NCBI GenBank assembly: GCA_021796015.1
Contig: JAJYOT010000001.1
Location: forward strand, 1-64,000
Reading direction: 5' to 3'
DNA: 64,000 bases
From: a bacterium
Lineage (GTDB): Bacteria; Elusimicrobiota; Elusimicrobia; UBA1565; UBA9628
Shown piece after piece: positions 1-64,000 of the stretch. Numbering within the stretch: the first letter of the stretch is position 1; every line of letters starts with the position of its first letter. The notes below the pieces were generated by a model. It did not search any database. It saw only the letters and a list, made by a program, of their open reading frames with translations, and was not told the DNA's origin. Made by a program: the position numbers and the translations under genes.

Positions 1-13
1 GAAGGGCCTGAGT

Positions 14-46
14 AGTGTTAAAAAAACACCTTGTTTTTTTTACACT
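14..46. repeat. A/T-rich inverted repeat at left edge
   Basis: A near-perfect inverted repeat: arms beginning AGTGT and ending ACACT with runs of seven to eight A and T, and a short CC centre. It could be the terminator of a gene lying left of the window. From here to the TIR gene (about 340 bases) I see no convincing gene; a 102-codon frame starting GTG at 15 begins inside this hairpin, has no ribosome binding site and no recognisable protein features. Confidence 0.4.
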
Positions 47-296
47 CTCATCAGAACGGATCAATCCGTTGGTGGCGAGTTTGTATGAGGGACTAAAGGA
101 AAAACTGACACTTCACCGCTTGAAGGTTCCGATAAAGTTGAGCGTGAGAACAACTAATCCGCCCGAGTCGCCATTTGCTTTCGTGCAGGAAAAGACGCAT
201 CAAGCGAAAAGCTTGCGCGGCGGAGAAATCGTGGCGCAGTACCAAGGGGCACAAGCTCCTGCCGTTTCTCGTCAAAACTCTTTCCCAAAGAGAAAC

Positions 297-326
297 TGGA
301 CAGTAAACAAACGAATGAGTTAGAAT
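297..326 (+). promoter_or_regulatory. Probable promoter of the TIR/STAND/PIN operon
   Basis: TGGACA (297-302), 18 bases, then TAGAAT (321-326). Each box is close to the sigma-70 consensus. It lies 66 bases upstream of the start codon of the TIR-like gene, and no closer candidate is visible. Inference from sequence only. Confidence 0.45.
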
Positions 327-391
327 GAAAATCTCGCCTCAACAGCTTTCAACTAAGATAAGAGCGGGACATCCTCTTGGAGGTAACACGA

Positions 392-1030
392 ATGGCACAA
401 ATTTTTGTTTCGCACAGCGCAAAGGACCGCGATCTTGTCAACTTTTTCGCGAAAGCTGGGGCCACGACCAAGGTCAAGCTTGTATTTGAAGAGCTTGAGA
501 AGTTGATTGCCGACAGCGTAAACACGACTAAGATCCAGCAGGATATTCAGTTTTCCAACGCTGCGTTCATCCTGCTCAGCGGAAACGTCGAGCGGACGCC
601 CTACACCCGAGATTGGGTTGTCTGGGAATCGGGCGTTGCGAGTAGCGGGAACAAAGACATCTGGGTTTTCGAACAGCAAGTCGAACAGGGGCAGATTTCC
701 GTTGTCACGCCGCACCTGCGGCACTACGTAGTCCTTGCGCAGAATGATAACTTCTTGGCCTACATTATGAAGGTGATCGAGTCCTACGATGATTCAAATG
801 TCTTGGCCGCCGCGGCGGCCGGAGCGGGCGCAGGGGCGCTTATGGGCGGTCCCGGAGGCGCGGTCATAGGAGCGGTTGGCGGCGCAATCCTTTCCAACAA
901 AGCGTCGCAACGCCCCGTGGGCCAGACAATTCTATGCGGGAAGTGCCGATCGTCGTTTCAGATGCACCACCCGCAAGGCATGAATATGTTTCGTTGCCCG
1001 GTCTGCAACACTTGGCTTCGTTTGGCATAA
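392..1030 (+). CDS. TIR-like domain protein with glycine zipper and zinc ribbon
   Basis: 212 aa. The start is ATG 392, because GGAGG lies 8 bases upstream; an in-frame TTG at 377 lies in front of that site. Residues 1-130 have a TIR/flavodoxin-like pattern: strand IFVSHS at 4-9, a second strand AAFILLSG, then RDWVVWESG, where E79 sits where TIR NADases carry the catalytic glutamate (compare DWVHKE in SARM1). Residues 138-168 form a Gly/Ala-rich glycine zipper that could insert into membrane. The C-terminus is a zinc ribbon with C182, C185, C202 and C205. TIR domains in bacterial defence usually degrade NAD+ or make signalling nucleotides. The gene leads a three-gene operon with a nuclease/STAND-like giant protein and a PIN RNase. 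The combination of TIR, glycine zipper and zinc ribbon is one I do not recognise. NADase activity is inferred. Confidence 0.75.
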   Translation: MAQIFVSHSAKDRDLVNFFAKAGATTKVKLVFEELEKLIADSVNTTKIQQDIQFSNAAFILLSGNVERTPYTRDWVVWESGVASSGNKDIWVFEQQVEQGQISVVTPHLRHYVVLAQNDNFLAYIMKVIESYDDSNVLAAAAAGAGAGALMGGPGGAVIGAVGGAILSNKASQRPVGQTILCGKCRSSFQMHHPQGMNMFRCPVCNTWLRLA

Positions 1031-1051
1031 AGCCAACAAGCGGGTTCGCCA

Positions 1052-4000
1052 ATGCAACACCCTAAATGGATATCCGCAGTCGAGTTGAATCGCTGGGCCG
1101 ATACGGTCGACGCGCGAACTCGCTTCCCGGAACTTGTCCGTCGGTTAATCCACGTTTCAATTCCGAAGGCCGACCTCGAGCTAATCGACTTTCTTGGCGG
1201 TGAGGAGGCCCAGCGTCCAGGGTTTGACGGGCGGACGAAGGCGAAGAGTGGCAGTTCCAAGGTGCCATCGGGCTCCTCTTTTTGGGAGCTTGGAACCGAC
1301 AAAGCGATTCGAGAGAAGCTCGAAAGCGACTTTGAAAAGAGGACCAAGAACAACGCCGAGGCAGTTACTTCTACCTACATCGCCGTCACACCAAGAGATT
1401 TTCAGAAGAAGCACGAATGGACTGAGGAGAAGAAGAATCTTGGGCTTTGGCAAGACGTACGAGTGTATGACTCGAACGATCTTGAACAGTGGATTGAAGA
1501 GTCTCCGAGCGTGGCTCTGTGGTTCATGCGCCTCCTCGGTAGGAACGCGTCCGGTCTCACTGATATCTCATCGCATTGGAACAATCTGCAGGCGAGTATG
1601 AAGCCCCTCCTGCCTCCACAGGCACTATTAGTCTCACGCACGTCGACTGTCAGCGCGATTAAGGACTGGTTGAGCCAAAAGCCCAACTTCCTTTCAATTC
1701 GAGCTGAGTCGCCTCAGGAGGTCGTAGACGTTTTCGCTGCCTGGGTAGCTTCACTTTCGGGAGAACAGCAGGCTACGGTGGCAAGCCGCGCGATCATCGT
1801 TGAACAGGCCGATTCATGGCGACAGCTACTAGACTCGGGGCAAGATTTGATCCTAATCCGGGCGGAACAGCTCGAGTTATCGCAGGAATTGCTGGCGGAA
1901 GCCGATCGCAAAGGGCATTTCGTCCTGTCCCCGCTCTCTGCCTTGTCCCCCGATGGGAGGCAAACCCATAAACTCGAGAGGATGAACCGATACGAACTCG
2001 AGAAAGTTCTGAGCGAATCAGGTATGTCGGAACAAGAGGCCCATGTGAGCGCTCAGCACTCGGGTGGCTCGTTCTCGATCCTGAAGCGCCAGATGTCCAC
2101 CGTCCCAAACATAAAGGCTCCCAAGTGGACTTCAGGCGATGCTGCAACAGAACTTGCCCCCTTACTGCTGGTAGGCGCCTGGGAGGATAGCTCGGTAGCC
2201 GACCAGGCGATCGTTGAGAAGGTTTCTGGGCGGCCATACGCGGATGTGCTCAAGACGCTAAACAAGTGGAGAGAGGAAGCCGATACCCCCGTGCGGTGGG
2301 CGAACGGCGAATGGGAATTTGTCTCGGCCCAAGACGCGTGGAAATTCTTGGCGAAGGCCCTGACACCTGGGCATCTGTCCGCGTTTGAAGACGCCGCTGT
2401 GGCAGCACTAGCGGCAGACGATCCGCGCCTAGAGTTGGAGCGAGAGGATCGCTGGATGGCCAGTGTGCATGGCAAGCTACTCCCGCATTCCGAGGCTATT
2501 CGCCGTGGCTTGTCCCAGAGTTTGGCCTTACTTGCAACACGCGAGTCCAACGAGCAGGTCGCCGACACGATGCCGTTGTGCGACAGGGTCAGCCGCACGG
2601 TGCGAATCATCTTAACCAAAGATGCCTCATGGCGACGGTGGGCATCCCTAGGGCACTTACTATCGACGCTCGCCGAGGCTGCCCCCGATATCTTTCTCCA
2701 TGTCGCCGAGATCGATTTGGGAAGCGCGGATCCTCAACTACCCAAACTCTTCGCCGAAGAAGGCGATAGCTTAACGGGTCGTCCCGAGCATACCGGGATC
2801 CTGTGGGCGCTCGAGAGAGTCGCTTGGGCTCCTGAACATTTGACCCGAGCCGCCATTGTGCTGGCTCACCTCGCGCAACGCGATCCCGGCGGCAAATGGG
2901 CAAACCGGCCGGACGCGAGCCTGAGGGATATATTTTGCCCATGGTTGCCCCACACCACTGCGACGCCCGATCAACAGGTGGATGTTGTTGGGTTGCTCCT
3001 CGAGCGCTTCCCGAAGGTCGGTTGGCAACTGTTGTTGAAACTGCTGCCGGAACAAATGGGCACGATCTCTGGCCGTTCCCTACCTGAATGGAGGTATTGG
3101 GCCGAAAAGTGGAAGCGCAACGTGACCCGTGGAGACTACTCCCGCGTGACAATCACTTACATAAACAAAGCGATCGCGGCTAGCGAAAAAGAGCCCGAGA
3201 AGTGGCTTGACATCTTCAAACACTTTGCCAACTATCCACCAGCGGAACTTGAGCGCGCAATTTCTGCAATGGAAGCCACGGCCAAACTGGAACTTCCTGG
3301 AGAGTTGCGCCTAAAGATTTGGCTCGGCCTCAGGGAGGAGGTTCAGCGCCACAGATACTTTAAGAAAGCCATGTGGGCGATCAGGCAACCGGTTCTTGAG
3401 CGACTTGAGGTGATTGTCAATCTATTCAAGCCTGCTGATCCGGTCGAGCGTGCCCTGCCTCTATTTAAAAATGGATTGGACCTCATTGGCGATGACTCCT
3501 TGTCTTGGTCGGACCAAGAGGCTCTGACTCGGAAGCGACGAGCAGAATGCGTCAAGGAGTTGGTCCAGCAACACGGGTATGAGTCTGTTAAGAATCTGGC
3601 GCGCTCGGCAGGCGAGCCCTGGGCCGTTGGAGTCGCGCTCGTCGATGCCGCCGCCGACAAGTACGACGCCGAGATTCTCCCCACACTTCTCGATTGCGGT
3701 GATTCTCCCCTGGAGGGATTTGCGCGGGGATTCGCGGAGCGCCGTGCATCAATAGGCGGGTGGGATTGGATAAAGGGGTTACCCCTGAGTGGCTGGAAGC
3801 CGAAGCAGGCCGCTATTGTTTTGGAGTTCCTTCCGCATGAAAAGGCTACCTGGGAGTTCGTCGCCACCCTAGGGGAGTCCGTCGAAGCAGAGTATTGGTG
3901 CATGGCCCGGCCGTTCGTCCAAGGCGGGCCGGATGATGTCGAATACATCGTCCGGAAACTCGTGTCGGTCGGACGTTCGGCTTCCGCGCTCGATGTGCTT

Positions 4001-4819
4001 GGCATGGCCACGACGCGGAAAGTCGCTCTGCCCGGCCCCAAGCTCCTCGACCTATTTGAACTGACGCTCCAAACCTTATCGACAGAGAGGCGGCCGTTGC
4101 ACGCGTCGATGGTCGAGGACGTTTTTGGAGAGTTGCAGAATGCGAGAGATGTCGACGGCTCGCGGATGGCGACGCTCGAGTGGTTGCTGTTGCCGGGTCT
4201 ACGCGGACAGATGGTCCCACGCGCGCTTGAACACAAACTCTCCCATGATCCGGCGTTCTTCGTCGACATGTTGATTCTTAACTTCCTACCAAAACACCGA
4301 GACAAGAGCAAAGATGTCGAGCTGCCAGAGGATAAGAAAGAACAGGTTCAGCGGGCTGCCATTCTGCTTGGCGACTGGAAGCGACTACCGGGCGCAAGAG
4401 ACGACGGCTCTGTTGATACCCCCGCGCTTTTAACTTGGGTCCGAGAGGCCCGGAAAAAGGCTACGGAAGTCGACCGGATCGAAGTATGCGACATCATGAT
4501 TGGAAAGGTCTTTGCCTATGCTCAGGAAGATTCTGATGGTTCGTGGCCCTGCCAGCCCGTTCGCGACATCCTAGAAGAAGCGAATTCTACAGATATTGAG
4601 CAGGGTCTGAGGACGGGAATTATCAACAAACGCGGCATCTATTACAAGTCTCCGACTGACGGAGGACGGCAGGAGCGCGAACTGGCAAAGCGATATGAAG
4701 CCTACGCTTTGAAGGCACAGTCCCGCTGGCCGAGGACGGCAACAGTTCTCCAGCGCATCGCAACCTACTATACCAAACAAGCTCGACGCGAAGACGCAGA
4801 GGTCGAGGCCGAGATCTAG
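1052..4819 (+). CDS. Giant defence-type protein: nuclease-like N-terminus, degenerate STAND core, helical repeats
   Basis: 1255 aa, 21 bases after the TIR gene. Residues 1-165 resemble a widespread uncharacterised domain: WADT near 15, RPGFDG at 55-60, VPSGSSFWELG at 71-81, then YIAVTPRDF and the closing DLEQW...LWFMRLLG. D59 and E79 could be the acidic residues of a PD-(D/E)XK-type nuclease, with a migrated lysine such as K84 or K89. Residues about 190-340 follow the layout of a STAND NTPase (RTSTVSAIKDWL, strand, helix, strand, sensor-like SPL), but the Walker A loop is replaced by RAESPQEV and no Walker B acids are visible, so ATP binding is doubtful. The remaining roughly 900 residues look helical and repeat-like, suitable for sensing a phage or cell partner. 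A role as target sensor plus effector is inference; the family function is unknown to me. Confidence 0.6.
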   Translation: MQHPKWISAVELNRWADTVDARTRFPELVRRLIHVSIPKADLELIDFLGGEEAQRPGFDGRTKAKSGSSKVPSGSSFWELGTDKAIREKLESDFEKRTKNNAEAVTSTYIAVTPRDFQKKHEWTEEKKNLGLWQDVRVYDSNDLEQWIEESPSVALWFMRLLGRNASGLTDISSHWNNLQASMKPLLPPQALLVSRTSTVSAIKDWLSQKPNFLSIRAESPQEVVDVFAAWVASLSGEQQATVASRAIIVEQADSWRQLLDSGQDLILIRAEQLELSQELLAEADRKGHFVLSPLSALSPDGRQTHKLERMNRYELEKVLSESGMSEQEAHVSAQHSGGSFSILKRQMSTVPNIKAPKWTSGDAATELAPLLLVGAWEDSSVADQAIVEKVSGRPYADVLKTLNKWREEADTPVRWANGEWEFVSAQDAWKFLAKALTPGHLSAFEDAAVAALAADDPRLELEREDRWMASVHGKLLPHSEAIRRGLSQSLALLATRESNEQVADTMPLCDRVSRTVRIILTKDASWRRWASLGHLLSTLAEAAPDIFLHVAEIDLGSADPQLPKLFAEEGDSLTGRPEHTGILWALERVAWAPEHLTRAAIVLAHLAQRDPGGKWANRPDASLRDIFCPWLPHTTATPDQQVDVVGLLLERFPKVGWQLLLKLLPEQMGTISGRSLPEWRYWAEKWKRNVTRGDYSRVTITYINKAIAASEKEPEKWLDIFKHFANYPPAELERAISAMEATAKLELPGELRLKIWLGLREEVQRHRYFKKAMWAIRQPVLERLEVIVNLFKPADPVERALPLFKNGLDLIGDDSLSWSDQEALTRKRRAECVKELVQQHGYESVKNLARSAGEPWAVGVALVDAAADKYDAEILPTLLDCGDSPLEGFARGFAERRASIGGWDWIKGLPLSGWKPKQAAIVLEFLPHEKATWEFVATLGESVEAEYWCMARPFVQGGPDDVEYIVRKLVSVGRSASALDVLGMATTRKVALPGPKLLDLFELTLQTLSTERRPLHASMVEDVFGELQNARDVDGSRMATLEWLLLPGLRGQMVPRALEHKLSHDPAFFVDMLILNFLPKHRDKSKDVELPEDKKEQVQRAAILLGDWKRLPGARDDGSVDTPALLTWVREARKKATEVDRIEVCDIMIGKVFAYAQEDSDGSWPCQPVRDILEEANSTDIEQGLRTGIINKRGIYYKSPTDGGRQERELAKRYEAYALKAQSRWPRTATVLQRIATYYTKQARREDAEVEAEI

Positions 4820-5460
4820 TGGATATCATCGTCGACAGCAACATAATCTTTTCTGACCCCATGATGAGGTCACAGATTTGGCAGCAGCTGTGGACACACC
4901 TTAAAAAATCTAGCTGCGTCATGCTAGTGCCGGAGGTGGTCAAGAAGGAATGCATCTCGAACCACTTGCAGCATTGCGACAAATATCGAGGTAATATTGT
5001 ATCCGCCGCAGCGAAGCTGGGACGCTTAATAGGACAAGAAATCGAGGTCGAATTACCTTCTGGTGAAACCGACGCCCCTGCCTATCTCGCTCGCTGGGAG
5101 GAACTTCTAATTCAAGGACGAGTTCGATTCTTGCCAAATCCGGGAGCTGGTGCCTTGGAGGACCTTCAGAATCGAGCAATCAAACGCCTACCGCCGTTCG
5201 ACGTGAAGGGAAACGGATTTCGAGATGGGACGATTTGGCTAAGCGTGCGGAATCATGTCCGGAATAAGAATGTGGACACTGCGTTTATTTCCAATGATCG
5301 TACCGCATATTGCGCCAAAGAGTCCGGCGGCATTCTTCATCCCCATCTGCAGAGCGAAATTGGAACAGCGCAATTGCTATTCTTCACAGACATCGGAAAG
5401 TTCTTGGAAGTTGCCGGGGAAGTCCCTGTCAATCAATTTGTCATTGAAGACAAAGCCTAA
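4819..5460 (+). CDS. PIN-domain ribonuclease (DUF4935-like)
   Basis: 213 aa with a GTG start that shares the last base of the preceding stop codon (TAGTG), so it is translationally coupled to the giant protein. The PIN fold is shown by VDSNII with D6 at the end of the first strand, VPEVVKKE with E39 or E44, FRDGTIW with D136, and FISND with D160, together the usual acidic metal site of PIN nucleases. The spacing and the RDG motif fit the DUF4935 branch. PIN proteins cleave RNA; no VapB-like antitoxin lies next to it, so it is probably an effector or processing subunit of this operon and not a stand-alone toxin. RNA target and trigger are unknown. Confidence 0.72.
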   Translation: MDIIVDSNIIFSDPMMRSQIWQQLWTHLKKSSCVMLVPEVVKKECISNHLQHCDKYRGNIVSAAAKLGRLIGQEIEVELPSGETDAPAYLARWEELLIQGRVRFLPNPGAGALEDLQNRAIKRLPPFDVKGNGFRDGTIWLSVRNHVRNKNVDTAFISNDRTAYCAKESGGILHPHLQSEIGTAQLLFFTDIGKFLEVAGEVPVNQFVIEDKA

Positions 5461-5515
5461 CTTTTGCCTCAATTCAAAAATATGAATCTGAGTTGCGGCG
5501 GATATCAGGCCTTCC

Positions 5516-5962
5516 TCATGGCGACCGTTGGCCGTCCCCGCTTCCGGGGTTATGCGCCTTGGAATAATTTGCCCGCGCCACGACGGGAACAACCTCGGAC
5601 AACCTTTTACACGTCCAGTAAACCCTCACCTTCCAACCCATCGCCCTGAGCTTCCGCGTTACGGCGCGATCCCGCGCGACGTTCTTTGCAATCTTACGCT
5701 TCCAGAACTTGACGTTCGTAGTCGGAAGCTTGCTCCGGCGACAGCCCTTGTGTCCGTGCCAAAAACATCCGTTAATAAACACGGCGACCTTGGCCTCCGG
5801 CAAAACGATATCGGGAGTGCCGGGGAGGCGCGAGCACTGACTGCGGTATCTAACGCCTTGTGCGCGCAGCCGCCGCTTGAGAGCCTTCTCAGGTGCGGTA
5901 TGTTTGTTTCGAATCAACGCCATAATGGCGGAACGTTTTTTCTTCGAGAAAATATCCGCCAT
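5516..5962 (-). CDS. vsr: Very short patch repair endonuclease Vsr
   Basis: 148 aa. It nicks DNA 5' of the T in T:G mismatches made when 5-methylcytosine deaminates, and so protects genomes that carry a cytosine methyltransferase. The start MADIFSKKKRS, PGTPDIVLP with the catalytic D51, and NGCFWHGHKGC with H69, H71 and C74 are typical of the family. It starts 8 bases after the stop codon of the methyltransferase gene, so both are one transcription unit, which is the usual arrangement. The C-terminal tail past about residue 130 is not conserved in the family. It converges on the PIN gene. Confidence 0.93.
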   Translation of the reverse strand: MADIFSKKKRSAIMALIRNKHTAPEKALKRRLRAQGVRYRSQCSRLPGTPDIVLPEAKVAVFINGCFWHGHKGCRRSKLPTTNVKFWKRKIAKNVARDRAVTRKLRAMGWKVRVYWTCKRLSEVVPVVARANYSKAHNPGSGDGQRSP

Positions 5963-5970
5963 TTATGCCG

Positions 5971-7407
5971 TCAAGCAACGACGGTCTCGGTATATATCGA
6001 GACGCTCGCCGAATCTAAAGTTGCCGCGACCGCTTCGCCGATGCGACGGCCGAGAAGCGGAGGGACCGCATTGCCGATTTGACGGGCGATTTCCGTTTTT
6101 GTTCCCCGGAAAATGAAATCGTCGGGGAAGCTCTGGAGTCTCGCCGCCTCGCGATGAGTGATCGGCCGATGCTGCCGCGGATGCAGGTATCTCCCCTTTT
6201 CGGGCTTAAAGAACTCGGTGCGGATCGTAAACGCCGGCTTGTCCCACCACAAACGCCCGAACAAATCCGTCCCGCCCGATTTTTTCCTGATCCAACATTT
6301 GGGAGTGAGGTCAAGACGCTTTTTTTGGAGATCGAATCGGTTTCCCCCCTCGGGGATGCAACGATATCTTTGGAGGCTCGACGGCATAGGAGTGCGGCCG
6401 AAATGCAGGTCCATCGGCGGATTGACCTCGCCGACGCGTACCTCAATGCCTTCCGGATCGGGGAGGTCTCCGATAGCCCGTCCAACCGATTCCCACTGAA
6501 GGAGACCGGTCCTGAAGAGATCGTCGCTCTTTGCCGGGTTGAAATGCGTCGGAAGCGGCAACTTGGGCTTTGCAACTCTGCATCCGATGACGATGGCTCT
6601 GCGGCGGCGTTGCGGAACGCCGTAGTCGGCGGCGTTTAAGACCGCGTAATCCAATTGATAACCCATCTTCGCCGATATCTTTCGAATCTCCGCGAATTCT
6701 TGGGAGGGAAGCAATTCGGGAACGTTTTCCATTACGAACGCAAGCGGCTTCACCCGCTCCACTACCGTCATATACGCGCGCCAAAGCTCTTTTCGAGGAT
6801 CTCCCTCGCGTTTCTTGTTCAACAAGCTGAAACCCTGGCACGGCGGCCCCCCTACTACCAGATCGGCGGCAGGCAACTTCAGATCGCGATGCTCAAGCAG
6901 AGCATTGATATCCCCGCCGACGCAGTGATCGCCGAAGTTATGGTTATAGGTATCCACTGCAAAACGGTTAAAGTCATTGGCAAAGACGGGCTCGAACCGT
7001 TCGGTCTTGGCGAGGCCGAGAGTAAAGCCGCCGGCTCCCGAAAACAGATCGATCACGCGGTATTTCCGGCGCCCGTTAGGATGAAAGCCGTTGCCGTTCT
7101 CCGCGAACAAGCTATGCCCATTAAACGCGGCGACTTGCCGTAAATAGGACACGACCTCCTTCGGTTTCTCGATGAACAAATTCTGAATATCTTTCGGAAG
7201 ACGGCCCGCAAGGATGGTCAGAAGTTCCATATCTCCGCCCAAGCGGCGGCCGATCCGGCGGAGCAGGACGTCCGAGGGAACGACCTTCCCGGATTCTATT
7301 CGACTGAGGTGCGCCCGGTCCACCTTTAGGGTTTTTGACAACTGCTTTAGCCCTATTCCTTTCTGCTTGCGCAGATTCCTCAATATACCGCCCAATCTAT
7401 CGCTCAT
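5971..7407 (-). CDS. dcm: DNA (cytosine-5-)methyltransferase with N-terminal XRE-type HTH
   Basis: 478 aa. The start is ATG 7407, with GGGAGGG six to seven bases upstream. Residues about 5-60 are an XRE/Cro-like helix-turn-helix (LKQLSKTLKVDRAHLSRIESG). The methyltransferase domain shows motif I DLFSGAGGFTLGL at 120-132, motif IV GGPPCQGFS with catalytic C190, motif VI ENV at 227-229, motif VIII QRRRR at 266-270, and motif X QIGNAVPP near the end. It methylates cytosine C5 in a target I cannot predict. Fused N-terminal HTH domains of this kind (as in M.SsoII and M.EcoRII) repress their own promoter. An inverted repeat over the -35 box upstream fits that. It protects the host from the divergent HNH nuclease. 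Confidence 0.93.
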   Translation of the reverse strand: MSDRLGGILRNLRKQKGIGLKQLSKTLKVDRAHLSRIESGKVVPSDVLLRRIGRRLGGDMELLTILAGRLPKDIQNLFIEKPKEVVSYLRQVAAFNGHSLFAENGNGFHPNGRRKYRVIDLFSGAGGFTLGLAKTERFEPVFANDFNRFAVDTYNHNFGDHCVGGDINALLEHRDLKLPAADLVVGGPPCQGFSLLNKKREGDPRKELWRAYMTVVERVKPLAFVMENVPELLPSQEFAEIRKISAKMGYQLDYAVLNAADYGVPQRRRRAIVIGCRVAKPKLPLPTHFNPAKSDDLFRTGLLQWESVGRAIGDLPDPEGIEVRVGEVNPPMDLHFGRTPMPSSLQRYRCIPEGGNRFDLQKKRLDLTPKCWIRKKSGGTDLFGRLWWDKPAFTIRTEFFKPEKGRYLHPRQHRPITHREAARLQSFPDDFIFRGTKTEIARQIGNAVPPLLGRRIGEAVAATLDSASVSIYTETVVA

Positions 7408-7428
7408 TGGAAGCCCTCCCAAGACAAG

Positions 7429-7460
7429 ATTCTAGCAGAGGTTGATTACTTTAGTCAACC
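7429..7460 (-). promoter_or_regulatory. Methyltransferase promoter with overlapping operator
   Basis: On the minus strand TTGACT (7458-7453), 18 bases, TAGAAT (7434-7429) with TGC directly before the -10, an extended -10. The inverted repeat GGTTGA-N9-TCAACC at 7440-7460 covers the -35 box. A repressor bound there would block the promoter, and the helix-turn-helix of the methyltransferase is the natural candidate. The box and repeat are seen; the regulator is inferred. Confidence 0.6.
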
Positions 7461-7565
7461 TTCGTGCAACTAACTGTCAACCCCTATATATACATACGAT
7501 TTTCCTCGGAAAAAGTTCCGTCAAGAGAGTTTGCTTTAAGGTTAAGAAGAAGTAGAATTTGTTTT

Positions 7566-8516
7566 ATGGCGAAATTGAAAAATCGATCCAAAAGCGGTAA
7601 TGACCTCGCGATAACGAAATTGAGGGACTTATTATCCGACATTCCGTCCAGTCCTCCGACCCGCCGCGCTGAAATCCGGGCCGAAGTGCGAAAGCTTGCG
7701 AAAATAATGACAGATTTGCGCGCTCTGGCGAAAATGCGGCTTGGACGGTTGACCACGACATCCGCTGCCCGCGACAGAATCCTTGCCTACCTCAAGTTGT
7801 TCTCGGGCGAAATCATAGATGGCGCCGAATTGCAAATCGTCGGCGGCATTCAGGAGTTCGCTCGGAGAATCCGCGAACTGAGGGTTCAATTCGGATACAA
7901 CGTATCGACCGGCTATTCGCGCGAAGACTTGAGACCTGATCAATACGTGCTTGAGAGCACCGTGCCCGACAAAGAGGCCGCCAAGAAGTGGGGAACGGTA
8001 AACCGGATCAAACGACAGGGCGGCAACGCCCGGAATAGGGCACTTGCGCTTCTTAAGGCATACGTGGGGAGTCCCATTACGGGAGAACAACTTGCCTACG
8101 TATCCGGCATCCGCGAGACGGCACGGCGCATTCGGGAATTGCGGCGGGAATTAGGATGGAGAATCGTCACGAAGCAGACTGGCCGCCCTGATCTGCCCGC
8201 CGGCGTCTATGTGCTCGAATCCGAACAACAGCTTCCCGAGCACGACCGCAGCATTCCCGATCTTGTTTACGATCAAGTCTTGGATCGGGACGCCTACAAG
8301 TGTCGCCGCTGCGGATGGTCTCAGTCGGACCGCAATCCGGCGGGCAAGCGGCAATTCCTGGAAGTCCACCATGTCGTTTATCATCATTTGGGCGGAGGAC
8401 ACGAGCCCGAAAACCTTGTCACCTTATGCAATGTAGACCATGACGAAGTCCATCGTCGAAAGATAATGGGGCAAGAGCTGATCGCCTGGCTGAAAGAAAG
8501 CGCCAAATACAAGTAA
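7566..8516 (+). CDS. HNH restriction endonuclease with duplicated DNA-binding module
   Basis: 316 aa from ATG 7566; an upstream in-frame ATG at 7464 would add a low-quality leader reaching into the promoter region. Residues 68-131 and 155-219 are two copies of one module (R.R.LA.LK...G..I.G..L..V.GI.E.ARRIREL...G, ending YVLES), probably tandem winged-helix DNA-recognition units. Residues 244-296 form an HNH nuclease: C246 and C249, then LEVHHV with H268/H269, ENLVTLC with N283, and HDEVH. It is transcribed divergently from the cytosine methyltransferase/Vsr pair, so it is the likely restriction enzyme of a type II system. A lone DNA-binding or homing-type HNH protein is the alternative. Confidence 0.8.
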   Translation: MAKLKNRSKSGNDLAITKLRDLLSDIPSSPPTRRAEIRAEVRKLAKIMTDLRALAKMRLGRLTTTSAARDRILAYLKLFSGEIIDGAELQIVGGIQEFARRIRELRVQFGYNVSTGYSREDLRPDQYVLESTVPDKEAAKKWGTVNRIKRQGGNARNRALALLKAYVGSPITGEQLAYVSGIRETARRIRELRRELGWRIVTKQTGRPDLPAGVYVLESEQQLPEHDRSIPDLVYDQVLDRDAYKCRRCGWSQSDRNPAGKRQFLEVHHVVYHHLGGGHEPENLVTLCNVDHDEVHRRKIMGQELIAWLKESAKYK

Positions 8517-8647
8517 GCTGAGGCGCTCCCGGTTTGTCCGACCACTCTGGACTTGATTTAAGGTTGTTCTCCCGCAGTCGTTTTCGTTGAAAAAACTAAA
8601 TGGGTTCATCCCTGTTTGGAATGGATCAAAGTCATTCTATAAATCGG

Positions 8648-8676
8648 TTGCGGAATATTACGAAATCCGTTATAAT
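8648..8676 (+). promoter_or_regulatory. abiE promoter
   Basis: TTGCGG (8648-8653), 17 bases, perfect TATAAT (8671-8676). The ATG of abiEi follows after only 11 bases, so the mRNA leader would be about four bases. CGGA...TCCG half-sites flank the spacer. AbiEi proteins are known to repress their own promoter, so this is the probable operator region. Confidence 0.65.
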
Positions 8677-8687
8677 TTGATACCGGA

Positions 8688-9482
8688 ATGAAAAACCCTT
8701 TTCTGAAGGCCGGACGCTTTGTCGAGGAGCTGCTTGGCCAGGGCCGCTACACCTTCACCCGCGAAGAGGCGGCCCGCAAGCTCGGCCGCTCCCGCAATGC
8801 AACTTATATGTCCCTGCATCGTCTGGTGAACGCCCGAGGTCTGGCCATGCCGCGTTCGGGTTTCTACGTCGTGGTCGATGCGCAGCATCGGGCCGTCGGC
8901 ACCCTGCCGGCCGAATGGTTCATCCACGAGATGATGAAGGACATGGGCCGTCCTTACTATGTCGGGTTGTTGTCGGCGGCGCAGGTTCACGGCGCGGCGC
9001 ACCACCGCCCCCAGGAGTTCCAGGTCATAATCCCGGAGCGCGCGGCGCGGCCGGTGCGTTCAGGCAACGTCTCGATCCGCTTTCACGGCAAGGGGCCTTT
9101 CGAGCGCGCGCAGACCCAGGATGTGAAAACTCCGACAGGCTTCATGCGGGTCTCGACTCCCGAGACAACAGCCTGGGACCTCGTGCGCTACTTCAAGGTC
9201 GCGGGAGGGCTTGATCACGTCGTGACCATCCTGTCCGAGCTGGCGGAAAAAATCGACGCCGCGAAACTTAAGAAACTCGTCAAAGCGCACGGCGAAATGA
9301 TCGTGGCGCAGCGGCTCGGCTATCTTCTGGATAAAATCGGACGCCGCGACCTGTCCAAGGAACTCGCCGATTGGGTCAAGGACGCGCCGTTGCGTCCGCT
9401 TGACCCCGCCGCCCCCTTCCCCGACTTGGAGAGCCGGAAGTGGCGGCTCTGGATCAACGCAAACCCCGAGCCCGAGGCATGA
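8688..9482 (+). CDS. abiEi: AbiEi-type antitoxin / transcriptional repressor
   Basis: 264 aa. AbiEi is the antitoxin of type IV toxin-antitoxin systems that abort phage infection; it represses its own operon and counteracts the nucleotidyltransferase AbiEii without forming a stable complex. The N-terminal winged helix (TREEAARKLGRSRNATYMSLHRL at about 24-46, followed by a GFYVVV wing) and the C-terminal domain with PAEWFIHEMM, YYVGLLSAAQ.HG and STPETTAWDLVRY are the family's signature. ATG lies 11 bases after a TATAAT box. Its stop overlaps the start of the toxin gene (ATGA). It looks complete, unlike its partner. Confidence 0.9.
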   Translation: MKNPFLKAGRFVEELLGQGRYTFTREEAARKLGRSRNATYMSLHRLVNARGLAMPRSGFYVVVDAQHRAVGTLPAEWFIHEMMKDMGRPYYVGLLSAAQVHGAAHHRPQEFQVIIPERAARPVRSGNVSIRFHGKGPFERAQTQDVKTPTGFMRVSTPETTAWDLVRYFKVAGGLDHVVTILSELAEKIDAAKLKKLVKAHGEMIVAQRLGYLLDKIGRRDLSKELADWVKDAPLRPLDPAAPFPDLESRKWRLWINANPEPEA

Positions 9483-9982
9483 TTCCCGAGGCCGCGATCA
9501 CGCATTGGCGCGGCATTGCGCCTTGGCCGCAGGACGCCCAAGTCGAGCAGGACCTGATTCTCTCTCGCGCGCTGACCGAAATATTTCAGGATCCGCTGTT
9601 GTCTAAGTCCCTTCTTCTGCGCGGCGGCACCGCGCTGCACAAGCTTTTGGTTAAAACGCCGCATCGCTACTCGGAGGACATTGACCTCGTTCAGATAAAG
9701 TCCGAGTCAATCGGGCCGGTCATGAGCGCCATCCGCGCCCGACTCGACCCTGTCTTGGGGAAGCCTCGACGCGAGAACAACTCCGACAATGTCACGCTGC
9801 GCTACAGAATGGAGTCGGAGATATCTCCGATCGCGCCCATGCGTCTTAAGATCGAGATCAATACCCGAGAGCATTTCACGGCCTATGAGCCCGAAGCGCG
9901 GCCCTTCTTAAGCGCCGCTTCGGCATCGGAGTTAAAAGGACGGGAAAGAAGCGAGATCAGCTCCTCGGCCGCGAAGAGTTAA
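9479..9982 (+). CDS. abiEii: AbiEii-type nucleotidyltransferase toxin, C-terminally truncated
   Basis: 167 aa, against the roughly 250-300 usual in the family. It overlaps abiEi by four bases. The N-terminal nucleotidyltransferase core is present: LLLRGGTALHKLL, then RYSEDIDLV (motif I with its acid), and LKIEIN (motif III). Similarity stops around residue 140 (ARPF); the tail to residue 167 is low-complexity and the usual C-terminal half, with its conserved K/R-GRD-type motif and helical bundle, is absent. The stop codon lies inside the 3' end of the opposing hydrolase gene, so the truncation coincides with a recombination junction. Toxicity is probably lost; the antitoxin may remain only as a repressor. 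Confidence 0.75.
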   Translation: MIPEAAITHWRGIAPWPQDAQVEQDLILSRALTEIFQDPLLSKSLLLRGGTALHKLLVKTPHRYSEDIDLVQIKSESIGPVMSAIRARLDPVLGKPRRENNSDNVTLRYRMESEISPIAPMRLKIEINTREHFTAYEPEARPFLSAASASELKGRERSEISSSAAKS

Positions 9983-10770
9983 ATCGCACGCAAGAAGGAC
10001 TGAATGACGTCTGCGAATTGCTCGGGTTGATCATAATGGACACCGTGGCCGGCTCCCATGATTTTTTCTACGTAAAGTCTCGGACTAAGGCCGCGCAGCT
10101 CTTCAGCTACCGCCTGCGAAACCACTCCCTTCTCAGCAATCACGAGCAGGCTGGGAACGTCAATGGCGCTCACTAATTGCTTATACTCTGGGTTTGGCGG
10201 CATAAGAACTTGAAAGGCGCTTATGCTCGTTTGATGCCGTGCTTCGGCGATTAATTTTAGGGTTTCTAATGAGCGCTGTGGATGTTTAGTCCGCGCTTCC
10301 GCTAGAGTTTCTTCCGGAGACTCGCTAAGAAGTCGTCGATGCTGTTCGGCCGCATCGCTTTCATAAACCTCGCGCTGAACTTGTGGATTCAAAAAAGTGG
10401 GGTCAACTAAGCCTAGACCCCGAAGAAGCCTGCTCTTACGAGAAGCCAGAAAAGCCGCAGTCATGCCTCCCATGGAATGGCCGATCACAATCGGATGAGA
10501 TAACCTGAGAGAGTGAATAAGACCCTCTATGTCGTTTACATGGTCTTCGTATCGGTATCCGTCGATAGGTGCGCTCGACTTTCCATGACCTCGAGCGTCA
10601 GGCATAATTACATCATATTCTCCTTCCAGAGACTGCGCCACGGAAGTCCAACAGGCCCCGTTCGCGGTTAACCCATGCAGCAAAATTAAAGGAGGTTTGT
10701 TTCCTCCGGTCCTTACGTAGTGTATGTTAATTTGGTTTGTTTCACAAATTGCCAAGTTCCATTCGCTCAT
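9979..10770 (-). CDS. Alpha/beta hydrolase
   Basis: 263 aa, complete. The fold is shown by ILLHGLTANGACW (oxyanion HG), DARGHGKS, the nucleophile elbow GHSMGG with its serine near residue 99, an acid in the VPSLLVIAEKG region, and the late histidine in GAGHGVHYDQPEQF. Such enzymes hydrolyse esters, lactones or amides; the substrate is not predictable. It stands alone on this strand. Its 3' end overlaps the truncated abiEii by four bases, which suggests it arrived together with the rearrangement that removed the end of that toxin gene. Confidence 0.85.
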   Translation of the reverse strand: MSEWNLAICETNQINIHYVRTGGNKPPLILLHGLTANGACWTSVAQSLEGEYDVIMPDARGHGKSSAPIDGYRYEDHVNDIEGLIHSLRLSHPIVIGHSMGGMTAAFLASRKSRLLRGLGLVDPTFLNPQVQREVYESDAAEQHRRLLSESPEETLAEARTKHPQRSLETLKLIAEARHQTSISAFQVLMPPNPEYKQLVSAIDVPSLLVIAEKGVVSQAVAEELRGLSPRLYVEKIMGAGHGVHYDQPEQFADVIQSFLRAI

Positions 10771-10823
10771 AACTATGCCTAAGATGGATTATTTTACAAC
10801 AACATTGTCTTTTTTTCCGAAAG

Positions 10824-10864
10824 CAATCAAGGCCGGACAAAAAACCGCGAAACCGGGTTTTTCC
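10824..10864 (+). repeat. 41-bp direct repeat, left copy
   Basis: Matches 36 of 41 bases with 11687-11727. The best conserved part is the TCAAGGCCGGACAAAAAACC core, followed by a G/C-rich stretch ending TTTTCC. The two copies have the same orientation and flank only the hepT-mntA pair. Confidence 0.75.
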
Positions 10865-10870
10865 AAGAGG

Positions 10871-11212
10871 CTAAGGAGAGATGTTTTTCAACGCCTCGCG
10901 CAGATGAACCGTTAAGGTTGGAATTTTGTTTCGGACGATATCCAATATGATTTCGTCATCAATGCCGAAATATTGATGGATGAGAATATCTCGAAGCCCG
11001 GCCAGCTTTCTCCAATCTATTCGCGGGTTCTTACCGCGTATGGATTCGGGAATATTTTTCGCCGCTTCTCCTATCAACTCGAGGTTCCGCAAAACGGCGT
11101 CCTTGGTTTTTTCATCTTCGTGCCATTTCTCGGAATTCCCGTTAATATAGGCCGATATCTTACGGGTCGCCTCCAGCATATCCTCCAGGTAGACTCTATA
11201 ATCCCTGGACAT
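10871..11212 (-). CDS. hepT: HepT-like RNase toxin (DUF86)
   Basis: 113 aa. HEPN-domain toxin of the HepT/MntA type VII toxin-antitoxin family. The catalytic motif Rx4HxY is intact: R74, H79, Y81 in RDILIHQYF. LELIGEAAKNIP is the usual conserved helix. The ATG lies inside the 3' end of mntA (17-base overlap), so the two are co-translated. In known pairs MntA adds AMP to a tyrosine of HepT, at the Y of this motif, to silence it. The pair sits between two 41-bp direct repeats and so may move as a unit. Confidence 0.92.
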   Translation of the reverse strand: MSRDYRVYLEDMLEATRKISAYINGNSEKWHEDEKTKDAVLRNLELIGEAAKNIPESIRGKNPRIDWRKLAGLRDILIHQYFGIDDEIILDIVRNKIPTLTVHLREALKNISP

Positions 11213-11498
11213 AAAGAGTCGCGTTTAGAATATCGCGTTTCAGCCGCGGCTTTATGGCCTCGGGACAAACTAGATCGACCGGCCGCTCGAATGTTTCCTC
11301 GAGAAAAAACTTAAGATCCATATAGGAATCGAAGGATTTGCGCTCGAACTCGACTAGAAAATCAAGATCGCTATCCGGGCCGCCTCGGCCCGCGGCGAAC
11401 GAGCCGAAAAGCCCAAGGCGCTTCACCCCCAACCGTTCGAGAGTTTTCTTATTTTTGCCGATGACGTCAAGTATTTGTTCGCCGCTTTTCGCATTCAT
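11196..11498 (-). CDS. mntA: MntA-like minimal nucleotidyltransferase antitoxin
   Basis: 100 aa. The minimal nucleotidyltransferase signature is complete: GSFAAGRGGPDSDLDFLVEF with G32, S33, D44 and D46, and a third acid in PVDLVC. It is expected to AMPylate and neutralise the HepT toxin encoded just downstream; the genes overlap by 17 bases. The gene order antitoxin then toxin and the small size are typical of the family. No clear promoter is visible in the region between this start and the tRNA fragment. Confidence 0.92.
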   Translation of the reverse strand: MNAKSGEQILDVIGKNKKTLERLGVKRLGLFGSFAAGRGGPDSDLDFLVEFERKSFDSYMDLKFFLEETFERPVDLVCPEAIKPRLKRDILNATLYVQGL

Positions 11499-11686
11499 AC
11501 CATTTCCACTTTCCGAACGTCCCCTCTTTTAACCCAAAATTATTTTACCACTTTATCGCCTTGGCTTGGCGGACAAAGACGCCAAAAGTTTGGTGTCCAA
11601 ATAGTGTCCATCCGGGGTCAAAAACGGGAAAAATCCAGCAAAGCCCAAAAAATGAATTTTAGTGATTTCTCGTCGAGAAACCGAAT

Positions 11687-11727
11687 CAGTCAAGGCCGGA
11701 CAAAAAACCGGGGAATCGGGCTTTTCC
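11687..11727 (+). repeat. 41-bp direct repeat, right copy, abutting a cut tRNA gene
   Basis: Second copy of the repeat at 10824-10864. Two bases beyond its right end begins the anticodon-loop end of a truncated tRNA-Ala on the opposite strand, so this copy marks the exact place where the tRNA gene was broken. The 190 bases between mntA and this repeat hold no gene; they include a small palindrome TTTCTCGTCGAGAAA (11666-11680) and the phrase GGTGTCCAAATAGTGTCC. Confidence 0.75.
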
Positions 11728-11729
11728 CA

Positions 11730-11767
11730 TTGCGAACGAGGCGCTCTCCCAGCTGAGCTACACGCCC
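11730..11767 (-). tRNA. tRNA-Ala(CGC) 5' half, truncated after the anticodon loop
   Basis: On the minus strand: acceptor arm GGGCGTG, TA, D-arm GCTC-AGCTGGGA-GAGC, G, anticodon stem CCTCG and loop TTCGCAA with anticodon CGC. The stem partner CGAGG, the T-arm and the acceptor partner CACGCCC do not follow, nor do I find them elsewhere in the window. The break falls at the anticodon loop, one of the known integrase attachment sites inside tRNA genes. As it stands it cannot give a working tRNA. Confidence 0.75.
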
Positions 11768-11780
11768 ATTGTTTTTAGAA

Positions 11781-13646
11781 TTATACTTTTATCCACCTCC
11801 TGGCGAAAAGCGCCCATAGCGCCAAACCGAAAAAAGTTGAGAGGGTGATCATCAAGCCAATCCAAAAGGATTTAGGCGAAAAGTCAAAGGATATCTCGTG
11901 TTTTCCGAAAGGAACCACAATGGCAGGGAACGCGCCCTCAAAACGCTGATGGGGAACTTTATGCCCATCGAGAAGCGCATTCCACCCCGGGTAATCAATT
12001 TCTGAGAAAACAACCGTCGCTTGGCTTGGCAAACGCGCAAGCGCGTCAATATGGCCAAATCGGTAGGCCGTGATCTTGATATTTCCCTTCCCGCCTGGCG
12101 CAATAAAAAGGCGCGGCAAAACCCGCGTCTGCGGTCTTAAAATAACTTTTATGTCTCCTTGCGTTAATTTCCGTACGTTTCCGGACAACGTCAATATGAC
12201 TGAAGCGCCGGCATAATCCAGTAAGCGCGAGTGGGGCCCTTCCGCGTCCAGGCGTTGAAGATATTTTTCAGCGAGTTGAGTTCTCAAGACCTGGTAACTG
12301 CGGAACTCTTGAATGCCGAACGCAATTCCAAAAGAAGGCGCCAAAAAATCGCGCATCAAAAGATAATCCTCTTCTTTCGCTAGGGAGCCGGACTGCCAAA
12401 GATGGTAAAGAGGCCGCGCGTAAAAGATGCGAGCAGGTTGCGGCAAACGCTTAAGATTCTCCGCTAAAGCCGGGATATCCGTGAGAAATGCGGGGCGCGC
12501 CCAAGCTTGCCGCGGAAATTGAGCAAAGAGGACAAGATCGACAACTATAAGAATGACCGCCAGCCAGCGCCATTTCTTTCGCAGATGGGAAATTCCTGCG
12601 GCGCATAAGAGCCCCAACGCGGAAGAAGAGGCCAAAAGCCAGTTCGCCGGAAATCTAAAGACGCGAAAAATAGGAATGGCGGCGTATCCGGGCAGATATC
12701 CGCCCAGACTGAGAATAAAGGCCGCAACACAAATAAGGGCCAGCGTTTTCTCCTCCTTATCGCCGCACCACCAACCCCAGACCGCCAGGGCCAACGCGAT
12801 GGGGCCCACATAAAACGTGATCACGGCAGGGTCGCCATTCATGCTTGGGCGAAAGGCGTACCACTGGGGAATCAATATCTCCTTGAGCAGAAGAAGAGGC
12901 GAAATGGAATATTGCGTCGCGCTCGCCGAATTGAGAATAACAGGCCGGATTGAATGGATGAAGAGCTCAAGAAATGGAACCCATTGCATGGCCGAAAATC
13001 CCAAAGCCCAAACCAGTCCTTGCAAAAATCTAAGAAAATGGATTCGCCCACGGGCGAAGGCGACGCCTCCGACCATGGCGAGGATGACGAGAAAAAACGG
13101 CGGAAATCCGGAGAGCCAACAAAGAGAAAGGCAGATGCCCATGCCCAAAGACGATCCCTCGGCCTCGAAGTAGAGAACGGCAGGGAGCCATGCGGCGGAA
13201 GCAAAGTGGTCCAGCAGGCAGATTCTGGACGTAAAAAAACCGTTGAGCCCCGCGATGGCCGCTGCGGCCGCCGCGGCGGCTAAATCAGCCCATTTCCGAT
13301 AGGCTAATGCTCCCAAGAAAAAGGCCGCAAGCAAGGTATGAAAAGTCACCCAAACTCGCATAAAATCGATGAAATTCGGAAGGAACGCGGCAAAACACAA
13401 CGGCGGATAAAGAGCCATGGTTTGGGGGTCGGCCAAATACGGTTCGCCCAGATTTCGAGCGGCATCCCATAATGGGATATGCGGGACTGCCCAGACAGAA
13501 CGCGCAATGCTCCAATTTGGGTAAAATAAGGTGATTAAGTTACCTGTCACTGGCGTCTGATTTTGGAGAAAGAGCGGCCACCAAGATAAAAGTAATACCA
13601 TCGTAGAGACTAGAATTATGATGGCAGTCCAGCGAAATCTAGCCAT
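11781..13646 (-). CDS. YfhO-like polytopic membrane protein
   Basis: 621 aa. It begins with a transmembrane helix and has about a dozen hydrophobic segments up to residue 375, followed by a soluble domain and a final helix near 595-615. The N-terminal loop carries the acidic/aromatic pattern NLITLFYPNW...PLWDAARNLGEPYLADPQ, and the end of the soluble domain reads YPGWNALLDG...VPFGKHEISFDFSPKSF, both typical of the YfhO family (GT-C fold glycosyltransferases linked to sugar transfer onto lipids or teichoic acid). Acceptor and donor are unknown here. It lies between the tRNA-Ala fragment and a divergent exported protein; its start is preceded by GAGGAGAG. Confidence 0.8.
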   Translation of the reverse strand: MARFRWTAIIILVSTMVLLLSWWPLFLQNQTPVTGNLITLFYPNWSIARSVWAVPHIPLWDAARNLGEPYLADPQTMALYPPLCFAAFLPNFIDFMRVWVTFHTLLAAFFLGALAYRKWADLAAAAAAAAIAGLNGFFTSRICLLDHFASAAWLPAVLYFEAEGSSLGMGICLSLCWLSGFPPFFLVILAMVGGVAFARGRIHFLRFLQGLVWALGFSAMQWVPFLELFIHSIRPVILNSASATQYSISPLLLLKEILIPQWYAFRPSMNGDPAVITFYVGPIALALAVWGWWCGDKEEKTLALICVAAFILSLGGYLPGYAAIPIFRVFRFPANWLLASSSALGLLCAAGISHLRKKWRWLAVILIVVDLVLFAQFPRQAWARPAFLTDIPALAENLKRLPQPARIFYARPLYHLWQSGSLAKEEDYLLMRDFLAPSFGIAFGIQEFRSYQVLRTQLAEKYLQRLDAEGPHSRLLDYAGASVILTLSGNVRKLTQGDIKVILRPQTRVLPRLFIAPGGKGNIKITAYRFGHIDALARLPSQATVVFSEIDYPGWNALLDGHKVPHQRFEGAFPAIVVPFGKHEISFDFSPKSFWIGLMITLSTFFGLALWALFARRWIKV

Positions 13647-13659
13647 GGTTTTATGGTTT

Positions 13660-13681
13660 CTCTCCTCTGAGTTGCACGCCC
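13660..13681 (-). repeat. Short tRNA-Ala-like 5' fragment upstream of yfhO-like gene
   Basis: Minus strand GGGCGTGCAACTCAGAGGAG resembles the start of the tRNA-Ala fragment at 11767 (GGGCGTGTAGCTCAGCTGGG), including the preceding AT. Both copies have the same orientation and flank the yfhO-like gene. It may be a decayed duplicate of the tRNA 5' end, or coincidence with the ribosome binding site. Confidence 0.3.
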
Positions 13682-13717
13682 ATGTTCAAGGATAATACAA
13701 AATCCTCTGCTTCAACC

Positions 13718-13742
13718 AGTGTTGTTTAGCGGACACAACACT
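13718..13742. repeat. Inverted repeat between divergent genes
   Basis: Perfect 8-base arms AGTGTTGT and ACAACACT separated by nine bases, in the gap between the divergent yfhO-like gene and the exported-protein gene at 13837. A possible operator or transcript hairpin. Confidence 0.4.
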
Positions 13743-13784
13743 AGGCCCTTTAGCCTTATAACTCCTAGGCCTTTGGGCCCAGGC
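13742..13784 (-). repeat. GC-rich interspersed repeat, copy A
   Basis: Read on the minus strand: GCCTGGGCC, C, AAAGGCC, TA, ten variable bases, GGC, T, AAAGGGCCTA. The same arrangement occurs at 45650-45691 on the plus strand. Parts are self-complementary (GGGCC/GGCCT), so it may fold. It lies about 50 bases upstream of an exported-protein gene, as does copy B more distantly. Confidence 0.6.
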
Positions 13785-13800
13785 GCGGATGTTACCCCGC

Positions 13801-13809
13801 TGATACAAT
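13801..13809 (+). promoter_or_regulatory. Extended -10 element
   Basis: TGA-TACAAT. Transcription would start near 13816, giving a 21-base leader with GGGGG before ATG 13837. No clear -35 box, as is common for extended -10 promoters. Confidence 0.5.
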
Positions 13810-13836
13810 AAACCTATGAAGCATGGGGGTTTCTCA

Positions 13837-15057
13837 ATGAAAAAAACGCTTATAGGAATTCCAAACACGGCGTTAATCGCGCTGACCTTGACGCTGTCTT
13901 CTCATTTTGTTTTCGCGCTGGGGCAAGAAAGTTTTCACGAAAGCCTACCGGATAAAATTTCTCTCTCGAACGCGGCCTTAAACCCCGAAGCCGATATGAC
14001 CGCGAGTATGCCCTCAAGCGACGAAATAGGTAATGCTTCCGCGGAAGAATTTCTCGTCAATCCTGAGATGAATTCCCAAGAACTCTCGGTCGAAAGCCAA
14101 CACAAGATTCAAATGGAGGCGCCTATTGAGAAAGCTCTGAGCCCTGGAAAAACATCAACGCCCATCGGACAAAAAACAGTCTTCTCCCTTCACGCCCAAA
14201 AAACGATGATTCCAAAAACGCTCCGGCATATCCATTTAGCCGTTTCGGAAAAAATTTCAGACGCCGTGGGAAGCGTTTGGGCAAAATTTTTTGATAATGA
14301 AAATTCCGGGAACCGCCAGGGAGAGCTTCAGCCCGTCCGCATCGCCTATGGAAATGGAAAAACGCAAAATTTTATTGGAGGAAATAAACGCGCCAAATTC
14401 AACTTAGAAAAATATCGCGAAACCCCTTCCGGAATAAACTCCCAACGCCCCAACAATTTACCCGCTCCGATTGATCATAAAGCGTCTAAAACAAAAAAAT
14501 GGGCGCAAAGACTTCTGGTCTTAACCGGAGCCTTGGCGGCTCTCAGCGCGGGAACGGTCTATGCCTCTCTTTTACCTCTGGCCTTGGTCTTTCCAAGTTC
14601 ATGGGCGTTTCTCATGCTTGGAAATATGATTGGTCCGCGCGCCATGATGAACGCCGCCTCAAAAGGTGAAAAACCTATTTCTACGCTCCGCCTTGCCGTA
14701 GGATCAGCCCTGATGCTCGCCGGCGCGGGCGGCATCGCAGCGGGGTTTCTCGGATTAATTTCAGCAACCGGGCTTATCTCGGCGCACGCGGCCGCAAGCG
14801 CCCTTCCGTTTGACACGCCCAGCTCCCAAGCCAGCCGAACCTTGATTGAATGGCTGTTTCGCGGCGCCGTTGGGGGCGGGCTCATCGCCAGCGTCATTGA
14901 TCTCGCTAAAAATTTTTTCGAGAAGATCCCCGCCGTATCGGGGAAATTAATTCATGCTAAAATAAATTGGATCGTCTTTGGGCTTTATCTGCTTGTCGGG
15001 CTTGGCTTAGGCGCGGTCTTAGGACTGGTGGCCGGGTCTTTTGCGGTCATTCTGTAA
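13837..15057 (+). CDS. Exported/membrane protein of unknown function
   Basis: 406 aa from ATG 13837, chosen because GGGGGT lies seven bases upstream and the signal peptide (MKKTLIGIP...HFVFA, about 27 residues) then starts correctly; an upstream ATG at 13816 would sit at the predicted transcription start. After the signal peptide comes a polar region of about 190 residues rich in Ser, Asn and Glu, then four hydrophobic segments with Gly/Ala-rich packing between about residues 220 and 406. I recognise no family. It is followed by two further exported proteins on the same strand (gaps of 26 and 3 bases), probably one operon. Confidence 0.75.
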   Translation: MKKTLIGIPNTALIALTLTLSSHFVFALGQESFHESLPDKISLSNAALNPEADMTASMPSSDEIGNASAEEFLVNPEMNSQELSVESQHKIQMEAPIEKALSPGKTSTPIGQKTVFSLHAQKTMIPKTLRHIHLAVSEKISDAVGSVWAKFFDNENSGNRQGELQPVRIAYGNGKTQNFIGGNKRAKFNLEKYRETPSGINSQRPNNLPAPIDHKASKTKKWAQRLLVLTGALAALSAGTVYASLLPLALVFPSSWAFLMLGNMIGPRAMMNAASKGEKPISTLRLAVGSALMLAGAGGIAAGFLGLISATGLISAHAAASALPFDTPSSQASRTLIEWLFRGAVGGGLIASVIDLAKNFFEKIPAVSGKLIHAKINWIVFGLYLLVGLGLGAVLGLVAGSFAVIL

Positions 15058-15083
15058 GTTTCAATATTGAACAAGGAGAACAA

Positions 15084-16061
15084 ATGAAAAAAATGCGTTA
15101 TCTCTCGGCGGCAGTTCTGGCAACAAGTCTCTTTTCTTCTCGCTTGGCTTTCTCAGCTCCTTACGGGGAATATCTTGTCACCCCGCGCCCGTTCAATGGG
15201 TTTTCAATTCTAGGCGGTGATCGAAAAAAAGTTCTCAGGTATTACGGCGGCCCTGTGATTTCCCACGTCAAGGTTTTTGTCGTTTATTGGGGCAGCGAAG
15301 TCAATACGGAACTTCAGGTCAAACTCAAGCCTTTTTACCAATCCATTCTCAGTAGCAACTACATGGACGTTCTAGCCCAGTATAAAACCGATATTCCCGC
15401 CATGGACGGGCGCCCTGGAACTGGACAGACAATAGGCCATGGAAATTTCATCGGCCAACAAACCATCGAACCCAAAAACCAAGCGACTACGCTGACCGAT
15501 AGAATGATTCAAAAAGAGCTTTCTCTCCAAATCGCCAAAGGAGTTTTACCCGCGCCGGATGAAAACACCCTTTATATGCTCTATTTCCCTCAAGGAATCA
15601 TAATCAAAGGCCCAGGCGGGTCCGGCGACTCTTGCCAAACCTTCGACGCCTATCACGATGGATTTAAAGCATTAGGCGGCGCAATTTTTTACGGGGTCAT
15701 GCCGGATTGCGAGGAAAATTTTGAATCCGTGACCGTCGCGTCTTCGCATGAAATGATTGAAGCCGTGACCGACCCCTTTCCAACGCCGGGAAATCATCCC
15801 TCCTATCCACAGGCTTGGAATTCCACTCAGGGAGATGAGGTTGCCGACCTCTGCCAAATGGGAGCGCCGTCTTATGTTTCGGGAAGCGTGAGTAGCGTCG
15901 TCGCAAGGCCATGGAGTAATTCCATCGGCACTTGCGCCAAGGGCCCCTGGACGGATGGAGCGGCTTTGAGCGCCGCTCTTTCCTCCACGATTCAAGCCAA
16001 ATTGGCTCCGATTCAGGCGATGTCTTCTCTCTCGATGGACAGTTTATGGCGAGGGCGATAG
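15084..16061 (+). CDS. Exported protein with metallopeptidase-like HExxE motif
   Basis: 325 aa from ATG 15084, with AAGGAG six bases upstream. Signal peptide MKKMRYLSAAVLATSLFSSRLAFSA. The centre contains VFVVYWGSEV, and residues 220-231 read SSHEMIEAVTDP (H222, E223, E226), followed by GDEVADLC at 250-257. Secreted bacterial and plant proteins with an HE..EA.TDP motif and a later E.ADLC motif form a loosely described group in which the His and acidic residues resemble a metal site. Proteolytic activity is unproven. It sits between two other exported proteins of unknown function. Confidence 0.7.
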   Translation: MKKMRYLSAAVLATSLFSSRLAFSAPYGEYLVTPRPFNGFSILGGDRKKVLRYYGGPVISHVKVFVVYWGSEVNTELQVKLKPFYQSILSSNYMDVLAQYKTDIPAMDGRPGTGQTIGHGNFIGQQTIEPKNQATTLTDRMIQKELSLQIAKGVLPAPDENTLYMLYFPQGIIIKGPGGSGDSCQTFDAYHDGFKALGGAIFYGVMPDCEENFESVTVASSHEMIEAVTDPFPTPGNHPSYPQAWNSTQGDEVADLCQMGAPSYVSGSVSSVVARPWSNSIGTCAKGPWTDGAALSAALSSTIQAKLAPIQAMSSLSMDSLWRGR

Positions 16062-16064
16062 GAT

Positions 16065-17438
16065 TTGAGATCAAGACTGTTTAGCCTGCTCGCGACGCTA
16101 ATCGTTTTTAGTTGCGCGGTTTTGCCACTCCACGCTGGTTCTCCCGAGGATTCCTGGAATTCCGGGGCCAAAACCTTCGACGGAGTCATGCGTAATCAAA
16201 AACTAAGCGTCTTTTCGCATCAAGCTCTTAAAAACTCAACGTCGATATTGACTCTTTCGCAATTCGCCGAGTTATTGTCTAATGATCCCAAAAAACTCGA
16301 TGCGCTCATCGCTTCCATTCAGCGCGCGGGTCAAAAGCTGGGAAAGCCGTGGTCTGAATTCGGAGCGATTAACGCCGAGGAAAAAGGGGCATTAGTTCGA
16401 GCGATTCAAAGCTCCGACAAAAGCTTTCTTAATTCATTTCCGGTGATGACAGTTCCGCAAATGCAGGATTTTCTTAAGCTTTACGGACGGCAGAAAAAGC
16501 CCGCGTCGGCGACCCAGTTTCCGGCTCAAAAAACTCTACTTTTAACCGGTCGTCCGCAAGCGGCCGGAGATGGCGAGTTTCTTGAAAACTGGGGAAACGA
16601 CATTTATCATGGCGACAAAACGCGGCATGACCAGTCTTCCGCTTATGGCGACAATCAGGCGCTCGCCCAAGCCCTTAATCTCCTTTCTCTCAACCGCCCC
16701 GGAAAGCCACCCAAACACACCCTCGTTTTTGATTCCCTAAATTTTACTTCGGTTGAGGACTTTCTAACTTATCTCTTGGCCAATGGGAATGCAATCAACG
16801 CCTCCGACAAGCGATTTTTCGCCAACTTTGGCGGCCTTTGGTATGACAATCAAGGCCAATGGGCTTCCATCGTAACTCCTCTATTTGCCGATACCGGCGT
16901 CGTTTTGCCCAGCGGACAAAAATTAATCGTTCCCGTCAGTCACGCCGAACTTGAGATATCCATCCACGGACCCAGGATCAACACCGACCTCATCTACTAC
17001 TTCAGCGACGAGGGAAGCGCCGAGTTTATCCCGAAAGCCGCTGAAAATAAGCCTTGGGTAGGCGACCGCGTTGTCAACTCTTGGACGGGAATGGAGGCGG
17101 TTAAAATAATTAACCGCGCGGCGACCACCCGGAGAGAACTCATCCGCAAAGCGAATAAATATCATCTTCCGATGGGCGGTTATGGACCGCTTGGCGCCTG
17201 CACCGACATAGAAGCGATGATTACCGGAAACCCGATTTACCCTGAAATTCGAAATCCTAAATACTATTCAGGCGACATGACCATGGACGCCTGGGCGGCA
17301 AATCTTCCCTTGGACGGAAAGAACCCGCCGTCGCTTGAACGCGTGTGGGATTCCCTCCCGATCTCAAATCTCTCCGACCTCAAGGTCCCGCAATCTTTAC
17401 CCATTCTCGCCGAACTTAAGCGAATCTTGGGAAAATAA
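16065..17438 (+). CDS. Exported protein of unknown function
   Basis: 457 aa. The start is TTG 16065, three bases after the stop codon of the preceding gene and placing a standard signal peptide (RSRLFSLLATLIVFSCAVLPLHAGS) at the N-terminus; AGGA just before it overlaps that stop. The mature part has a helical stretch (about 40-150) and then a mixed domain with FDSLNFTSVEDFLTYLL, GGLWYDNQGQWASIV, and HLPMGGYGPLGACTDIEAMITG. The last motif, with a single Cys and conserved-looking Gly residues, might be an active site. No family recognised. It converges on the alcohol dehydrogenase across a shared hairpin terminator. Confidence 0.7.
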   Translation: MRSRLFSLLATLIVFSCAVLPLHAGSPEDSWNSGAKTFDGVMRNQKLSVFSHQALKNSTSILTLSQFAELLSNDPKKLDALIASIQRAGQKLGKPWSEFGAINAEEKGALVRAIQSSDKSFLNSFPVMTVPQMQDFLKLYGRQKKPASATQFPAQKTLLLTGRPQAAGDGEFLENWGNDIYHGDKTRHDQSSAYGDNQALAQALNLLSLNRPGKPPKHTLVFDSLNFTSVEDFLTYLLANGNAINASDKRFFANFGGLWYDNQGQWASIVTPLFADTGVVLPSGQKLIVPVSHAELEISIHGPRINTDLIYYFSDEGSAEFIPKAAENKPWVGDRVVNSWTGMEAVKIINRAATTRRELIRKANKYHLPMGGYGPLGACTDIEAMITGNPIYPEIRNPKYYSGDMTMDAWAANLPLDGKNPPSLERVWDSLPISNLSDLKVPQSLPILAELKRILGK

Positions 17439-17458
17439 ACCTTGGTCAGCCCAAGGTT
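17438..17458. terminator. Bidirectional terminator hairpin
   Basis: AACCTTGG, loop TCAGC, CCAAGGTT, with T/A-rich flanks, between two convergent genes. It overlaps the stop codon of the alcohol dehydrogenase gene. Confidence 0.6.
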
Positions 17459-18489
17459 TTCAAATCAATTGAAAATCGGTAGCGAACGTCGTTTTTCATC
17501 ATTCGCTCATACGCCTGGTTCACATTTTGAATCTTGATGACCTCAACATCAGCCAAGACCTTGTGTTTCGCGCAAAAATCCAGCATTTCCTGAGTTTCCG
17601 AAAGGCCGCCGATGAGAGACCCGGCCAAGGTCCTTCGGCCCATAATAAGCGGAAACGCCGCCACCTCCAAGGGCGTTGGAGAAGCGCCTACTAAAACCAG
17701 GGCTCCGTCTAATTTCAACATTCCCAAGGCGGAGTTTAAGTCATGTTTGGCGGAAACCGTATCAATAATAAAATTTAAATGTCCCGCCATTTTAGAGGGG
17801 GCGTTTACATCAGACAAGAGAACAAATTCGTCAGCGCCTAAGCGTTTAGCATCAGATTTTTTAGACGCGGAATGACTCAAAACAAAGACCTCTGAACCCA
17901 TCGCCTTGGCGATTTTGACCGCCATGTGTCCAAGTCCTCCTAAACCCAAAACGCCAACGCGAGAATTAGGGCCAACATTAAAACGCTTTAGTGGGGAGTA
18001 AGTGGTAATGCCGGCACACAAAAGAGGCGCAACCCTTTCCATGGGAAGGCCGGAAGCGACTTTTAAAGCAAAATCCTCGTCAATCACGATCTGAGAAGAA
18101 TAACCGCCTTGAGTCGCCCTCCCATCCCGGCCAACGCTGTTATAGGTAAAAGTCGCGGGCCCCGCGCAAAACTGCTCAAGGCCTTGAGCGCAGGAATCGC
18201 ATTTCCGGCAAGAATCAACCAAACACCCCACGCCCGCGAAATCCCCCACTTTAAATTTTTTTACGTCTTTTCCAATTTTCTTGACCTGTCCCACAATTTC
18301 ATGACCCGGAACCATTGGATAGACCGCCGATCCCCACTCATTACGCGCAGAATGAATGTCGGAGTGACAAATCCCGCAAAAGGTAATTTCAATTTCAACG
18401 TCCTTCCTCCCGGGTTCTCTTCGTTCAAAAATAAAGGGTTCTAAAGGACTGGTCGCGCTTTTTGCGGCATATCCACGGCATTGGCTCAT
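17446..18489 (-). CDS. Zinc-dependent NADP alcohol dehydrogenase / aldehyde reductase (YahK/CAD type)
   Basis: 347 aa, full length. Medium-chain dehydrogenase: catalytic zinc ligands C41 in GICHSD and H63 in PGHE, structural zinc C94, C97, C100 and C108, and the Rossmann motif GLGGLGHMAVKIAKAMG. The HSARNEW and GHE spacing matches the cinnamyl-alcohol-dehydrogenase/YahK branch, broad-range NADPH aldehyde reductases. AAGGAG lies seven bases before ATG. It is divergent from the rhodanese gene; the two may share regulation through the region between them. Confidence 0.9.
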   Translation of the reverse strand: MSQCRGYAAKSATSPLEPFIFERREPGRKDVEIEITFCGICHSDIHSARNEWGSAVYPMVPGHEIVGQVKKIGKDVKKFKVGDFAGVGCLVDSCRKCDSCAQGLEQFCAGPATFTYNSVGRDGRATQGGYSSQIVIDEDFALKVASGLPMERVAPLLCAGITTYSPLKRFNVGPNSRVGVLGLGGLGHMAVKIAKAMGSEVFVLSHSASKKSDAKRLGADEFVLLSDVNAPSKMAGHLNFIIDTVSAKHDLNSALGMLKLDGALVLVGASPTPLEVAAFPLIMGRRTLAGSLIGGLSETQEMLDFCAKHKVLADVEVIKIQNVNQAYERMMKNDVRYRFSIDLKTLG

Positions 18490-18568
18490 AATATTTCTCC
18501 TTCCGGACTTACTTTACAAAATTAGCATAGCAAACGCTTTTTAATTTTGCCAAAATATAAGAAGAGTT

Positions 18569-18589
18569 GGGGACAAAAATCTTGTCCCC
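18569..18589. promoter_or_regulatory. Inverted repeat upstream of rhodanese gene
   Basis: GGGGACAA, five bases, TTGTCCCC: a perfect 8-base inverted repeat just after a TATAAG box, 25 bases upstream of the rhodanese start and 80 upstream of the divergent dehydrogenase. It is either an operator or a leader hairpin. Confidence 0.5.
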
Positions 18590-18614
18590 GCAAAAATGAG
18601 CAAAGGAGAAAAAT

Positions 18615-18986
18615 ATGATCACTGAGACCAAAGAAATGAGCGCCGTCGATTATTTCAGGGCCAAACTGCAGTTTGAGACCACCGCGCATGAACTGAGCGC
18701 GGCCCTTGAGAAAAAAAGCGTGTTTCTCGTTGACGTTCGGGATTCGGAGTCTTACAAAAAAGAACATATCACCGGTTCCGTCAATATCCCGTTTGCGGAT
18801 ATCGTGAATTCTCTCTCTAAATTCCCCAAGGACAAGACCGTCGTTCTTTACTGCTGGAACATCACCTGCGCCTTGGCCCCCAAAGCGGCCTTGATGTTGG
18901 CTGAAAAAGGCTACAAGGTTCAGGAGCTTGTCGGCGGGATCATGGACTGGAAAGGAAAGAGTTTCCCCGTTGAATCGAGCAAATAA
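18615..18986 (+). CDS. Single-domain rhodanese sulfurtransferase
   Basis: 123 aa. Rhodaneses move sulfane sulfur through a persulfide on the active-site cysteine. The domain is complete: FLVDVRDSESYKKEHITGSVNIPF, then the active-site loop YCWNITC with C80 as the likely nucleophile, and GGIMDWKG near the end. The loop also holds C85, which could form a disulfide or polysulfide with C80. GGAG lies six bases before ATG. No signal peptide is visible, so it is cytoplasmic. A strong terminator follows. Confidence 0.88.
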   Translation: MITETKEMSAVDYFRAKLQFETTAHELSAALEKKSVFLVDVRDSESYKKEHITGSVNIPFADIVNSLSKFPKDKTVVLYCWNITCALAPKAALMLAEKGYKVQELVGGIMDWKGKSFPVESSK

Positions 18987-19000
18987 ATTAAGCCATTAAA

Positions 19001-19036
19001 AAAAGCCCCTCTGGAATTTCAGAGGGGCTTTTTATT
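19001..19036. terminator. Strong bidirectional rho-independent terminator
   Basis: Perfect 13-base stem AAAAGCCCCTCTG / CAGAGGGGCTTTT with loop GAATTT, followed by T on the plus strand and preceded by A on the other, between the convergent rhodanese and barrel-protein genes. Confidence 0.92.
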
Positions 19037-19047
19037 GTCTCTTTAGA

Positions 19048-19953
19048 TTAAAGCTTCAGGCTCGCGCCGACATTGATGAAGTCCTCAGCCGTCGTCCCCG
19101 GCTGAACATAATGTTCATAAGACGCGTTAAAGGCCAACATCATTAAGTTCGCGGCAACCCCAAACGAATAGGCGTCGGAAGCCTGCGCGCCCAATTGAAA
19201 GGTCGTATGGGTATAAGAAATGTAGGGCGTTAAAAATGGAATCATCTGCATTTGAATTTTGGCGTTGACCGACATATCAGGGAAACCCAAGACAACGTTA
19301 GTGACTCCGTCTAAATTCGTCACTTCAGCGTTTTGAACGCCCAGCCCCCCCAGGTTCCGGTCATACAGAGATTTGGTGACATTGACCGTCATTAAATTAT
19401 CCATCATGGCCGCGTCAACCGAACCATGAATATTGGTTTGGCCGAAATTCGCGCTCCCGGCACGGCCCAAAAAGGTAGAATCTTCACCATTATGAATTTC
19501 CGTAACCCCCGCCCGCAAGTCCACTCCCGCCAGTCCCGCGTTGTTGGGCCCCCAATAATAAGGATTGGAAGCTTGGGCCGCGGCTCTTAAAGGAGGACCA
19601 TTTCCCGGCATTAAACTCAAAACTCCATCGGCCCCAAAAAAATAATTATTGTATCCATCAATGGTTGGAGTCGCGCCTCCTGAAAGTCCTAACCCCCAAC
19701 TTTTTTTGTCGTAAGCCGCACGCAAGGAATAAGTCCTGTAGGTAAAGCCCTTGGTTCCATCTCCGTGATATTCCTCAAAAGACGGCTGAAAATGAAGATC
19801 TCCCCCGATATCCGCCGAAGCCTGGGTGCCGACATATCCCCCGCTTCCCATCGTTTGATTAACATTTCCGTCCGCAAACATGGCGGAAGCCGGAAGCGCG
19901 CTTAAAGCCCACAACGCCGACATCAAGACGATACCGCGAGTTAATTTATTCAT
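19048..19953 (-). CDS. Outer-membrane beta-barrel-like protein
   Basis: 301 aa from ATG 19953, which puts a signal peptide (MNKLTRGIVLMSALWALSALPASA) at the start; a TATAAT box ends six bases upstream, so the mRNA would be leaderless. The mature protein is rich in alternating hydrophobic strands with Gly and aromatic girdle residues (TYRTYSLRAAYDKKSWGLGLSGG, FLTPYISYTHTTFQLGA) and ends in ASLKL, compatible with a barrel inserted by BamA. No specific family recognised. It follows ugd after 31 bases but probably has its own promoter. Confidence 0.7.
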   Translation of the reverse strand: MNKLTRGIVLMSALWALSALPASAMFADGNVNQTMGSGGYVGTQASADIGGDLHFQPSFEEYHGDGTKGFTYRTYSLRAAYDKKSWGLGLSGGATPTIDGYNNYFFGADGVLSLMPGNGPPLRAAAQASNPYYWGPNNAGLAGVDLRAGVTEIHNGEDSTFLGRAGSANFGQTNIHGSVDAAMMDNLMTVNVTKSLYDRNLGGLGVQNAEVTNLDGVTNVVLGFPDMSVNAKIQMQMIPFLTPYISYTHTTFQLGAQASDAYSFGVAANLMMLAFNASYEHYVQPGTTAEDFINVGASLKL

Positions 19954-19959
19954 TAAAAG

Positions 19960-19965
19960 ATTATA
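19960..19965 (-). promoter_or_regulatory. -10 box giving a leaderless mRNA
   Basis: TATAAT on the minus strand, ending six bases before ATG 19953. There is no ribosome binding site in between, so transcription would begin at or next to the start codon. Confidence 0.5.
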
Positions 19966-19984
19966 TATCAAAATTCGCCCAAAA

Positions 19985-21295
19985 TTACGGGCGGCCCACG
20001 CCGCAATAGGTAAATCCAATGGAACGCATTTTTTGCGGATCGTAGAGATTGCGTCCATCGAGAATCAAGGGGTTCTTAAGAAGGCTAAAAACGCGCTTAA
20101 AATCCAGGTTTTTAAATTCCGGCCATTCCGTCACGACGGCAACCGCGTCAACCCCTTGAAGGCATTGGTAAATGTCCTTATACAAAGTCACTCCTTTCAT
20201 CTGTGGCCAGGAGGCCGCCCGCTCAAGGGCCACGGGATCGGTCGCCCGAATTTTGACGCCGCGATCTTTAAGATGAAGAGCGATGTCTAAACTAGGGGCA
20301 AAACGCATATCATCGGTGTTGGGCTTAAAGGCAAGCCCCAGCATCGCGACCGTTTTCCCCTCTAAGTTCCAGAGATGCTCTTCCAATTTTCTCATAATCC
20401 AGGTCTTTTGAAATTCATTCACCTCTTTAACCGCCTTGAGCATTTGAAAGTCATAGCCTTTTTTTCGAGCGATCCAGTAGAAAGCTTCCAGGTCTTTTGG
20501 AAAACAGAATCCGCCAAAGCCCACTCCCGCATTAAAAAACATGGAACCAATGCGGCGATCAAGACCCATGCCCTTGGCGACCAGACCCACATCGGCGCCC
20601 ACTTTCTCGCACAAGATGGAAACCGCGTTAATATAGGAAATTTTCATCGCTAAGAATGAGTTAGAGGCATGCTTAATCAGTTCAGCGCTTTTAACATCGG
20701 TCACAAGAACCGTCGCGCGCAAGGGTTCATAAACTTTTCGCATCACTTTTTCAGCTCTTGGAGAAGAAATTCCTAAGACAACCCGATCAGGATTCATGAA
20801 ATCTTTAACCGCGGAGCCTTCGCTTAAAAATTCCGGGTTTGAAACCACGTCAAACTCAAGCCCCTTTTTAATCAAGCGCGCGACCGTCTTATAGACCCAT
20901 TCTCCCGTTTCAACCGGAACCGTTGATTTGTCCACGATGACGGCATAGCTGGATAAATTCTTGGCCACTTCGGCCGCAACGGTTTCAACTGCCGACAAAT
21001 CCGCCGATCCGTCTTCACGCGGAGGAGTGCCGACCGCGATAAAGACGACTTCGACGGGAGAACCTTTAATGCGCATTCCTTCTTTAATAGAAGAAGCGAA
21101 AGAAAGCCTTTTATGGCGGGCATTTTTGGCGAATATCGCTTCCAAACCCGGTTCGTGGATGGGAACCTTTCCCGCTTTCAAAGCGGACACTTTTTTCTTG
21201 TCGGAATCAACGCAGACGACCTCGTGTCCAATTTCCGCCAGACACGAACCCGTCACAAGTCCCACATAACCGCAACCCACCACGCAAATTTTCAT
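19985..21295 (-). CDS. ugd: UDP-glucose 6-dehydrogenase
   Basis: 436 aa. Oxidises UDP-glucose to UDP-glucuronate with two NAD+, supplying envelope polysaccharide and LPS modification. N-terminal Rossmann motif MKICVVGCGYVGLVTG, VGTPPREDGSADLSAVE, VDKSTVPVETG, NPEFLSEGSA, the catalytic cysteine in GFGGFCFPKD, and C-terminal LAFKPNTDDMRFAPS are all present, and length is normal. The usual Ser of GGSCFPKD is Phe here. GGAG lies 9-10 bases before ATG. Gene neighbours concerned with the outer membrane fit the role. Confidence 0.95.
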   Translation of the reverse strand: MKICVVGCGYVGLVTGSCLAEIGHEVVCVDSDKKKVSALKAGKVPIHEPGLEAIFAKNARHKRLSFASSIKEGMRIKGSPVEVVFIAVGTPPREDGSADLSAVETVAAEVAKNLSSYAVIVDKSTVPVETGEWVYKTVARLIKKGLEFDVVSNPEFLSEGSAVKDFMNPDRVVLGISSPRAEKVMRKVYEPLRATVLVTDVKSAELIKHASNSFLAMKISYINAVSILCEKVGADVGLVAKGMGLDRRIGSMFFNAGVGFGGFCFPKDLEAFYWIARKKGYDFQMLKAVKEVNEFQKTWIMRKLEEHLWNLEGKTVAMLGLAFKPNTDDMRFAPSLDIALHLKDRGVKIRATDPVALERAASWPQMKGVTLYKDIYQCLQGVDAVAVVTEWPEFKNLDFKRVFSLLKNPLILDGRNLYDPQKMRSIGFTYCGVGRP

Positions 21296-21400
21296 GATTC
21301 CACTCTCCTTGAATATCTGGATTATTTCATCTTATCAAATTCGATTTTTTGTTTCTAAATTCGCATCCGGATGATATGAAATCCCGCCTCCATGATTTTC

Positions 21401-21406
21401 TACAAT
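21401..21406 (+). promoter_or_regulatory. -10 box upstream of hemC
   Basis: TACAAT, six bases, then GTG 21413. The upstream ATG at 21392 lies before this box, so if the box is real that ATG is not transcribed. Confidence 0.45.
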
Positions 21407-21412
21407 GATAGG

Positions 21413-22318
21413 GTGAAGCTTAAAATCGGAACGCGGGGATCTCCCTTGGCCCTCGCTCAAAGCCGTTGGGTTGAGAGCCGCCTTAAAGAAATTTCACCTT
21501 CGCTTGAGACCGAGATCATCATAATCAAAACATCTGGAGATTTATTCCAAAACCAATCTCCCAAAGAAGCGCACGAGGCCTCTTTATCTCCTCAAGGAAC
21601 CAAGGGCCTTTTTGTTAAGGAAATCGAAGAGGGATTATTAAAAGGAGAAATTGATTTAGCGGTCCACAGCGCGAAAGATATGCCCGCTCAAATCCCAAAT
21701 GGGCTTCACATTCTCGCCTATCCCCAACGGGAAAGCCCGCAAGATATTTTTATCGGGCAAAATGGAATTTCCTGGAAAGAAATAAAACCTGGGCAAACAA
21801 TTGGAACCTCTTCTCTAAGAAGGCAAATTCAGCTTAAAATGGTTTTCCCAGAAGTCAACGTGCTTCCGCTTCGGGGGAACGTAGACACGCGCTTAAAAAA
21901 ATTGGAAGAAAAATCTTTGGACGGAATTATCCTGGCGGCAGCCGGACTCAAAAGATTGGGGCGCGAAATTTCTTCCGCCCATCTTATTGATCTCGACCAG
22001 ATGGTCCCCTCCCCCGGCCAAGGAGCCTTGGCGATTGAATCTCGGACGCAGGACGACCTCAGGCTTTTTTCTCAAATTCTCGATCATGGGCCGACCCGAA
22101 TTTCAGTTGAGTGGGAGAGAGAATTTTTAAAAACCGTGGGCGGCGGGTGTTCGACCCCTTTGGGAGCCTTGGCTGAAATAAAAGCGGAGGGGCTTGAGGT
22201 GCGCGTTTTTTGGGCCCAAGAAAATGGCGCCCACGCCAAACGCCTTAAATCTTTTTGCAAAGACACCAGCCTTAAAGATTCTTTTATCCAAGACCTCGCG
22301 CGCCAAGTTAAATCCTAA
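21413..22318 (+). CDS. hemC: Hydroxymethylbilane synthase (porphobilinogen deaminase)
   Basis: 301 aa from GTG 21413. It polymerises four porphobilinogens into hydroxymethylbilane for tetrapyrrole synthesis. Family motifs: KIGTRGSPLALAQ at the N-terminus, VHSAKDMPAQ, GTSSLRRQIQLK, LPLRGNVDTRL, PSPGQGALAIE, and GGGCSTPLGA, whose cysteine holds the dipyrromethane cofactor. GTG is preferred over ATG 21392 because the conserved sequence begins right after it and a TACAAT box lies between the two. The only other haem gene in the window may be a degenerate CbiX-like protein; mfd follows four bases downstream. Confidence 0.93.
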   Translation: MKLKIGTRGSPLALAQSRWVESRLKEISPSLETEIIIIKTSGDLFQNQSPKEAHEASLSPQGTKGLFVKEIEEGLLKGEIDLAVHSAKDMPAQIPNGLHILAYPQRESPQDIFIGQNGISWKEIKPGQTIGTSSLRRQIQLKMVFPEVNVLPLRGNVDTRLKKLEEKSLDGIILAAAGLKRLGREISSAHLIDLDQMVPSPGQGALAIESRTQDDLRLFSQILDHGPTRISVEWEREFLKTVGGGCSTPLGALAEIKAEGLEVRVFWAQENGAHAKRLKSFCKDTSLKDSFIQDLARQVKS

Positions 22319-22322
22319 TTTA

Positions 22323-25300
22323 ATGTCGCGCCTCATTGGACTACCGACAAGTTCTTCTTGGGCTTATCTCGCGCATCTTCTATTTGCTAAAAAAGAAATC
22401 CCTGTTTCTCTCCCCGCGCTCAAAGGGCCCCTCATCTTCCTGGTTAAAGACGAAGAAGAGCTTGAGGAAATCAATGCCGCCGTGGACGCTTTTTTGCCGC
22501 TTTTTTCAGGCCATCCCAAAATTCCGCGCGCGGTTTTCGGCGAAGAAGAACCGGACAGGCTTAAAAATCTTTCTCTTCTTAAGCCCGGCATCTCCTTAAT
22601 CCTCGCCAGCATTGAGGCCCTTAAATCCAAGGTTCCCTCGCCTGATTTTTTTGAGCGGCAAAGCCTTGTGTTTTCAATTGAGACCCGAATCGCCCGGGAT
22701 GAAGCCGCTCAAAAGCTCATCCAACTGGGATATTTGCGCTCGGACTACGTCGAATCTCCGGGAGACTTTGCCATTCGTGGGGCGATTCTTGATTTTTATA
22801 GCCCAAGCGCAGATGCCCCCACGAGAGTTCTCTTTGACGGCAATCAAGTCGCCTCCCTTCGCAGTTTTGAACCCTCAACCCAAATGAGTTCGGGCGCCAT
22901 TTCCCAGGCACTAGCTACCCCCGCCGCTTCCGAAAACGCGCAGGCAGGAACCGTCTTTTTATGGGAATGGTTCTCTCAAGATTTTTTCTCAAACGCGCTT
23001 TGGATAGTGAAGGAAGGAGTTTCTCTCCCGAAGAATTTCTCTTATCCCTCTCATCATTGGATAGAAGCGGGACGCCTTCTTGAGACTTCAAGCCAAGACC
23101 TTGATTTTGGCGCTCGCCCCAACCTACCGACGGGCGGCATCGCGGAACACGCATTTAAAGAGATTCAAAAACTGATTCAAGAAGGATTTCAAGTTTTTAT
23201 CTACAGCCTTAATCAAGGCGAAAACTCCAGAATCCAGGAAATTTTTCCCGCAACCCCCAAGGGAACCTGTCAATTTCTCATTGGAGATATCGGAAACGGG
23301 TTTTATCATCCTGATTTAAAAATCGCTTTCTACAGTTCTTCTGAAATATTTAATCGAAAATATCGCCGCGCCTGGGCCGCTGCGCCTTCTCCTACCGCTA
23401 CTCTTCACTCCTCCGATCTTCAAAAAGGAGATTATGTGGTCCACAAAGATTACGGAATCGCCCGATACGGCGGCCTTCAGATGGTTCGCTCCCCGGGCTT
23501 TGGCCAGGTTGAATGCGCCCGGTTGTCTTTTGCCGGCGATTCCATTCTTTATCTACCCATGAGCGAATTTTCAGCCATACAAAAATATATTTCAGGCGCC
23601 TCCGGACGTCCCCGCCTTTCGAGTCTGGACCAAAGACGCTGGGAGGAAGTGAAAGAACGCGTTCGAGAAGGAGTTCGGGAATTAGCCGAGAAACTTATTA
23701 AAACCCAGGCCGAACGCGCAGCGTCTCCAGGGCACGCATTCCCCAAAGACAGTCTTCTTGAGCGCGAATTTGCCGCGGAGTTTCCTTATCAAGAAACCCC
23801 TGATCAAGCGCGCGCGATAGAGGAGGTTTTGGAAGACATGACCCAGCCTCATCCCATGGACCGTTTGGTGTTAGGAGACGTGGGATTTGGGAAAACGGAA
23901 GTGGCCATGCGCGCCGCTTTTAAATGCGCAATGGAAAACAAACAGACCTGCGTCTTAGTTCCCACAACAATTCTGGCCGAGCAACACTTTCGAAGTTTTT
24001 CTAAAAGGTTCGCCGATTATCCAGTCCGGCTTGGACTTTTAACCCGGTTTCAAACCAAATCGGAACAACAAGCCGTCATTGAAAAATTAAAAGACGGTGC
24101 CCTCGACATCGTGATCGGAACATCCAGACTTCTTCAAAAAGATATCCGCTTTAAGGATTTAGGGCTGGCCATTATTGACGAAGAACACCGCTTTGGCGTT
24201 GAGGACAAGGAAAAAATAAAGCGGTTTCGAATTACCGTAGACGTTCTTTCGTTATCGGCCACTCCCATTCCCCGGACCTTTGGCCAAGCGCTCTCAGGGC
24301 TTAGATCTCTCTCTTTCATTCAAAGCGCGCCCGCGGGCCGCCTACCAATTACGACCCGGATATTGCCCTGGAGCGAAGAAACCGTCATCCACGCCATCGA
24401 AGAAGAAATCGCCCGTGGCGGACAAGCCTATTACGTTCACAACCGCGTCAAAACCCTTGAAGAAACCACAAAGCGCCTAAAAGATTTGATGCCACGCGCC
24501 CGTTTCGTCACCGTGCATGGACAGATGAAAGGCCCGGAAATCGAAAGCGCGATGTGGGATTTTTATCATAAGAAATTCGATGTTTTAGCGGCCTCGACCA
24601 TCATCGAGTCGGGTCTCGATATCCCTTCGGTCAACACGCTCATCGTTGAAGACGCTCATGAATTTGGCTTGGCGCAGCTCTATCAACTGCGCGGCAGAAT
24701 CGGACGGGAAGCTAAAAAAGCTTTCTGTTATTTTCTCTATCCCGAAAATGCGGAGTTTTCGCTCATGCCGGAAGAAGCCCAGAAACGCTTGGAAGCGCTC
24801 AAGGAATTTTCCCATCTGGGCAGCGGGACGCAACTGGCGATGAGAGACATGGAAATTAGGGGAACTGGAGATCTCTTAGGGCGGAGGCAACACGGCTTTG
24901 TCCGTGAAGTGGGAATTTCTCTTTACAGTCAACTCCTGACCGAAGAAATCGCAAATTCAAAAGATAAAAAACCCCGGACGCCCTTGCGAGCGGAAGAAAT
25001 TTCGCTCGACATTCCCCTATCGGCGTTTATTCCTCAGGATTATTTTCCCGAGGAAAGGGCGCGATTGGATCTTTACCGCAGACTCAGTAATGCAAAAATC
25101 GAAGATTTAGAAAGTCTTAAAAAAGAGATGGAGGACTTAGCGGGCCCCCCGCCGGAACCCGTCAAAAATCTCTTTCACCTTATTCAAGTCAAGAGAACCG
25201 CCCTGGAATGGGGAATCGTCAAGATTTCCCAAAGAAAAAATGAGCTGGAAATTATTTTCGGCTCTTCGGCCAATATCTCTCCGGAGAATATCCTCCAATG

Positions 25301-25418
25301 GAATCAAAAATACGCGCCTAACCTAAGCTTTACTCATTCAAAACAGGGAGACGGTTTGATCGTGTCTTTAGATTCTCAAAGCGCCCTTGATTGGCTGAGC
25401 AACTTCCTGAAAAAATGA
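22323..25418 (+). CDS. mfd: Transcription-repair coupling factor Mfd
   Basis: 1031 aa, somewhat shorter than the 1150 of E. coli. It removes RNA polymerase stalled at lesions and recruits UvrA. A UvrB-like N-terminal part includes SPGDFAIRGAILDFYSP; the polymerase-interacting domain has KGDYVVHKDYGIARYGGL near residue 369; the translocase has Walker A GDVGFGKTEVA near 516, DEEH near 616, SATPIPRT, and the TRG region QLRGRIGR; the C-terminal D7 domain follows (FIPQDYFPEERARLDLYRRL). ATG 22323 lies four bases after hemC. The missing length is in the N-terminal domains. Confidence 0.95.
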   Translation: MSRLIGLPTSSSWAYLAHLLFAKKEIPVSLPALKGPLIFLVKDEEELEEINAAVDAFLPLFSGHPKIPRAVFGEEEPDRLKNLSLLKPGISLILASIEALKSKVPSPDFFERQSLVFSIETRIARDEAAQKLIQLGYLRSDYVESPGDFAIRGAILDFYSPSADAPTRVLFDGNQVASLRSFEPSTQMSSGAISQALATPAASENAQAGTVFLWEWFSQDFFSNALWIVKEGVSLPKNFSYPSHHWIEAGRLLETSSQDLDFGARPNLPTGGIAEHAFKEIQKLIQEGFQVFIYSLNQGENSRIQEIFPATPKGTCQFLIGDIGNGFYHPDLKIAFYSSSEIFNRKYRRAWAAAPSPTATLHSSDLQKGDYVVHKDYGIARYGGLQMVRSPGFGQVECARLSFAGDSILYLPMSEFSAIQKYISGASGRPRLSSLDQRRWEEVKERVREGVRELAEKLIKTQAERAASPGHAFPKDSLLEREFAAEFPYQETPDQARAIEEVLEDMTQPHPMDRLVLGDVGFGKTEVAMRAAFKCAMENKQTCVLVPTTILAEQHFRSFSKRFADYPVRLGLLTRFQTKSEQQAVIEKLKDGALDIVIGTSRLLQKDIRFKDLGLAIIDEEHRFGVEDKEKIKRFRITVDVLSLSATPIPRTFGQALSGLRSLSFIQSAPAGRLPITTRILPWSEETVIHAIEEEIARGGQAYYVHNRVKTLEETTKRLKDLMPRARFVTVHGQMKGPEIESAMWDFYHKKFDVLAASTIIESGLDIPSVNTLIVEDAHEFGLAQLYQLRGRIGREAKKAFCYFLYPENAEFSLMPEEAQKRLEALKEFSHLGSGTQLAMRDMEIRGTGDLLGRRQHGFVREVGISLYSQLLTEEIANSKDKKPRTPLRAEEISLDIPLSAFIPQDYFPEERARLDLYRRLSNAKIEDLESLKKEMEDLAGPPPEPVKNLFHLIQVKRTALEWGIVKISQRKNELEIIFGSSANISPENILQWNQKYAPNLSFTHSKQGDGLIVSLDSQSALDWLSNFLKK

Positions 25419-25432
25419 TAGGATAGGCGTTA

Positions 25433-26251
25433 ATGATACGAAGAGTTTTTATCTTGGGCCTTGTGGTATTTTCTCTCTCCGCTTGCGGAAAGAAAGAAGC
25501 CCTCATCGCCAAGGTCGGGCCTCTCTCCATCACGCAAGCCGACTTTCAGAAAGCCCTCAGCGAAGTAGACCCAGGATATCAGAATTACGTGATGACCCCC
25601 AATGGGCGAAGGCAATTTCTGGATATTCTCATCCGCGATAAACTGGAGCTTGCCGCCGCCCAAGCATCACAAGTCTCGCGGTCTCCTGAATACCTTCAAG
25701 AAGCCTCTAAAATAAAGCAAGAAGAAAAACTCCGCCTCCATGAAGCCTTGAAATATCTCTTAATCCAAGATTGGGAAGAAAACCTAAAAAACAAGAAAAT
25801 AACCTCGATCAGCGAGAATAAAGCGAGAGCCTACTGGAAACTCCACCCCTACGAAGTCATATTCAGCCAGATTTTGGTTTCATCCCCTAAAGAAGCGGAA
25901 ACCCTCCTTAAGCGCGTGCGCCGGGGCGCCAATTTCGCGAAATTAGCCCGCGAGTATTCTCTCGACAGCGAATCGGCCATGAAGGGCGGAAAAATGCCAG
26001 CGGCCCTTTATGGAGAAATTATCCCCGAGCTTCAAGATCTTATTTTTCAGATGAGAGTCGGCGAACTCAGCGGCCCCATTAAGACCAAATTTGGATATCA
26101 TGTGATTCGAAAAGATTCTCAACGCAAGGTTTCTTTCGAAAAAGACAAGGCTCGTTTTATCCGCATCCTCGAAAAACGCAAACTAGACGACTATTTGCAG
26201 TCCCTTCAGAAAAAATTCCCCGTGGAGATCATCGATGAACAATTCAAATAG
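25433..26251 (+). CDS. Parvulin-type peptidyl-prolyl isomerase lipoprotein
   Basis: 272 aa. Lipobox LSAC at residues 16-19 gives a lipid-anchored protein facing the periplasm. A SurA/PrsA-like N-terminal chaperone region (TQADFQKALSEV...FLDILIRDKLELAAA) is followed by a parvulin domain at about 140-240 (EVIFSQILV, GANFAKLAREYSLD, GGKMP, VGELSGPIKTKFGYHVIR). It presumably folds outer-membrane or exported proteins. The stop overlaps the start of a second isomerase gene by 17 bases, so both are co-expressed, 14 bases after mfd. Confidence 0.88.
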   Translation: MIRRVFILGLVVFSLSACGKKEALIAKVGPLSITQADFQKALSEVDPGYQNYVMTPNGRRQFLDILIRDKLELAAAQASQVSRSPEYLQEASKIKQEEKLRLHEALKYLLIQDWEENLKNKKITSISENKARAYWKLHPYEVIFSQILVSSPKEAETLLKRVRRGANFAKLAREYSLDSESAMKGGKMPAALYGEIIPELQDLIFQMRVGELSGPIKTKFGYHVIRKDSQRKVSFEKDKARFIRILEKRKLDDYLQSLQKKFPVEIIDEQFK

Positions 26252-27356
26252 ACGAGTTTGGACCGCCGTTTTAGGATTTATGACCGCATTAGCTTTAATG
26301 AAGCCGGCAGCCGCCGCCCGGGTTGACGACGTCATCGCGACCGTAAACAACTCGCCGATATTTTTGTCTCGCTACCGAAAAGAACTTGCCGCGACCTTAA
26401 ACGACATGGCGCAGACTAATCCTATGGCCATGAGAGATCCTTCCTTTATCCAACAGATTAAAAATAAAGTCCTCGACGATTTAATTGATCAACAACTTTT
26501 ATATCAAGCCGGAAAAGATTTAAAAATCAAAATCCACCAAGACGATATTGACAAGGCCATGGCGGAAATCAAATCCCGCTTCAACACGGATGCGAATGGA
26601 AATCCCCTAACGCCTTTGCAAGCCCAGGCCGCCTTTGATAAACAGCTGAAAGCCATGGGGCTTACCTATCAGCAATACCGAAAAAGGCTCGAGAAACAAG
26701 TGATGGCCAAAAAAGTTTTGGATCAGGAAGTTAAAGCCAAAATCGAACAACCTTCAACCCCGGAGATTCAGACCTATTTTGACAAAGTCGTTCTTTTCGT
26801 TAATTCCGGAAGCACCGAGCCTCCTGTCGGAATGTCGCCTTATGCCGCGCAAGATTTTATGATGGCCGCGGATCGCGTCAAGTCCTCAACCTCTGAAAGA
26901 GTGCAACTGGCCCGGATTTTAGTTCGCGTTTCTCCAAACGATCCACAAACGGAAAAAAACCGCGCGCTCAGAGACGCCAATCAGTATAAGGCTATGCTCA
27001 TGACCGGAACATCCACTTTTTCTGAAATCGCAAAGGTTTATTCCGAGGACCCCAACAGCGCCCCCAATGGCGGAGACATCGGTTTTATCCCCAAAGGCGC
27101 CTTGCCTCCGGCTTTAGACAAAGCCGTTTTTTCCCTTGAGGTTGGGCAAATCAGCGCTCCGCTTTTAAACGACGAGGGTTATAACATCATCCGCGTCAAG
27201 TCTCACCAAGCCGCTGAAAAACCGGAGTTCGACAAATTCAAAAACTATCTCAAAGAAATTTTAATGGATGTGGAAAGCCACAAGCTCATGGACCAATACA
27301 TCAAATCTCTGAGAGAAAAGGCCGTCATCGTCAAACACAAGTCGCTGTTAAAGTAG
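26235..27356 (+). CDS. surA: SurA-like periplasmic chaperone / peptidyl-prolyl isomerase
   Basis: 373 aa. Signal peptide ending near AAAARVDD, a SurA N-terminal domain (DDVIATVNNSPIFLSRYRKE...VLDDLIDQQLLYQAG) and one parvulin domain at about 220-330 (VQLARILVRVSP, FSEIAKVYSEDPNSAPNGGDIGFIPKG, LEVGQISAPLLNDEGYNIIRV). E. coli SurA has two parvulin domains; here only one is evident. It should escort barrel proteins through the periplasm. It overlaps the preceding isomerase gene by 17 bases and converges on ybeY with a nine-base overlap. Confidence 0.9.
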   Translation: MNNSNRRVWTAVLGFMTALALMKPAAAARVDDVIATVNNSPIFLSRYRKELAATLNDMAQTNPMAMRDPSFIQQIKNKVLDDLIDQQLLYQAGKDLKIKIHQDDIDKAMAEIKSRFNTDANGNPLTPLQAQAAFDKQLKAMGLTYQQYRKRLEKQVMAKKVLDQEVKAKIEQPSTPEIQTYFDKVVLFVNSGSTEPPVGMSPYAAQDFMMAADRVKSSTSERVQLARILVRVSPNDPQTEKNRALRDANQYKAMLMTGTSTFSEIAKVYSEDPNSAPNGGDIGFIPKGALPPALDKAVFSLEVGQISAPLLNDEGYNIIRVKSHQAAEKPEFDKFKNYLKEILMDVESHKLMDQYIKSLREKAVIVKHKSLLK

Positions 27357-27767
27357 TTTCAACAGCCTATCCTGCTCTTTAAACATTTTCTTTTTAAGAG
27401 CGGGCTTATCGTCGCGGTATCCGCGCAGATGCAAAACGCCGTGGATAATCAAGGTGAGAATTTCCGCAAGAAGAGAATGTCCGATTTGAGTAGCCTGTCG
27501 CTTCGCTTGAGGCACTGAAACAAAAATGTCTCCAAAAGCGGGCTTTTCATCGTAGGGAAAAGAAATGACGTCGGTGTCATAATCATGACCCAAGAATTTT
27601 TTATTGAGAGCGCGCATCTCTTTGGAATCCATGAAAACAATATTCAAGCTTCCGTCTTTTTTCCAATCTTGACCCAAGGCCCATTTCGCAGCCAGACGAA
27701 ACTTATTAATCTTTCTGGCAGGATCGGAAATCAAAGAAGTTTTAAATATGGAAATTTTCATTTCCAT
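27348..27767 (-). CDS. ybeY: Endoribonuclease YbeY (rRNA maturation)
   Basis: 139 aa. YbeY trims 16S rRNA ends and takes part in ribosome quality control. Seen: NIVFMDSKEMRALNKKFLGHDYDTDVISFPY, GDIFVSVPQAKRQA and the metal site HGVLHLRGYRDD. The usual motif is HGxLHLxGYDH; the third histidine ligand is Asp here, a variation also found in some other phyla. It starts directly after the phoH stop codon (TAAATG), the common phoH-ybeY pairing. Two in-frame ATGs lie two codons apart. Confidence 0.9.
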   Translation of the reverse strand: MEMKISIFKTSLISDPARKINKFRLAAKWALGQDWKKDGSLNIVFMDSKEMRALNKKFLGHDYDTDVISFPYDEKPAFGDIFVSVPQAKRQATQIGHSLLAEILTLIIHGVLHLRGYRDDKPALKKKMFKEQDRLLKLL

Positions 27768-28724
27768 TTATCCGCGGCGTTTTTCCCATTTCTCATAAGC
27801 GCTTAGAATATTTTTGATGAGCGGATGGCGAACGACATCTTCCTGAGTAAAATGATGAAAAACAATTCCTTGGACATTTTTAAGAATTTCAGAAACTTGA
27901 ACCAACCCCGAAGCCTTAATTGAAACCAAATCGGTTTGTGTCACATCCCCCGTTACAACCGCCTTAGACCCCCGCCCCATACGCGTTAAAAACATCTTCA
28001 TTTGTTCCGGAGTTGTATTTTGGGCCTCATCTAAAATAATAAAGGCATTCTCAAACGTACGCCCGCGCATATAAGCTAGGGGAACAATTTCCAAAACTTC
28101 CGACTCCCGCCACATTCTAAACCGCTCTGGCCCCAACAGCGAATAAAAAGAATCATAAATTGGCCGCAAATAAGGATCTACTTTCTCCAAAAGATCGCCC
28201 GGCAAAAACCCCAGTTTTTCCCCCGCCTCGACCACAGGACGAGTCACAATCACGCGCTGAACTTGCCGCAAATCTAGAGCTTTTAAAGCGCAAGCGACAG
28301 CGAGGAAAGTTTTTCCGGTTCCAGCCGGGCCTATTCCAAAAACCAAATCGTGTTTCTCGATGGCCTCAATGTAAAGCTTCTGGTTTGGCGTCCTTGGAGA
28401 AACCTTTTTCCCAAAAGAAGTTTGGTAAGCCTCTTGTTCGCCCATGTGATCAGGAATGTTTTCGCGGGAAAACCCACCAGGGAAACCGCCACTTTCCGTT
28501 TCGCCGCGCAAATCGCTCAATTTCTGTTTGATTTTTTTCATGGCCCGTTCTACCCGCGTCGAATTTCCCTTAACCCATAGAACCAATTCGTTGGAGTCCG
28601 AATCCTGGCGTAAAAAAAGCTGAACTCCGTAATGGCTTTGCATTTCACGCAAGACGGAATCGGCCTCGCCTAAAAGTCCGACGGCTTCTTCCGTCGAAAA
28701 AATCTGAATTTTCTTTTTAATCAT
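27768..28724 (-). CDS. ybeZ: PhoH-like ATPase (YbeZ)
   Basis: 318 aa. N-terminal KH-like region, then the PhoH core: RTPNQKLYIEAI, Walker A GIGPAGTGKT at about 131-140, VTRPVVEAGEKLGFLPGD, Walker B FIILDEAQN, TRMGRGSKAVVTGDVTQTDL. Believed to work with YbeY on ribosomal RNA, perhaps as an RNA helicase. Translationally coupled to ybeY. A palindromic element lies immediately upstream of the start. Confidence 0.93.
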   Translation of the reverse strand: MIKKKIQIFSTEEAVGLLGEADSVLREMQSHYGVQLFLRQDSDSNELVLWVKGNSTRVERAMKKIKQKLSDLRGETESGGFPGGFSRENIPDHMGEQEAYQTSFGKKVSPRTPNQKLYIEAIEKHDLVFGIGPAGTGKTFLAVACALKALDLRQVQRVIVTRPVVEAGEKLGFLPGDLLEKVDPYLRPIYDSFYSLLGPERFRMWRESEVLEIVPLAYMRGRTFENAFIILDEAQNTTPEQMKMFLTRMGRGSKAVVTGDVTQTDLVSIKASGLVQVSEILKNVQGIVFHHFTQEDVVRHPLIKNILSAYEKWEKRRG

Positions 28725-28745
28725 TTAAACACGTCACGCAAAAAT

Positions 28746-28826
28746 CGTCATTCCCCGCGGTCGTAAGCGGGGAATCCAGACCGAACGAATCCGTCTTACT
28801 GGATTCCGGCTTTCGCCGGAATGACG
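28746..28826. repeat. MITE-like palindromic element
   Basis: 81 bases bounded by exact CGTCATTCC and GGAATGACG. Inside are the nested inverted pairs GGAATCCAG / CTGGATTCC and two hairpins, CCCCGC...GCGGGG and CCGGCTTTCGCCGG, so the whole forms a cruciform. Elements of this type (CGTCATTCC...GGAATGACG) are scattered in many unrelated genomes and are thought to be mobilised in trans. It fills the gap between phoH and glgC. Confidence 0.88.
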
Positions 28827-28832
28827 GCCCGC

Positions 28833-30074
28833 CTAAATCCTTCCCGGGGTTTTACCGCGGGCAATGACGACAAGGCCCGAGGAATCAACAAAATAACTCC
28901 GTGCGTCTGCTTCGCGGTCGTATCCAATTGCGGCTTGGCTGGCCACCGTATTAAACCGATCCACAATCACCCGTTTAAGACGAGCTCCTCGCCCAATGCG
29001 GCAAAAATCCATGATAATGGAATCCTCAATAATCGCGCCTTCTTCAATTTCAACCCCACGTCCTAAAATAGAATTGGCGATGCTTGATTTCTCAATCAAG
29101 GAGCCGTCTCCAATGACGGAATTGACCAGGCGTCCGTCTAAAATTCGAGCCGGAGGCCCGTCATGCCGCTCCGAATGAATGGGCCAACGATGATTATTCA
29201 AGTCAAAACGCGGAGATTCTCCTAAAATATCCATGTGCGACTGATAAAAACTTTGAATCGTCCCCACGTCGCGCCAATACGCTTTTTCTTCATGGGATTT
29301 GAGGCCGGGAAGAATATTGAGAGCAAAATCATACGCATAGGTGCGCATTTTTTTGTGAATAACGGGAAGGATGGATTTCCCAAAATCAAATTCAGCCCCC
29401 GCGCCCAGGGTTTTATCGGAAAGAACCGAGACCAAGGCCTCCGTTGAAAATAAGTAGTTTCCCATTGAGGCATAGGCGCGGGCGGGATCCGTCGGCATGG
29501 GTTTTGCGATCTTGGGTTTCTCAACAAAAGACAAAATTTTCCCTTCTTCATCGGCCTCGATAATCCCAAACCCTTGAGATCGTTCAATGGGCACGGGAAT
29601 GGCCGAAACCGTGATATCGGCTTCTCTTTTTAAATGAAAATGAATCATCTGGCCGATGTCCATCCGGTAAATATGATCTGAGCCGAAAACAGCTACGATA
29701 TCCGGATCAAAATCATAAATTAAATTAAGATTTTGCCGCACGGCATCGGCCGTCCCCTGATACCAGTTTTGTCCTAAGCGCATCTGAGGAGGAACCAGGG
29801 CGATGAATTGATCGCGCGTAAGCCCGACGGTTCGCCAACTCGAACGCAAATACTCAATCAGACTTTGAGACATGTATTGAACTAAAACGTAAATAGATTG
29901 GACGCCTGAGTTAATGCAGTTAGACAGCACGAAATCAACGATCCGATGTTTTCCGCCAAAGGGAACGGAAGGCTTGGGCCGACTGACGGTCAGCGGATAA
30001 AGTCTTTCCCCCCGCCCTCCGGCCAGAATCAAAGCTAAAACGCGCTTTGTTGGTTCAATTGCCATAATTTTCAT
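28833..30074 (-). CDS. glgC: Glucose-1-phosphate adenylyltransferase
   Basis: 413 aa. Makes ADP-glucose from glucose-1-phosphate and ATP for glycogen. N-terminal nucleotidyl-transfer domain with LALILAGGRGERLYPLT, SRPKPSVPFGGKHRIVDFVLSN, WYQGTADAVRQNL, and FGSDHIYRMD; C-terminal left-handed helix (SVIGDGSLIEKSSIANSILGRGVEIEEGAIIEDSIIM). Starts at ATG 30074 and 30065 are both possible; the second has GGAT eight bases upstream. It overlaps the 3' end of the upstream exported-protein gene by 20 bases, so the thyX-to-glgC genes are one operon. No other glycogen gene is in the window. Confidence 0.95.
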   Translation of the reverse strand: MKIMAIEPTKRVLALILAGGRGERLYPLTVSRPKPSVPFGGKHRIVDFVLSNCINSGVQSIYVLVQYMSQSLIEYLRSSWRTVGLTRDQFIALVPPQMRLGQNWYQGTADAVRQNLNLIYDFDPDIVAVFGSDHIYRMDIGQMIHFHLKREADITVSAIPVPIERSQGFGIIEADEEGKILSFVEKPKIAKPMPTDPARAYASMGNYLFSTEALVSVLSDKTLGAGAEFDFGKSILPVIHKKMRTYAYDFALNILPGLKSHEEKAYWRDVGTIQSFYQSHMDILGESPRFDLNNHRWPIHSERHDGPPARILDGRLVNSVIGDGSLIEKSSIANSILGRGVEIEEGAIIEDSIIMDFCRIGRGARLKRVIVDRFNTVASQAAIGYDREADARSYFVDSSGLVVIARGKTPGRI

Positions 30075-31077
30075 CCGAACTAGATTTTCGTTGTTGATCG
30101 CGAGAAGGCAGGGGCTTCACGGCCTTGAGTCTTTGCCAAAAAGAAGGACCTTTGGGTTTTTTTGGAATCACGGTTTGACTTGAGGGCTGAGCATGAGAAA
30201 AAGCGTGAACAGACGCGGTGGCAGTCGAGATTTCCGGTTGCAAGGATAGCGCGCGTTGAGGACTATATCGAAAAGCTTTATTGATTTGAGCGTCGCTCAA
30301 AATTAAAACCGGACTGTGTTCGGATAACGCCTCCGAAGCTTTTATTTCAGTAATTTTGTCAGTCGTAATCCCGGAAACAACCTCCATCGGCAAGAAAACC
30401 TTTCCCTGGTAGGTAATCAAAGAGGAGGTTGGAACCGATAAAACGCTTTGGGCCAAGGTAATGCGCCCGGCCCACCGAATATCCCGGGAATAGAAATTCA
30501 GGGGAATGGGAATCACAAAGGTTCCGCTCGGCGGCGTTTCTTTATTCAAAGAATAATTTTGAATTTTGATTCTCTTTTTTTTCTCGGGGTTGGAAACGGA
30601 CCAAAAAACCAAATCCTGCCCGTTACGGATATAAGCAGCGTATTGAGCAGGAATTTTTCCCACCAAGGCGATTTTATAAGCTACTTTAAAGAGCGAATCC
30701 TGAGTTTTAATGCGCTGATTTCCCGAAACAAAGTGGTGAAGGATCAGGCAATCCTTGGGACAAGAAACCACGCTCAGAGAGTACATTGACTTCCAACGCT
30801 TAAGAAGCAATTGATTGGGGGTCATCCCTTTATATTTTAAAAGAGCAGCTGTTTGCGTATCCGCCAAATAAGCCAAGGGCTTACCCGCCTTAACCCAGGT
30901 TTTATCTTGAACATCTACCAACTCGACCCGTCCATCAAAGGGAGCCTTAAACTTTTCCTGGTTTTTGAAGACAATCGAACCTTGAACCGGAATGGAAATG
31001 TCCGATATTCGAGCGACGGCCACGCCTTGAGCGAAAAGCGATGAAGAAAAAAACGCCAACCCAATCAGCCAAATCAT
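30055..31077 (-). CDS. Exported protein with HlyD/lipoyl-like domain
   Basis: 340 aa from ATG 31077, which overlaps the thyX stop (ATGA) and starts a signal peptide (MIWLIGLAFFSSSLFAQ). Residues about 30-85 read like the barrel/lipoyl hairpin of membrane-fusion adaptors (GSIVFKNQEKFKAPFDGRVELVDVQDKTWVKAGKPLAYL). The middle part has strands, and the C-terminal 70 residues are Ser/Gln/Lys-rich and probably disordered. It may be an envelope adaptor; no transporter is adjacent, so a partner cannot be named. Sits between thyX and glgC. Confidence 0.65.
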   Translation of the reverse strand: MIWLIGLAFFSSSLFAQGVAVARISDISIPVQGSIVFKNQEKFKAPFDGRVELVDVQDKTWVKAGKPLAYLADTQTAALLKYKGMTPNQLLLKRWKSMYSLSVVSCPKDCLILHHFVSGNQRIKTQDSLFKVAYKIALVGKIPAQYAAYIRNGQDLVFWSVSNPEKKKRIKIQNYSLNKETPPSGTFVIPIPLNFYSRDIRWAGRITLAQSVLSVPTSSLITYQGKVFLPMEVVSGITTDKITEIKASEALSEHSPVLILSDAQINKAFRYSPQRALSLQPEISTATASVHAFSHAQPSSQTVIPKKPKGPSFWQRLKAVKPLPSRDQQRKSSSDENYGN

Positions 31078-31808
31078 GCTTTCAAAACCGGCTCTCCATT
31101 CAACTCTTTTTTTCGGGCATCTAAAACGGGGTTGACCCCTTTCCAAACATGACCCAAGAAAGCCGCAAACGTCCAGGGCATTTTACTCTCAAAAAAAGCG
31201 GCAACCGCCTCCGCATATTTTTGAATTTCCCACTGGGCATGAGCGTCCGCTCTGAGCGCGACGAAATTCATCAAGCTCCGGGCGTTAATCGTCCAATAAA
31301 ATTGCGTGTAACCGTTAAGCGGAAGAATCATCCTCGCCATTTCGCGGGCCGCACCCAATTTTAGAAGTTTTTGATACGCCTCATAAGAAGCCCGAACCTG
31401 TTCGTCAAGCAATCGAGTTAACTCCTCATGAGGGACGTTCGCGGGTGCGGAGCCTTGCTTATTTTTCAGGTCTTGCCCACGCCAAACCTTTGGAATATAA
31501 AATTCATCCTTAACCTCGGTATAACGCCCGGAAATTTCATTATAAGAGGCCATCCGATGCCGGATCCACTGTCGCATGACAAAAATCGGACAAGAGACAT
31601 GAAACTTAAACACGGACTGTTCAAAAGGCGTCATATGATCGTGCTTTAGAAGATAATTGATGAGTTTGCGGTCCGCTTCCTCGCCCTTGGAATCGGAAGC
31701 ATAAGACACCCGCGCCGACTGGACAACCGCGAGATCTCCCCCCATGAAATCAACCAAGCGAACAAAACCGCGATCTAAAACCGGCGTTCCTCCATCAGGA
31801 ATACTCAT
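31074..31808 (-). CDS. thyX: FAD-dependent thymidylate synthase ThyX
   Basis: 244 aa. Converts dUMP to dTMP using methylenetetrahydrofolate, FAD and NADPH; folate is not oxidised as it is by ThyA. The signature RQWIRHRMASYNEISGRY contains the RHRx7S motif; HDHMTPFEQSVFKFHVSCPIF and ILPLNGYTQFYWTINARSLMNFVALR are also typical. Methylene-folate could come from the glycine cleavage genes in this window. The ATG lies nine bases from the exported-protein gene upstream; the next gene overlaps its stop codon. Confidence 0.95.
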   Translation of the reverse strand: MSIPDGGTPVLDRGFVRLVDFMGGDLAVVQSARVSYASDSKGEEADRKLINYLLKHDHMTPFEQSVFKFHVSCPIFVMRQWIRHRMASYNEISGRYTEVKDEFYIPKVWRGQDLKNKQGSAPANVPHEELTRLLDEQVRASYEAYQKLLKLGAAREMARMILPLNGYTQFYWTINARSLMNFVALRADAHAQWEIQKYAEAVAAFFESKMPWTFAAFLGHVWKGVNPVLDARKKELNGEPVLKA

Positions 31809-31817
31809 TGCGCCCCC

Positions 31818-32771
31818 TTATCTAATTTTTGGGAAGTTCATGAAACTGGAACTCCCCTTTTCCTTATATTTACGCATATCGCCCATTTTCGCCCCATCCT
31901 CCGCAGATTTTAAGACCCAAGGGACAATCAGCGGGTTCGGCAAAAGCGTCTCTTCATTATAGCCAACTAAAATGTCCGAAAGAATATGGTGAAGCCGTTG
32001 GGTCAAAAGATCATCGGCAAGTTCCGTCGAAAAAACAAAAACAGGACCGCTCAACCTGATTTTTCGAATGGCGTCCTTAAACGCTTCTTCTGATTTTCCG
32101 GTCTCCTCCTGACTATTTCCTTCATTGAGTAGAAATACTCGGGACGATTTAAAGCCCGCCCGTTTTTGAATTTGGCCGGCGATAAGGCTTAACCTTTCTT
32201 TCCAATCTTTCGATTCTTGAGGAGATCCAGGAGATTCCGAGACAAGAACCAAGTTCTCATTCTTCCGGTTTACTCTCAAAGAAAGCGCTCGGCCCAAAAG
32301 AATCTTTTTAAATGCCGGGGAAAAATCAAGGGTTGGCGTTAAAACGACAGGCACGTTAATTTTGAGACGTTTTTGAGGAGGTCCCGCCAAATCCTGCCCC
32401 GTCTTAAAAAGACTTTGAGAAGGATTTTTTCCAATCCCCAGTAAATATCGAACCTCTTTCATAACGCTCGCTGAGGCAGAGTAAAAGAGCGGCACCACGA
32501 TAATTTTTTTGACCCGACGGGCCTCAAGCTCGTTAATTCCATTTTGAATCTCATCGGTATCCGCCAAACCATAAGCGAAAGCAACCGGAAAACGCGCCAT
32601 AAAAGCAGTTGAAATTTGACGCGCGGTTTTCGTCCACTGCGGAGCATCACCCTGTTCTAAGACCAAAACTCCAAAAGGGGGCTCTCCAAAACTGGGAGGC
32701 GGGAGCGGTGGAACGGCGGCCTGAAGCCTTAATCCAAAAGCGCTGATTAAAATTAAAGTTTGAAGGCCCAT
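31818..32771 (-). CDS. Exported CbiX/SirB-like protein lacking metal-binding histidines
   Basis: 317 aa. Short signal-like N-terminus (MGLQTLILISAFGLRLQAA) followed by a domain with the chelatase layout of CbiX/SirB: strand GVLVLEQGD, helix, FAYGLADTDEIQNGINELEARRVKKIIVVPLFYSASASVMKEV. In active enzymes the first motif reads VGHGSR and the second VPLFLxxGxHV; here the two histidines are Gln and Ser, so metal insertion is unlikely. A second, weaker copy of the fold may occupy residues 140-260 (VPVVLTPTLDFSPAFKKILLGRA). Perhaps a binding protein for metals or tetrapyrroles. Overlaps the gene upstream by 19 bases. Confidence 0.6.
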   Translation of the reverse strand: MGLQTLILISAFGLRLQAAVPPLPPPSFGEPPFGVLVLEQGDAPQWTKTARQISTAFMARFPVAFAYGLADTDEIQNGINELEARRVKKIIVVPLFYSASASVMKEVRYLLGIGKNPSQSLFKTGQDLAGPPQKRLKINVPVVLTPTLDFSPAFKKILLGRALSLRVNRKNENLVLVSESPGSPQESKDWKERLSLIAGQIQKRAGFKSSRVFLLNEGNSQEETGKSEEAFKDAIRKIRLSGPVFVFSTELADDLLTQRLHHILSDILVGYNEETLLPNPLIVPWVLKSAEDGAKMGDMRKYKEKGSSSFMNFPKIR

Positions 32772-33772
32772 AAATGAGACTTATTGGAAGCTCCTACCCA
32801 CAGAGCGACAATTTGTGGTGGTGAGAAACCGGAAGAAGAAAGAAAACCAATATCAGAAACGGAACCCGGAAACCGCTTTTCCCAATTCTTCTCAAACTCC
32901 CCATTTCTCCACACCAATGAAACAATTCTACCGCGATCGAAGATTCCAAACGATTCCGCAAGAATGCCCCATCTCGAATCATTTCTGACCGCAAACAAAA
33001 GCTTATTTTTAAAAATAACTCGAGGCGAAAACTCAAGCGTATGAGAGCTGGAAGCGGGCCATCTCAAACGGTTAGACGATTGGCCATAAGAACCAGGAAT
33101 CACCCATCTCCGTCTTTGGGAGGAGATCTCAAGTCGATTTCCCGAGGCAATCGCGGCCCTCAAATTTTGACCGTTGACGCGCAAAAAAGTTTGAGAATAA
33201 AGCCAACGTGATAAAACTTGTCCATCATTTTTGTCGGCCGGGGAATATTCTCCTTTTTGATAAGTCAAGGGATAAATCAAGGACATGGGAAACGAATCAT
33301 TGTCTAAAAGTTGCTGGCAAAACAAATTCTCCGCTCCCGCGCCAGAAATTACGCGAACCACATACGGAATTTGAGCCAGCCGCTTCCAACTTTTCCGTGA
33401 TGATGAAAACTCCAAAATGCTGGTTCCCACCTGCCCCAATAAACCATCGTAATAAGTCACAAAGAGTTTAGGTTTTGGGTCCGCGCCCAACGACGAGGTC
33501 TCCAAGGATAAAACCCGAGACTGGCTTTCAGGCAAAGAATAGACCGAAACAGGAGATGAGGAAACAACAGGGTAAGAGTAGAGAAATATTTTTCGGGAAG
33601 ATGCAACCGCTAATTGCAAAGATTTTCCGCCGTTAAAATTTGAGACAGCAAAATCAACGGCCTCAAAGTGAAGAGGAGGGCTTTTCCACGCGATTACGGG
33701 TTCCCCGGCCGCCACTCCCACCAAGGGGAAAAATAGCATGGATAGGAAAAGCAAGGAATTGGCGAAACGCAT
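32753..33772 (-). CDS. Exported protein of unknown function, beta-propeller-like
   Basis: 339 aa with a clear signal peptide (MRFANSLLFLSMLFFPLVGVAAG). The mature sequence shows repeated strand patterns such as FAVSNFNGGKSLQLAVASSRKIFLYSYP and KPKLFVTYYDGLLGQVGTSILEFS, resembling FG-GAP/VCBS-style propeller blades without their calcium motifs. No catalytic residues are evident. First gene of the run 33772-28833, which includes the CbiX-like gene, thyX and glgC; divergent from the large NHL protein. Confidence 0.6.
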   Translation of the reverse strand: MRFANSLLFLSMLFFPLVGVAAGEPVIAWKSPPLHFEAVDFAVSNFNGGKSLQLAVASSRKIFLYSYPVVSSSPVSVYSLPESQSRVLSLETSSLGADPKPKLFVTYYDGLLGQVGTSILEFSSSRKSWKRLAQIPYVVRVISGAGAENLFCQQLLDNDSFPMSLIYPLTYQKGEYSPADKNDGQVLSRWLYSQTFLRVNGQNLRAAIASGNRLEISSQRRRWVIPGSYGQSSNRLRWPASSSHTLEFSPRVIFKNKLLFAVRNDSRWGILAESFGIFDRGRIVSLVWRNGEFEKNWEKRFPGSVSDIGFLSSSGFSPPQIVALWVGASNKSHLWAFKL

Positions 33773-33812
33773 TTTAAACAGAATACCATATTTTATTTTT
33801 TAAATTTTTCTA

Positions 33813-33841
33813 TTGAAAAAACGGGCTCCGTCTGTTACACT
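33813..33841 (+). promoter_or_regulatory. Promoter of the NHL/transglutaminase gene
   Basis: TTGAAA (33813-33818), 17 bases, TACACT (33836-33841) preceded by TGT, so both a -35 box and an extended -10 are present. The leader is about 55 bases to ATG 33901 and A/T-rich. Confidence 0.6.
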
Positions 33842-33900
33842 CTCATTTTAGCCAAAGAAATGTCCCAGAGCTGTCAAAAAATTGATATGCTCATTTTATC

Positions 33901-36900
33901 ATGAAAACAAAAATCATTCTCGCCTATGCCTTCACTCTTTTGTCTACCGCCTCCTGGGGCTATGACACGGTCCATTTTCTTCCGTCTTTTTCCGTCTTGG
34001 AGGTAAAAAAACCGATAGCCGTCCGCGCCGGGCTTGGCCGATATTTCGTCTTAGACGAAAAAGGCCGCCTCCTCGTTTATCGAAAAAACGGAACCCTCGC
34101 TTCTCTTCCCGCAAAAGGCGCCCCCCGTTTAAGATATCCGGAAGGATTGGGCGTCGCATCAAATAAGATTTATGTTGCGGATACGGGAAATTCGCTTCTC
34201 AGAGCCTACGACCGCGACGGCAAATTTTTGTTTTCCTTAGGAGTTCCAGGATCTCGCGCCGGCCAATTTGACGATCCTTCCTCAATCTCCATCGGAGCCG
34301 ACGGCCGGATTTACGTCGCCGACAGAGGAAATAGAAAAATTGAGGTCTTTACTCCCGACGGTCTCTTTCTCTTCTGGTTTGGAAAAAAAGGCGATCTGCC
34401 CGGAGAATGGTCTAGGCCCGACAAAATCGCCGTAGACGCCTCCGATCAAATCTATGTTCTTGATCGCTCCAACCAGCGTATTGAAGAATTTGATCCCTCT
34501 GCTCATTTTTTACGCGCAATTCCTTTCAAAGGAAGCGACTTTGCCGTTGACCGTTACGGCTTTATCTACGGAATTTCTCCGGCTAAGGGACGAGTGAAGG
34601 AATGGGGTCCGGATGGAGCCGAGCTGGGACATTTTGGGAGCCGTGGAACAGGCGCGGGCCAATTTAAGAGACTACGCTCAATTGCCATTGATCAAAATGG
34701 AAATCTGGTCATTCTCGACAGCGGGAAAAAAACGATTGATTTCGTCTCGGTGGTCAACAAATTTAAAGTCCACCCTATTTCACCCAGCGCAACCACGAAA
34801 TTATTTCCTTCCGGCCCCGAGGCCGTTTGGAATTATCAGGCCAACCCCATCTTACTGAGTCAATCCCAAACCTATCTCTATTTGACTAAAAAAGGCATTT
34901 TCAATGTCCTCAACTCTTCTGGAAATGTTTTATCTCAATTTGGAAGCAAGGGCAAAAAAGAATATCAAACAGAAAAAGCGACCGGCTTGGCCTTTGACCC
35001 TTCGCTCGGGCTTTACGTTTCGGACGCGGCCAAGCATCGCATCGAACACTTTGTCCAAAATTCGACGAACTCATGGAAATGGGATAAAAACATCGCGGAG
35101 CCGGACGGCTGGTTTGATGGCCTCTCCAAGGAAGGGCGTGTTCGATACCCAGAGGGATTGGCCCTTAACAATGCCGGAACCCTCTACATCGCCGACCCGG
35201 GAAACCATCGCGTGGACGCCTATACGCCGGACGGAGTGTATCTCTTTTCCATCGGCCCCAAACTAGGAAACTTTCAACTTGAAAAACCGGTTTCCGTCTC
35301 CTGGGACAAGGCTGGATTTGTGTATTTCCTAGACAAGGAGCTTAAAGAAGTCTTCAAGTGCGGTCCTTCTGGAGAATTCATCAGCGCTTGGGGCCAAGAA
35401 GGAGAAGAGCCTGGAAAATTTGAAAACCCTATCGCAATGGCTTTTGACGGCGAAAATTATATCTATGTTCTAGATCACGAACTTAAACGTGTTTCTGCCT
35501 TTTCAACCAATGGGCGTTGGATCATGGATTTCTTTTCTGGAAGCCTGATCGGAGATCCTGTTTCTCTCTCTGTAGACAAGCAACTTTTGTTGATTTCAGA
35601 CCGCGCCCAACACCACATTCTCTCTTTCCGAATCCACCCTTCTTTATCAGCCCCGCTTTCAATCTCAAACACCGCCAAAGAAGGAATCGTCGAACTCTCC
35701 TGGAAAACAGTCAAAAACTCCTGGACCAAAGATTATCTCGTCTACCGTTCTGATAAAAGATACGAGGATTTTATCCAAATTGGGACCACGGCAAAAAATC
35801 ACTTTACGGATTCAAGCGCTCAAACGGGACACACCTATTATTATCGGCTAGCCACTGAAGCGAAAACTGGGGATATTGGAACACAAAGCCGAGCAATTAA
35901 AGTGATTGTCGGTGGAACCGCCAACCGCCCGGAAATTTCCATCTCCTCGGTCACGCTCTCTCCTATCTTCCCCGCCAACTATAAATGGTATCTCAAACAC
36001 CCCATTGGCTCAGCCACCATCACAAATAATTCTGAAGCTCCATTTAAGGATCTAAAGCTGACCTTCCAAATTAAAAACTACATGGATTTCGGATACGATA
36101 TGCGTATTAAGAAATTAGACCCGGCCAGCTCTGTCGCTATTCCTCTGATCGCCACCCTCAACAACACCATTCTCGATGTCACTCAGGAAACTCCCATCCA
36201 AGCGAAATTGACCCTCACCTATTTTGAAAAAAATAGGAAAAAAACGATTTCCCTTTCCCAACCGTTGACGGTTTACTCCCGCAACGCCATCACCTGGCAA
36301 GACCCGCGGCGAATCGCCAATTTTATCACCCCCAACGATACGCCCATCTTTGATTTTGAAAGAGCGGTTCTCCACCAGCAAGATAATTTTTCCGCCAACT
36401 CCGCTTTAAATTCCGATGTTTTGACCGCCATGCGTTTGTGGGAAGCTCTGGGAGTTTATGGAATGCAATATGCGGAAAACCCAACAAACTCCTTTGAAAA
36501 AAATTCAATAGACCCTAATTTTCCGGTGGATTACGCGCAGTTTCCCCGAGAAACCCTCAGGCGCAAAAGCGGTCAATGCGATGATCTGACGACGCTATTT
36601 ATCTCCATGCTCGACGCGGCAAACGTCCGCACCGCTATCATTGACTATCCAGGTCACATGACCTTTATGTTCGATACGCACGCCTCTTCTTGGACCGACG
36701 CCGGCTTTCCCAAAGACACCCTGGTCAGTTATAAAGGCACTTATTGGGTTCCGGTCGAGTCTACGCTCATTGGAAAACCTTTTCTTGACGCAGTCAGAAA
36801 CGCCGCCTACGCTTATAATGCCGAAACCAAAAAAGGCGACGTCCATATCATTGACGTTCGAAAAGCCTGGGAAACCTACGAACCCGTCACCATGCCGCCG

Positions 36901-37395
36901 ACTCAATGGAAAGCGGAAGCTCCGAATATGGAAACAGTTGATAAGTTTGTCAAGGAAAGCTCAAAGGCTATTTTCAGAGCCGCCTATCATTCAATCCGTA
37001 AAAGGCTGAAAGAGAAAATTTCAGAAGATCCCTCTCTCATCGATCCCCGGCTAGCCTTGGGCATCTGGGAGTATGAAGACGGAAATATCAGGACGGCCAA
37101 AAAAAGTTTTGAATCCGTTCTATCTATTAGCTCCACCAGCGCGGCCGCTTACAACAATCTCGGCAACATCGCCTTCTTAAAGCATGATGACCTCAAAGCC
37201 GCGAGCTTTTATAAGAAAGCCGCGAAAAATGACCCCGGAAACCCTGATATCTGGATGAATTTCTTAAAGGCAGAAATTCGTCTTAAAAATGCGCGAAAGG
37301 TCTCCGCTGCCGCCAGTCAAATCAAGAAGCTTGATCCTTCTTACGGACCGGCGGTCGAAATTCTCATTAAAAATTTTCAGGAGGGAAACCCATGA
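33901..37395 (+). CDS. Exported NHL-propeller, transglutaminase-like and TPR multidomain protein
   Basis: 1164 aa, signal peptide of about 20 residues. Residues about 40-570 hold roughly ten NHL repeats (for example GRIYVADRGNRKIEVFTPDGLFLFWFG, GTLYIADPGNHRVDAYTPDGVYLFSIG), a six-bladed-type propeller set interrupted near 290-330. Residues about 585-660 look like a fibronectin type III domain (VELSWKT...YLVYRS...HTYYYRLATEA). A transglutaminase-like domain follows with C893 in KSGQCDDLTTLFISML and a His in YPGHMTFMFDT. The C-terminus (about 1040-1150) has TPR units (AYNNLGNIAFLKHDDLKAASFYKKAAKNDP). Bacterial transglutaminase-like domains are often proteases or crosslinkers. It overlaps the next gene by four bases. 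Confidence 0.85.
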   Translation: MKTKIILAYAFTLLSTASWGYDTVHFLPSFSVLEVKKPIAVRAGLGRYFVLDEKGRLLVYRKNGTLASLPAKGAPRLRYPEGLGVASNKIYVADTGNSLLRAYDRDGKFLFSLGVPGSRAGQFDDPSSISIGADGRIYVADRGNRKIEVFTPDGLFLFWFGKKGDLPGEWSRPDKIAVDASDQIYVLDRSNQRIEEFDPSAHFLRAIPFKGSDFAVDRYGFIYGISPAKGRVKEWGPDGAELGHFGSRGTGAGQFKRLRSIAIDQNGNLVILDSGKKTIDFVSVVNKFKVHPISPSATTKLFPSGPEAVWNYQANPILLSQSQTYLYLTKKGIFNVLNSSGNVLSQFGSKGKKEYQTEKATGLAFDPSLGLYVSDAAKHRIEHFVQNSTNSWKWDKNIAEPDGWFDGLSKEGRVRYPEGLALNNAGTLYIADPGNHRVDAYTPDGVYLFSIGPKLGNFQLEKPVSVSWDKAGFVYFLDKELKEVFKCGPSGEFISAWGQEGEEPGKFENPIAMAFDGENYIYVLDHELKRVSAFSTNGRWIMDFFSGSLIGDPVSLSVDKQLLLISDRAQHHILSFRIHPSLSAPLSISNTAKEGIVELSWKTVKNSWTKDYLVYRSDKRYEDFIQIGTTAKNHFTDSSAQTGHTYYYRLATEAKTGDIGTQSRAIKVIVGGTANRPEISISSVTLSPIFPANYKWYLKHPIGSATITNNSEAPFKDLKLTFQIKNYMDFGYDMRIKKLDPASSVAIPLIATLNNTILDVTQETPIQAKLTLTYFEKNRKKTISLSQPLTVYSRNAITWQDPRRIANFITPNDTPIFDFERAVLHQQDNFSANSALNSDVLTAMRLWEALGVYGMQYAENPTNSFEKNSIDPNFPVDYAQFPRETLRRKSGQCDDLTTLFISMLDAANVRTAIIDYPGHMTFMFDTHASSWTDAGFPKDTLVSYKGTYWVPVESTLIGKPFLDAVRNAAYAYNAETKKGDVHIIDVRKAWETYEPVTMPPTQWKAEAPNMETVDKFVKESSKAIFRAAYHSIRKRLKEKISEDPSLIDPRLALGIWEYEDGNIRTAKKSFESVLSISSTSAAAYNNLGNIAFLKHDDLKAASFYKKAAKNDPGNPDIWMNFLKAEIRLKNARKVSAAASQIKKLDPSYGPAVEILIKNFQEGNP

Positions 37396-37925
37396 AAAAA
37401 ATAATTATCGCGATGACGCTTGGAATTCTCGCTGTCGGTTCGCTGAAAGCGGATGAACCTTCGAAACCGGAATCAACCACGACCCTGCTCATGAATTGGT
37501 TCTCCCAATTGGAGCAAAGCCTGTCTGAGTCTTCGGTGAGCCAAAACTACGAAAACAGAAACGATTTGGTCGCGGTTGCCGCGGTCAGAGGAAGCAAACA
37601 AAATCTCGCCGATATCAACCAGCCGACTTGGGAAAAATCAAATATCTCCCAAAGAGAAAAACTGCTTAAAGAAAGAAAAGAATTCGCCGCCGCAGTTAAG
37701 GAAGTCGTCTCTGGCAAGCTCAAGGAAGCTCAAGCCGACTTAAATTCGTTTGAAAAATCCCACCCCTCAAGTCCCCTCATCAAAGACGTTAAGAAAGCAG
37801 AGGAAAAAATTGCAGAACTCCAAAAATTGAACCTCAAGGGAAAGCCAAAGGCCGTAAAAACCGCAAAAAAAACTGCAAAAATTAAAAAGGAAACAGAAGA
37901 AAATAAAACTCAGGCTAATCCCTGA
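37392..37925 (+). CDS. Small exported lysine-rich coiled-coil protein
   Basis: 177 aa. Signal peptide MKKIIIAMTLGILAVGSLKA. The mature part is polar; about residues 95-160 are predicted coiled coil (LLKERKEFAAAVKEVV...VKKAEEKIAELQKL), ending in a Lys-rich tail (KAVKTAKKTAKIKKE). GGAGG lies 8-9 bases before ATG and the start overlaps the stop codon of the NHL/transglutaminase gene (ATGA), so the two are coupled and probably act together in the periplasm. No family recognised. Its last 16 bases overlap the convergent rfaE2. Confidence 0.7.
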   Translation: MKKIIIAMTLGILAVGSLKADEPSKPESTTTLLMNWFSQLEQSLSESSVSQNYENRNDLVAVAAVRGSKQNLADINQPTWEKSNISQREKLLKERKEFAAAVKEVVSGKLKEAQADLNSFEKSHPSSPLIKDVKKAEEKIAELQKLNLKGKPKAVKTAKKTAKIKKETEENKTQANP

Positions 37926-38374
37926 ATTTTCTTAATAAGAGCCGTGGTCGAGTAGCCTTTTTTGAGCGGAATTCGGATGACTTTTCCGCTAAAAAGAGTT
38001 CCGGCAATTTGTTTTTTTTTGTAATCTGCGCCTTTAACGAGGATATCAGGCATAAGAGACCGAATCAAATTCTCAGGAGTTTTTTCCTTAAAACCGACCA
38101 CATAGTCGACGGAACACAAAGCCGCTAAAACCGTCGCGCGATCTCTAAAGGAGTTAAGAGGACGCCCCGGCCCTTTTCCAAGCAAGCGAACCGATTCGTC
38201 TTGATTGAGACCTAGGATTAAAACATCTCCCAGTTTTTTTGCGCGAGATAAGACCTGAACATGCCCGGCATGAACGATGTCGAAAACCCCGTTGGTGAAA
38301 ACAACAACTTTACGTTTTTTCTTTAACTCCGCGCGGATTTTAACCGCCTTCTTTGGAGAAACAATTTCCCCCAT
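37910..38374 (-). CDS. rfaE2: D-glycero-beta-D-manno-heptose 1-phosphate adenylyltransferase
   Basis: 154 aa from ATG 38374, the size of stand-alone RfaE domain II. It makes ADP-heptose for the LPS inner core. The nucleotidyltransferase motifs are VVFTNGVFDIVHAGHVQVLSRAK, with HAGH as the HIGH-type site, LGLNQDESVRLLGKGPGRP, and PDILVKGADY. An upstream extension in the same frame is noncoding overlap with gmhA. It starts one base after the gmhA stop. The kinase half (RfaE1) and GmhB are not in the window. Confidence 0.92.
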   Translation of the reverse strand: MGEIVSPKKAVKIRAELKKKRKVVVFTNGVFDIVHAGHVQVLSRAKKLGDVLILGLNQDESVRLLGKGPGRPLNSFRDRATVLAALCSVDYVVGFKEKTPENLIRSLMPDILVKGADYKKKQIAGTLFSGKVIRIPLKKGYSTTALIKKIQGLA

Positions 38375-38375
38375 T

Positions 38376-38969
38376 TCAGTGAGCTTTAGGGGCGTTTGGA
38401 AAAAGAGAGTCTTCGATAATCCCGCACCAAATTTGAATGATGGCGATATGCGCCTCTTGAATGCGGGCCACCGTCTTGGAAGGAACACAAACACAGAAAT
38501 CCGCAAGGCCTTTAAGTTTTCCCCCGCTTTCCCCGGATAACCCAATCACCAAAAGCCCCAGTTTTTTTGCCGCTTCCACCGCTAAGAGAACATTTTTGGA
38601 ATTGCCGGAAGTCGAAATAGCCACCGCGATATCGCCAGGTTTTGCGTGGGCTTCAAGCTGACGGGCAAAAACGACGTCGTAGCCAAAGTCATTTGAAATC
38701 GAGGTCAAATCCGAGGTATTGGTCGTTAGAGCCAAAGCCGGAAGAGGCGGACGGTTTCTCTCAAAGCGACCCACGAGTTCATCGGCGAAATTTTGAGCGT
38801 CGCAGGCCGAACCGCCATTTCCAAAAGTCAAAATTTTATTTCCTCGCCGGTAACAAGACACCAGTTCCTCCGCTATTTTTTCAAGCAAGGGAGCCATTTG
38901 GGCGGACTCGGAAATAACGCGCCCGCTCTCTTTCAATTCTTCGGCAATACGGCTATCGGTTTTATTCAT
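38376..38969 (-). CDS. gmhA: Sedoheptulose 7-phosphate isomerase
   Basis: 197 aa from ATG 38969. First step of ADP-heptose synthesis. SIS-domain motifs GNGGSACDAQNFADELVGRFERNRPPLPA, LTSISNDFGYDVVFARQLEA, and ISTSGNSKNVLLAVEAAKK are typical, as is the C-terminal EAHIAIIQIWCGIIE. A longer frame upstream crosses its own promoter (TATAAT 38982-38977), which argues for 38969. Coupled with rfaE2 and divergent from ahcY. With ugd it shows the cell makes LPS. Confidence 0.95.
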   Translation of the reverse strand: MNKTDSRIAEELKESGRVISESAQMAPLLEKIAEELVSCYRRGNKILTFGNGGSACDAQNFADELVGRFERNRPPLPALALTTNTSDLTSISNDFGYDVVFARQLEAHAKPGDIAVAISTSGNSKNVLLAVEAAKKLGLLVIGLSGESGGKLKGLADFCVCVPSKTVARIQEAHIAIIQIWCGIIEDSLFPNAPKAH

Positions 38970-38976
38970 GGCTTTT

Positions 38977-38985
38977 ATTATATCA
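38977..38985 (-). promoter_or_regulatory. gmhA extended -10 promoter, near-leaderless
   Basis: Minus strand TGA-TATAAT; seven bases then ATG 38969. No ribosome binding site fits between, so the mRNA should start at or very near the AUG. Confidence 0.6.
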
Positions 38986-38996
38986 CAGGTCGGTTT

Positions 38997-39005
38997 TGCT
39001 ACAAT
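38997..39005 (+). promoter_or_regulatory. ahcY extended -10 promoter
   Basis: TGC-TACAAT; the transcript would carry AAGGAG six to seven bases before ATG 39034. It lies 17 bases from the divergent gmhA -10 box, so the two polymerase footprints overlap and the promoters should compete. Confidence 0.6.
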
Positions 39006-39033
39006 AGGGTAAGATAGAAAAAAGGAGAAATTT

Positions 39034-40347
39034 ATGCCGACTGCCGCCATGGACTATAAAGTTAAAGATATTACGCTTGCCGATTGGGGAAGAAAAGAAA
39101 TCGCGTTAGCTGAGGCGGAAATGCCGGGTCTTATGGCTTTACGAGCGGAGTATCGCGGAAAAAAGCCGCTCCAAGGCGCCCGCATCGCGGGATGCCTTCA
39201 CATGACCATTGAAACCGCAGTTTTGATTGAAACACTGATTCAATTGGGCGCGGAAGTGCGTTGGAGTTCTTGCAACATTTTCTCAACTCAAGACCACGCC
39301 GCGGCCGCTATCGCCCAGGCCGGAATTCCCGTTTTTGCCTGGAAAGGAGAGACTCTGGAAGAATACGACTGGTGCATTGAGCAAACCCTGCAATTTGAAG
39401 GCAATCTCGGGCCCAATATTCTTCTGGATGACGGCGGCGATCTGACCAACATGATTCACGATAAATATCCGGCTCTTTTAAAAGATATCGTCGGCTTATC
39501 CGAGGAAACGACAACCGGGGTTCATCGCCTTTACCAACGGGAAGCGCAAGGAAAACTCAAGGTCCCGGCTATCAACGTGAACGATTCCTGCACCAAATCC
39601 AAATTTGACAATCTCTACGGTTGCCGCGAATCTCTGTTGGACGGAATTAAGCGCGCCACCGATGTCATGATCGCCGGAAAAATCGCGGTCGTGTGCGGAT
39701 ACGGAGATGTCGGTAAGGGTTGCGCGCAATCCTTTAAAGGAATGGGCGCCCGGGTTTTTGTCACTGAAATAGATCCCATCACCGCTCTTCAAGCCTCAAT
39801 GGAAGGCGTTTCCGTCATCACAATGGATGAAGCCGCTTCCATCGGAGATATTTTCGTCACCGCCACGGGTTGTTGCGATGTCATTAGTCGTAAACACATG
39901 GACATGATGAAATCTCACGCCATTGTCTGCAATATCGGGCACTTCGACCTTGAAATTGACGTTGCATCCCTGATGAACGATAGGAAAATTCACAGAACGA
40001 CCATTAAGCCCCAGGTCGATCAATTCACCTGGCCGGATGGCAAGGTTCTGATTGTTTTGGCCGAAGGGCGCCTGGTCAACCTTGGTTGCGCCTCCGGACA
40101 CCCGTCTTTTGTCATGAGTATTTCTTTTTCCAACCAAGTTCTCGCCCAATTGGAACTTTGGACCAACCGCGAAACCAAAAAATATGGAAACAGGGTCTAT
40201 ACCTTGCCAAAACTTTTGGATGAGCGGGTCGCCCGAATTCATTTAGACAAACTCGGCGCCCACTTGACGCAACTCAACCAAAAACAAGCGGAATATTTGG
40301 GGATTAATCCCAAGGGACCCTATAAAGCGGAAAATTATCGCTACTAA
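39034..40347 (+). CDS. ahcY: Adenosylhomocysteinase
   Basis: 437 aa. Splits S-adenosylhomocysteine into adenosine and homocysteine, relieving methyltransferase inhibition. Seen: [43 protein letters not shown], the catalytic [14 protein letters not shown]-binding [14 protein letters not shown], and the C-terminal [12 protein letters not shown] and [10 protein letters not shown], whose Lys-Tyr ending is conserved. AAGGAG stands before the ATG. Three bases separate it from the desaturase gene. Confidence 0.97.
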
Positions 40348-40350
40348 AAC

Positions 40351-41547
40351 GTGGATAGACCTAGCGGCAAGCCTGAAAGAGAAATCAACTACCTTAATCT
40401 CTTTTGGCTGACTTCGACCCCGGTGATTGCCGTCACAGGCGCGATTTGGTATTGGGTCCACAACGGTTTTCCCTGGGCTAATGGGCTGGTTTTTGCTCTG
40501 ATGTATTTGGCAACCGGGCTCTCAATTACGGCGGGTTACCATCGCTATTATTCCCATCGAAGTTATGAATGCGGAAAAATCCTCCAACTTTTTTATCTCA
40601 TCTTTGGCGCCGCCGCCGCCCAAAACTCGGTCCTCAACTGGGCTTGTGACCACCGCGATCACCACCGATATGTTGACGGAGAAAAAGATCCCTATAACAT
40701 TGGAAATGGATTTTTTTATGCCCACATGGGCTGGATTCTCTATACGGATCCCTACGCGAATGAACGAAAAAAGAATGCGCCGGACCTCCTGAAAGACCCC
40801 TTGGTCCTTTGGCAAGACCGTTGGTATCCCTTTTTGCTCGTCGCCATTTCTTTTGGGCTACCCACTCTTCTAGGGCTTCTTCTGGGGCATCCCCTCGGCG
40901 GATTTTTATGGGGCGGACTTTTTAGAATGGTCGTCGTCCACCATATGACTTTTTTGATTAATTCCGCAGCCCATGTCTGGGGGGGCAAACCATATTCCAT
41001 GAATAACTCCGCAAGAGACAACTGGCTCTTGGCGCCTCTCACCTTTGGAGAAGGCTATCACAATTTTCATCACAAATTTCCAGCGGATTGGAGAAACGGC
41101 ATTCGTTGGCATCAGTTCGACCTTACCAAATGGTGGTTATGGACCACTCAAACCCTTGGGCTTGCCTCAAAACTTAAAAGCGTTCCTGAACCCTTGATTC
41201 TTAAAGCCCGCTTGGAAGTCGAAATGGAAAAAGCGAAACAAAAACTCGCCTTAAATTCGAGTCTTCGAGAAAAAGCCCAAGAGACTCTTGAGCGCGGGCG
41301 TCAACGTTTTTTATCGGCGATGGAACGATATCAAAAAGCCAAGACCGATTATTCCAGGGCGAAACGCTATTGGTCGACGGCCATGCGCCGGGAAATCCGC
41401 AAGGATATTCGCCAATATTCAAAGGAACTCGCCGCCGCGCGCCAATCCTGGAGGGAAGCTATGCGGCTCGTCAACGGACTTTCCTATTCTGGAGCGAAAA
41501 ACATCGTTTTTCTAACCGCTCTGGCCGATATTTTTATATCTCGTTGA
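40351..41547 (+). CDS. Acyl-CoA/acyl-lipid delta-9-type desaturase with C-terminal coiled coil
   Basis: 398 aa, GTG start three bases after ahcY. Membrane fatty-acid desaturase: four hydrophobic spans and the three histidine boxes HRYYSH, HRDHHR and HNFHHK that hold the di-iron site, plus the extra NSAAH motif. Residues about 1-285 cover the family domain. The last roughly 110 residues are a charged helix (LEVEMEKAKQKLALNSSLREKAQETLERGRQR and onward), predicted coiled coil, not part of known desaturases. It probably tunes membrane fluidity; electron donor unknown. Confidence 0.9.
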   Translation: MDRPSGKPEREINYLNLFWLTSTPVIAVTGAIWYWVHNGFPWANGLVFALMYLATGLSITAGYHRYYSHRSYECGKILQLFYLIFGAAAAQNSVLNWACDHRDHHRYVDGEKDPYNIGNGFFYAHMGWILYTDPYANERKKNAPDLLKDPLVLWQDRWYPFLLVAISFGLPTLLGLLLGHPLGGFLWGGLFRMVVVHHMTFLINSAAHVWGGKPYSMNNSARDNWLLAPLTFGEGYHNFHHKFPADWRNGIRWHQFDLTKWWLWTTQTLGLASKLKSVPEPLILKARLEVEMEKAKQKLALNSSLREKAQETLERGRQRFLSAMERYQKAKTDYSRAKRYWSTAMRREIRKDIRQYSKELAAARQSWREAMRLVNGLSYSGAKNIVFLTALADIFISR

Positions 41548-41580
41548 AAAACTCAAGGCAAATTTTGCTAACATTTCGCC

Positions 41581-42315
41581 ATGAGAATAAAATTAGGCCT
41601 CTTCGTCTTATCGCTTGTCCTCTTAACACCGCTATCATCTTGGGCGGGCCCCTTTAACCAATTTTCTTCCCTGATCCAAGCCCAAGCGCTCAAGCCCTTC
41701 GCTCTTGATATTGGCGGCGTCTTGGGCGGCGCTGAGTTTGATCCGACTCCCCCAACCGGATTTCCCGGAGCTTCCGTTCAATTAGTTGGAGTCATGCAAA
41801 CGACCCCTAACTCCAACGACATCGTCCTTAAAGACAACGGCGTCAAGGAATTTGGTCTTCCCATGCTCCAGGCGACGGTTGGACTCCCCTTTCACTTGGA
41901 CGTGGTCGCGCACGGCTTTAGCTATGATGGAGCAACGGTATTAGGCGGCGGACTCCGTTACGGGCTTTTTACGCCCTCACGAATTCTTCTCTTTTTGCCG
42001 ACTATTGAACTCTCGGCCATGGGAGACGTCATTAACGACAGCGCATTTTCCATGACCCATTTGTCCGCAGACGCCAGCGCCATCTGGAGACTCCCCATCA
42101 TCCAACCCTTTCTTGGAGTCGGCTTTGACGACACAAAAGCCACCATTGATTCCGCTCAACTAGTCGGTCTTAATGGTCTTTCCGCCACCGCTACGGGTTC
42201 CCGTTTAACCGCCGGAGTAGATTTTACCGCCATTCCCTTCGTGACTTTGCGCGCGGCCTACATGGTTTTCCACGGAATATCGGGCGGAGAATTGACCGCC
42301 GGCGTCGGGTTTTAA
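41581..42315 (+). CDS. Exported protein, probable small outer-membrane barrel
   Basis: 244 aa with signal peptide MRIKLGLFVLSLVLLTPLSSWA. Gly-rich amphipathic strands (ATVGLPFHLDVVAHGFSYDGATVLGGGLRYGLF, LFLPTIELSAMGDVI, ATGSRLTAGVDFTAIPFVTLRAAYMVFHG) and a C-terminal Phe (LTAGVGF) are features of outer-membrane barrels. It resembles in style, but not in clear sequence, the barrel protein at 19048. Convergent with the next gene, overlapping by four bases. Family not recognised. Confidence 0.68.
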   Translation: MRIKLGLFVLSLVLLTPLSSWAGPFNQFSSLIQAQALKPFALDIGGVLGGAEFDPTPPTGFPGASVQLVGVMQTTPNSNDIVLKDNGVKEFGLPMLQATVGLPFHLDVVAHGFSYDGATVLGGGLRYGLFTPSRILLFLPTIELSAMGDVINDSAFSMTHLSADASAIWRLPIIQPFLGVGFDDTKATIDSAQLVGLNGLSATATGSRLTAGVDFTAIPFVTLRAAYMVFHGISGGELTAGVGF

Positions 42316-44528
42316 TCGTTAAGCGGAGTCGGCGGCATGAACGCGCGCTCAATCTCGCTTACCGCGCGCAAGGATACTCCGCTTAAAATTTGAGGGTTCA
42401 AGAGATAGCGTTTTGTCGGGTTTGACGAATCCGTTTTTTTCTTGTCTACGTGGAGAAACAAATCCGCCGCAACTCCTTCTCTCGGCGCAAGCCTTAAAAG
42501 AACGCTCATCACTCCCCCATATCCAGGATATGACTCAAACCAATGGGAACTGCCGTCCAGGATACCAAGAAATTCCCTGGATTGCTCTTGAGGAGAAAGG
42601 TTCCTAATTTTACTTAAATCGGAAATTAGAAGTTGCGCTTGATGAAAAAGTTCTCCCGCCCAGGATAAAACCGTATCCAGTCTCTTACGAGTCGGGTCAA
42701 GCAAACTCAGCTCATCGAGATGCCGGGCAAACGAGCGTTTAAAATGAATCGCCCCATCTTCTGAAATTCGCGAATGTTTAAGGGCATAGTCAAAAACCGC
42801 GCGGTCCCCTCCCGACAAAGACAATTGAAACGCGCGCAAAACCGATGAAGCCGACGCAGACACAATTTGATGAATCGCTTTGGGAGTCAGAATGACGCTC
42901 AGTTCCACATAACCCTTGTGTTGAGACCCCTGGGTTAACGCTTCAATTTCTCTTGGTATTTTCGTTTCAGGAACATCTTTTCCTAAACTTCCTATCGATC
43001 CTGTCAGAGAATCAATGCGGGCTAACTCTTTATGGATATCTCCTAATCTCAAAATACCCGTTTCTCGGTTATAGACAATCAACTGTTCGGCGCTTGGATT
43101 TATTCCCGCTTTGGGCTGAAGGAAAAGCACGGACTGAACGCTTTGACTTTGATTGTGGCGAAGAGACGAACCCAGAACCGGGGGCTTTAAAAAACCCCAG
43201 TTCGATTGTTTCTGCGATTTGTAAGAATAAAACTCAAATCCTTTGGGCGTCGCAATCACGTAATGATCTCTATTGCGCGCGACAGAACCGCTGTAATTAA
43301 ACAGAAACGGAACTGAAAAATTGAGAGTCTTAAGGCTGTCTCTGTAGCTGTCGAGACCCGACAAAGATTCCGGCACGCGTAAATTTTGAGTATGCTTTTG
43401 CCTTAAAGCCTCAAGCGTTTTTTGGACGTTTTGAGTTTCCGCCCCGTCTTCCCAATTCGTAAGCAAATTTTTCATGGCGGCCAAAACGCCCAAATCTCCT
43501 CTGAGTAGTTTGGCTAGTTTTTTCATCTGTTCCTGGTTGGCCGGGTCCAGGCGATATTCCAAGAAAATTTGACGTCCACGCTCGCCTGACATTAAAACCG
43601 CAATTTGGGCCGCGAGATAATCATCCACCTCTCGCGTGAAAAGTTTCAGCACTGGATTAGAAATAAGATTGGGAAGCATTTCTGAAAGAAGAGACTCAAT
43701 TCCCGGCGTTCCGATATCGGTCGCCGGAATGGGGCCAACGACGCTCCCACCAGAAACATTCACCTCCCGAAATTGGTCAAAATGTAATTTAAGGCGTAAG
43801 TCGTGCGGGCCTTTTCTAAATAGAGTGACGGTCGGGTCCGCCGTCTTGGAAAGCCCTACCGCAAAATAAGCGGAAAACGGCGCAAAAGACAGCGGGGTCT
43901 TAATGACCTGGGCTGCGTCCAAGGGTTCAAAAGAGATTTGATAAACCATGGGAATTTCCCACAATTCCCCCACTTCCATTTTTGAAATTCTATCGGCGCG
44001 AAGAGGAAGAATGGTTTTAAAGTCCATCACGTTCAAAAGGCGTTTCATTTGAGCGCAGGAATTGGCCGCATGAAGAGGCCGCGTCACAATCGATTGGCCA
44101 TCTACGGAAACCCCGCCATAGACTCCCAAGGCTCTTTGAGTGGCGCCCACGGCTTTTTGAATGACCGTTTGCGCATACCCGGTTTGAAATTTAATTTCAA
44201 GAGTGTCGTTTAAAGCCAAGCTTCCATCCGGATAGCGAAGAAATTGTCTTGTCCCGGAAAAAGTTCCCCCGATGAGAGCGCTCCCCTGGCCCATATTGTT
44301 GACAAAATCCTGACTCAAAGGAACAATCAGCGGAAGCCGATCGCACCATTGATCCATTCCCTGGTTCTGGAATTGATTGCCGAAAGTAATTCGGTCCACC
44401 GTCGCAGGATTATCTTTCGAATAGCCGCCTGAGGAATCGGCCAAAACCCACGCAGACCCCAAAGAACCCGCCTCCGCGAAAGGAGCCGCCAATAAGATTC
44501 CGGAGAAGAGTAGTTTCCAAGATTTCAT
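42312..44528 (-). CDS. Large exported protein of unknown function
   Basis: 738 aa from ATG 44528, which gives a signal peptide (MKSWKLLFSGILLAAPFAEAG). Longer in-frame starts would overlap the kinase-fold gene and hide the signal peptide. The sequence is mixed alpha/beta with two Cys (QWCDRLPLIVP, ANSCAQMKRLL) that could pair, a beta-rich central part and a helical C-terminus. No motif recognised. It begins 22 bases after the stop codon of the exported kinase-like gene, so the two form an operon and may be enzyme and partner. Confidence 0.65.
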   Translation of the reverse strand: MKSWKLLFSGILLAAPFAEAGSLGSAWVLADSSGGYSKDNPATVDRITFGNQFQNQGMDQWCDRLPLIVPLSQDFVNNMGQGSALIGGTFSGTRQFLRYPDGSLALNDTLEIKFQTGYAQTVIQKAVGATQRALGVYGGVSVDGQSIVTRPLHAANSCAQMKRLLNVMDFKTILPLRADRISKMEVGELWEIPMVYQISFEPLDAAQVIKTPLSFAPFSAYFAVGLSKTADPTVTLFRKGPHDLRLKLHFDQFREVNVSGGSVVGPIPATDIGTPGIESLLSEMLPNLISNPVLKLFTREVDDYLAAQIAVLMSGERGRQIFLEYRLDPANQEQMKKLAKLLRGDLGVLAAMKNLLTNWEDGAETQNVQKTLEALRQKHTQNLRVPESLSGLDSYRDSLKTLNFSVPFLFNYSGSVARNRDHYVIATPKGFEFYSYKSQKQSNWGFLKPPVLGSSLRHNQSQSVQSVLFLQPKAGINPSAEQLIVYNRETGILRLGDIHKELARIDSLTGSIGSLGKDVPETKIPREIEALTQGSQHKGYVELSVILTPKAIHQIVSASASSVLRAFQLSLSGGDRAVFDYALKHSRISEDGAIHFKRSFARHLDELSLLDPTRKRLDTVLSWAGELFHQAQLLISDLSKIRNLSPQEQSREFLGILDGSSHWFESYPGYGGVMSVLLRLAPREGVAADLFLHVDKKKTDSSNPTKRYLLNPQILSGVSLRAVSEIERAFMPPTPLND

Positions 44529-44550
44529 GAAAAATGGTTTTTCTTTTTCA

Positions 44551-45618
44551 TCACGAGCCCCGAGAAAAGAAAAGCGAAATTTTATTATCTCCTTCGCGAT
44601 GTTCAAGAGCCAGTTGATACTTTGCCCCCGAGTGAGCAAGAAGCTGATTACAGTCCTTGATCAGGTCTTCAACATCAATAAAGGGGTTTGCGAAAAAACC
44701 TCGAGCCGCTAAAAGCCCGGCATCAATAATATAGGCCCGCGGCCCGGAGTTTGAAGCCGTTGTTCCGATCATGACGTTACTGGGAGTCAAATCCGTAATG
44801 GAAAAATGACTGCGCAAAAATTGACTCAACATCCCCCGCAACAATCCTAAGTCCGCAACTCCGAATTTTTTTTGTCCGATTTTTGTTTCCAAAGTCTCTC
44901 CCCAAACGCGCTCAGAAACAATATAGGGAATTCCGCGAATCAGGCCCGTATCCACGGGATGAGGCGCAAGCCCCAGTTTTGATAGCTTTTCCAGATTTTG
45001 AAACTCCGGATGTTCGTAAAACGCGACATCTCCGTAAATTCTGCTCCCATGAATAATTTTGACGACCCAATTGGAATTGGCCGGGTGCTCAAAAACACGC
45101 CCGAACGAACCTTCCCCGATGAGACGGGCTTGTTTCCCGGAAAGCCATAAAGCCCCTTCAGAGTCATATTTCCAAGACCCAGGTTCCCCGTCAAATAAAG
45201 CCTCTCCTTGAACACGCGAGTGACCCGCTTGAAGGCTCTGGCTTTGAACCGGATTTTCCTGTTTTTGAATCGAGGCGACGCTTGCGGAAATAAAATGCGG
45301 GGAAGAAGCGTTTGGAGAATGAGTTTGCTTTTCGGCGGAACTTGAGGTTAAAGGCTTTTGAACAAAGACTTCGCTAGGAAAATGAATTTCCGGTTGAGCA
45401 ATCCGAGCTTGAGACTGGCGACTTGCTTCTACGCCTTGATTGAAGGACTGTGAAAGGGGCTCTATCTCGTTTCCTGAAGGAAGAGTAAAATTAAATGAAG
45501 GGGTTGCGCTGGGAATACGCTCAGAAGACTCAACCGCCCACAAGGGACGGCCTATTCCCAGAGCGACTACGAGCGCCCAGAGGCTCGACTTCCGGCGAAG
45601 TTTTTCCAAACTCATCAC
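44551..45618 (-). CDS. Exported protein-kinase-fold protein
   Basis: 355 aa. An N-terminal signal peptide (MMSLEKLRRKSSLWALVVALGIGRPLWA) is followed by about 130 polar residues and a kinase-like domain from about 160: glycine-rich loop LIGEGSFGRVFE (168-175), K187 in WVVKIIHG, a candidate helix-C acid E210, catalytic loop SITDLTPSNVMI with D276 and N281, and the metal-binding D299 in IIDAG (DFG position). The HRD histidine is replaced by Thr-275, and the domain is short (about 190 residues), like small lipopolysaccharide- or aminoglycoside-kinase relatives. All residues needed for phosphotransfer appear to be present, yet the protein should leave the cytoplasm. Substrate unknown. Confidence 0.68.
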   Translation of the reverse strand: MMSLEKLRRKSSLWALVVALGIGRPLWAVESSERIPSATPSFNFTLPSGNEIEPLSQSFNQGVEASRQSQARIAQPEIHFPSEVFVQKPLTSSSAEKQTHSPNASSPHFISASVASIQKQENPVQSQSLQAGHSRVQGEALFDGEPGSWKYDSEGALWLSGKQARLIGEGSFGRVFEHPANSNWVVKIIHGSRIYGDVAFYEHPEFQNLEKLSKLGLAPHPVDTGLIRGIPYIVSERVWGETLETKIGQKKFGVADLGLLRGMLSQFLRSHFSITDLTPSNVMIGTTASNSGPRAYIIDAGLLAARGFFANPFIDVEDLIKDCNQLLAHSGAKYQLALEHREGDNKISLFFSRGS

Positions 45619-45649
45619 AATTTAAGTATAAGAGAAAATCCTTTTTAAG

Positions 45650-45691
45650 GCCTGGGCCTAAAGGCCCATAAAACCCTCGGCAAAGGGCCTA
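45650..45691 (+). repeat. GC-rich interspersed repeat, copy B
   Basis: GCCTGGGCC, T, AAAGGCC, CA, ten variable bases, GGC, AAAGGGCCTA; the same order and spacing as copy A at 13742-13784 apart from one inserted base. The rest of the 231-base gap between the kinase-like gene and the DUF3015 gene shows no gene. Confidence 0.6.
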
Positions 45692-45849
45692 CCTCTTCTA
45701 CCTAAGATTGCCCTCCGCATCCCGAACAAGCGCGCTGTCTGCTGAAATTTCAGGAAAGATTAAAAAAATTTGACGCCGCTGATAAATTAATCTAAGCTTT
45801 TCCTTGCGGGGCCGGAACGGCTCGCGAGAAAAATAAAAAAGGAGAATCC

Positions 45850-46353
45850 ATGATCAAAAAAATGATGTTTGCGTTCGTGGCGGTGACGTTTGTATCCGGA
45901 ATGGTTTATGCGGGAAATCAAAATGACGCGGGTTGCGGGCTGGGTAGCTTGGTTTTCAAAGAAAACAACGTCCCTCAGCAAGTTCTCGCGGGAACAACCA
46001 ACAACTCAATCTCACCGCAAAGCTCCGCAATCACCACAGGGACATCCGGCTGTACCGCAGCCAACGGCGGCGGCAAAAACGCCCAGGCCGAATTGCGGCA
46101 GGAACGCTTTGCAACGCAAAATTGGCGAGATCTTAACCGTCAAATGGCTTCCGGCGGCGGCGCCTATGTTTCCACACTCGCAAGTCTCATGGGTTGCTCT
46201 AAAAATTCAACGGGAGCCTTCGCCCATTTCACGCAAACCCATTACTCATCCATCACCAAAAACGCGATGTCTTCCCCTTCTTCCGTAGTGAAAAATTTAA
46301 GAGCCGCCATCGCGAAAAATCCGAAAATGTCCATGTCTTGCTCGCTCATTTAA
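45850..46353 (+). CDS. DUF3015 family exported protein
   Basis: 167 aa. Signal peptide MIKKMMFAFVAVTFVSGMVYA, then NDAGCGLGSLVFKENNVPQQVLAGTTNNSISPQSSAITTGTSGC, the diagnostic DUF3015 opening with two Cys that probably pair, and two more Cys (MGCSKNS, MSCSLI). Function of the family is unknown; members are periplasmic or outer-membrane associated. AAGGAG lies seven to eight bases before ATG. A strong terminator follows. Confidence 0.88.
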   Translation: MIKKMMFAFVAVTFVSGMVYAGNQNDAGCGLGSLVFKENNVPQQVLAGTTNNSISPQSSAITTGTSGCTAANGGGKNAQAELRQERFATQNWRDLNRQMASGGGAYVSTLASLMGCSKNSTGAFAHFTQTHYSSITKNAMSSPSSVVKNLRAAIAKNPKMSMSCSLI

Positions 46354-46376
46354 GCGGGGTCTTACATTATCATCAG

Positions 46377-46416
46377 AAACCGGCGGAGCTTGTTTCCGCC
46401 GGTTTTTCTTTTTTTT
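46377..46416 (+). terminator. Rho-independent terminator
   Basis: Stem AAACCGGCGGA / TCCGCCGGTTT of 11 bases with a seven-base loop, followed by a long T-rich run. It ends the DUF3015 transcript. The most likely start codon of the next gene (TTG 46390) lies in its loop. Confidence 0.88.
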
Positions 46417-48249
46417 CTTACGATGCTCAGCCCCATCAATGCTCTCTGTTCCAGCCAAGCTCAAAAACTTATTCAAAAAGCGCGATCAGAAAATTTAAGT
46501 AAGCGCCGGATATGGCGACTTCTTCTTCACTACCGCGCGAGCCCCTTCAGACTCGAAAGCGATGCGTCTAGCCCTAACTTTTTTCTTTCCCCTCAAGGAC
46601 GAAGGAATCCTAAAAAAGAGATGGAAGCCGACATCCAGGCGTTATTTGGATCGGATTTAAAGACACGCGAAAAAACCATCTGCCAATTTCCGGCCCGTTA
46701 CGCTTGGCTCAAATCAAAACTCATGGTTCAAGACGCCTCCATTTCTTGCCCTGCTTTTGAGACTTGGAAAAAGAAAATGACGGCGCCCTCCATCACCCTC
46801 GTTTTCGCCTCGGCCTATATGGGAAATCCCGCTTCTCTCTACGGACACACTTTTTTACGCCTCAATAATTCCAGTGAACTCATGGATCCTTCCATCAGCT
46901 TCGCGGCTCAAGTCAACACCAAAAACGGCTTCCTTTTCATCGTTGATGGCCTCTTCGGAGTTTTTCCGGGCTATTTTTCCACGTTACCCTACTCATTGAA
47001 AGTCGAGCAGTACAATGATTTTGAAAACCGCGATCTATGGGAATATCAGCTCAACCTCGATTCCGCCGCGATTTCTCGACTTCTCAATCATCTATGGGAA
47101 TTAAACGAGGTAGACTTTCCTTACTATTTCTTCAACAAAAACTGTTCTTATCAACTGCTCGCCCTTCTTGAAGTCGCCGATCCCAAGACTCACCTCATTA
47201 CTCACTGGCCTCTTTACACCATTCCCGCGGACACCATTCGTGCCGTGAAAAAAGCGGGACTGGTAAAAAAAGAAACCTATGAACCCGCGATTCTAACCGA
47301 AATCATCAATCTGAGAAATCATTTGAGCTCCGACGAAATCAAAATGATCCCGAAGTTCATTGCCTCTCCAAAACAAACTTTAAAGACGTTGAAAAATTTG
47401 CCTCCAAAAAAACAAGCGCGCCTTTTAGACCTCGCAGCTGAATATCTGCAGTATCAAACGGATTACCGGAAGAAAAACGAAGACGCTTCTCGCGATGTCA
47501 GGCATCAAATCCTGTCGGCAAGAGCCGCCCTTGGAATTTCTTCACCGCCTGAAAAAGTTCCAGCGCCCACGCCGCCGGAAGAGGGGCATCCCAGCGCGCG
47601 TATCAGCGTCGGCCAAAGCGCCGGAAGCACGGATTTCACGGAATTTAATTGGCGTCCCGGGCTTCACGATCTTCTCGATTCCCCAAAAGGATATCTCCCC
47701 AACAGCGAGCTTGCGATGGTTAATTTAGATATGCGGCGCGATCTTAAAACCGGCCGTGCTTATCTGCACAATCTGGATTTAGTTCACATCCTATCCTTGT
47801 CTCCCCAAGAGCCGCTCATTCACAAACCCTCCTGGAATTTTAGTTTCGGCCTGAAAACCGCTGACGAGCTCGCGCCCAAGGATCCTTGGAACGCGAATTA
47901 CTTCGGCCTCAGGGCCGGCGGCGGAACTTCTTTCAATATGCCGCTGGTTCCCTGGCATCAAATCAATTACATCCTCATCGACGCCGACGCGGGCGCGGGA
48001 CAAATTTTCAGGAATTATTACCGTTTGGGCGGCGGAGGGAGAATAGGAACTGTCGCGGATCTGACATCCAAATGGCGGCTTCGATTGGAAGGTTTTGCCT
48101 TTGGATATTTTCTAGGTGATACCAGAGATGATATCGGCGCGAAAATAGAGAGTCAGTATGACTTGACGAAATCAGTTTCTCTCCGAGCCAAGGCCGAGAG
48201 AAACGGCCCCGACAAGCAGGCGGGACTCAATTTTTTAATTTATTATTGA
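46390..48249 (+). CDS. DUF4105 domain exported protein
   Basis: 619 aa from TTG 46390. The DUF4105 core (about 130-330) is clear: ITLVFASAYMGNPASLYGHTFLRLNN, FENRDLWEYQLNLD, and FPYYFFNKNCSYQLLALLEVA with a conserved Asn-Cys; the domain resembles cysteine peptidases with a GHTFLR histidine and the NCSY cysteine. The C-terminal 220 residues look like an outer-membrane barrel (ARISVGQSAGSTDFTEFNWRPGLHDLLD ... GLNFLIYY). TTG lies in the loop of a terminator; the next ATG (46423) would remove most of the signal peptide. Start therefore uncertain. Confidence 0.82.
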   Translation: MFPPVFLFFLTMLSPINALCSSQAQKLIQKARSENLSKRRIWRLLLHYRASPFRLESDASSPNFFLSPQGRRNPKKEMEADIQALFGSDLKTREKTICQFPARYAWLKSKLMVQDASISCPAFETWKKKMTAPSITLVFASAYMGNPASLYGHTFLRLNNSSELMDPSISFAAQVNTKNGFLFIVDGLFGVFPGYFSTLPYSLKVEQYNDFENRDLWEYQLNLDSAAISRLLNHLWELNEVDFPYYFFNKNCSYQLLALLEVADPKTHLITHWPLYTIPADTIRAVKKAGLVKKETYEPAILTEIINLRNHLSSDEIKMIPKFIASPKQTLKTLKNLPPKKQARLLDLAAEYLQYQTDYRKKNEDASRDVRHQILSARAALGISSPPEKVPAPTPPEEGHPSARISVGQSAGSTDFTEFNWRPGLHDLLDSPKGYLPNSELAMVNLDMRRDLKTGRAYLHNLDLVHILSLSPQEPLIHKPSWNFSFGLKTADELAPKDPWNANYFGLRAGGGTSFNMPLVPWHQINYILIDADAGAGQIFRNYYRLGGGGRIGTVADLTSKWRLRLEGFAFGYFLGDTRDDIGAKIESQYDLTKSVSLRAKAERNGPDKQAGLNFLIYY

Positions 48250-48259
48250 GCCCTTGGTT

Positions 48260-48268
48260 TGATAGAAT
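48260..48268 (+). promoter_or_regulatory. Extended -10 promoter of the transglycosylase gene
   Basis: TGA-TAGAAT, 15 bases before ATG 48284; the leader has no good ribosome binding site. Confidence 0.5.
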
Positions 48269-48283
48269 ATAAAAGATAATCCC

Positions 48284-49810
48284 ATGAAACCGACAACCTT
48301 TGTCTTTTCCTTATTATTAACTCCGCTGGGCGCATTGGCGCAAGGTGTGAAAATCTCGACCCCCACCGCGCTCGCGCATCCTCCGGCGGCCGCGATATCG
48401 ACGAACGCTCCCGCTCAAATTCAAACCGCTTCCACCCCAGCTCCGGCGGCGCCCTTGGTTTCCCCCGCCCCTCCTAAAATTTCCTCATCCACCGCGATTC
48501 TCAAAACTCCCGCCCTCTCCTCGGCGACCGCGCAAGGACAAGCGCCGCAAGTCTCGACCATCCCCCTGGACGGGGTCTCCCAGGCAAAAGCGGATTACCA
48601 AGAAGGGCTCTCTGATTTTAAAAATGGGCAAGATAGCGCCGGACGGGAAAAAATGGCGGACGCATTTAGCATCGTGATCTCCCGCTTTCATGACACGGGC
48701 CTTCCTAAGATCCTCGCCCCTGATTTTGACGATATGCTGAAAAAAATTCGCGTTTCCATCACCTCGGAAACCGAACACATCGCCATCAACCCCAACGACC
48801 CGAACGTTCAAAAGATGATCGACCTTTATCTTCGCCGTCCCAAAGCGACCGAGGCGGCCTTATCGAAATCCGGGATGTACCGGGATATGATCATGTCGGC
48901 GCTCAAGAAAAAAGGGTTGCCGCCGGAATTGTTTTATCTCGTCATGGCTGAAAGCGAATTTAAAGACAATGCCTTGAGCCGCTCGGGCGCGGCGGGCCTT
49001 TGGCAATTCATGCCGGGCACCGCGGTTAAATACGGCCTTAAAGTCACCTATTGGGAAGATGAGCGTTACGACCCCGAGAAAGAAACCATGGCCGCCATTC
49101 ATTATCTTTCGGATCTTCACCGCTGGTTCGGCGATTGGGCCTTGGCCTTAGCCGCTTATAATCGGGGAGAAGGCGGCTTGGGCTATGAAATGAAAATGAG
49201 CCGCGCCTTAAATTTCGGGACCCTTTCATCCCGCGGCGCCCTGCCGACGCAAACGAATTTCTATGTTCCTAAATTTGAAGCCTGCGTCTTAATCGGAGAA
49301 AATCCGGAAAAATATGGTTTTCATCCCCAATACGCCTCGCCCGAACCCTATGACACCGTGACTATTCCCCATGCCCTTGATTTGGGCATCGCCGCTCATT
49401 GCGCTAAGACAAGCGAAAGCGCCCTTCGTCAACTAAACCCGGAGCTTCGCGCCTGGTGCACGCCGGAAAACAAGGCCGGTTTCGTGCTTAAGCTTCCCCA
49501 AGGCACGGCTAAAAGTTTCGAGACGGCCTTGGCCCAAATCAAGGACTGGAACCCGGGGCCAACCATGCTTCGCTATCGCATTAGACGGGGAGACATTCTC
49601 GGCAAAATCGCGCGCCGCTATCACACCACCATTTCAAACCTCATCAAAATCAACCACATCCGGAGCGTGCGTACTTTGAGACCCGGTCAAATCATTCTCA
49701 TCCAACCGGGAATAAGGCGAAAAACCCGCATACGAAGACTCGCCCGCCGAAGGCATCGGCAATCCCGACTTCGCCATCGAATTAAAAAAAGAAAAAGGGC
49801 TCGCGGCTGA
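48284..49810 (+). CDS. mltD: MltD-like membrane-bound lytic transglycosylase with LysM
   Basis: 508 aa. Signal peptide ending ALAQG, an Ala/Pro-rich linker (about 25-90), a helical part, then the SLT domain: PPELFYLVMAESEFKDNALSRSGAAGLWQFMPGTAVKYG with catalytic E223, and WALALAAYNRGEGG. A Cys-containing linker follows and a LysM at about 430-475 (YRIRRGDILGKIARRYHTTISNLIKINHI...LRPGQIILI). The last 30 residues are almost all Arg/Lys/His, an unusual basic tail. It cuts peptidoglycan between MurNAc and GlcNAc. Confidence 0.9.
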   Translation: MKPTTFVFSLLLTPLGALAQGVKISTPTALAHPPAAAISTNAPAQIQTASTPAPAAPLVSPAPPKISSSTAILKTPALSSATAQGQAPQVSTIPLDGVSQAKADYQEGLSDFKNGQDSAGREKMADAFSIVISRFHDTGLPKILAPDFDDMLKKIRVSITSETEHIAINPNDPNVQKMIDLYLRRPKATEAALSKSGMYRDMIMSALKKKGLPPELFYLVMAESEFKDNALSRSGAAGLWQFMPGTAVKYGLKVTYWEDERYDPEKETMAAIHYLSDLHRWFGDWALALAAYNRGEGGLGYEMKMSRALNFGTLSSRGALPTQTNFYVPKFEACVLIGENPEKYGFHPQYASPEPYDTVTIPHALDLGIAAHCAKTSESALRQLNPELRAWCTPENKAGFVLKLPQGTAKSFETALAQIKDWNPGPTMLRYRIRRGDILGKIARRYHTTISNLIKINHIRSVRTLRPGQIILIQPGIRRKTRIRRLARRRHRQSRLRHRIKKRKRARG

Positions 49811-50025
49811 AACAAGCAACGGAAAGCAAAAGAAAGAACGGAAAGAGGGGAAAGCTTTTTACTCTCCGTTACTTTCCGTTTCTTTCCGTCTTTCTTTTAT
49901 CCGGCTGCACGCACGATTTCTTTTTTCCAAGCCACCGTCTCTACCACCGCCCGGAATCGCTGGGAATAAAATCCGAATGGTTCAAGTTTCCCTCTAAAGA
50001 CGGAATTGCGATTACCGGGCTTCTC
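49807..50025 (+). other. In-frame upstream extension of the lipoprotein hydrolase without a standard start codon
   Basis: In frame with ATG 50026 and free of stop codons. Translation gives a basic stretch, a hydrophobic core ending FLLSGC (a lipobox, Cys codon 49906-49908), then FFFPSHRLYHRPESLG and FKFPSKDGIAITG, the normal first strands of this hydrolase family. No ATG, GTG or TTG exists in this frame between 49807 and 50026; CTG 49807, overlapping the stop codon of mltD, is a possible start. Confidence 0.6.
49832..49886. repeat. GGAAAG/CTTTCC inverted repeat
   Basis: GAAAGAACGGAAAG (49832-49845) pairs with CTTTCCGTTTCTTTC (49872-49886) with one bulge, followed by a T-rich stretch: a possible terminator for mltD. 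It overlaps the predicted signal-peptide coding region of the hydrolase. Confidence 0.5.
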
Positions 50026-50700
50026 ATGAAAACCTCCCAGCCGAAAGTCAGGGGAATTCTCGTTCAATTTCACGGCAACGGCGAAAACATGACTTCTCAT
50101 TTCATGTTTTCATACTGGCTCCCCGCCCAAGGCTACGACGTCTTCATTTTCGATTACCGCGGCTACGGAGCCTCGGACGGAAAGCCCACGGTCAAGGGCG
50201 CTATTAAAGATGGAGAAGCGGCGATTGACTATGTTTTAAAGCGCCGGGACTTGCCCTCGGATATTTTCATCTGGGGACAAAGCTTGGGAGGCGCTCTTAG
50301 CATCGCGTCCTTGGCCCTAGGGCATTTCGCTAAAAATCCGCGCATCAAAGCCCTCATCATCGAAAATTCCTTCGATTCTTATCAGGATATGGCCGAAGAC
50401 GTCTTGTCCCGCTCTTGGGTGACCTGGCCTTTCCAGTGGCCGCTATCAAGGCTTTTCATCTCCGACCACTACGCGCCCTTGAACTACGTTCGCCGATTGC
50501 CGCATATTCCCATTTTGGTCATCGCCTCCGCCAAGGACCGAATCGTTCCGTTTCGGCTGGAGAAAAGATTGTTTGAGGAACTTCCTCAACCAAAGACGCT
50601 TTGGATTGTTCCCGGAGGGGGTCATCTGTCGGCCTTTACCCGATTTGGAGACTCTTTCAAGCCAAAATTCCTTGAATTTCTCGATGAACACCGCCGCTGA
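50026..50700 (+). CDS. Alpha/beta hydrolase, probable lipoprotein (start uncertain)
   Basis: 224 aa from ATG 50026; real protein probably longer (see 49807-50025). Hydrolase motifs: VQFHGNGENM (oxyanion loop), FDYRGYGASDGKP, nucleophile elbow GQSLGG, an acid in SAKDRIVPF, and histidine in PGGGHLSA. These match the BEM46/ABHD13-like group of membrane-anchored serine hydrolases. From ATG 50026 the first two strands are missing and the protein would start in the middle of the fold. The upstream frame supplies them together with a lipobox. Substrate unknown. Confidence 0.8.
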   Translation: MKTSQPKVRGILVQFHGNGENMTSHFMFSYWLPAQGYDVFIFDYRGYGASDGKPTVKGAIKDGEAAIDYVLKRRDLPSDIFIWGQSLGGALSIASLALGHFAKNPRIKALIIENSFDSYQDMAEDVLSRSWVTWPFQWPLSRLFISDHYAPLNYVRRLPHIPILVIASAKDRIVPFRLEKRLFEELPQPKTLWIVPGGGHLSAFTRFGDSFKPKFLEFLDEHRR

Positions 50701-50727
50701 ATTATTTCACCCCGCTTCTCCCGGATT

Positions 50728-50736
50728 TGGTAGAAT
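50728..50736 (+). promoter_or_regulatory. pcrA extended -10 promoter
   Basis: TGG-TAGAAT, 26 bases before ATG 50763. Probably drives the pcrA-gatC-gatA-nudix-gatB run, in which every junction overlaps or is under 55 bases. Confidence 0.5.
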
Positions 50737-50762
50737 TGAACTTGAAGTTTTTCTATTCAACC

Positions 50763-52934
50763 ATGAACCTTGATCTTCTCAACCCGGAGCAAGCGCGCGC
50801 GGTTCTTCATAAGGAAGGCCCGCTTTTGGTTTTAGCCGCGGCGGGAACGGGAAAAACGCGGGTCATCACCTACCGAATCGCGAGGTTAATTGAGGAAGGC
50901 GTCCCGCCCGAAAAAATTCTGGCCGTGACCTTCACCAACAAAGCCGCCGAGGAAATGCGGCAGCGTATCGAATCCTTAGCTCCGGGAAAGGGAAGCGCCG
51001 TCTGGGTTTTCACCTTTCATGGTTTTTGCGCGAAACTTTTGCGCCAGCACCACGAGTTGGCGAAACTAAGCCGTCATTTCACGATTTACGATCAATCGGA
51101 CCAGAAAAGGCTGATTACCGAGGCGATGAAAGAACTGGGCCTCGACAAGGAATCGGCCAAAGCCTCGATGTATGCCGGAATTATCTCCCGCGCCAAAGAC
51201 GATCTTCTGGACGCCGACTCCTACGCGATTTACGCCGAAACGACCATCGACGCGTCTCGAAAAACCGCCGCGAAGATCTACAGCATCTATCAAAAAAAGT
51301 TGGAAAATACCGGCGGGGTCGATTTTGGAGATTTGCTGCTGAAAGTCTGCTCTCTTTTAAAGGAACACCCCTCCATTCGGGAATACTACCAGGATTATTT
51401 TAGGCATATTCTCGTAGATGAGTATCAAGACACCAATCACGCTCAATACATCATCACCAAAACGCTCGCTTCCAAACATAAAAATTTGTGCGTGGTCGGA
51501 GACGACGATCAAAGCGTTTATTCCTGGCGAGGAGCCGATATCCGGAACATTTTGGAATTCGAGCGCGATTTTAAGGATACCGGCGTCGTCACTCTCGAGC
51601 AGAATTACCGCTCGACGAAACCCATCCTCGAAGCCGCGGGGCGGGTCATCCGCAACAACGGAAAGCGCAAATCAAAAACCTTGTGGACGCAAAAAGAAGG
51701 CGGAAACGCCATCCACGTCCAGGAACTGATGGATGAAAGAGAAGAAGCGTCCTGGGCCGTCCGCAGAATCGAGGAAGGAAAAAGGTCCGGGCATTCCCTT
51801 TCCGATTTCGCGATTTTTTACCGCACCAACGCGCAGAGCCGCTCCTTTGAAGAAGCCTTGCGCCGCGCCGGAATCAATTATCGCTTAATCGGAGCGATGC
51901 GCTTTTATCAAAGGCAGGAAATCAAGGACGCCTTGGCCTACGCGCGCGTGATTTTAAATCCCAAGGACGAAATCAGCCTCATGCGCATCGTCAATACGCC
52001 TCCCCGGGGCATCGGGAAAACCAGCCTTGAAAGAATTAAAGCCTACGCGAATTTTAAAAACCTCGGCGCCCTAGACTCTTTTAAAGCCGCATCCGATATC
52101 GAGAGCTTAACCCCTTCCTGCCGCAGGTCTCTGAAAGAACTGAGCTCCTTTCTCGAAAGGATGCAGGCCGATTTGCCGTCTTTATCCGCGGGAGCGGCGA
52201 TGGCGCGCATTCTGGAAGAATCTCAATATCTATCCTGGCTGGAAAAAGAATGCGAAACCGATCTCGAGGCGGCGTCCAGGCTCGCCAACGTTCAAGAACT
52301 TTTAAACTCGGTCAAGGAATATGAAGAAAGAAGGCAGGCCGCCGGTTCCCCCCTCAGTCTCGGCCAATATTTGGAAGAAATCTCCCTTCAGACCGACCGC
52401 GACGAGACTCCGGGAGGCGAGGAAGCCGTAACCCTCATGACCATTCATCTCGCCAAGGGTCTTGAGTTTCCCGTCGTTTTTCTAACCGGCCTTGAGGAAG
52501 GTTTGTTTCCCATCGGCTCGAACAATTCTTCCGCGGAAGAACTCGAGGAAGAAAGACGCCTTTGTTACGTCGGCATGACGCGCGCCAAAGAAATGCTGTA
52601 TTTGACCCATGCCTCGACCCGCCGCGTCTTCGGCCAAACTTATTCGAACATCCCTTCTCGATTCATCATGGAAGCGCGCGTCGAAGGCGAATTTTCAAGC
52701 CCCCGAAAAAGGCCGCTCGCGACGCCCGCCTCCGCATTCCAAAACCCGAACATCCCCGCGCAGAGAATGGGAGCCTCGCTCAGAGTCGGTTCCCGGGTCC
52801 GGCATCCGCTCTTTGGAACGGGAGAAGTGCTGGAAAAATCCGGCAGCGGCGAAACCGCCAAGGCCCTCATCCGATTTCAAAACGGCCGAATCGCCAAACT
52901 CGTTTTGCGCTACGCGCCGCTGGAGGTCATTTAA
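50763..52934 (+). CDS. pcrA: UvrD/PcrA-type DNA helicase
   Basis: 723 aa from ATG 50763; an earlier ATG at 50727 precedes the promoter. Superfamily 1A 3'-5' helicase for nucleotide excision repair and clearing of replication conflicts. Motifs: LNPEQARAV (Q motif), Walker A AAAGTGKT with K31, VTFTNKAAEEM, VDEYQDTNHAQY, VGDDDQSVYSWRGAD, LEQNYRS, VTLMTIHLAKGLEFPVVF, and RRLCYVGMTRAKE. The C-terminal Tudor-like segment for RNA polymerase binding is present (VGSRVRHPLFGTGEVLEKSG). It overlaps gatC by one base, which is unusual. Confidence 0.95.
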   Translation: MNLDLLNPEQARAVLHKEGPLLVLAAAGTGKTRVITYRIARLIEEGVPPEKILAVTFTNKAAEEMRQRIESLAPGKGSAVWVFTFHGFCAKLLRQHHELAKLSRHFTIYDQSDQKRLITEAMKELGLDKESAKASMYAGIISRAKDDLLDADSYAIYAETTIDASRKTAAKIYSIYQKKLENTGGVDFGDLLLKVCSLLKEHPSIREYYQDYFRHILVDEYQDTNHAQYIITKTLASKHKNLCVVGDDDQSVYSWRGADIRNILEFERDFKDTGVVTLEQNYRSTKPILEAAGRVIRNNGKRKSKTLWTQKEGGNAIHVQELMDEREEASWAVRRIEEGKRSGHSLSDFAIFYRTNAQSRSFEEALRRAGINYRLIGAMRFYQRQEIKDALAYARVILNPKDEISLMRIVNTPPRGIGKTSLERIKAYANFKNLGALDSFKAASDIESLTPSCRRSLKELSSFLERMQADLPSLSAGAAMARILEESQYLSWLEKECETDLEAASRLANVQELLNSVKEYEERRQAAGSPLSLGQYLEEISLQTDRDETPGGEEAVTLMTIHLAKGLEFPVVFLTGLEEGLFPIGSNNSSAEELEEERRLCYVGMTRAKEMLYLTHASTRRVFGQTYSNIPSRFIMEARVEGEFSSPRKRPLATPASAFQNPNIPAQRMGASLRVGSRVRHPLFGTGEVLEKSGSGETAKALIRFQNGRIAKLVLRYAPLEVI

Positions 52935-53233
52935 TGGAAAAATCCTCTTCGATCACGGAAGAAGACGTCCGCAAAATCGCGGCCTTGGCCAAACTCTCAT
53001 TAACTCCCGAGGAAATCTCCCGATATCAATCTCAATTCGTGAAAATCCTCGACTCCATCGCGCAGTTGTCGCGCTTAAACGTCGAGAACGTGCCGCCGAC
53101 CTCATCCGTTTTGGGCCTCAAGAACGCCTTCCGGGAAGACCAGGCGGTTCCGTTTGAAAAAAACCACGCCTTAATCGACAACGCTCCGGAAAAAGACGGG
53201 CCTTTTTTCAAGGTTCCAAAAATAATCGAATGA
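52934..53233 (+). CDS. gatC: Aspartyl/glutamyl-tRNA amidotransferase subunit C
   Basis: 99 aa, start overlapping the pcrA stop (TAATG). Small subunit that clamps GatA and GatB. Sequence is standard: ITEEDVRKIAALAKLSLTPEEISRYQSQFVKILDSIAQLSRLNVENVPPTSSVLGLKNAFREDQ. Its stop overlaps the gatA start by four bases. A much longer frame running upstream through pcrA is not real coding sequence. Confidence 0.95.
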   Translation: MEKSSSITEEDVRKIAALAKLSLTPEEISRYQSQFVKILDSIAQLSRLNVENVPPTSSVLGLKNAFREDQAVPFEKNHALIDNAPEKDGPFFKVPKIIE

Positions 53234-54684
53234 AAAATCTTACTTCGCTTTCCGCGTCAAAAATCGCCCAAGAGGTCTCCTCCGGAAATCTCAAGGCCGA
53301 GGACGTCGCCCAAGCGCATCTTGACCGCGTCAAAACCGAAGACCCCAAGGTCAAAGCCTTCATCACGCTCTTGGAGGAAAAGGCCCTCTTTTCCGCCCGC
53401 GAAATCGACTTAAAAAGAGCTCAAGGGAAAAAACTCGGGAAACTGGCCGGAGTTCCCATCGCGGTCAAGGACAATATTTTAGTCGAGGGCGTCGAAACCA
53501 CTTGCGCCTCCAAAATTCTCAAGGGCTTTAAAGCGCCTTATGACGCGACCATCGTCGAAAAACTCAAAAAAGAAGACGCCGTCATCCTCGGGAAAACCAA
53601 TCTCGATGAATTCGCGATGGGGTCCTCCAATGAAAACTCCGCTTTCTTTAAGACCAAAAACCCGTGGAACTTGGAGACGGTCCCAGGCGGCTCCTCCGGC
53701 GGTTCGGCGGCCGCGGTCGCGGCTAAAATGGCGCCTTTGTCCTTGGGCTCCGACACCGGAGGCTCGATTAGGCAACCGGCTTCCTTTTGCGGACTCGTAG
53801 GCATTAAACCGACCTACGGTCTTGTCTCGAGATACGGCCTCATCGCGTTCGCGTCGTCTCTCGATCAAATCGGCCCTATGGCCAGGAACGTTGAAGATAC
53901 CGCGCTTCTTCTTTCCTCCATTGCGGGACACGATCCCAAGGATTCAACTTCCGCGCCCCAGGCTCAAAACCATTTTTCAGGAATGCCGCTTGAAAGCATT
54001 CGCGGACTTAAAATCGGAATGCCGAGAGAATATTTTGCCGACGGTCTTGACCCCGAGGTTCGAAAATCCGTTTTGGACGCCGTGAACAATCTTAAAACCA
54101 TGGGCGCCGAGATCAAAGAAGTCACGCTTCCGCACACTTCTTACGCGGTCGCGACGTATTACATCATCGCGCCGTCGGAGGCCGCCTCCAATCTCGCTCG
54201 CTTTGACGGAGTCCGCTACGGTCACCGCGCGCAAAACGTAAAAAGCCTTTCGGAGCTTTACGAAAAAAGCCGCGGCGAGGGTTTCGGGCCCGAGGTCAAA
54301 AGGCGCATCATGCTGGGAACCTACGCCTTGAGCTCCGGCTACTACGACGCCTATTATAACCGGGCTCAAAAAGCGCGAACCCTGATTTCAAGGGATTTTG
54401 AAAACGTTTTTAAGGAAGTTGATTTTCTGGCGACCCCCACCGCCCCTTCCGTCGCCTTTAAATTCGGCGAAAAATCGGCCGATCCGGTGGCGATGTATTT
54501 GTCGGACATCTTTACCATTCCGTCGAATTTAGCCGGCAACGCGAGTTTGTCCATTCCCTGCGGGCTCAACAAAGACCGTTTGCCCATCGGTCTTCAGCTG
54601 ATCGCTCCCGCTTTTGAAGACGAGAAATTATTGTCTCTCGCGGCAGCCGTTGAAAAGGCCGTCAATTTTCCGCAACTGAACTAA
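53230..54684 (+). CDS. gatA: Aspartyl/glutamyl-tRNA amidotransferase subunit A
   Basis: 484 aa. Releases ammonia from glutamine and channels it to GatB, so that misacylated Glu-tRNA(Gln) or Asp-tRNA(Asn) becomes Gln- or Asn-tRNA. The amidase triad is intact: K80 in PIAVKDNI, cis-Ser S155 in PGGSSGGSA, and nucleophile S179 in SDTGGSIRQPA. Length and C-terminus (PCGLNKDRLPIGLQLIAPAFEDEKLL) are normal. Overlaps gatC by four bases and the nudix gene by one. Confidence 0.97.
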   Translation: MKNLTSLSASKIAQEVSSGNLKAEDVAQAHLDRVKTEDPKVKAFITLLEEKALFSAREIDLKRAQGKKLGKLAGVPIAVKDNILVEGVETTCASKILKGFKAPYDATIVEKLKKEDAVILGKTNLDEFAMGSSNENSAFFKTKNPWNLETVPGGSSGGSAAAVAAKMAPLSLGSDTGGSIRQPASFCGLVGIKPTYGLVSRYGLIAFASSLDQIGPMARNVEDTALLLSSIAGHDPKDSTSAPQAQNHFSGMPLESIRGLKIGMPREYFADGLDPEVRKSVLDAVNNLKTMGAEIKEVTLPHTSYAVATYYIIAPSEAASNLARFDGVRYGHRAQNVKSLSELYEKSRGEGFGPEVKRRIMLGTYALSSGYYDAYYNRAQKARTLISRDFENVFKEVDFLATPTAPSVAFKFGEKSADPVAMYLSDIFTIPSNLAGNASLSIPCGLNKDRLPIGLQLIAPAFEDEKLLSLAAAVEKAVNFPQLN

Positions 54685-55088
54685 TGGCCCTTAAAGAAAG
54701 AGCGGCAGGCGGAATTTTAAGCAAAAATGGAAAATTGATGTTGGTCCGCGTAAAAAACCTGATGGGCCAAAAAGTTTGGACCTTTCCCAAGGGTCATATC
54801 GAAAGAAATGAAACGCCGAAAGCGGCCGCTCTGAGGGAAGTGTGGGAAGAAACCGGATGGGAATGCGAAATCATCCGTCCGTTGTTTACCGCCCGCTACG
54901 ACTTTAAAAGAAACGAAAAGCCCGTCTCCAAAACCGTGCGCTGGTATTTGATGAAACCGCTTTTAAAATCAGGGAAACCGATGGCGGGAGAAATTTTTTC
55001 GGCTCGATGGGTGAGCCCCAAGGTCGCGAGCGAAAGACTGAAATACGAGTCGGATCTCAAACTTCTGAAAATTTGGAAAAAATTATGA
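54684..55088 (+). CDS. NUDIX hydrolase
   Basis: 134 aa between gatA (TAATG overlap) and gatB. The Nudix box is complete: GHIERNETPKAAALREVWEETGWE, with the metal-binding REVWEE. KVWTFPKGHIE and the size resemble the diadenosine-tetraphosphate/MutT-like branch, which removes Ap4A or oxidised nucleotides. Ap4A is a by-product of aminoacyl-tRNA synthetases, so placement inside a tRNA-amidation operon is suggestive. No signal peptide. Confidence 0.88.
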   Translation: MALKERAAGGILSKNGKLMLVRVKNLMGQKVWTFPKGHIERNETPKAAALREVWEETGWECEIIRPLFTARYDFKRNEKPVSKTVRWYLMKPLLKSGKPMAGEIFSARWVSPKVASERLKYESDLKLLKIWKKL

Positions 55089-55139
55089 CTGAGCCTAAGC
55101 GAAGAAATGGTTGCTTCAACGGTCTCATGGAAAGAAACC

Positions 55140-56564
55140 ATGAATGAATCCTTTGAAATGGTGGTGGGACTCGAGGTCCACGTTCAGCTCGATACCGAGA
55201 CGAAACTTTTCTGCGCCTGCTCTAACGACGGTTTTGGCGCGGTTCCCAACAGCCGGGTTTGTCCGGTCTGCACCGGCCAACCCGGGGCGCTTCCGGTCTT
55301 AAACAAAAAAGCCGTCGAACTCGCCTTTAAAGCGGCTCTGGCTTTAAACGGAAAGCTAGCGCATCAATCCATTTTCGCCAGAAAAAATTATTTTTATCCC
55401 GACCTCCCCAAGGCCTATCAAATCTCCCAATACGACGAGCCCTTTTGCCTCGGCGGAGAAGTTCCCTTGCGCCTCAAGGACGGGAAAACGAAAATCGTCC
55501 CCCTCGCCCGTATTCACATGGAGGAAGACGCGGGCAAACTTCTCCATGCCGTAGGTTCGCAAGCGCTGAACCACTCACTGGTTGATTTCAACCGCGGCGG
55601 CGTGCCCTTGATTGAAATCGTCTCGAAACCCGAAATTTTTTCAAGCGACGAGGCCTACGCTTATCTGACGAGCCTCAAGGAAATTCTCCAATACGCCCGC
55701 GCCTCTTCCTGCGACATGGAAAAAGGCGAGATGCGCTGCGACGCCAACATCTCTTTAAAGCCGAAAGGCCAGACAAAACTCGGCACTCGGGCGGAAATCA
55801 AAAACCTCAATTCATTTAAGAACGTCAAGGACGCCTTGGAATACGAGTTTCTCCGCCAATCCGATATTCTCGCTTCCGGCGGGAAAATCATTCAAGAAAC
55901 GCGCCTTTGGAATGGGAAGGAAACCGTTTCGATGCGCTCGAAAGAAGAAGCCCACGATTACCGCTATTTTCCCGATCCCGATTTGGTTCCCATCGATCTT
56001 TCACCGGAATGGATTGCAAAACTCGAGTCGGAAATTTCCGAGCTTCCCCAAGCGCGAAGAGAGCGTTTTGTCTCCGATTACCATTTATCCCCCTATGAAG
56101 CCGAGGTCTTGGTCGCCGACCAAACCGTTTCTGATTATTTTATTCAAGTCTTAAAACTGCCCGAAGCTCAAAATAGCGCCGGGTTATTGGCTAAACTGAT
56201 CATGAATATTCCTGATTTTTCTCCCATTCCCGCGGAACAAATGGCGTCTTTAATCCATCTTTGCGCTCAAAAGACTATCACTCTCAATCAAGCTAAAGAA
56301 CTCTATCCTGAAATTCACCAATCAAAAAAAGACCCCAAAGTCTTGGTTAAAGAAAAAGGCCTGGCTCAAGTCTTGGATGAGAAAATTTTAAGAGATTGGG
56401 TTAAGGAAGCTTTGGCCGCAAACCCACAGGCGATATCAGATGTCAAGGGCGGAAAAAAACAAGCTGTAGGAGCCTTGGTTGGAGCAGTGATGAAACTCTC
56501 CAAGGGAAAAGCCAATCCCGCATTAGTCAACAAACTCATATTCGAGGGGATTGACAAAGCTTAA
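55140..56564 (+). CDS. gatB: Aspartyl/glutamyl-tRNA amidotransferase subunit B
   Basis: 474 aa from ATG 55140 (GGAAAG eight bases upstream); ATG 55107 would add 11 residues before the conserved MVVGLEVHVQL. Phosphorylates and amidates the misacylated tRNA. Typical motifs: RVCPVCTGQPGALPVLN, KNYFYPDLPKAYQISQYD, RIHMEEDAGKLLH, DFNRGGVPLIEIVSKPE, MRCDANISLKPKG, EIKNLNSFKNV, and HDYRYFPDPDL. Helical and YqeY-like C-terminus present. The zinc ligands (C in FCACSN and the VCPVC motif) are intact. Confidence 0.96.
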   Translation: MNESFEMVVGLEVHVQLDTETKLFCACSNDGFGAVPNSRVCPVCTGQPGALPVLNKKAVELAFKAALALNGKLAHQSIFARKNYFYPDLPKAYQISQYDEPFCLGGEVPLRLKDGKTKIVPLARIHMEEDAGKLLHAVGSQALNHSLVDFNRGGVPLIEIVSKPEIFSSDEAYAYLTSLKEILQYARASSCDMEKGEMRCDANISLKPKGQTKLGTRAEIKNLNSFKNVKDALEYEFLRQSDILASGGKIIQETRLWNGKETVSMRSKEEAHDYRYFPDPDLVPIDLSPEWIAKLESEISELPQARRERFVSDYHLSPYEAEVLVADQTVSDYFIQVLKLPEAQNSAGLLAKLIMNIPDFSPIPAEQMASLIHLCAQKTITLNQAKELYPEIHQSKKDPKVLVKEKGLAQVLDEKILRDWVKEALAANPQAISDVKGGKKQAVGALVGAVMKLSKGKANPALVNKLIFEGIDKA

Positions 56565-56668
56565 TTTTAGGGATATACTTTTTTAGCAGTAATGTCATGG
56601 GTGACAGAATTCGCCGATACGGCTATTTTTCCCCGTGATCTATTATAACGGCGAAAAGGGGGCATACC

Positions 56669-57130
56669 ATGAATGAAACAAAAACAGTAAAAGGAGCGCG
56701 CGCTTCGGGATTCACGCTCATCGAACTCATGATCGTGGTCGCTATTATTGGTATCTTGGCGGCTATCGCCATACCGAAGTTCGCAAACCTCATCAGGCAG
56801 TCTCAGGAAGGAGCGACGAAGGGGAACTTGTCCGGCATCCGCTCGGCCTTGAGCATCTATTACGGAGACAACACCGGGGTTTATCCCACGGATCTCCCGG
56901 GGCTCACGGTCCAGGGGAAATACTTAGCCACAATCCCCAACGTAACCGTTCCTCCGTATCATACAGCTACGTCCTTAGACACCAATCAGACCGGCGGCGG
57001 CGGCCCTGGAGCGGCAGCCGATACGGGTTACTGGCTCTACGACAGCGCTTCGACCGATGGAAATTACGGCGGCGTGTGGGTTGATTGCACGCACACCGAT
57101 ACCCACGGAACGACCTGGACGACTTACTAA
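56669..57130 (+). CDS. Type IV pilin / pseudopilin
   Basis: 153 aa. Prepilin leader of 14 residues ending in G, then FTLIELMIVVAIIGILAAIAIPKF with the conserved E5 and N-terminal phenylalanine methylated by PilD. After the helix, GNLSGIRSALSIYYGDNTGVYPTDL is the GspG/major-pilin-like pattern, and the C-terminal part is Gly/Thr-rich with a single Cys. AAGGGGG stands before ATG. No other pilus gene is adjacent; a lone pilin fits organisms with many scattered pilin copies. Confidence 0.93.
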   Translation: MNETKTVKGARASGFTLIELMIVVAIIGILAAIAIPKFANLIRQSQEGATKGNLSGIRSALSIYYGDNTGVYPTDLPGLTVQGKYLATIPNVTVPPYHTATSLDTNQTGGGGPGAAADTGYWLYDSASTDGNYGGVWVDCTHTDTHGTTWTTY

Positions 57131-57150
57131 TTCTTACCGTGTCGCATCTC

Positions 57151-57177
57151 AAGGGCCCCTCTGCATGAGGGGCCCTT
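57151..57177 (+). terminator. Terminator hairpin after pilin gene
   Basis: Ten-base stem AAGGGCCCCT / AGGGGCCCTT with loop CTGCATG, followed by CCTCTT. T-tract is weak, stem is strong. Confidence 0.75.
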
Positions 57178-57192
57178 CCTCTTGGACTCAAG

Positions 57193-58002
57193 ATGCCCAA
57201 ATCTCTCACGACCCCAATAAGTCGTCTCCATATCACGCATTGGGGCGGGCAGGGTCTTCCCGTCCTTTTAGTTCACGGACTCGCCGGCAGCGTCGCTTGG
57301 TGGGACAAGGCGGCGCCTCTCCTCAGTTCTCATTTTGAAGTCGCGGCGTTGGATCTTCTGGGACACGGCGACAGCGCCTGGGCTCAAGACGGACATTATA
57401 CGACTCAGCTGTTATTATCGAACATCGAGGAAGCTCGGAAATTTCTCAATTGGGACAAATTTCTCTTGGTCGGGCATTCCTTGGGCGCCCGCATTAGCGT
57501 CGAATACGCCGCGAGTTACAGCTCCGCTTTGGAAGGCCTTGTCGCGATTGATTTCATGCCTCATGTTAAGGAATCGAGCCCGCGTTTTTCAAAATTGGCG
57601 AAGCTCCGGCAACCCGTTTTTTCAAATGAAGAGGCGATGATCAGCCGTTTTCATCTTCAGCCGCGAGAGACGACTCTTCCGGAAAAAGACATGCGAGAAT
57701 TAGCGGGGAAATTAATCAAACCTTGGGAAAACGGATTTACCTGGAAATGCGATTGGCGGGCTTTTTTAACCCGTTATGATTCCGTTTGGCCGCTTTTACC
57801 CCGAATTCAAGCGCCCAGCCTCATGGTCCGCGGACAATTGAGCCCCATTATGGATCAAAACGACATTCGAGAAGTTTGCCGGCAAACTTCCAAGAGCGAA
57901 AGCTTGGAAATTCCGAGCGCCTATCATCATGTGCCCTTGGACGCCCCTGAAAAGACGGTCGAGGCCATTCTCCATTTCACCCGCAAACTCGCCACCCTAT
58001 GA
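57193..58002 (+). CDS. Alpha/beta hydrolase
   Basis: 269 aa. Motifs: VLLVHGLAGSVAWWDKAAPLL (oxyanion HG), LDLLGHGDSAW, nucleophile elbow VGHSLGARIS, acid near the strand SLMVRGQLSP, and late histidine in AYHHVPLDAPEKTV. Pattern fits the general alpha/beta hydrolase family of esterases and C-C hydrolases. The start lies 16 bases after the pilin terminator. The next gene, a Nudix hydrolase, overlaps by four bases, so they are co-expressed. Confidence 0.87.
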   Translation: MPKSLTTPISRLHITHWGGQGLPVLLVHGLAGSVAWWDKAAPLLSSHFEVAALDLLGHGDSAWAQDGHYTTQLLLSNIEEARKFLNWDKFLLVGHSLGARISVEYAASYSSALEGLVAIDFMPHVKESSPRFSKLAKLRQPVFSNEEAMISRFHLQPRETTLPEKDMRELAGKLIKPWENGFTWKCDWRAFLTRYDSVWPLLPRIQAPSLMVRGQLSPIMDQNDIREVCRQTSKSESLEIPSAYHHVPLDAPEKTVEAILHFTRKLATL

Positions 58003-58442
58003 CGCCTTCCCATTTCGTCGCCACCGGATATGTCGTTAAAGACGGAAAAACGCTTCTTTTGCTTCACAAGAAGCTGGGATTTTGGCTCCCCCCGGGCGGG
58101 CATATTGAGGATGGCGAAACCCCGGTTGAGGCGTTGTTAAGGGAAGTCCGCGAGGAAACCGGACTGAGCGTCAAAATTATCTCGCCTCTTATTTCCCCGC
58201 CTCCCAAGGAAAAAGACGTTTCTTTTCTTCACACGCCCAATCATTTCCAGGTGGAAACGCTTCCGGGACACGGAATTCATTTCGATCTCGTCTATTTTTG
58301 CAAGCCCATCGGAGGCCGGGAAAAATTTTCAACCCAGGAAAGCCGCGGCATGAAATGGTTCTCGCCCCAAGACCTGTCCTCTCTCGAAATACGCGACGAA
58401 GTCAGGCGCGTAGCTCTAAAAGCAATCGCGCATGTGGAATAG
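57999..58442 (+). CDS. NUDIX hydrolase
   Basis: 147 aa, start overlapping the hydrolase stop (ATGA). Nudix box GHIEDGETPVEALLREVREETGLS is complete, preceded by KLGFWLPPGGHIE. HLQV-like FHVETLP and a short C-terminal helix agree with small cytoplasmic Nudix enzymes acting on nucleotides. This is a second, distinct Nudix protein; it is not a copy of the one in the gat operon. Confidence 0.88.
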   Translation: MTPSHFVATGYVVKDGKTLLLLHKKLGFWLPPGGHIEDGETPVEALLREVREETGLSVKIISPLISPPPKEKDVSFLHTPNHFQVETLPGHGIHFDLVYFCKPIGGREKFSTQESRGMKWFSPQDLSSLEIRDEVRRVALKAIAHVE

Positions 58443-58522
58443 CCGCCCGGCTTTCGCCGAGGCGCAACCGCTCATGGAACAAATTCGCCTCTTGAGCCGT
58501 ATATATTAATAGTTGCGGCCGG

Positions 58523-58552
58523 TTGTCGTCCGATGAGGACGAATGTTATAAT
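58523..58552 (+). promoter_or_regulatory. Promoter with central inverted repeat
   Basis: TTGTCG (58523-58528), 18 bases, TATAAT (58547-58552) preceded by TGT. The spacer contains CGTCC-GATGA-GGACG (58527-58541), a perfect five-base inverted repeat that could be an operator. Confidence 0.6.
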
Positions 58553-58565
58553 GGAGGTGGAAATT

Positions 58566-58949
58566 ATGCTGGAAAAAGATGCCATGGATATCTTGCTCAA
58601 ATTTCTCGACAATAAAGCGCGCGAGGCGGAGGAAGAAGTGACCCAAAAGGGGGTCCTTTCGGATGACAAAGCCATTCCTCTGATCCTCAAAACGCAGTTT
58701 AATCATATCGCGCACCTTGAAACGGCCGTGGATCAAAAATTCGATCAAGTGGATAAGCGTTTTGAGCAAGTAGATAGGCGTTTTGAGCAAGTAGATAGGC
58801 GTTTTGAACAAATCCGCGCCGAGTTCAGGACGGAAATCGGAGAAGTCAAAACGGAAATGAACCGGCGCTTTGAGCGAATGGAACGGCATCTGCTCGGCGG
58901 CTTTGCCGTATTGGGCTTTTTGATGACCGTCTTCCGCTTCCTGCGCTAG
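58566..58949 (+). CDS. Small coiled-coil protein with C-terminal membrane anchor
   Basis: 127 aa from ATG 58566 (GGAGG 8-9 bases upstream); an ATG at 58533 lies before the -10 box. Residues about 55-100 are heptad repeats (FDQVDKR, FEQVDRR, FEQVDRR, FEQIRAE), a parallel coiled coil, and the end is a transmembrane helix (LLGGFAVLGFLMTVFRFLR). The topology is that of tail-anchored bacterial coiled-coil proteins of unknown function, often near nucleases or transport genes. It lies in front of gcvT without obvious link. Confidence 0.72.
   Translation: MLEKDAMDILLKFLDNKAREAEEEVTQKGVLSDDKAIPLILKTQFNHIAHLETAVDQKFDQVDKRFEQVDRRFEQVDRRFEQIRAEFRTEIGEVKTEMNRRFERMERHLLGGFAVLGFLMTVFRFLR
58757..58798 (+). 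repeat. Two perfect 21-bp tandem repeats inside the coiled-coil gene
   Basis: Units 58757-58777 and 58778-58798 are identical; a third, degenerate unit follows and one precedes. Each encodes one seven-residue heptad (RFEQVDR), so loss or gain of units keeps the frame and would lengthen or shorten the coiled coil. Confidence 0.85.
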
Positions 58950-58976
58950 CGCAGCATTTTTTGCTAATCTAAAGTA

Positions 58977-60077
58977 ATGTCAACGGAAACCGTTTCACTT
59001 CTTAGAAAGACTCCCCTCAACCAAGCGCAAAAAGAAATGTTCGCCAAAATGGTCGATTTCCACGGCTGGGAGCTCCCGCTTTATTTCGAGAGCATCCTCA
59101 AAGAGCACGAAGCCGTCCGAAATCACTGCGGAGTTTTCGACGTGTCCCATATGGGACGGCTAAGAATAGAAGGCCCGTCCGCCTTGGAACTCCTCCAAAA
59201 AATCAACGCCAACGACGTGGGCTCTTTAAAACCCGGGGAATCTCTTTATTCCCACATGCTCAATTCAAAGGGCGGAATCATCGACGATTTGATTGTCAGC
59301 TGCCTTTCTCCCAACCACTATTACGCCGTCGTCAATGCCGCACGGCTTGAAGCCGACAAGACCTGGATTCTAAAAAACAATACTCACGGGGCTTCCATTA
59401 TCGATGAGAGCTCTCACACCGCCATGCTGGCCGTTCAAGGGCCGAAGGCGGAAGATATTCTCTCGCGTCGCTTGGCGTTTAAAGAGGCCGCAACTCTTCC
59501 GCGCTTTGGCGCCGTCAAAACGGCAATTCTCGACCGCCCCGCTTTAATGACCCGCACGGGATATACCGGCGAAGACGGCTTTGAAATCATCGTCTCGGAG
59601 AAAGACGCGAAAGCGATTTGGCTGGGTCTTGTTTCCGGCGGCGCAATTCCTTGCGGTCTTGCCGCCCGCGACACTTTAAGGCTTGAAGCCGGGCTTCTTT
59701 TGAACGGCCAGGACATGAACGAGGAAATTTCAAGCCTTGAAGCCGGATGCGCTTGGCTGGTCAAATTTGAAAAAGAATTTATCGGAAAAGAAGCTCTTCT
59801 TGCGCAAAAAAAATCCGGCCTCCCTAGCCGGCTTTACGGCGTCAAGTTGTCGGATAAAGGCGTTCCCCGCCCCGGAAACGAAGTTTTTCTCGGCGAGAAA
59901 AAAATCGGAGTTCTCACCAGCGCGACGTTTTCGCCGACCTTAAAAATCGGAATCGGACTCGCGTATCTTCCCGCGGATATCAAGGCGGGAGACGATCTTT
60001 TTGTCTCGGTTCACGGCCGAAAAATCGCGGCCAAGGCCGGACCCATGCAATTCTACAAAGGAAAAATCCATGCCTAA
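58977..60077 (+). CDS. gcvT: Glycine cleavage system T protein (aminomethyltransferase)
   Basis: 366 aa. Transfers the methylene group from the lipoyl arm of GcvH to tetrahydrofolate, releasing ammonia. Typical parts: FHGWELPLYFESILKEHEAVRNHCGVFDVSHMGR, SLYSHMLNSKGGIIDDLIV, and RTGYTGEDGFEIIV; conserved Asp of DVSHMG is present. No ribosome binding site is visible before the ATG. Overlaps gcvH by eight bases. No glycine-riboswitch architecture fits in the 27 bases upstream. Product feeds ThyX. Confidence 0.96.
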   Translation: MSTETVSLLRKTPLNQAQKEMFAKMVDFHGWELPLYFESILKEHEAVRNHCGVFDVSHMGRLRIEGPSALELLQKINANDVGSLKPGESLYSHMLNSKGGIIDDLIVSCLSPNHYYAVVNAARLEADKTWILKNNTHGASIIDESSHTAMLAVQGPKAEDILSRRLAFKEAATLPRFGAVKTAILDRPALMTRTGYTGEDGFEIIVSEKDAKAIWLGLVSGGAIPCGLAARDTLRLEAGLLLNGQDMNEEISSLEAGCAWLVKFEKEFIGKEALLAQKKSGLPSRLYGVKLSDKGVPRPGNEVFLGEKKIGVLTSATFSPTLKIGIGLAYLPADIKAGDDLFVSVHGRKIAAKAGPMQFYKGKIHA

Positions 60078-60459
60078 AAACGAGGAATGCCGCTACACAA
60101 AATCTCACGAATGGTCTTATTTGGACGGAAACGAAGCCGTCGTCGGAATTTCCGACCACGCCCAAAAAGAAATCACCGACATCGTTTTCGTTGAAATGCC
60201 GAAAGTAGGAAAACAGGTTTCTTCCGGCGAAGCCGCGGCCACGGTCGAATCCGTCAAGGCCGCTTTCGACATCTACAGCCCCCTCTCGGGAGAAATTCGC
60301 GCCGTCAACCCCGAAGTCGCGAAAGACCCTTCCATCGTCAACAAAGAACCCCACGGTCAAGGCTGGCTTTTCCGCCTAAAGCTCTCGCGCAAGGAAGAAT
60401 TTAATTCCTTGATGGACTGGAAACAGTATCAGGAATTCATCAAGACCCAAAAACATTAA
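60070..60459 (+). CDS. gcvH: Glycine cleavage system H protein
   Basis: 129 aa from ATG 60070. Carries the aminomethyl group on a lipoylated lysine, K63 in [20 protein letters not shown]-terminal [40 protein letters not shown] and C-terminal [15 protein letters not shown] are standard. An upstream in-frame extension lies inside gcvT and is not coding in that frame. Overlaps the end of gcvT by eight bases; gcvP follows after 11 bases. Confidence 0.96.
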
Positions 60460-60470
60460 GGCCCCTAAAC

Positions 60471-63362
60471 ATGAACTCCGCCATTTTAGAACAAGAACCG
60501 GCCGCGAAAGAAAACCAAATTCCCTCCGAAAGCCTTTTCGTCAACCGTCATATCGGCCCCTCGGACAAGGATATCGAGGAGATGTTGTCCTTGGTCGGAG
60601 CATCCAGCCTGGAAGACTTGATTGCGCGCGCGGCGCCCAAAACCGTTTTATCGCGCAAATCCGTAAGGCTGCCGAAAGCCTTGAGCGAACGCCAAGCCCT
60701 TCTCAAGTTAAAAGAAATCGCCGGCAAAAACAAAATTTTCAAATCCTACATCGGAATGGGCTATTACGACACCTTTACCCCGCCCGTCATCAAAAAAAAC
60801 ATCCTTGAAAATCCGGGGTGGTATACGGCCTACACTCCCTATCAAGCCGAGATCGCCCAAGGACGCCTGGAAGCGCTGCTTAATTTCCAAACCATGATAG
60901 AGGATTTGACGGCTCTACCTATCGCCAATGCGTCTCTATTGGATGAAGCGACCGCCGCCGCCGAAGCGATGCTCATGATGCGCAATTTGTCGGAAAACGG
61001 ATCGCCGGTTTTCCTCGCTTCCGACGCCTGTTTTCCCCAAACCCTGGCGGTAGTCCTCACTCGCGCCAAGGCGCTGGGAATTCAAGTTGAAATCGCGCCC
61101 GAGGACTCTTTTGATTTTTCAAAAAAACCGTTCGGCGTCCTTCTTCAATATCCGAGAAAAGACGGCGGGGTCAAGGATTACGAGCCTCTGTGCCAAAAGG
61201 CCCATGCAGCGGGCGCTTTTGTCGCCGTCGCGGCGGATATTCTCAGCCTCCTTCTTTTCAAGGCCCCGGGAGAATTCGGCGCCGATATCGCCGTGGGTTC
61301 GACGCAAAGATTTGGAATTCCCATGGGCTTTGGAGGCCCTCACGCGGCTTTTCTAGCGACTAAAGACGAGTTTAAGCGCCATATGCCGGGAAGAATCGTC
61401 GGGGTTTCAAAAGACGCCGCCGGAAAACCGGCTTTAAGGCTCAGCCTCCAAACCCGCGAGCAGCATATCCGCCGGGAAAAAGCGACCTCTAATATCTGCA
61501 CCGCGCAGGTTCTTTTGGCCGTCGCCGCCGGCGCTTACGCGGTTTATCACGGCCCCAAGGGGCTCCGTCAAATCGCGGAACGCATTCTCTCTTTGACCTC
61601 GGCTTTAGCCGACGGACTTCAAAATCTAGGTTTTTCCATCCAGCCCAAGGGATCTTTTTTTGACACGCTCCAGATTTTCGCGTCCCCGGATGAAATGAGT
61701 AAAATCCGCACGGCCGCCGAAAAAGAAAAAATGAATTTCTGGTTTGATAAAAATCAAATCGGCATTTCACTCGATGAAACAACAGAAGAAAAAGACGTCC
61801 TGGACATTCTGTCGGTGTTTGCCTCGGTCAAGGGCGTCGCCTCTCCGATCAATCTTCCGCGCTCCAGCGTCACGATTCCGGCCGCCTTTAAAAGAAAAAG
61901 CGCCTATCTCGCCCATCCCGTCTTTAACTCGTATCACTCCGAAACCGAGATGATGCGCTATTTAAAACGCCTTGAAAACCGCGACCTCTCCTTGGTTCAC
62001 TCGATGATTTCTTTGGGTTCCTGCACGATGAAGCTTAACGCCGCCTCTGAAATGGCGGCCATGACCTGGCCCGAGTTCGCCCAAATTCATCCCTATGCGC
62101 CTCAAGCTCAAACCCGCGGGTATCAGGCCTTGATCAAGGATTTAGACAGCCGCCTTTGCGCTATCACCGGTTTTGACGCCTTTTCTTTTCAGCCCAACGC
62201 GGGATCGCAAGGCGAATACGCGGGACTCCTCGCCATCAAAAGATATCATGAGGCCAACGGCGAGGGAAAAAGAAATCTTTGTCTCATCCCCGCTTCCGCT
62301 CATGGAACCAACCCCGCTTCCGCCGCCTTGGCCGGCCTTGAGGTCCTCGTCGTTTCAACGACTTCAAACGGGGATATCGATGTCGCGGATTTAAAAGCGA
62401 AAGCGGAGGAATTTAAAGAACGCCTGGCCGCCCTCATGGTCACCTATCCCTCGACGCACGGGGTTTTTGAAGCCCAAATACGGGAAATTTGCGCCCTCAT
62501 CCATAAAAACGGAGGCCTGGTTTATTTGGACGGCGCCAATCTCAACGCCTTGGTCGGCCTCGGCAAACCCGCGGAATTGGGCGCGGATGTCTGTCATCTC
62601 AATCTCCACAAAACTTTCGCCATTCCGCATGGAGGCGGGGGACCTGGCATGGGGCCCATCGGAGTTAACAAAATTCTCAAGCCTTATCTTCCCGGCCACC
62701 CGCTTGAAGGAAAAGAAAGCCATGCCGTCTCCGCCGGGCCTTGGGGATCGGCCTCGATTTTGACGATTTCCTGGTCCTACATCGCCCAAATGGGACCCGA
62801 GGGTCTTCTTAAAGCGACCCAGGTCGCCATACTCAACGCCAATTATCTGGCGAAGAAACTCGAATCTTCCTACCCCGTTCTTTTTAAAGGCCCCGGCGGC
62901 TGGTCGGCGCACGAATGCATCATCGAATTGCGTCCGCTCAAAAATTCCGCGGAAGTGACCGCCGAAGACATCGCCAAGCGTTTGATGGATTACGGCTTTC
63001 ACGCGCCCACGGTTTCCTTTCCGGTTCCGGGCACGATGATGATTGAGCCAACCGAGTCGGAATCCAAGAAGGAAATAGACCGCTTCTGCGAGGCGATGAT
63101 TTTAATTCGCGAAGAAATTCGAGAGATCGAGACAGGCCGCGCGGATAAGACGAACAATCTACTTAAAAACGCGCCTCACGCGCTGGAACAGGTTTGCTCG
63201 GATGATTGGAACAAGCCTTATAGCCGGGAAAAAGCCGCTTTCCCCTTGCCGAACATGAAGGAACATAAATTTTGGCCCGCGGTTTCCCGCATCGACAACG
63301 CCTGGGGCGACCGCAATTTCTTCTGTTCCTGCCCGCCGTGGGGCGAAACTCAAAACTCTTAG
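60471..63362 (+). CDS. gcvP: Glycine dehydrogenase (decarboxylating), single-chain P protein
   Basis: 963 aa, the homodimeric form, not the split GcvPA/GcvPB found in many Gram-positives and thermophiles. Decarboxylates glycine with pyridoxal phosphate and loads GcvH. N-terminal [59 protein letters not shown], mid-chain [17 protein letters not shown], then [21 protein letters not shown] with PLP lysine K714. Third gene of the gcvTHP operon. The C-terminus FCSCPPWG is typical. Confidence 0.97.
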
Positions 63363-63440
63363 TTTCTCTCACACAAGGGAACAAATTTCCCCGCTAACCT
63401 GTAAGATAGGTAAGCCCCGCGCGTTGCGTTATCGGGAACT

Positions 63441-63449
63441 TGGTATAAT
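63441..63449 (+). promoter_or_regulatory. Extended -10 promoter of the DNA methyltransferase
   Basis: TGG-TATAAT, 11 bases before ATG 63461, with AGGA in between. Confidence 0.55.
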
Positions 63450-63460
63450 GAGGAAAAATA

Positions 63461-64000
63461 ATGATCTCAGGACACGAAAAAATATTCCGTTCCGAAGGCA
63501 TTGTAGTCGCCCACGGCGATACGCTCGACATCATGGATGAGCTCGTCTCTGACTCAACGGCGAATTTGATCTTTGCCGACCCACCCTACAACATAGGCAA
63601 GAAATTTGGAATGTTTGTGGACCGATGGGAAAGTGACGATGCTTACGTGTCTTGGTGTACGCAGTGGCTCGACCTGTGTATTCGGAAATTAGCCCCGGAC
63701 GGGACTCTGTATCTTATGGCCAGTACGCAAGCCATGCCGTATCTCGATTTATATCTCCGAACACGATTGACCGTTCTATCTCGAATCGTCTGGATATATG
63801 ACAGCTCTGGCGTTCAAGCAAAACGCCATTTCGGCTCGCTCTACGAACCGATACTCCATGCCGTCAAGAATCCAAAACGGTACGTCTTTAATGGCGATGC
63901 GGTGGCCGTTGAAGCGCGAACTGGAGCCATCCGACATCTTATTGATTATCGCAAGTCTACCCCGACGCTCTATAACAGCAAGAAGGTGCCGGGAAATACC
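63461..64000 (+). CDS. DNA methyltransferase (N6-adenine/N4-cytosine, beta class), cut by window end
   Basis: 180 residues visible, no stop. The start reads IVVAHGDTLDIMDELVSDSTANLIFADPPYNIGKKFG: catalytic motif IV DPPY preceded by the GD...L..L...S..LIFADPP pattern, which in beta-class enzymes (CcrM type) stands near the N-terminus. LYLMASTQAMPYLDLYLR and RHFGSLYEPILHAVKNPKRYVFN follow, also typical. The SAM-binding FxGxG motif is expected beyond the window. AGGA and a TATAAT box precede the ATG. It is likely part of a restriction-modification or orphan modification locus. Confidence 0.88.
   Translation, partial: MISGHEKIFRSEGIVVAHGDTLDIMDELVSDSTANLIFADPPYNIGKKFGMFVDRWESDDAYVSWCTQWLDLCIRKLAPDGTLYLMASTQAMPYLDLYLRTRLTVLSRIVWIYDSSGVQAKRHFGSLYEPILHAVKNPKRYVFNGDAVAVEARTGAIRHLIDYRKSTPTLYNSKKVPGNT

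Follow-up and report, generated by a model that had tools for sequence, protein, structure and literature searches.

A family of giant proteins with predicted nuclease and STAND domains but no Walker A motif, with a member encoded between TIR and PIN genes in an Elusimicrobiota genome

Introduction

The usual view of STAND immune receptors, in bacteria as in humans, is that they act as ATP-controlled switches. PD-λ-4, which a table in PMC10952713 attributes to Vassallo et al. (2022) and which PADLOC represents as PD-Lambda-4_A plus PD-Lambda-4_B, has an A protein with an N-terminal nuclease-like domain, a P-loop domain carrying the Walker A motif GLSGVGKT and a long C-terminal region, as well as a partner B gene. 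Avs4 and Avs5 are ordered as effector domain, STAND core and helical sensor. The effector of Avs5 is a SIR2 domain and its Walker A is essential according to PMC12931631, so that for the Avs class no ATP-free way of working has been established.

Inactive STAND domains have been published under the name iSTAND. The cases described in PMC7159879, PMC8195603 and PMC12839542 are BrxB, BrxF and PglW of BREX, and iSTAND and iSTAND2 of the MoxR-vWA ternary systems; a sensor role was proposed there. In PglW a single chain holds both a NERD nuclease domain and an iSTAND (PMC12839542), and one system pairs an active with an eroded STAND, for which PMC8195603 proposes a hetero-multimer.

Here we analyze three genes at the left end of a window of 64,000 nt (the whole stretch of DNA under study, contig JAJYOT010000001.1). 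They encode a TIR protein, a giant protein of nuclease and STAND architecture, and a PIN-domain protein. We favor, with about even confidence, the reading of the giant as a pattern-recognition receptor that brings its own nuclease and is similar to PD-λ-4A and Avs proteins, in which the central STAND would be a pseudo-NTPase and to which the TIR and PIN proteins would be auxiliary.

Results

The three genes are spaced like an operon (Table 1), with 21 nt between the TIR and giant genes and a 1-nt overlap between giant and PIN, just as a first-pass annotation of this DNA had it. The ATG at 392 is backed as TIR start by the GGAGGT upstream of it. The same annotation called all neighbors defense modules. 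This is correct for the genes at 5.5–10 kb, which encode Vsr, a cytosine methylase, an HNH protein, AbiEi and a shortened AbiEii, but not further right, where seven of ten genes have Pfam matches unrelated to defense and the other three have no Pfam match. Among the nine proteins of the first 10.8 kb scanned with PADLOC and Pfam (the left flank lies outside the window), there was no match to PD-Lambda-4_B, to the ThsA partner of Thoeris, or to PglZ or MoxR-vWA genes.

Table 1. Positions of the genes, domains and motifs in the window.
Feature	Position	Strand	Basis
Shine-Dalgarno GGAGGT	379..384	+	read directly from sequence
TIR–glycine-zipper–zinc-ribbon protein, 212 aa	392..1030	+	TIR_2 and ThsB matches; 21-row alignment; fold model
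TIR domain, aa 1-135	392..796	+	W75, E79 identical in 21/21 rows
Glycine-rich stretch, aa 137-168, putative membrane hairpin	800..895	+	hairpin conjectural; pLDDT <50
C-terminal four-cysteine zinc ribbon	923..1027	+	C182, C185, C202, C205 identical in 21/21 rows
Giant nuclease–inactive STAND–helical protein, 1255 aa	1052..4819	+	ORF, alignment, model, hhalign
PD-(D/E)XK-like nuclease domain, aa 1-153	1052..1510	+	D59, E79, K89 in 75/75 rows; D93 in 74/75
Inactive STAND/AAA+ core and following helical/winged part, aa 166-430	1547..2341	+	model
Missing Walker A position, AESPQEVV, aa 218-225	1703..1726	+	aligned to PD-λ-4A GLSGVGKT
Walker B region, LILIRAEQ, aa 266-273	1847..1870	+	acid not conserved
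C-terminal region, aa 431-1255, putative helical sensor	2342..4816	+	model covers aa 431-620; role by analogy with Avs
PIN-domain protein, PF16289 PIN_12, 213 aa, GTG start	4819..5460	+	start overlaps giant's stop by one base

The TIR protein has a predicted TIR fold with its Glu in alpha-C. The invariant W75 and E79 (the aligned rows are a chosen subset of 302 matches) sit in helix 72-85, after strand 57-62. The protein is weakly matched by a ThsB TIR-like profile (E 9.4e-7), by TIR_2 below cut-off (E 0.0063) and, among solved structures, by 7uwg/7uxu, a TIR (E 0.084); in a structure search with the model, many DNPH1/deoxyribosyltransferase chains score nearly as high. As in Thoeris ThsB and other bacterial TIRs, there is a Glu in the helix where the catalytic one is expected. 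Unlike them, the protein has a zinc ribbon in addition to a glycine zipper, and its sequence is too distant to be assigned. It is probably an NAD-consuming enzyme, perhaps anchored to the membrane via the zipper. The TIR profile had no match in 23 genomes; partial TIR-domain matches (E 3e-5 to 8e-4) were found in 3 of 247 genomes and in 2 of 297. Among the matches listed in the open-access literature searched, none was relevant to a TIR with a glycine zipper.

The third protein gives a curated Pfam match above cut-off to PF16289 (E 9.4e-15), a family which we take to be the former DUF4935, and would be a putative partner of the giant. Asp136 and Asp160 are present in all four aligned rows and Asp6 in the three that reach the N-terminus. 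Both the TIR with its Glu79 and the PIN with these three acids had been recognized in the first reading of the sequence. Nothing relevant on DUF4935 was found in the open-access literature, and sequence searches of solved structures gave nothing useful for either the PIN protein or the giant; the giant also has no match in Pfam or NCBIfam.

Structure prediction, which the first-pass annotation had suggested, yielded not only the TIR fold but also, for giant residues 1-620 (pLDDT 90.9, pTM 0.86), a PD-(D/E)XK-like nuclease and, after it, a STAND/AAA+ core without Walker A. Secondary structure assigned by DSSP (H19-36, E42-47, E60-64, E74-80, H86-98, E108-112) reproduces the alpha-beta-beta-beta-alpha-beta core of PD-(D/E)XK enzymes, the D lying at strand 2 and the E at strand 3. 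The giant alignment has 78 rows that were not de-duplicated, of which 75 have a residue at the nuclease sites, and Asp59 and Glu79, the two residues originally singled out, are identical in all of these. Two positions beyond the Glu a Lys would be expected, but position 81 is Gly (63/75) or Ser (12/75). Catalysis would therefore need K89 or another residue, and from its conservation K89 may stand in for the missing Lys.

The initial description of the giant as nuclease-degenerate has to be turned around. Its nuclease site is rearranged but invariant and, as Walker A is absent throughout the family, it is the NTPase that has decayed. Lys at aa 224 is found in none of the 78 rows and Thr at 225 in one; GxxxxGK[ST] occurs in none of 74 giant proteins (the window's is counted twice) and in none of the 58 distinct giants of other loci whose sequence spans this region, while all eight PD-λ-4A-like proteins retain it. 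The P-loop loss first seen in one protein is thus general. An acid in the Walker B region is present in 0 of 78 rows at 270, in four at 271 (the hhalign register) and in 30 at 272, and is thus not conserved. By model and alignment, the central domain would be a STAND/AAA+ fold that has lost Walker A and has no constant Walker B acid.

Profile comparison relates the giant to the four-member PD-λ-4A family over 963 columns (hhalign probability 99.3%, E 2.6e-20; column-shuffled and reversed controls 0.1% and 0.6%). With smaller PD-λ-4A sequence sets the probability fell to 87.5–97.9%. Taken by itself, the NTPase segment is not matched significantly by profile (0.2%, 0.9%), so that the equivalence of the STAND segments rests on the register of the full alignment and on structure. 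A single-sequence PADLOC match to PD-Lambda-4_A covers aa 136-198 only (E 1.3e-5). Judged by sequence profiles, the giant is a collinear, distant PD-λ-4A homologue, with a similar length, a shared motif block in the nuclease-like domain and the same order of domains. Filing it as PD-λ-4 was rejected, since it lacks both Walker A and the B partner, its adjacent genes being TIR and PIN. PD-Lambda-4_B is present in locus L034.

The best PDB fold matches of giant residues 1-620 were to the AVAST5 filament (E 2.6e-6 and 2.3e-5), followed by Apaf-1, NLRC4 and NOD2 (E 3.8e-3 to 1.4e-2). Foldseek TM-scores to AVAST5 are low (0.23–0.29), and the Avs4 structure aligned over 6-620 with an rmsd of 17.8. 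The giant resembles Avs4 and Avs5 in having an N-terminal effector before a STAND fold, and differs from Avs5 in its effector and missing Walker A; neither PADLOC profiles nor PDB sequences gave an Avs match. A sensor role for its C-terminal region is suggested by this analogy. The TPR-GreA/B-C-PIN proteins described in PMC8195603 were also considered, for their helical repeats and PIN domain, and rejected, as the fold matches STAND proteins; a Pfam scan of 32 giants at E 0.1 showed no such content.

The giant shares with the iSTANDs of BREX and MoxR-vWA systems a STAND fold, eroded Walker motifs and a defense setting. However, those operate beside PglZ or MoxR-vWA, and in PglW kinases and winged helices separate the nuclease from a compact, C-terminal iSTAND, whereas the giant runs from nuclease to iSTAND to a long C-terminal region. 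The first-pass remark that its author knew no named system of this make-up needs qualification on account of the remote PD-λ-4A homology and the published inactive STANDs. We found no description of an Avs-like nuclease–iSTAND–helical order in the open-access literature searched, and no PIN/TIR/STAND or PIN/TIR/zinc-ribbon trio in titles and abstract starts among the matches listed there.

The giant family was compared across 71 other loci, 62 of them distinct and 43 of these with at least 700 nt on both sides; the closest giants (41–86% identity) are known as database proteins only, without neighborhoods. One possibility, already implied by the first-pass annotation, is that the three genes form one machine, in which sensing by the giant would be joined to a nucleotide signal or NAD depletion by the TIR and to RNA degradation by the PIN, with none of the three dispensable. 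We consider this unlikely, in spite of the tight packing. The TIR family is absent from all 71 loci and a PIN is found in one; the TIR family has 302 matches of its own, and no giant accompanies it in the one viral locus found. Giant P0003 (78%) and TIR protein P0048 (87%) appear to share a contig of 58501 bases, and giant P0002 (86%) and PIN protein P0168 (77%) one of 16878 bases, both judged by identical longest-contig size. Co-occurrence thus fails for the trio beyond the closest metagenomic relatives, within which pairwise linkage is hinted at, and the trio as a conserved system was rejected.

Rather improbable, too, is a giant that serves mobile elements mainly by binding DNA as a regulator, or as part of an addiction module, instead of being a phage receptor. 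Extensions of more than 70 aa (longest ORF) occur in 37 of the 55 distinct giants whose N-terminus is complete, the four scanned are HTH domains, one is annotated as a HigA antitoxin and plasmid copies exist (of 22 records, 11 are conjugative and 5 mobilizable). However, the clade of the window's giant has no HTH, no toxin gene recurs beside giants save AbiE (four loci), and an invariant nuclease site with a STAND core would be excessive for a repressor. Other defense neighbors of individual relatives, which like the plasmid copies speak for the favored reading, were recorded locus by locus and are CBASS, PDC-S39, OLD/Gabija-like, Lit-like, AbiJ, BrxF (downstream of the distant giant L071) and Abi_C. 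Viral contigs contained one partial giant, one TIR and no PIN relative.

Two Rhizobium plasmids, L045 and L046, encode a full-length PD-λ-4A-like protein, whose Walker A is intact (GASGLGKS), 54 and 64 nt downstream of the giant. Such tandems, like the published pair of active and eroded STANDs, would fit a giant that acts only as a hetero-oligomer with an active STAND, the window's partner being encoded elsewhere or replaced. We regard this as quite improbable, as the tandem occurs in 2 of 71 loci and, for 35 of 49 distinct giants, no ORF of at least 100 aa starts close to the stop codon.

Discussion

By computation, the first 620 residues of the giant are ordered as nuclease and STAND core; Walker A is lost in every giant examined and a Walker B acid is not conserved, while the nuclease site does not vary. 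The acid at 272, one place past the Walker B register, is present in the window's giant too and may allow some nucleotide contact. Yet it is quite improbable that the central domain binds nucleotide through a rewritten site including that acid, E223 (inside the former Walker A; 73 of 78 rows) or R346 (75 of 77), as the Gly-rich loop and its Lys and Thr are gone and the aligned Walker B acid is rare.

In the favored reading, that of a receptor with its own nuclease, the C-terminal region of the giant would bind a phage or plasmid component. Binding would free an autoinhibited chain, which could assemble by way of its inactive STAND core with no need for an ATP switch, and the nuclease domains brought together would cut DNA. 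The TIR protein and the PIN RNase would be locally acquired, probably co-transcribed auxiliary effectors. In other lineages some giants have a different 3' partner and most no closely coupled one; the 3'-coupled genes seen in some giants encode a PIN RNase, a Lit-like protease, AbiJ, Abi_C or DUF3800.

The giant family is widespread and apparently unnamed. More tentatively, and with the odds against it, it could represent a class of NLR/Avs-like receptors that have no nucleotide switch, in which recognition would lead to nuclease assembly without ATP, 3' auxiliaries would be exchangeable and a TIR could be added upstream; such a class would probably derive from an active PD-λ-4A-like ancestor. 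A large family in which receptor layout and nuclease site are kept but Walker A is missing throughout would offer a direct test of nucleotide-free recognition and assembly, and in the Rhizobium tandems an active version has an inactive one as its neighbor.

Results

The three genes of the operon lie on one strand, with genes 1 and 2 separated by 21 bases and genes 2 and 3 overlapping by one base, so that the packing described in the first-pass annotation is borne out by ORF reading. A GGAGGT sequence ends seven bases ahead of the gene 1 ATG. The sigma-70-like site is tentative, since the region holds 10 such sites against 4.2 expected from shuffled sequences.

Coordinates of the operon, its surroundings and selected loci in other genomes, with the close 3' partners of giants
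Feature	Locus	Coordinates	Strand	Remark
Sigma-70-like site	window	297-326
GGAGGT	window	379-384
Gene 1 (TIR-zinc-ribbon), 212 aa	window	392-1030	+	ORF reading
Gene 2 (giant), 1255 aa	window	1052-4819	+	ORF reading
Gene 3 (PIN), 213 aa, GTG start	window	4819-5460	+	ORF reading; 3' partner
Vsr, methylase, HNH	window	5516-8516
AbiEii, shortened to 180 aa	window	9440-9982
DUF3800	L006			3' partner
Abi_C	L023			3' partner
228-aa protein, no Pfam or PADLOC match	L024	13800-14486		3' partner, 23 nt after giant
Giant and PD-λ-4A-like	L045	4716-12682		3' partner PD-λ-4A-like
Giant and PD-λ-4A-like	L046	4662-12689		3' partner PD-λ-4A-like
Lit-like	L061			3' partner
AbiJ_NTD4	L066			3' partner
BrxF	L071	5298-5810		3' partner, overlapping giant's end
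REase-like	L073			3' partner
CBASS cyclase (cut by locus end), 4TM effector	L064	3-5301		directly upstream of giant
TIR-zinc-ribbon gene	L033	8001-8651		no giant in the locus

The predicted secondary structure of the giant's N-terminus matches the PD-(D/E)XK core. In an alignment of 78 rows (the window's protein, 45 database proteins and 32 loci, not de-duplicated), D59 and E79, the residues originally proposed for this site, are identical in all 75 rows having residues there, as is K89, and D93 is kept in 74. Position 81, the place of the canonical Lys, is Gly in 63 of these rows and Ser in 12. Displacement of the Lys to another helix is known from the superfamily literature, and we read the giant as a predicted nuclease with its catalytic Lys shifted to the next helix.

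At the Walker A position the window's giant reads AESPQEVV. Lys occurs at residue 224 in 0/78 rows and Thr at 225 in 1/78; E223 is Glu in 73/78. The motif GxxxxGK[ST] is absent from 74 giant proteins (looser forms occur in six, at scattered places) and from the 58 distinct giants of other loci that span the region (4 of 62 do not), whereas it is present in 8/8 PD-λ-4A-like proteins, which upholds the proposed loss of the P-loop. A Walker B acid is found at position 270 in none of the 78 rows, at 271 (the column set against the PD-λ-4A Asp by hhalign) in 4 and at 272 in 30, the window among them, pointing to a residue that is not conserved, yet not cleanly absent.

Full matches to PD-λ-4A, the P-loop protein of defence system PD-λ-4, were found in 2/295 drawn genomes (L034, L035) and partial matches in five more. 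L034 additionally carries PD-Lambda-4_B (E 1.4e-191), the partner gene, on which Pfam gave no match. When 32 giants were compared by hhalign with one or two PD-λ-4A sequences, the probabilities were 87.5% and 93.9% (97.9% under other settings). Using four sequences raised this to 99.3%, with E 2.6e-20 and a collinear alignment of 963 columns. Controls gave 0.1% (column-shuffled) and 0.6% (reversed) for the four-sequence comparison, and 0.1-0.2% for the smaller sets (reversed, two shuffled, Mfd, NHL, GcvP). By part, the nuclease alone scored 97.4%, the C-terminal part 91.3% and the NTPase part alone 0.9%, so the homology rests on the two ends, with the middle aligned in register between.

On plasmids of R. 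gallicum and R. leguminosarum (L045, L046), a full-length PD-λ-4A-like protein with Walker A GASGLGKS begins 54 and 64 nt beyond the giant, the match to PD-λ-4A having E-values of 9.6e-61 and 8.1e-66. The upstream giant is P-loop-less and the downstream protein has an intact Walker A, and these Rhizobium loci are a predicted active/inactive STAND tandem. By eye, the PD-λ-4A-like P-loop proteins of four other loci (L036, L037, L038, L039) have an alpha/beta-hydrolase-like N-terminus (HGLGG motif) replacing the nuclease, in L037 as a separate upstream ORF; possibly, a lipase-type effector sits here on the same STAND body.

The first-pass annotation had treated the trio as a unit, and this did not hold elsewhere. 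Among 71 giant loci outside the window, the TIR family occurs in none and PIN in one (L010, 246 nt downstream, PF16289); of the 62 distinct loci, 43 extend 700 nt or more beyond the giant on each side, so that absence of the two genes is well but not fully covered. A 3' partner, taken as an ORF of at least 100 aa starting -60 to +80 nt from the giant stop, was present in 14 of 49 distinct giants (window included) having at least 400 nt downstream. The other 35 had none, and a closely coupled partner is therefore the exception. Ten of the 14 look real; the remaining four (L060, L067, L070, L075) are short and without assignment. By eye, the 228-aa partner has an RNAISH stretch resembling a HEPN motif. 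The BrxF copy shows a GPSRSGKT loop, though BrxF is called an inactive STAND in PMC12839542. AbiEi/AbiEii lie divergently upstream of the giant in L001, L028, L045 and L083. The TIR-zinc-ribbon gene of L033, a contig classed as viral, has a tyrosine-recombinase-like ORF some 2.2 kb away.

Among the closest metagenomic relatives, giant and TIR match a same-sized longest contig (58501 bases), as do giant and PIN (16878 bases). One contig is implied each time, hinting at pairwise linkage. No further giant, TIR or PIN pair with equal longest contigs was seen among the matches listed (120 of 302 for TIR), many contigs being too short for two genes.

Gene 3 matches PIN_12 (PF16289, E 9.4e-15, Pfam), and the proposed PIN acids D136 and D160 are present in all four database members of its family, the window's own included.

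The giant has relatives in Pseudomonadota, Bacteroidota, Planctomycetota, Myxococcota and Binatota, on an Arthrobacter plasmid, in an Elusimicrobiota MAG and in the phylum of Candidatus Sulfotelmatobacter. Counting fragments, they were found in 7/294, 12/297 and 2/247 drawn genomes, each draw including its centre genome, already a known carrier. Matching plasmid records numbered 22 (11 conjugative, 5 mobilizable, 6 non-mobilizable). By longest ORF, an N-terminal extension of more than 70 aa is present in 37/55 distinct non-window giants with a complete N-terminus (39/58 before de-duplication), and the four extensions scanned were all HTH domains.

In the window, G+C is 0.55-0.56 in the first 10 kb and 0.49 in the remainder, as expected of an acquired island. 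The claim that the neighbours are all defence modules stands for the genes right of the trio. These encode Vsr, a cytosine methylase that carries an HTH at its N-terminus, an HNH protein matching winged-helix profiles twice, AbiEi and a shortened AbiEii. It does not stand farther right, where Pfam places seven of 10 genes tested in ordinary families (hemC, mfd, gcvP, others) and gives no match for three. From Vsr to HNH the genes resemble a type II restriction-modification unit. The AbiE pair lies 3.2 kb downstream of the operon; its AbiEii covers profile positions 1-142 of 260, is near the point where G+C falls to the level of the remaining window, and perhaps marks the island edge.

Discussion

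Inactive STANDs (iSTANDs) occur in MoxR-vWA systems (PMC7159879), iSTAND2 and one more have been described (PMC8195603), and BrxB-like iSTANDs are found across BREX (PMC12839542); Walker-less STANDs are thus an established theme. PglW of type-2 BREX already combines an iSTAND with a NERD nuclease domain in a single chain, kinases and winged helices lying between the two (PMC12839542), which lowers the giant's novelty. In Avs5, a STAND-type defence protein, protection is abolished by Walker A substitutions and by Glu to Ala in Walker B, but not by Glu to Gln (PMC12931631). PD-λ-4 has been placed among P-loop NTPases with credit to Vassallo et al. 2022 (PMC10952713). A look for the name in the latter paper's main text (PMC9519451) did not find it, and a link between the B gene of PD-λ-4 and the CoiA domain mentioned there is our guess.

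The first-pass annotation was right in its observation and partly wrong in its naming. Every functional step for the giant, TIR and PIN proteins is one that we infer. The core is a widespread nuclease-iSTAND receptor-like family of putative function, related to PD-λ-4A, and the TIR and PIN genes are local companions of the giant.
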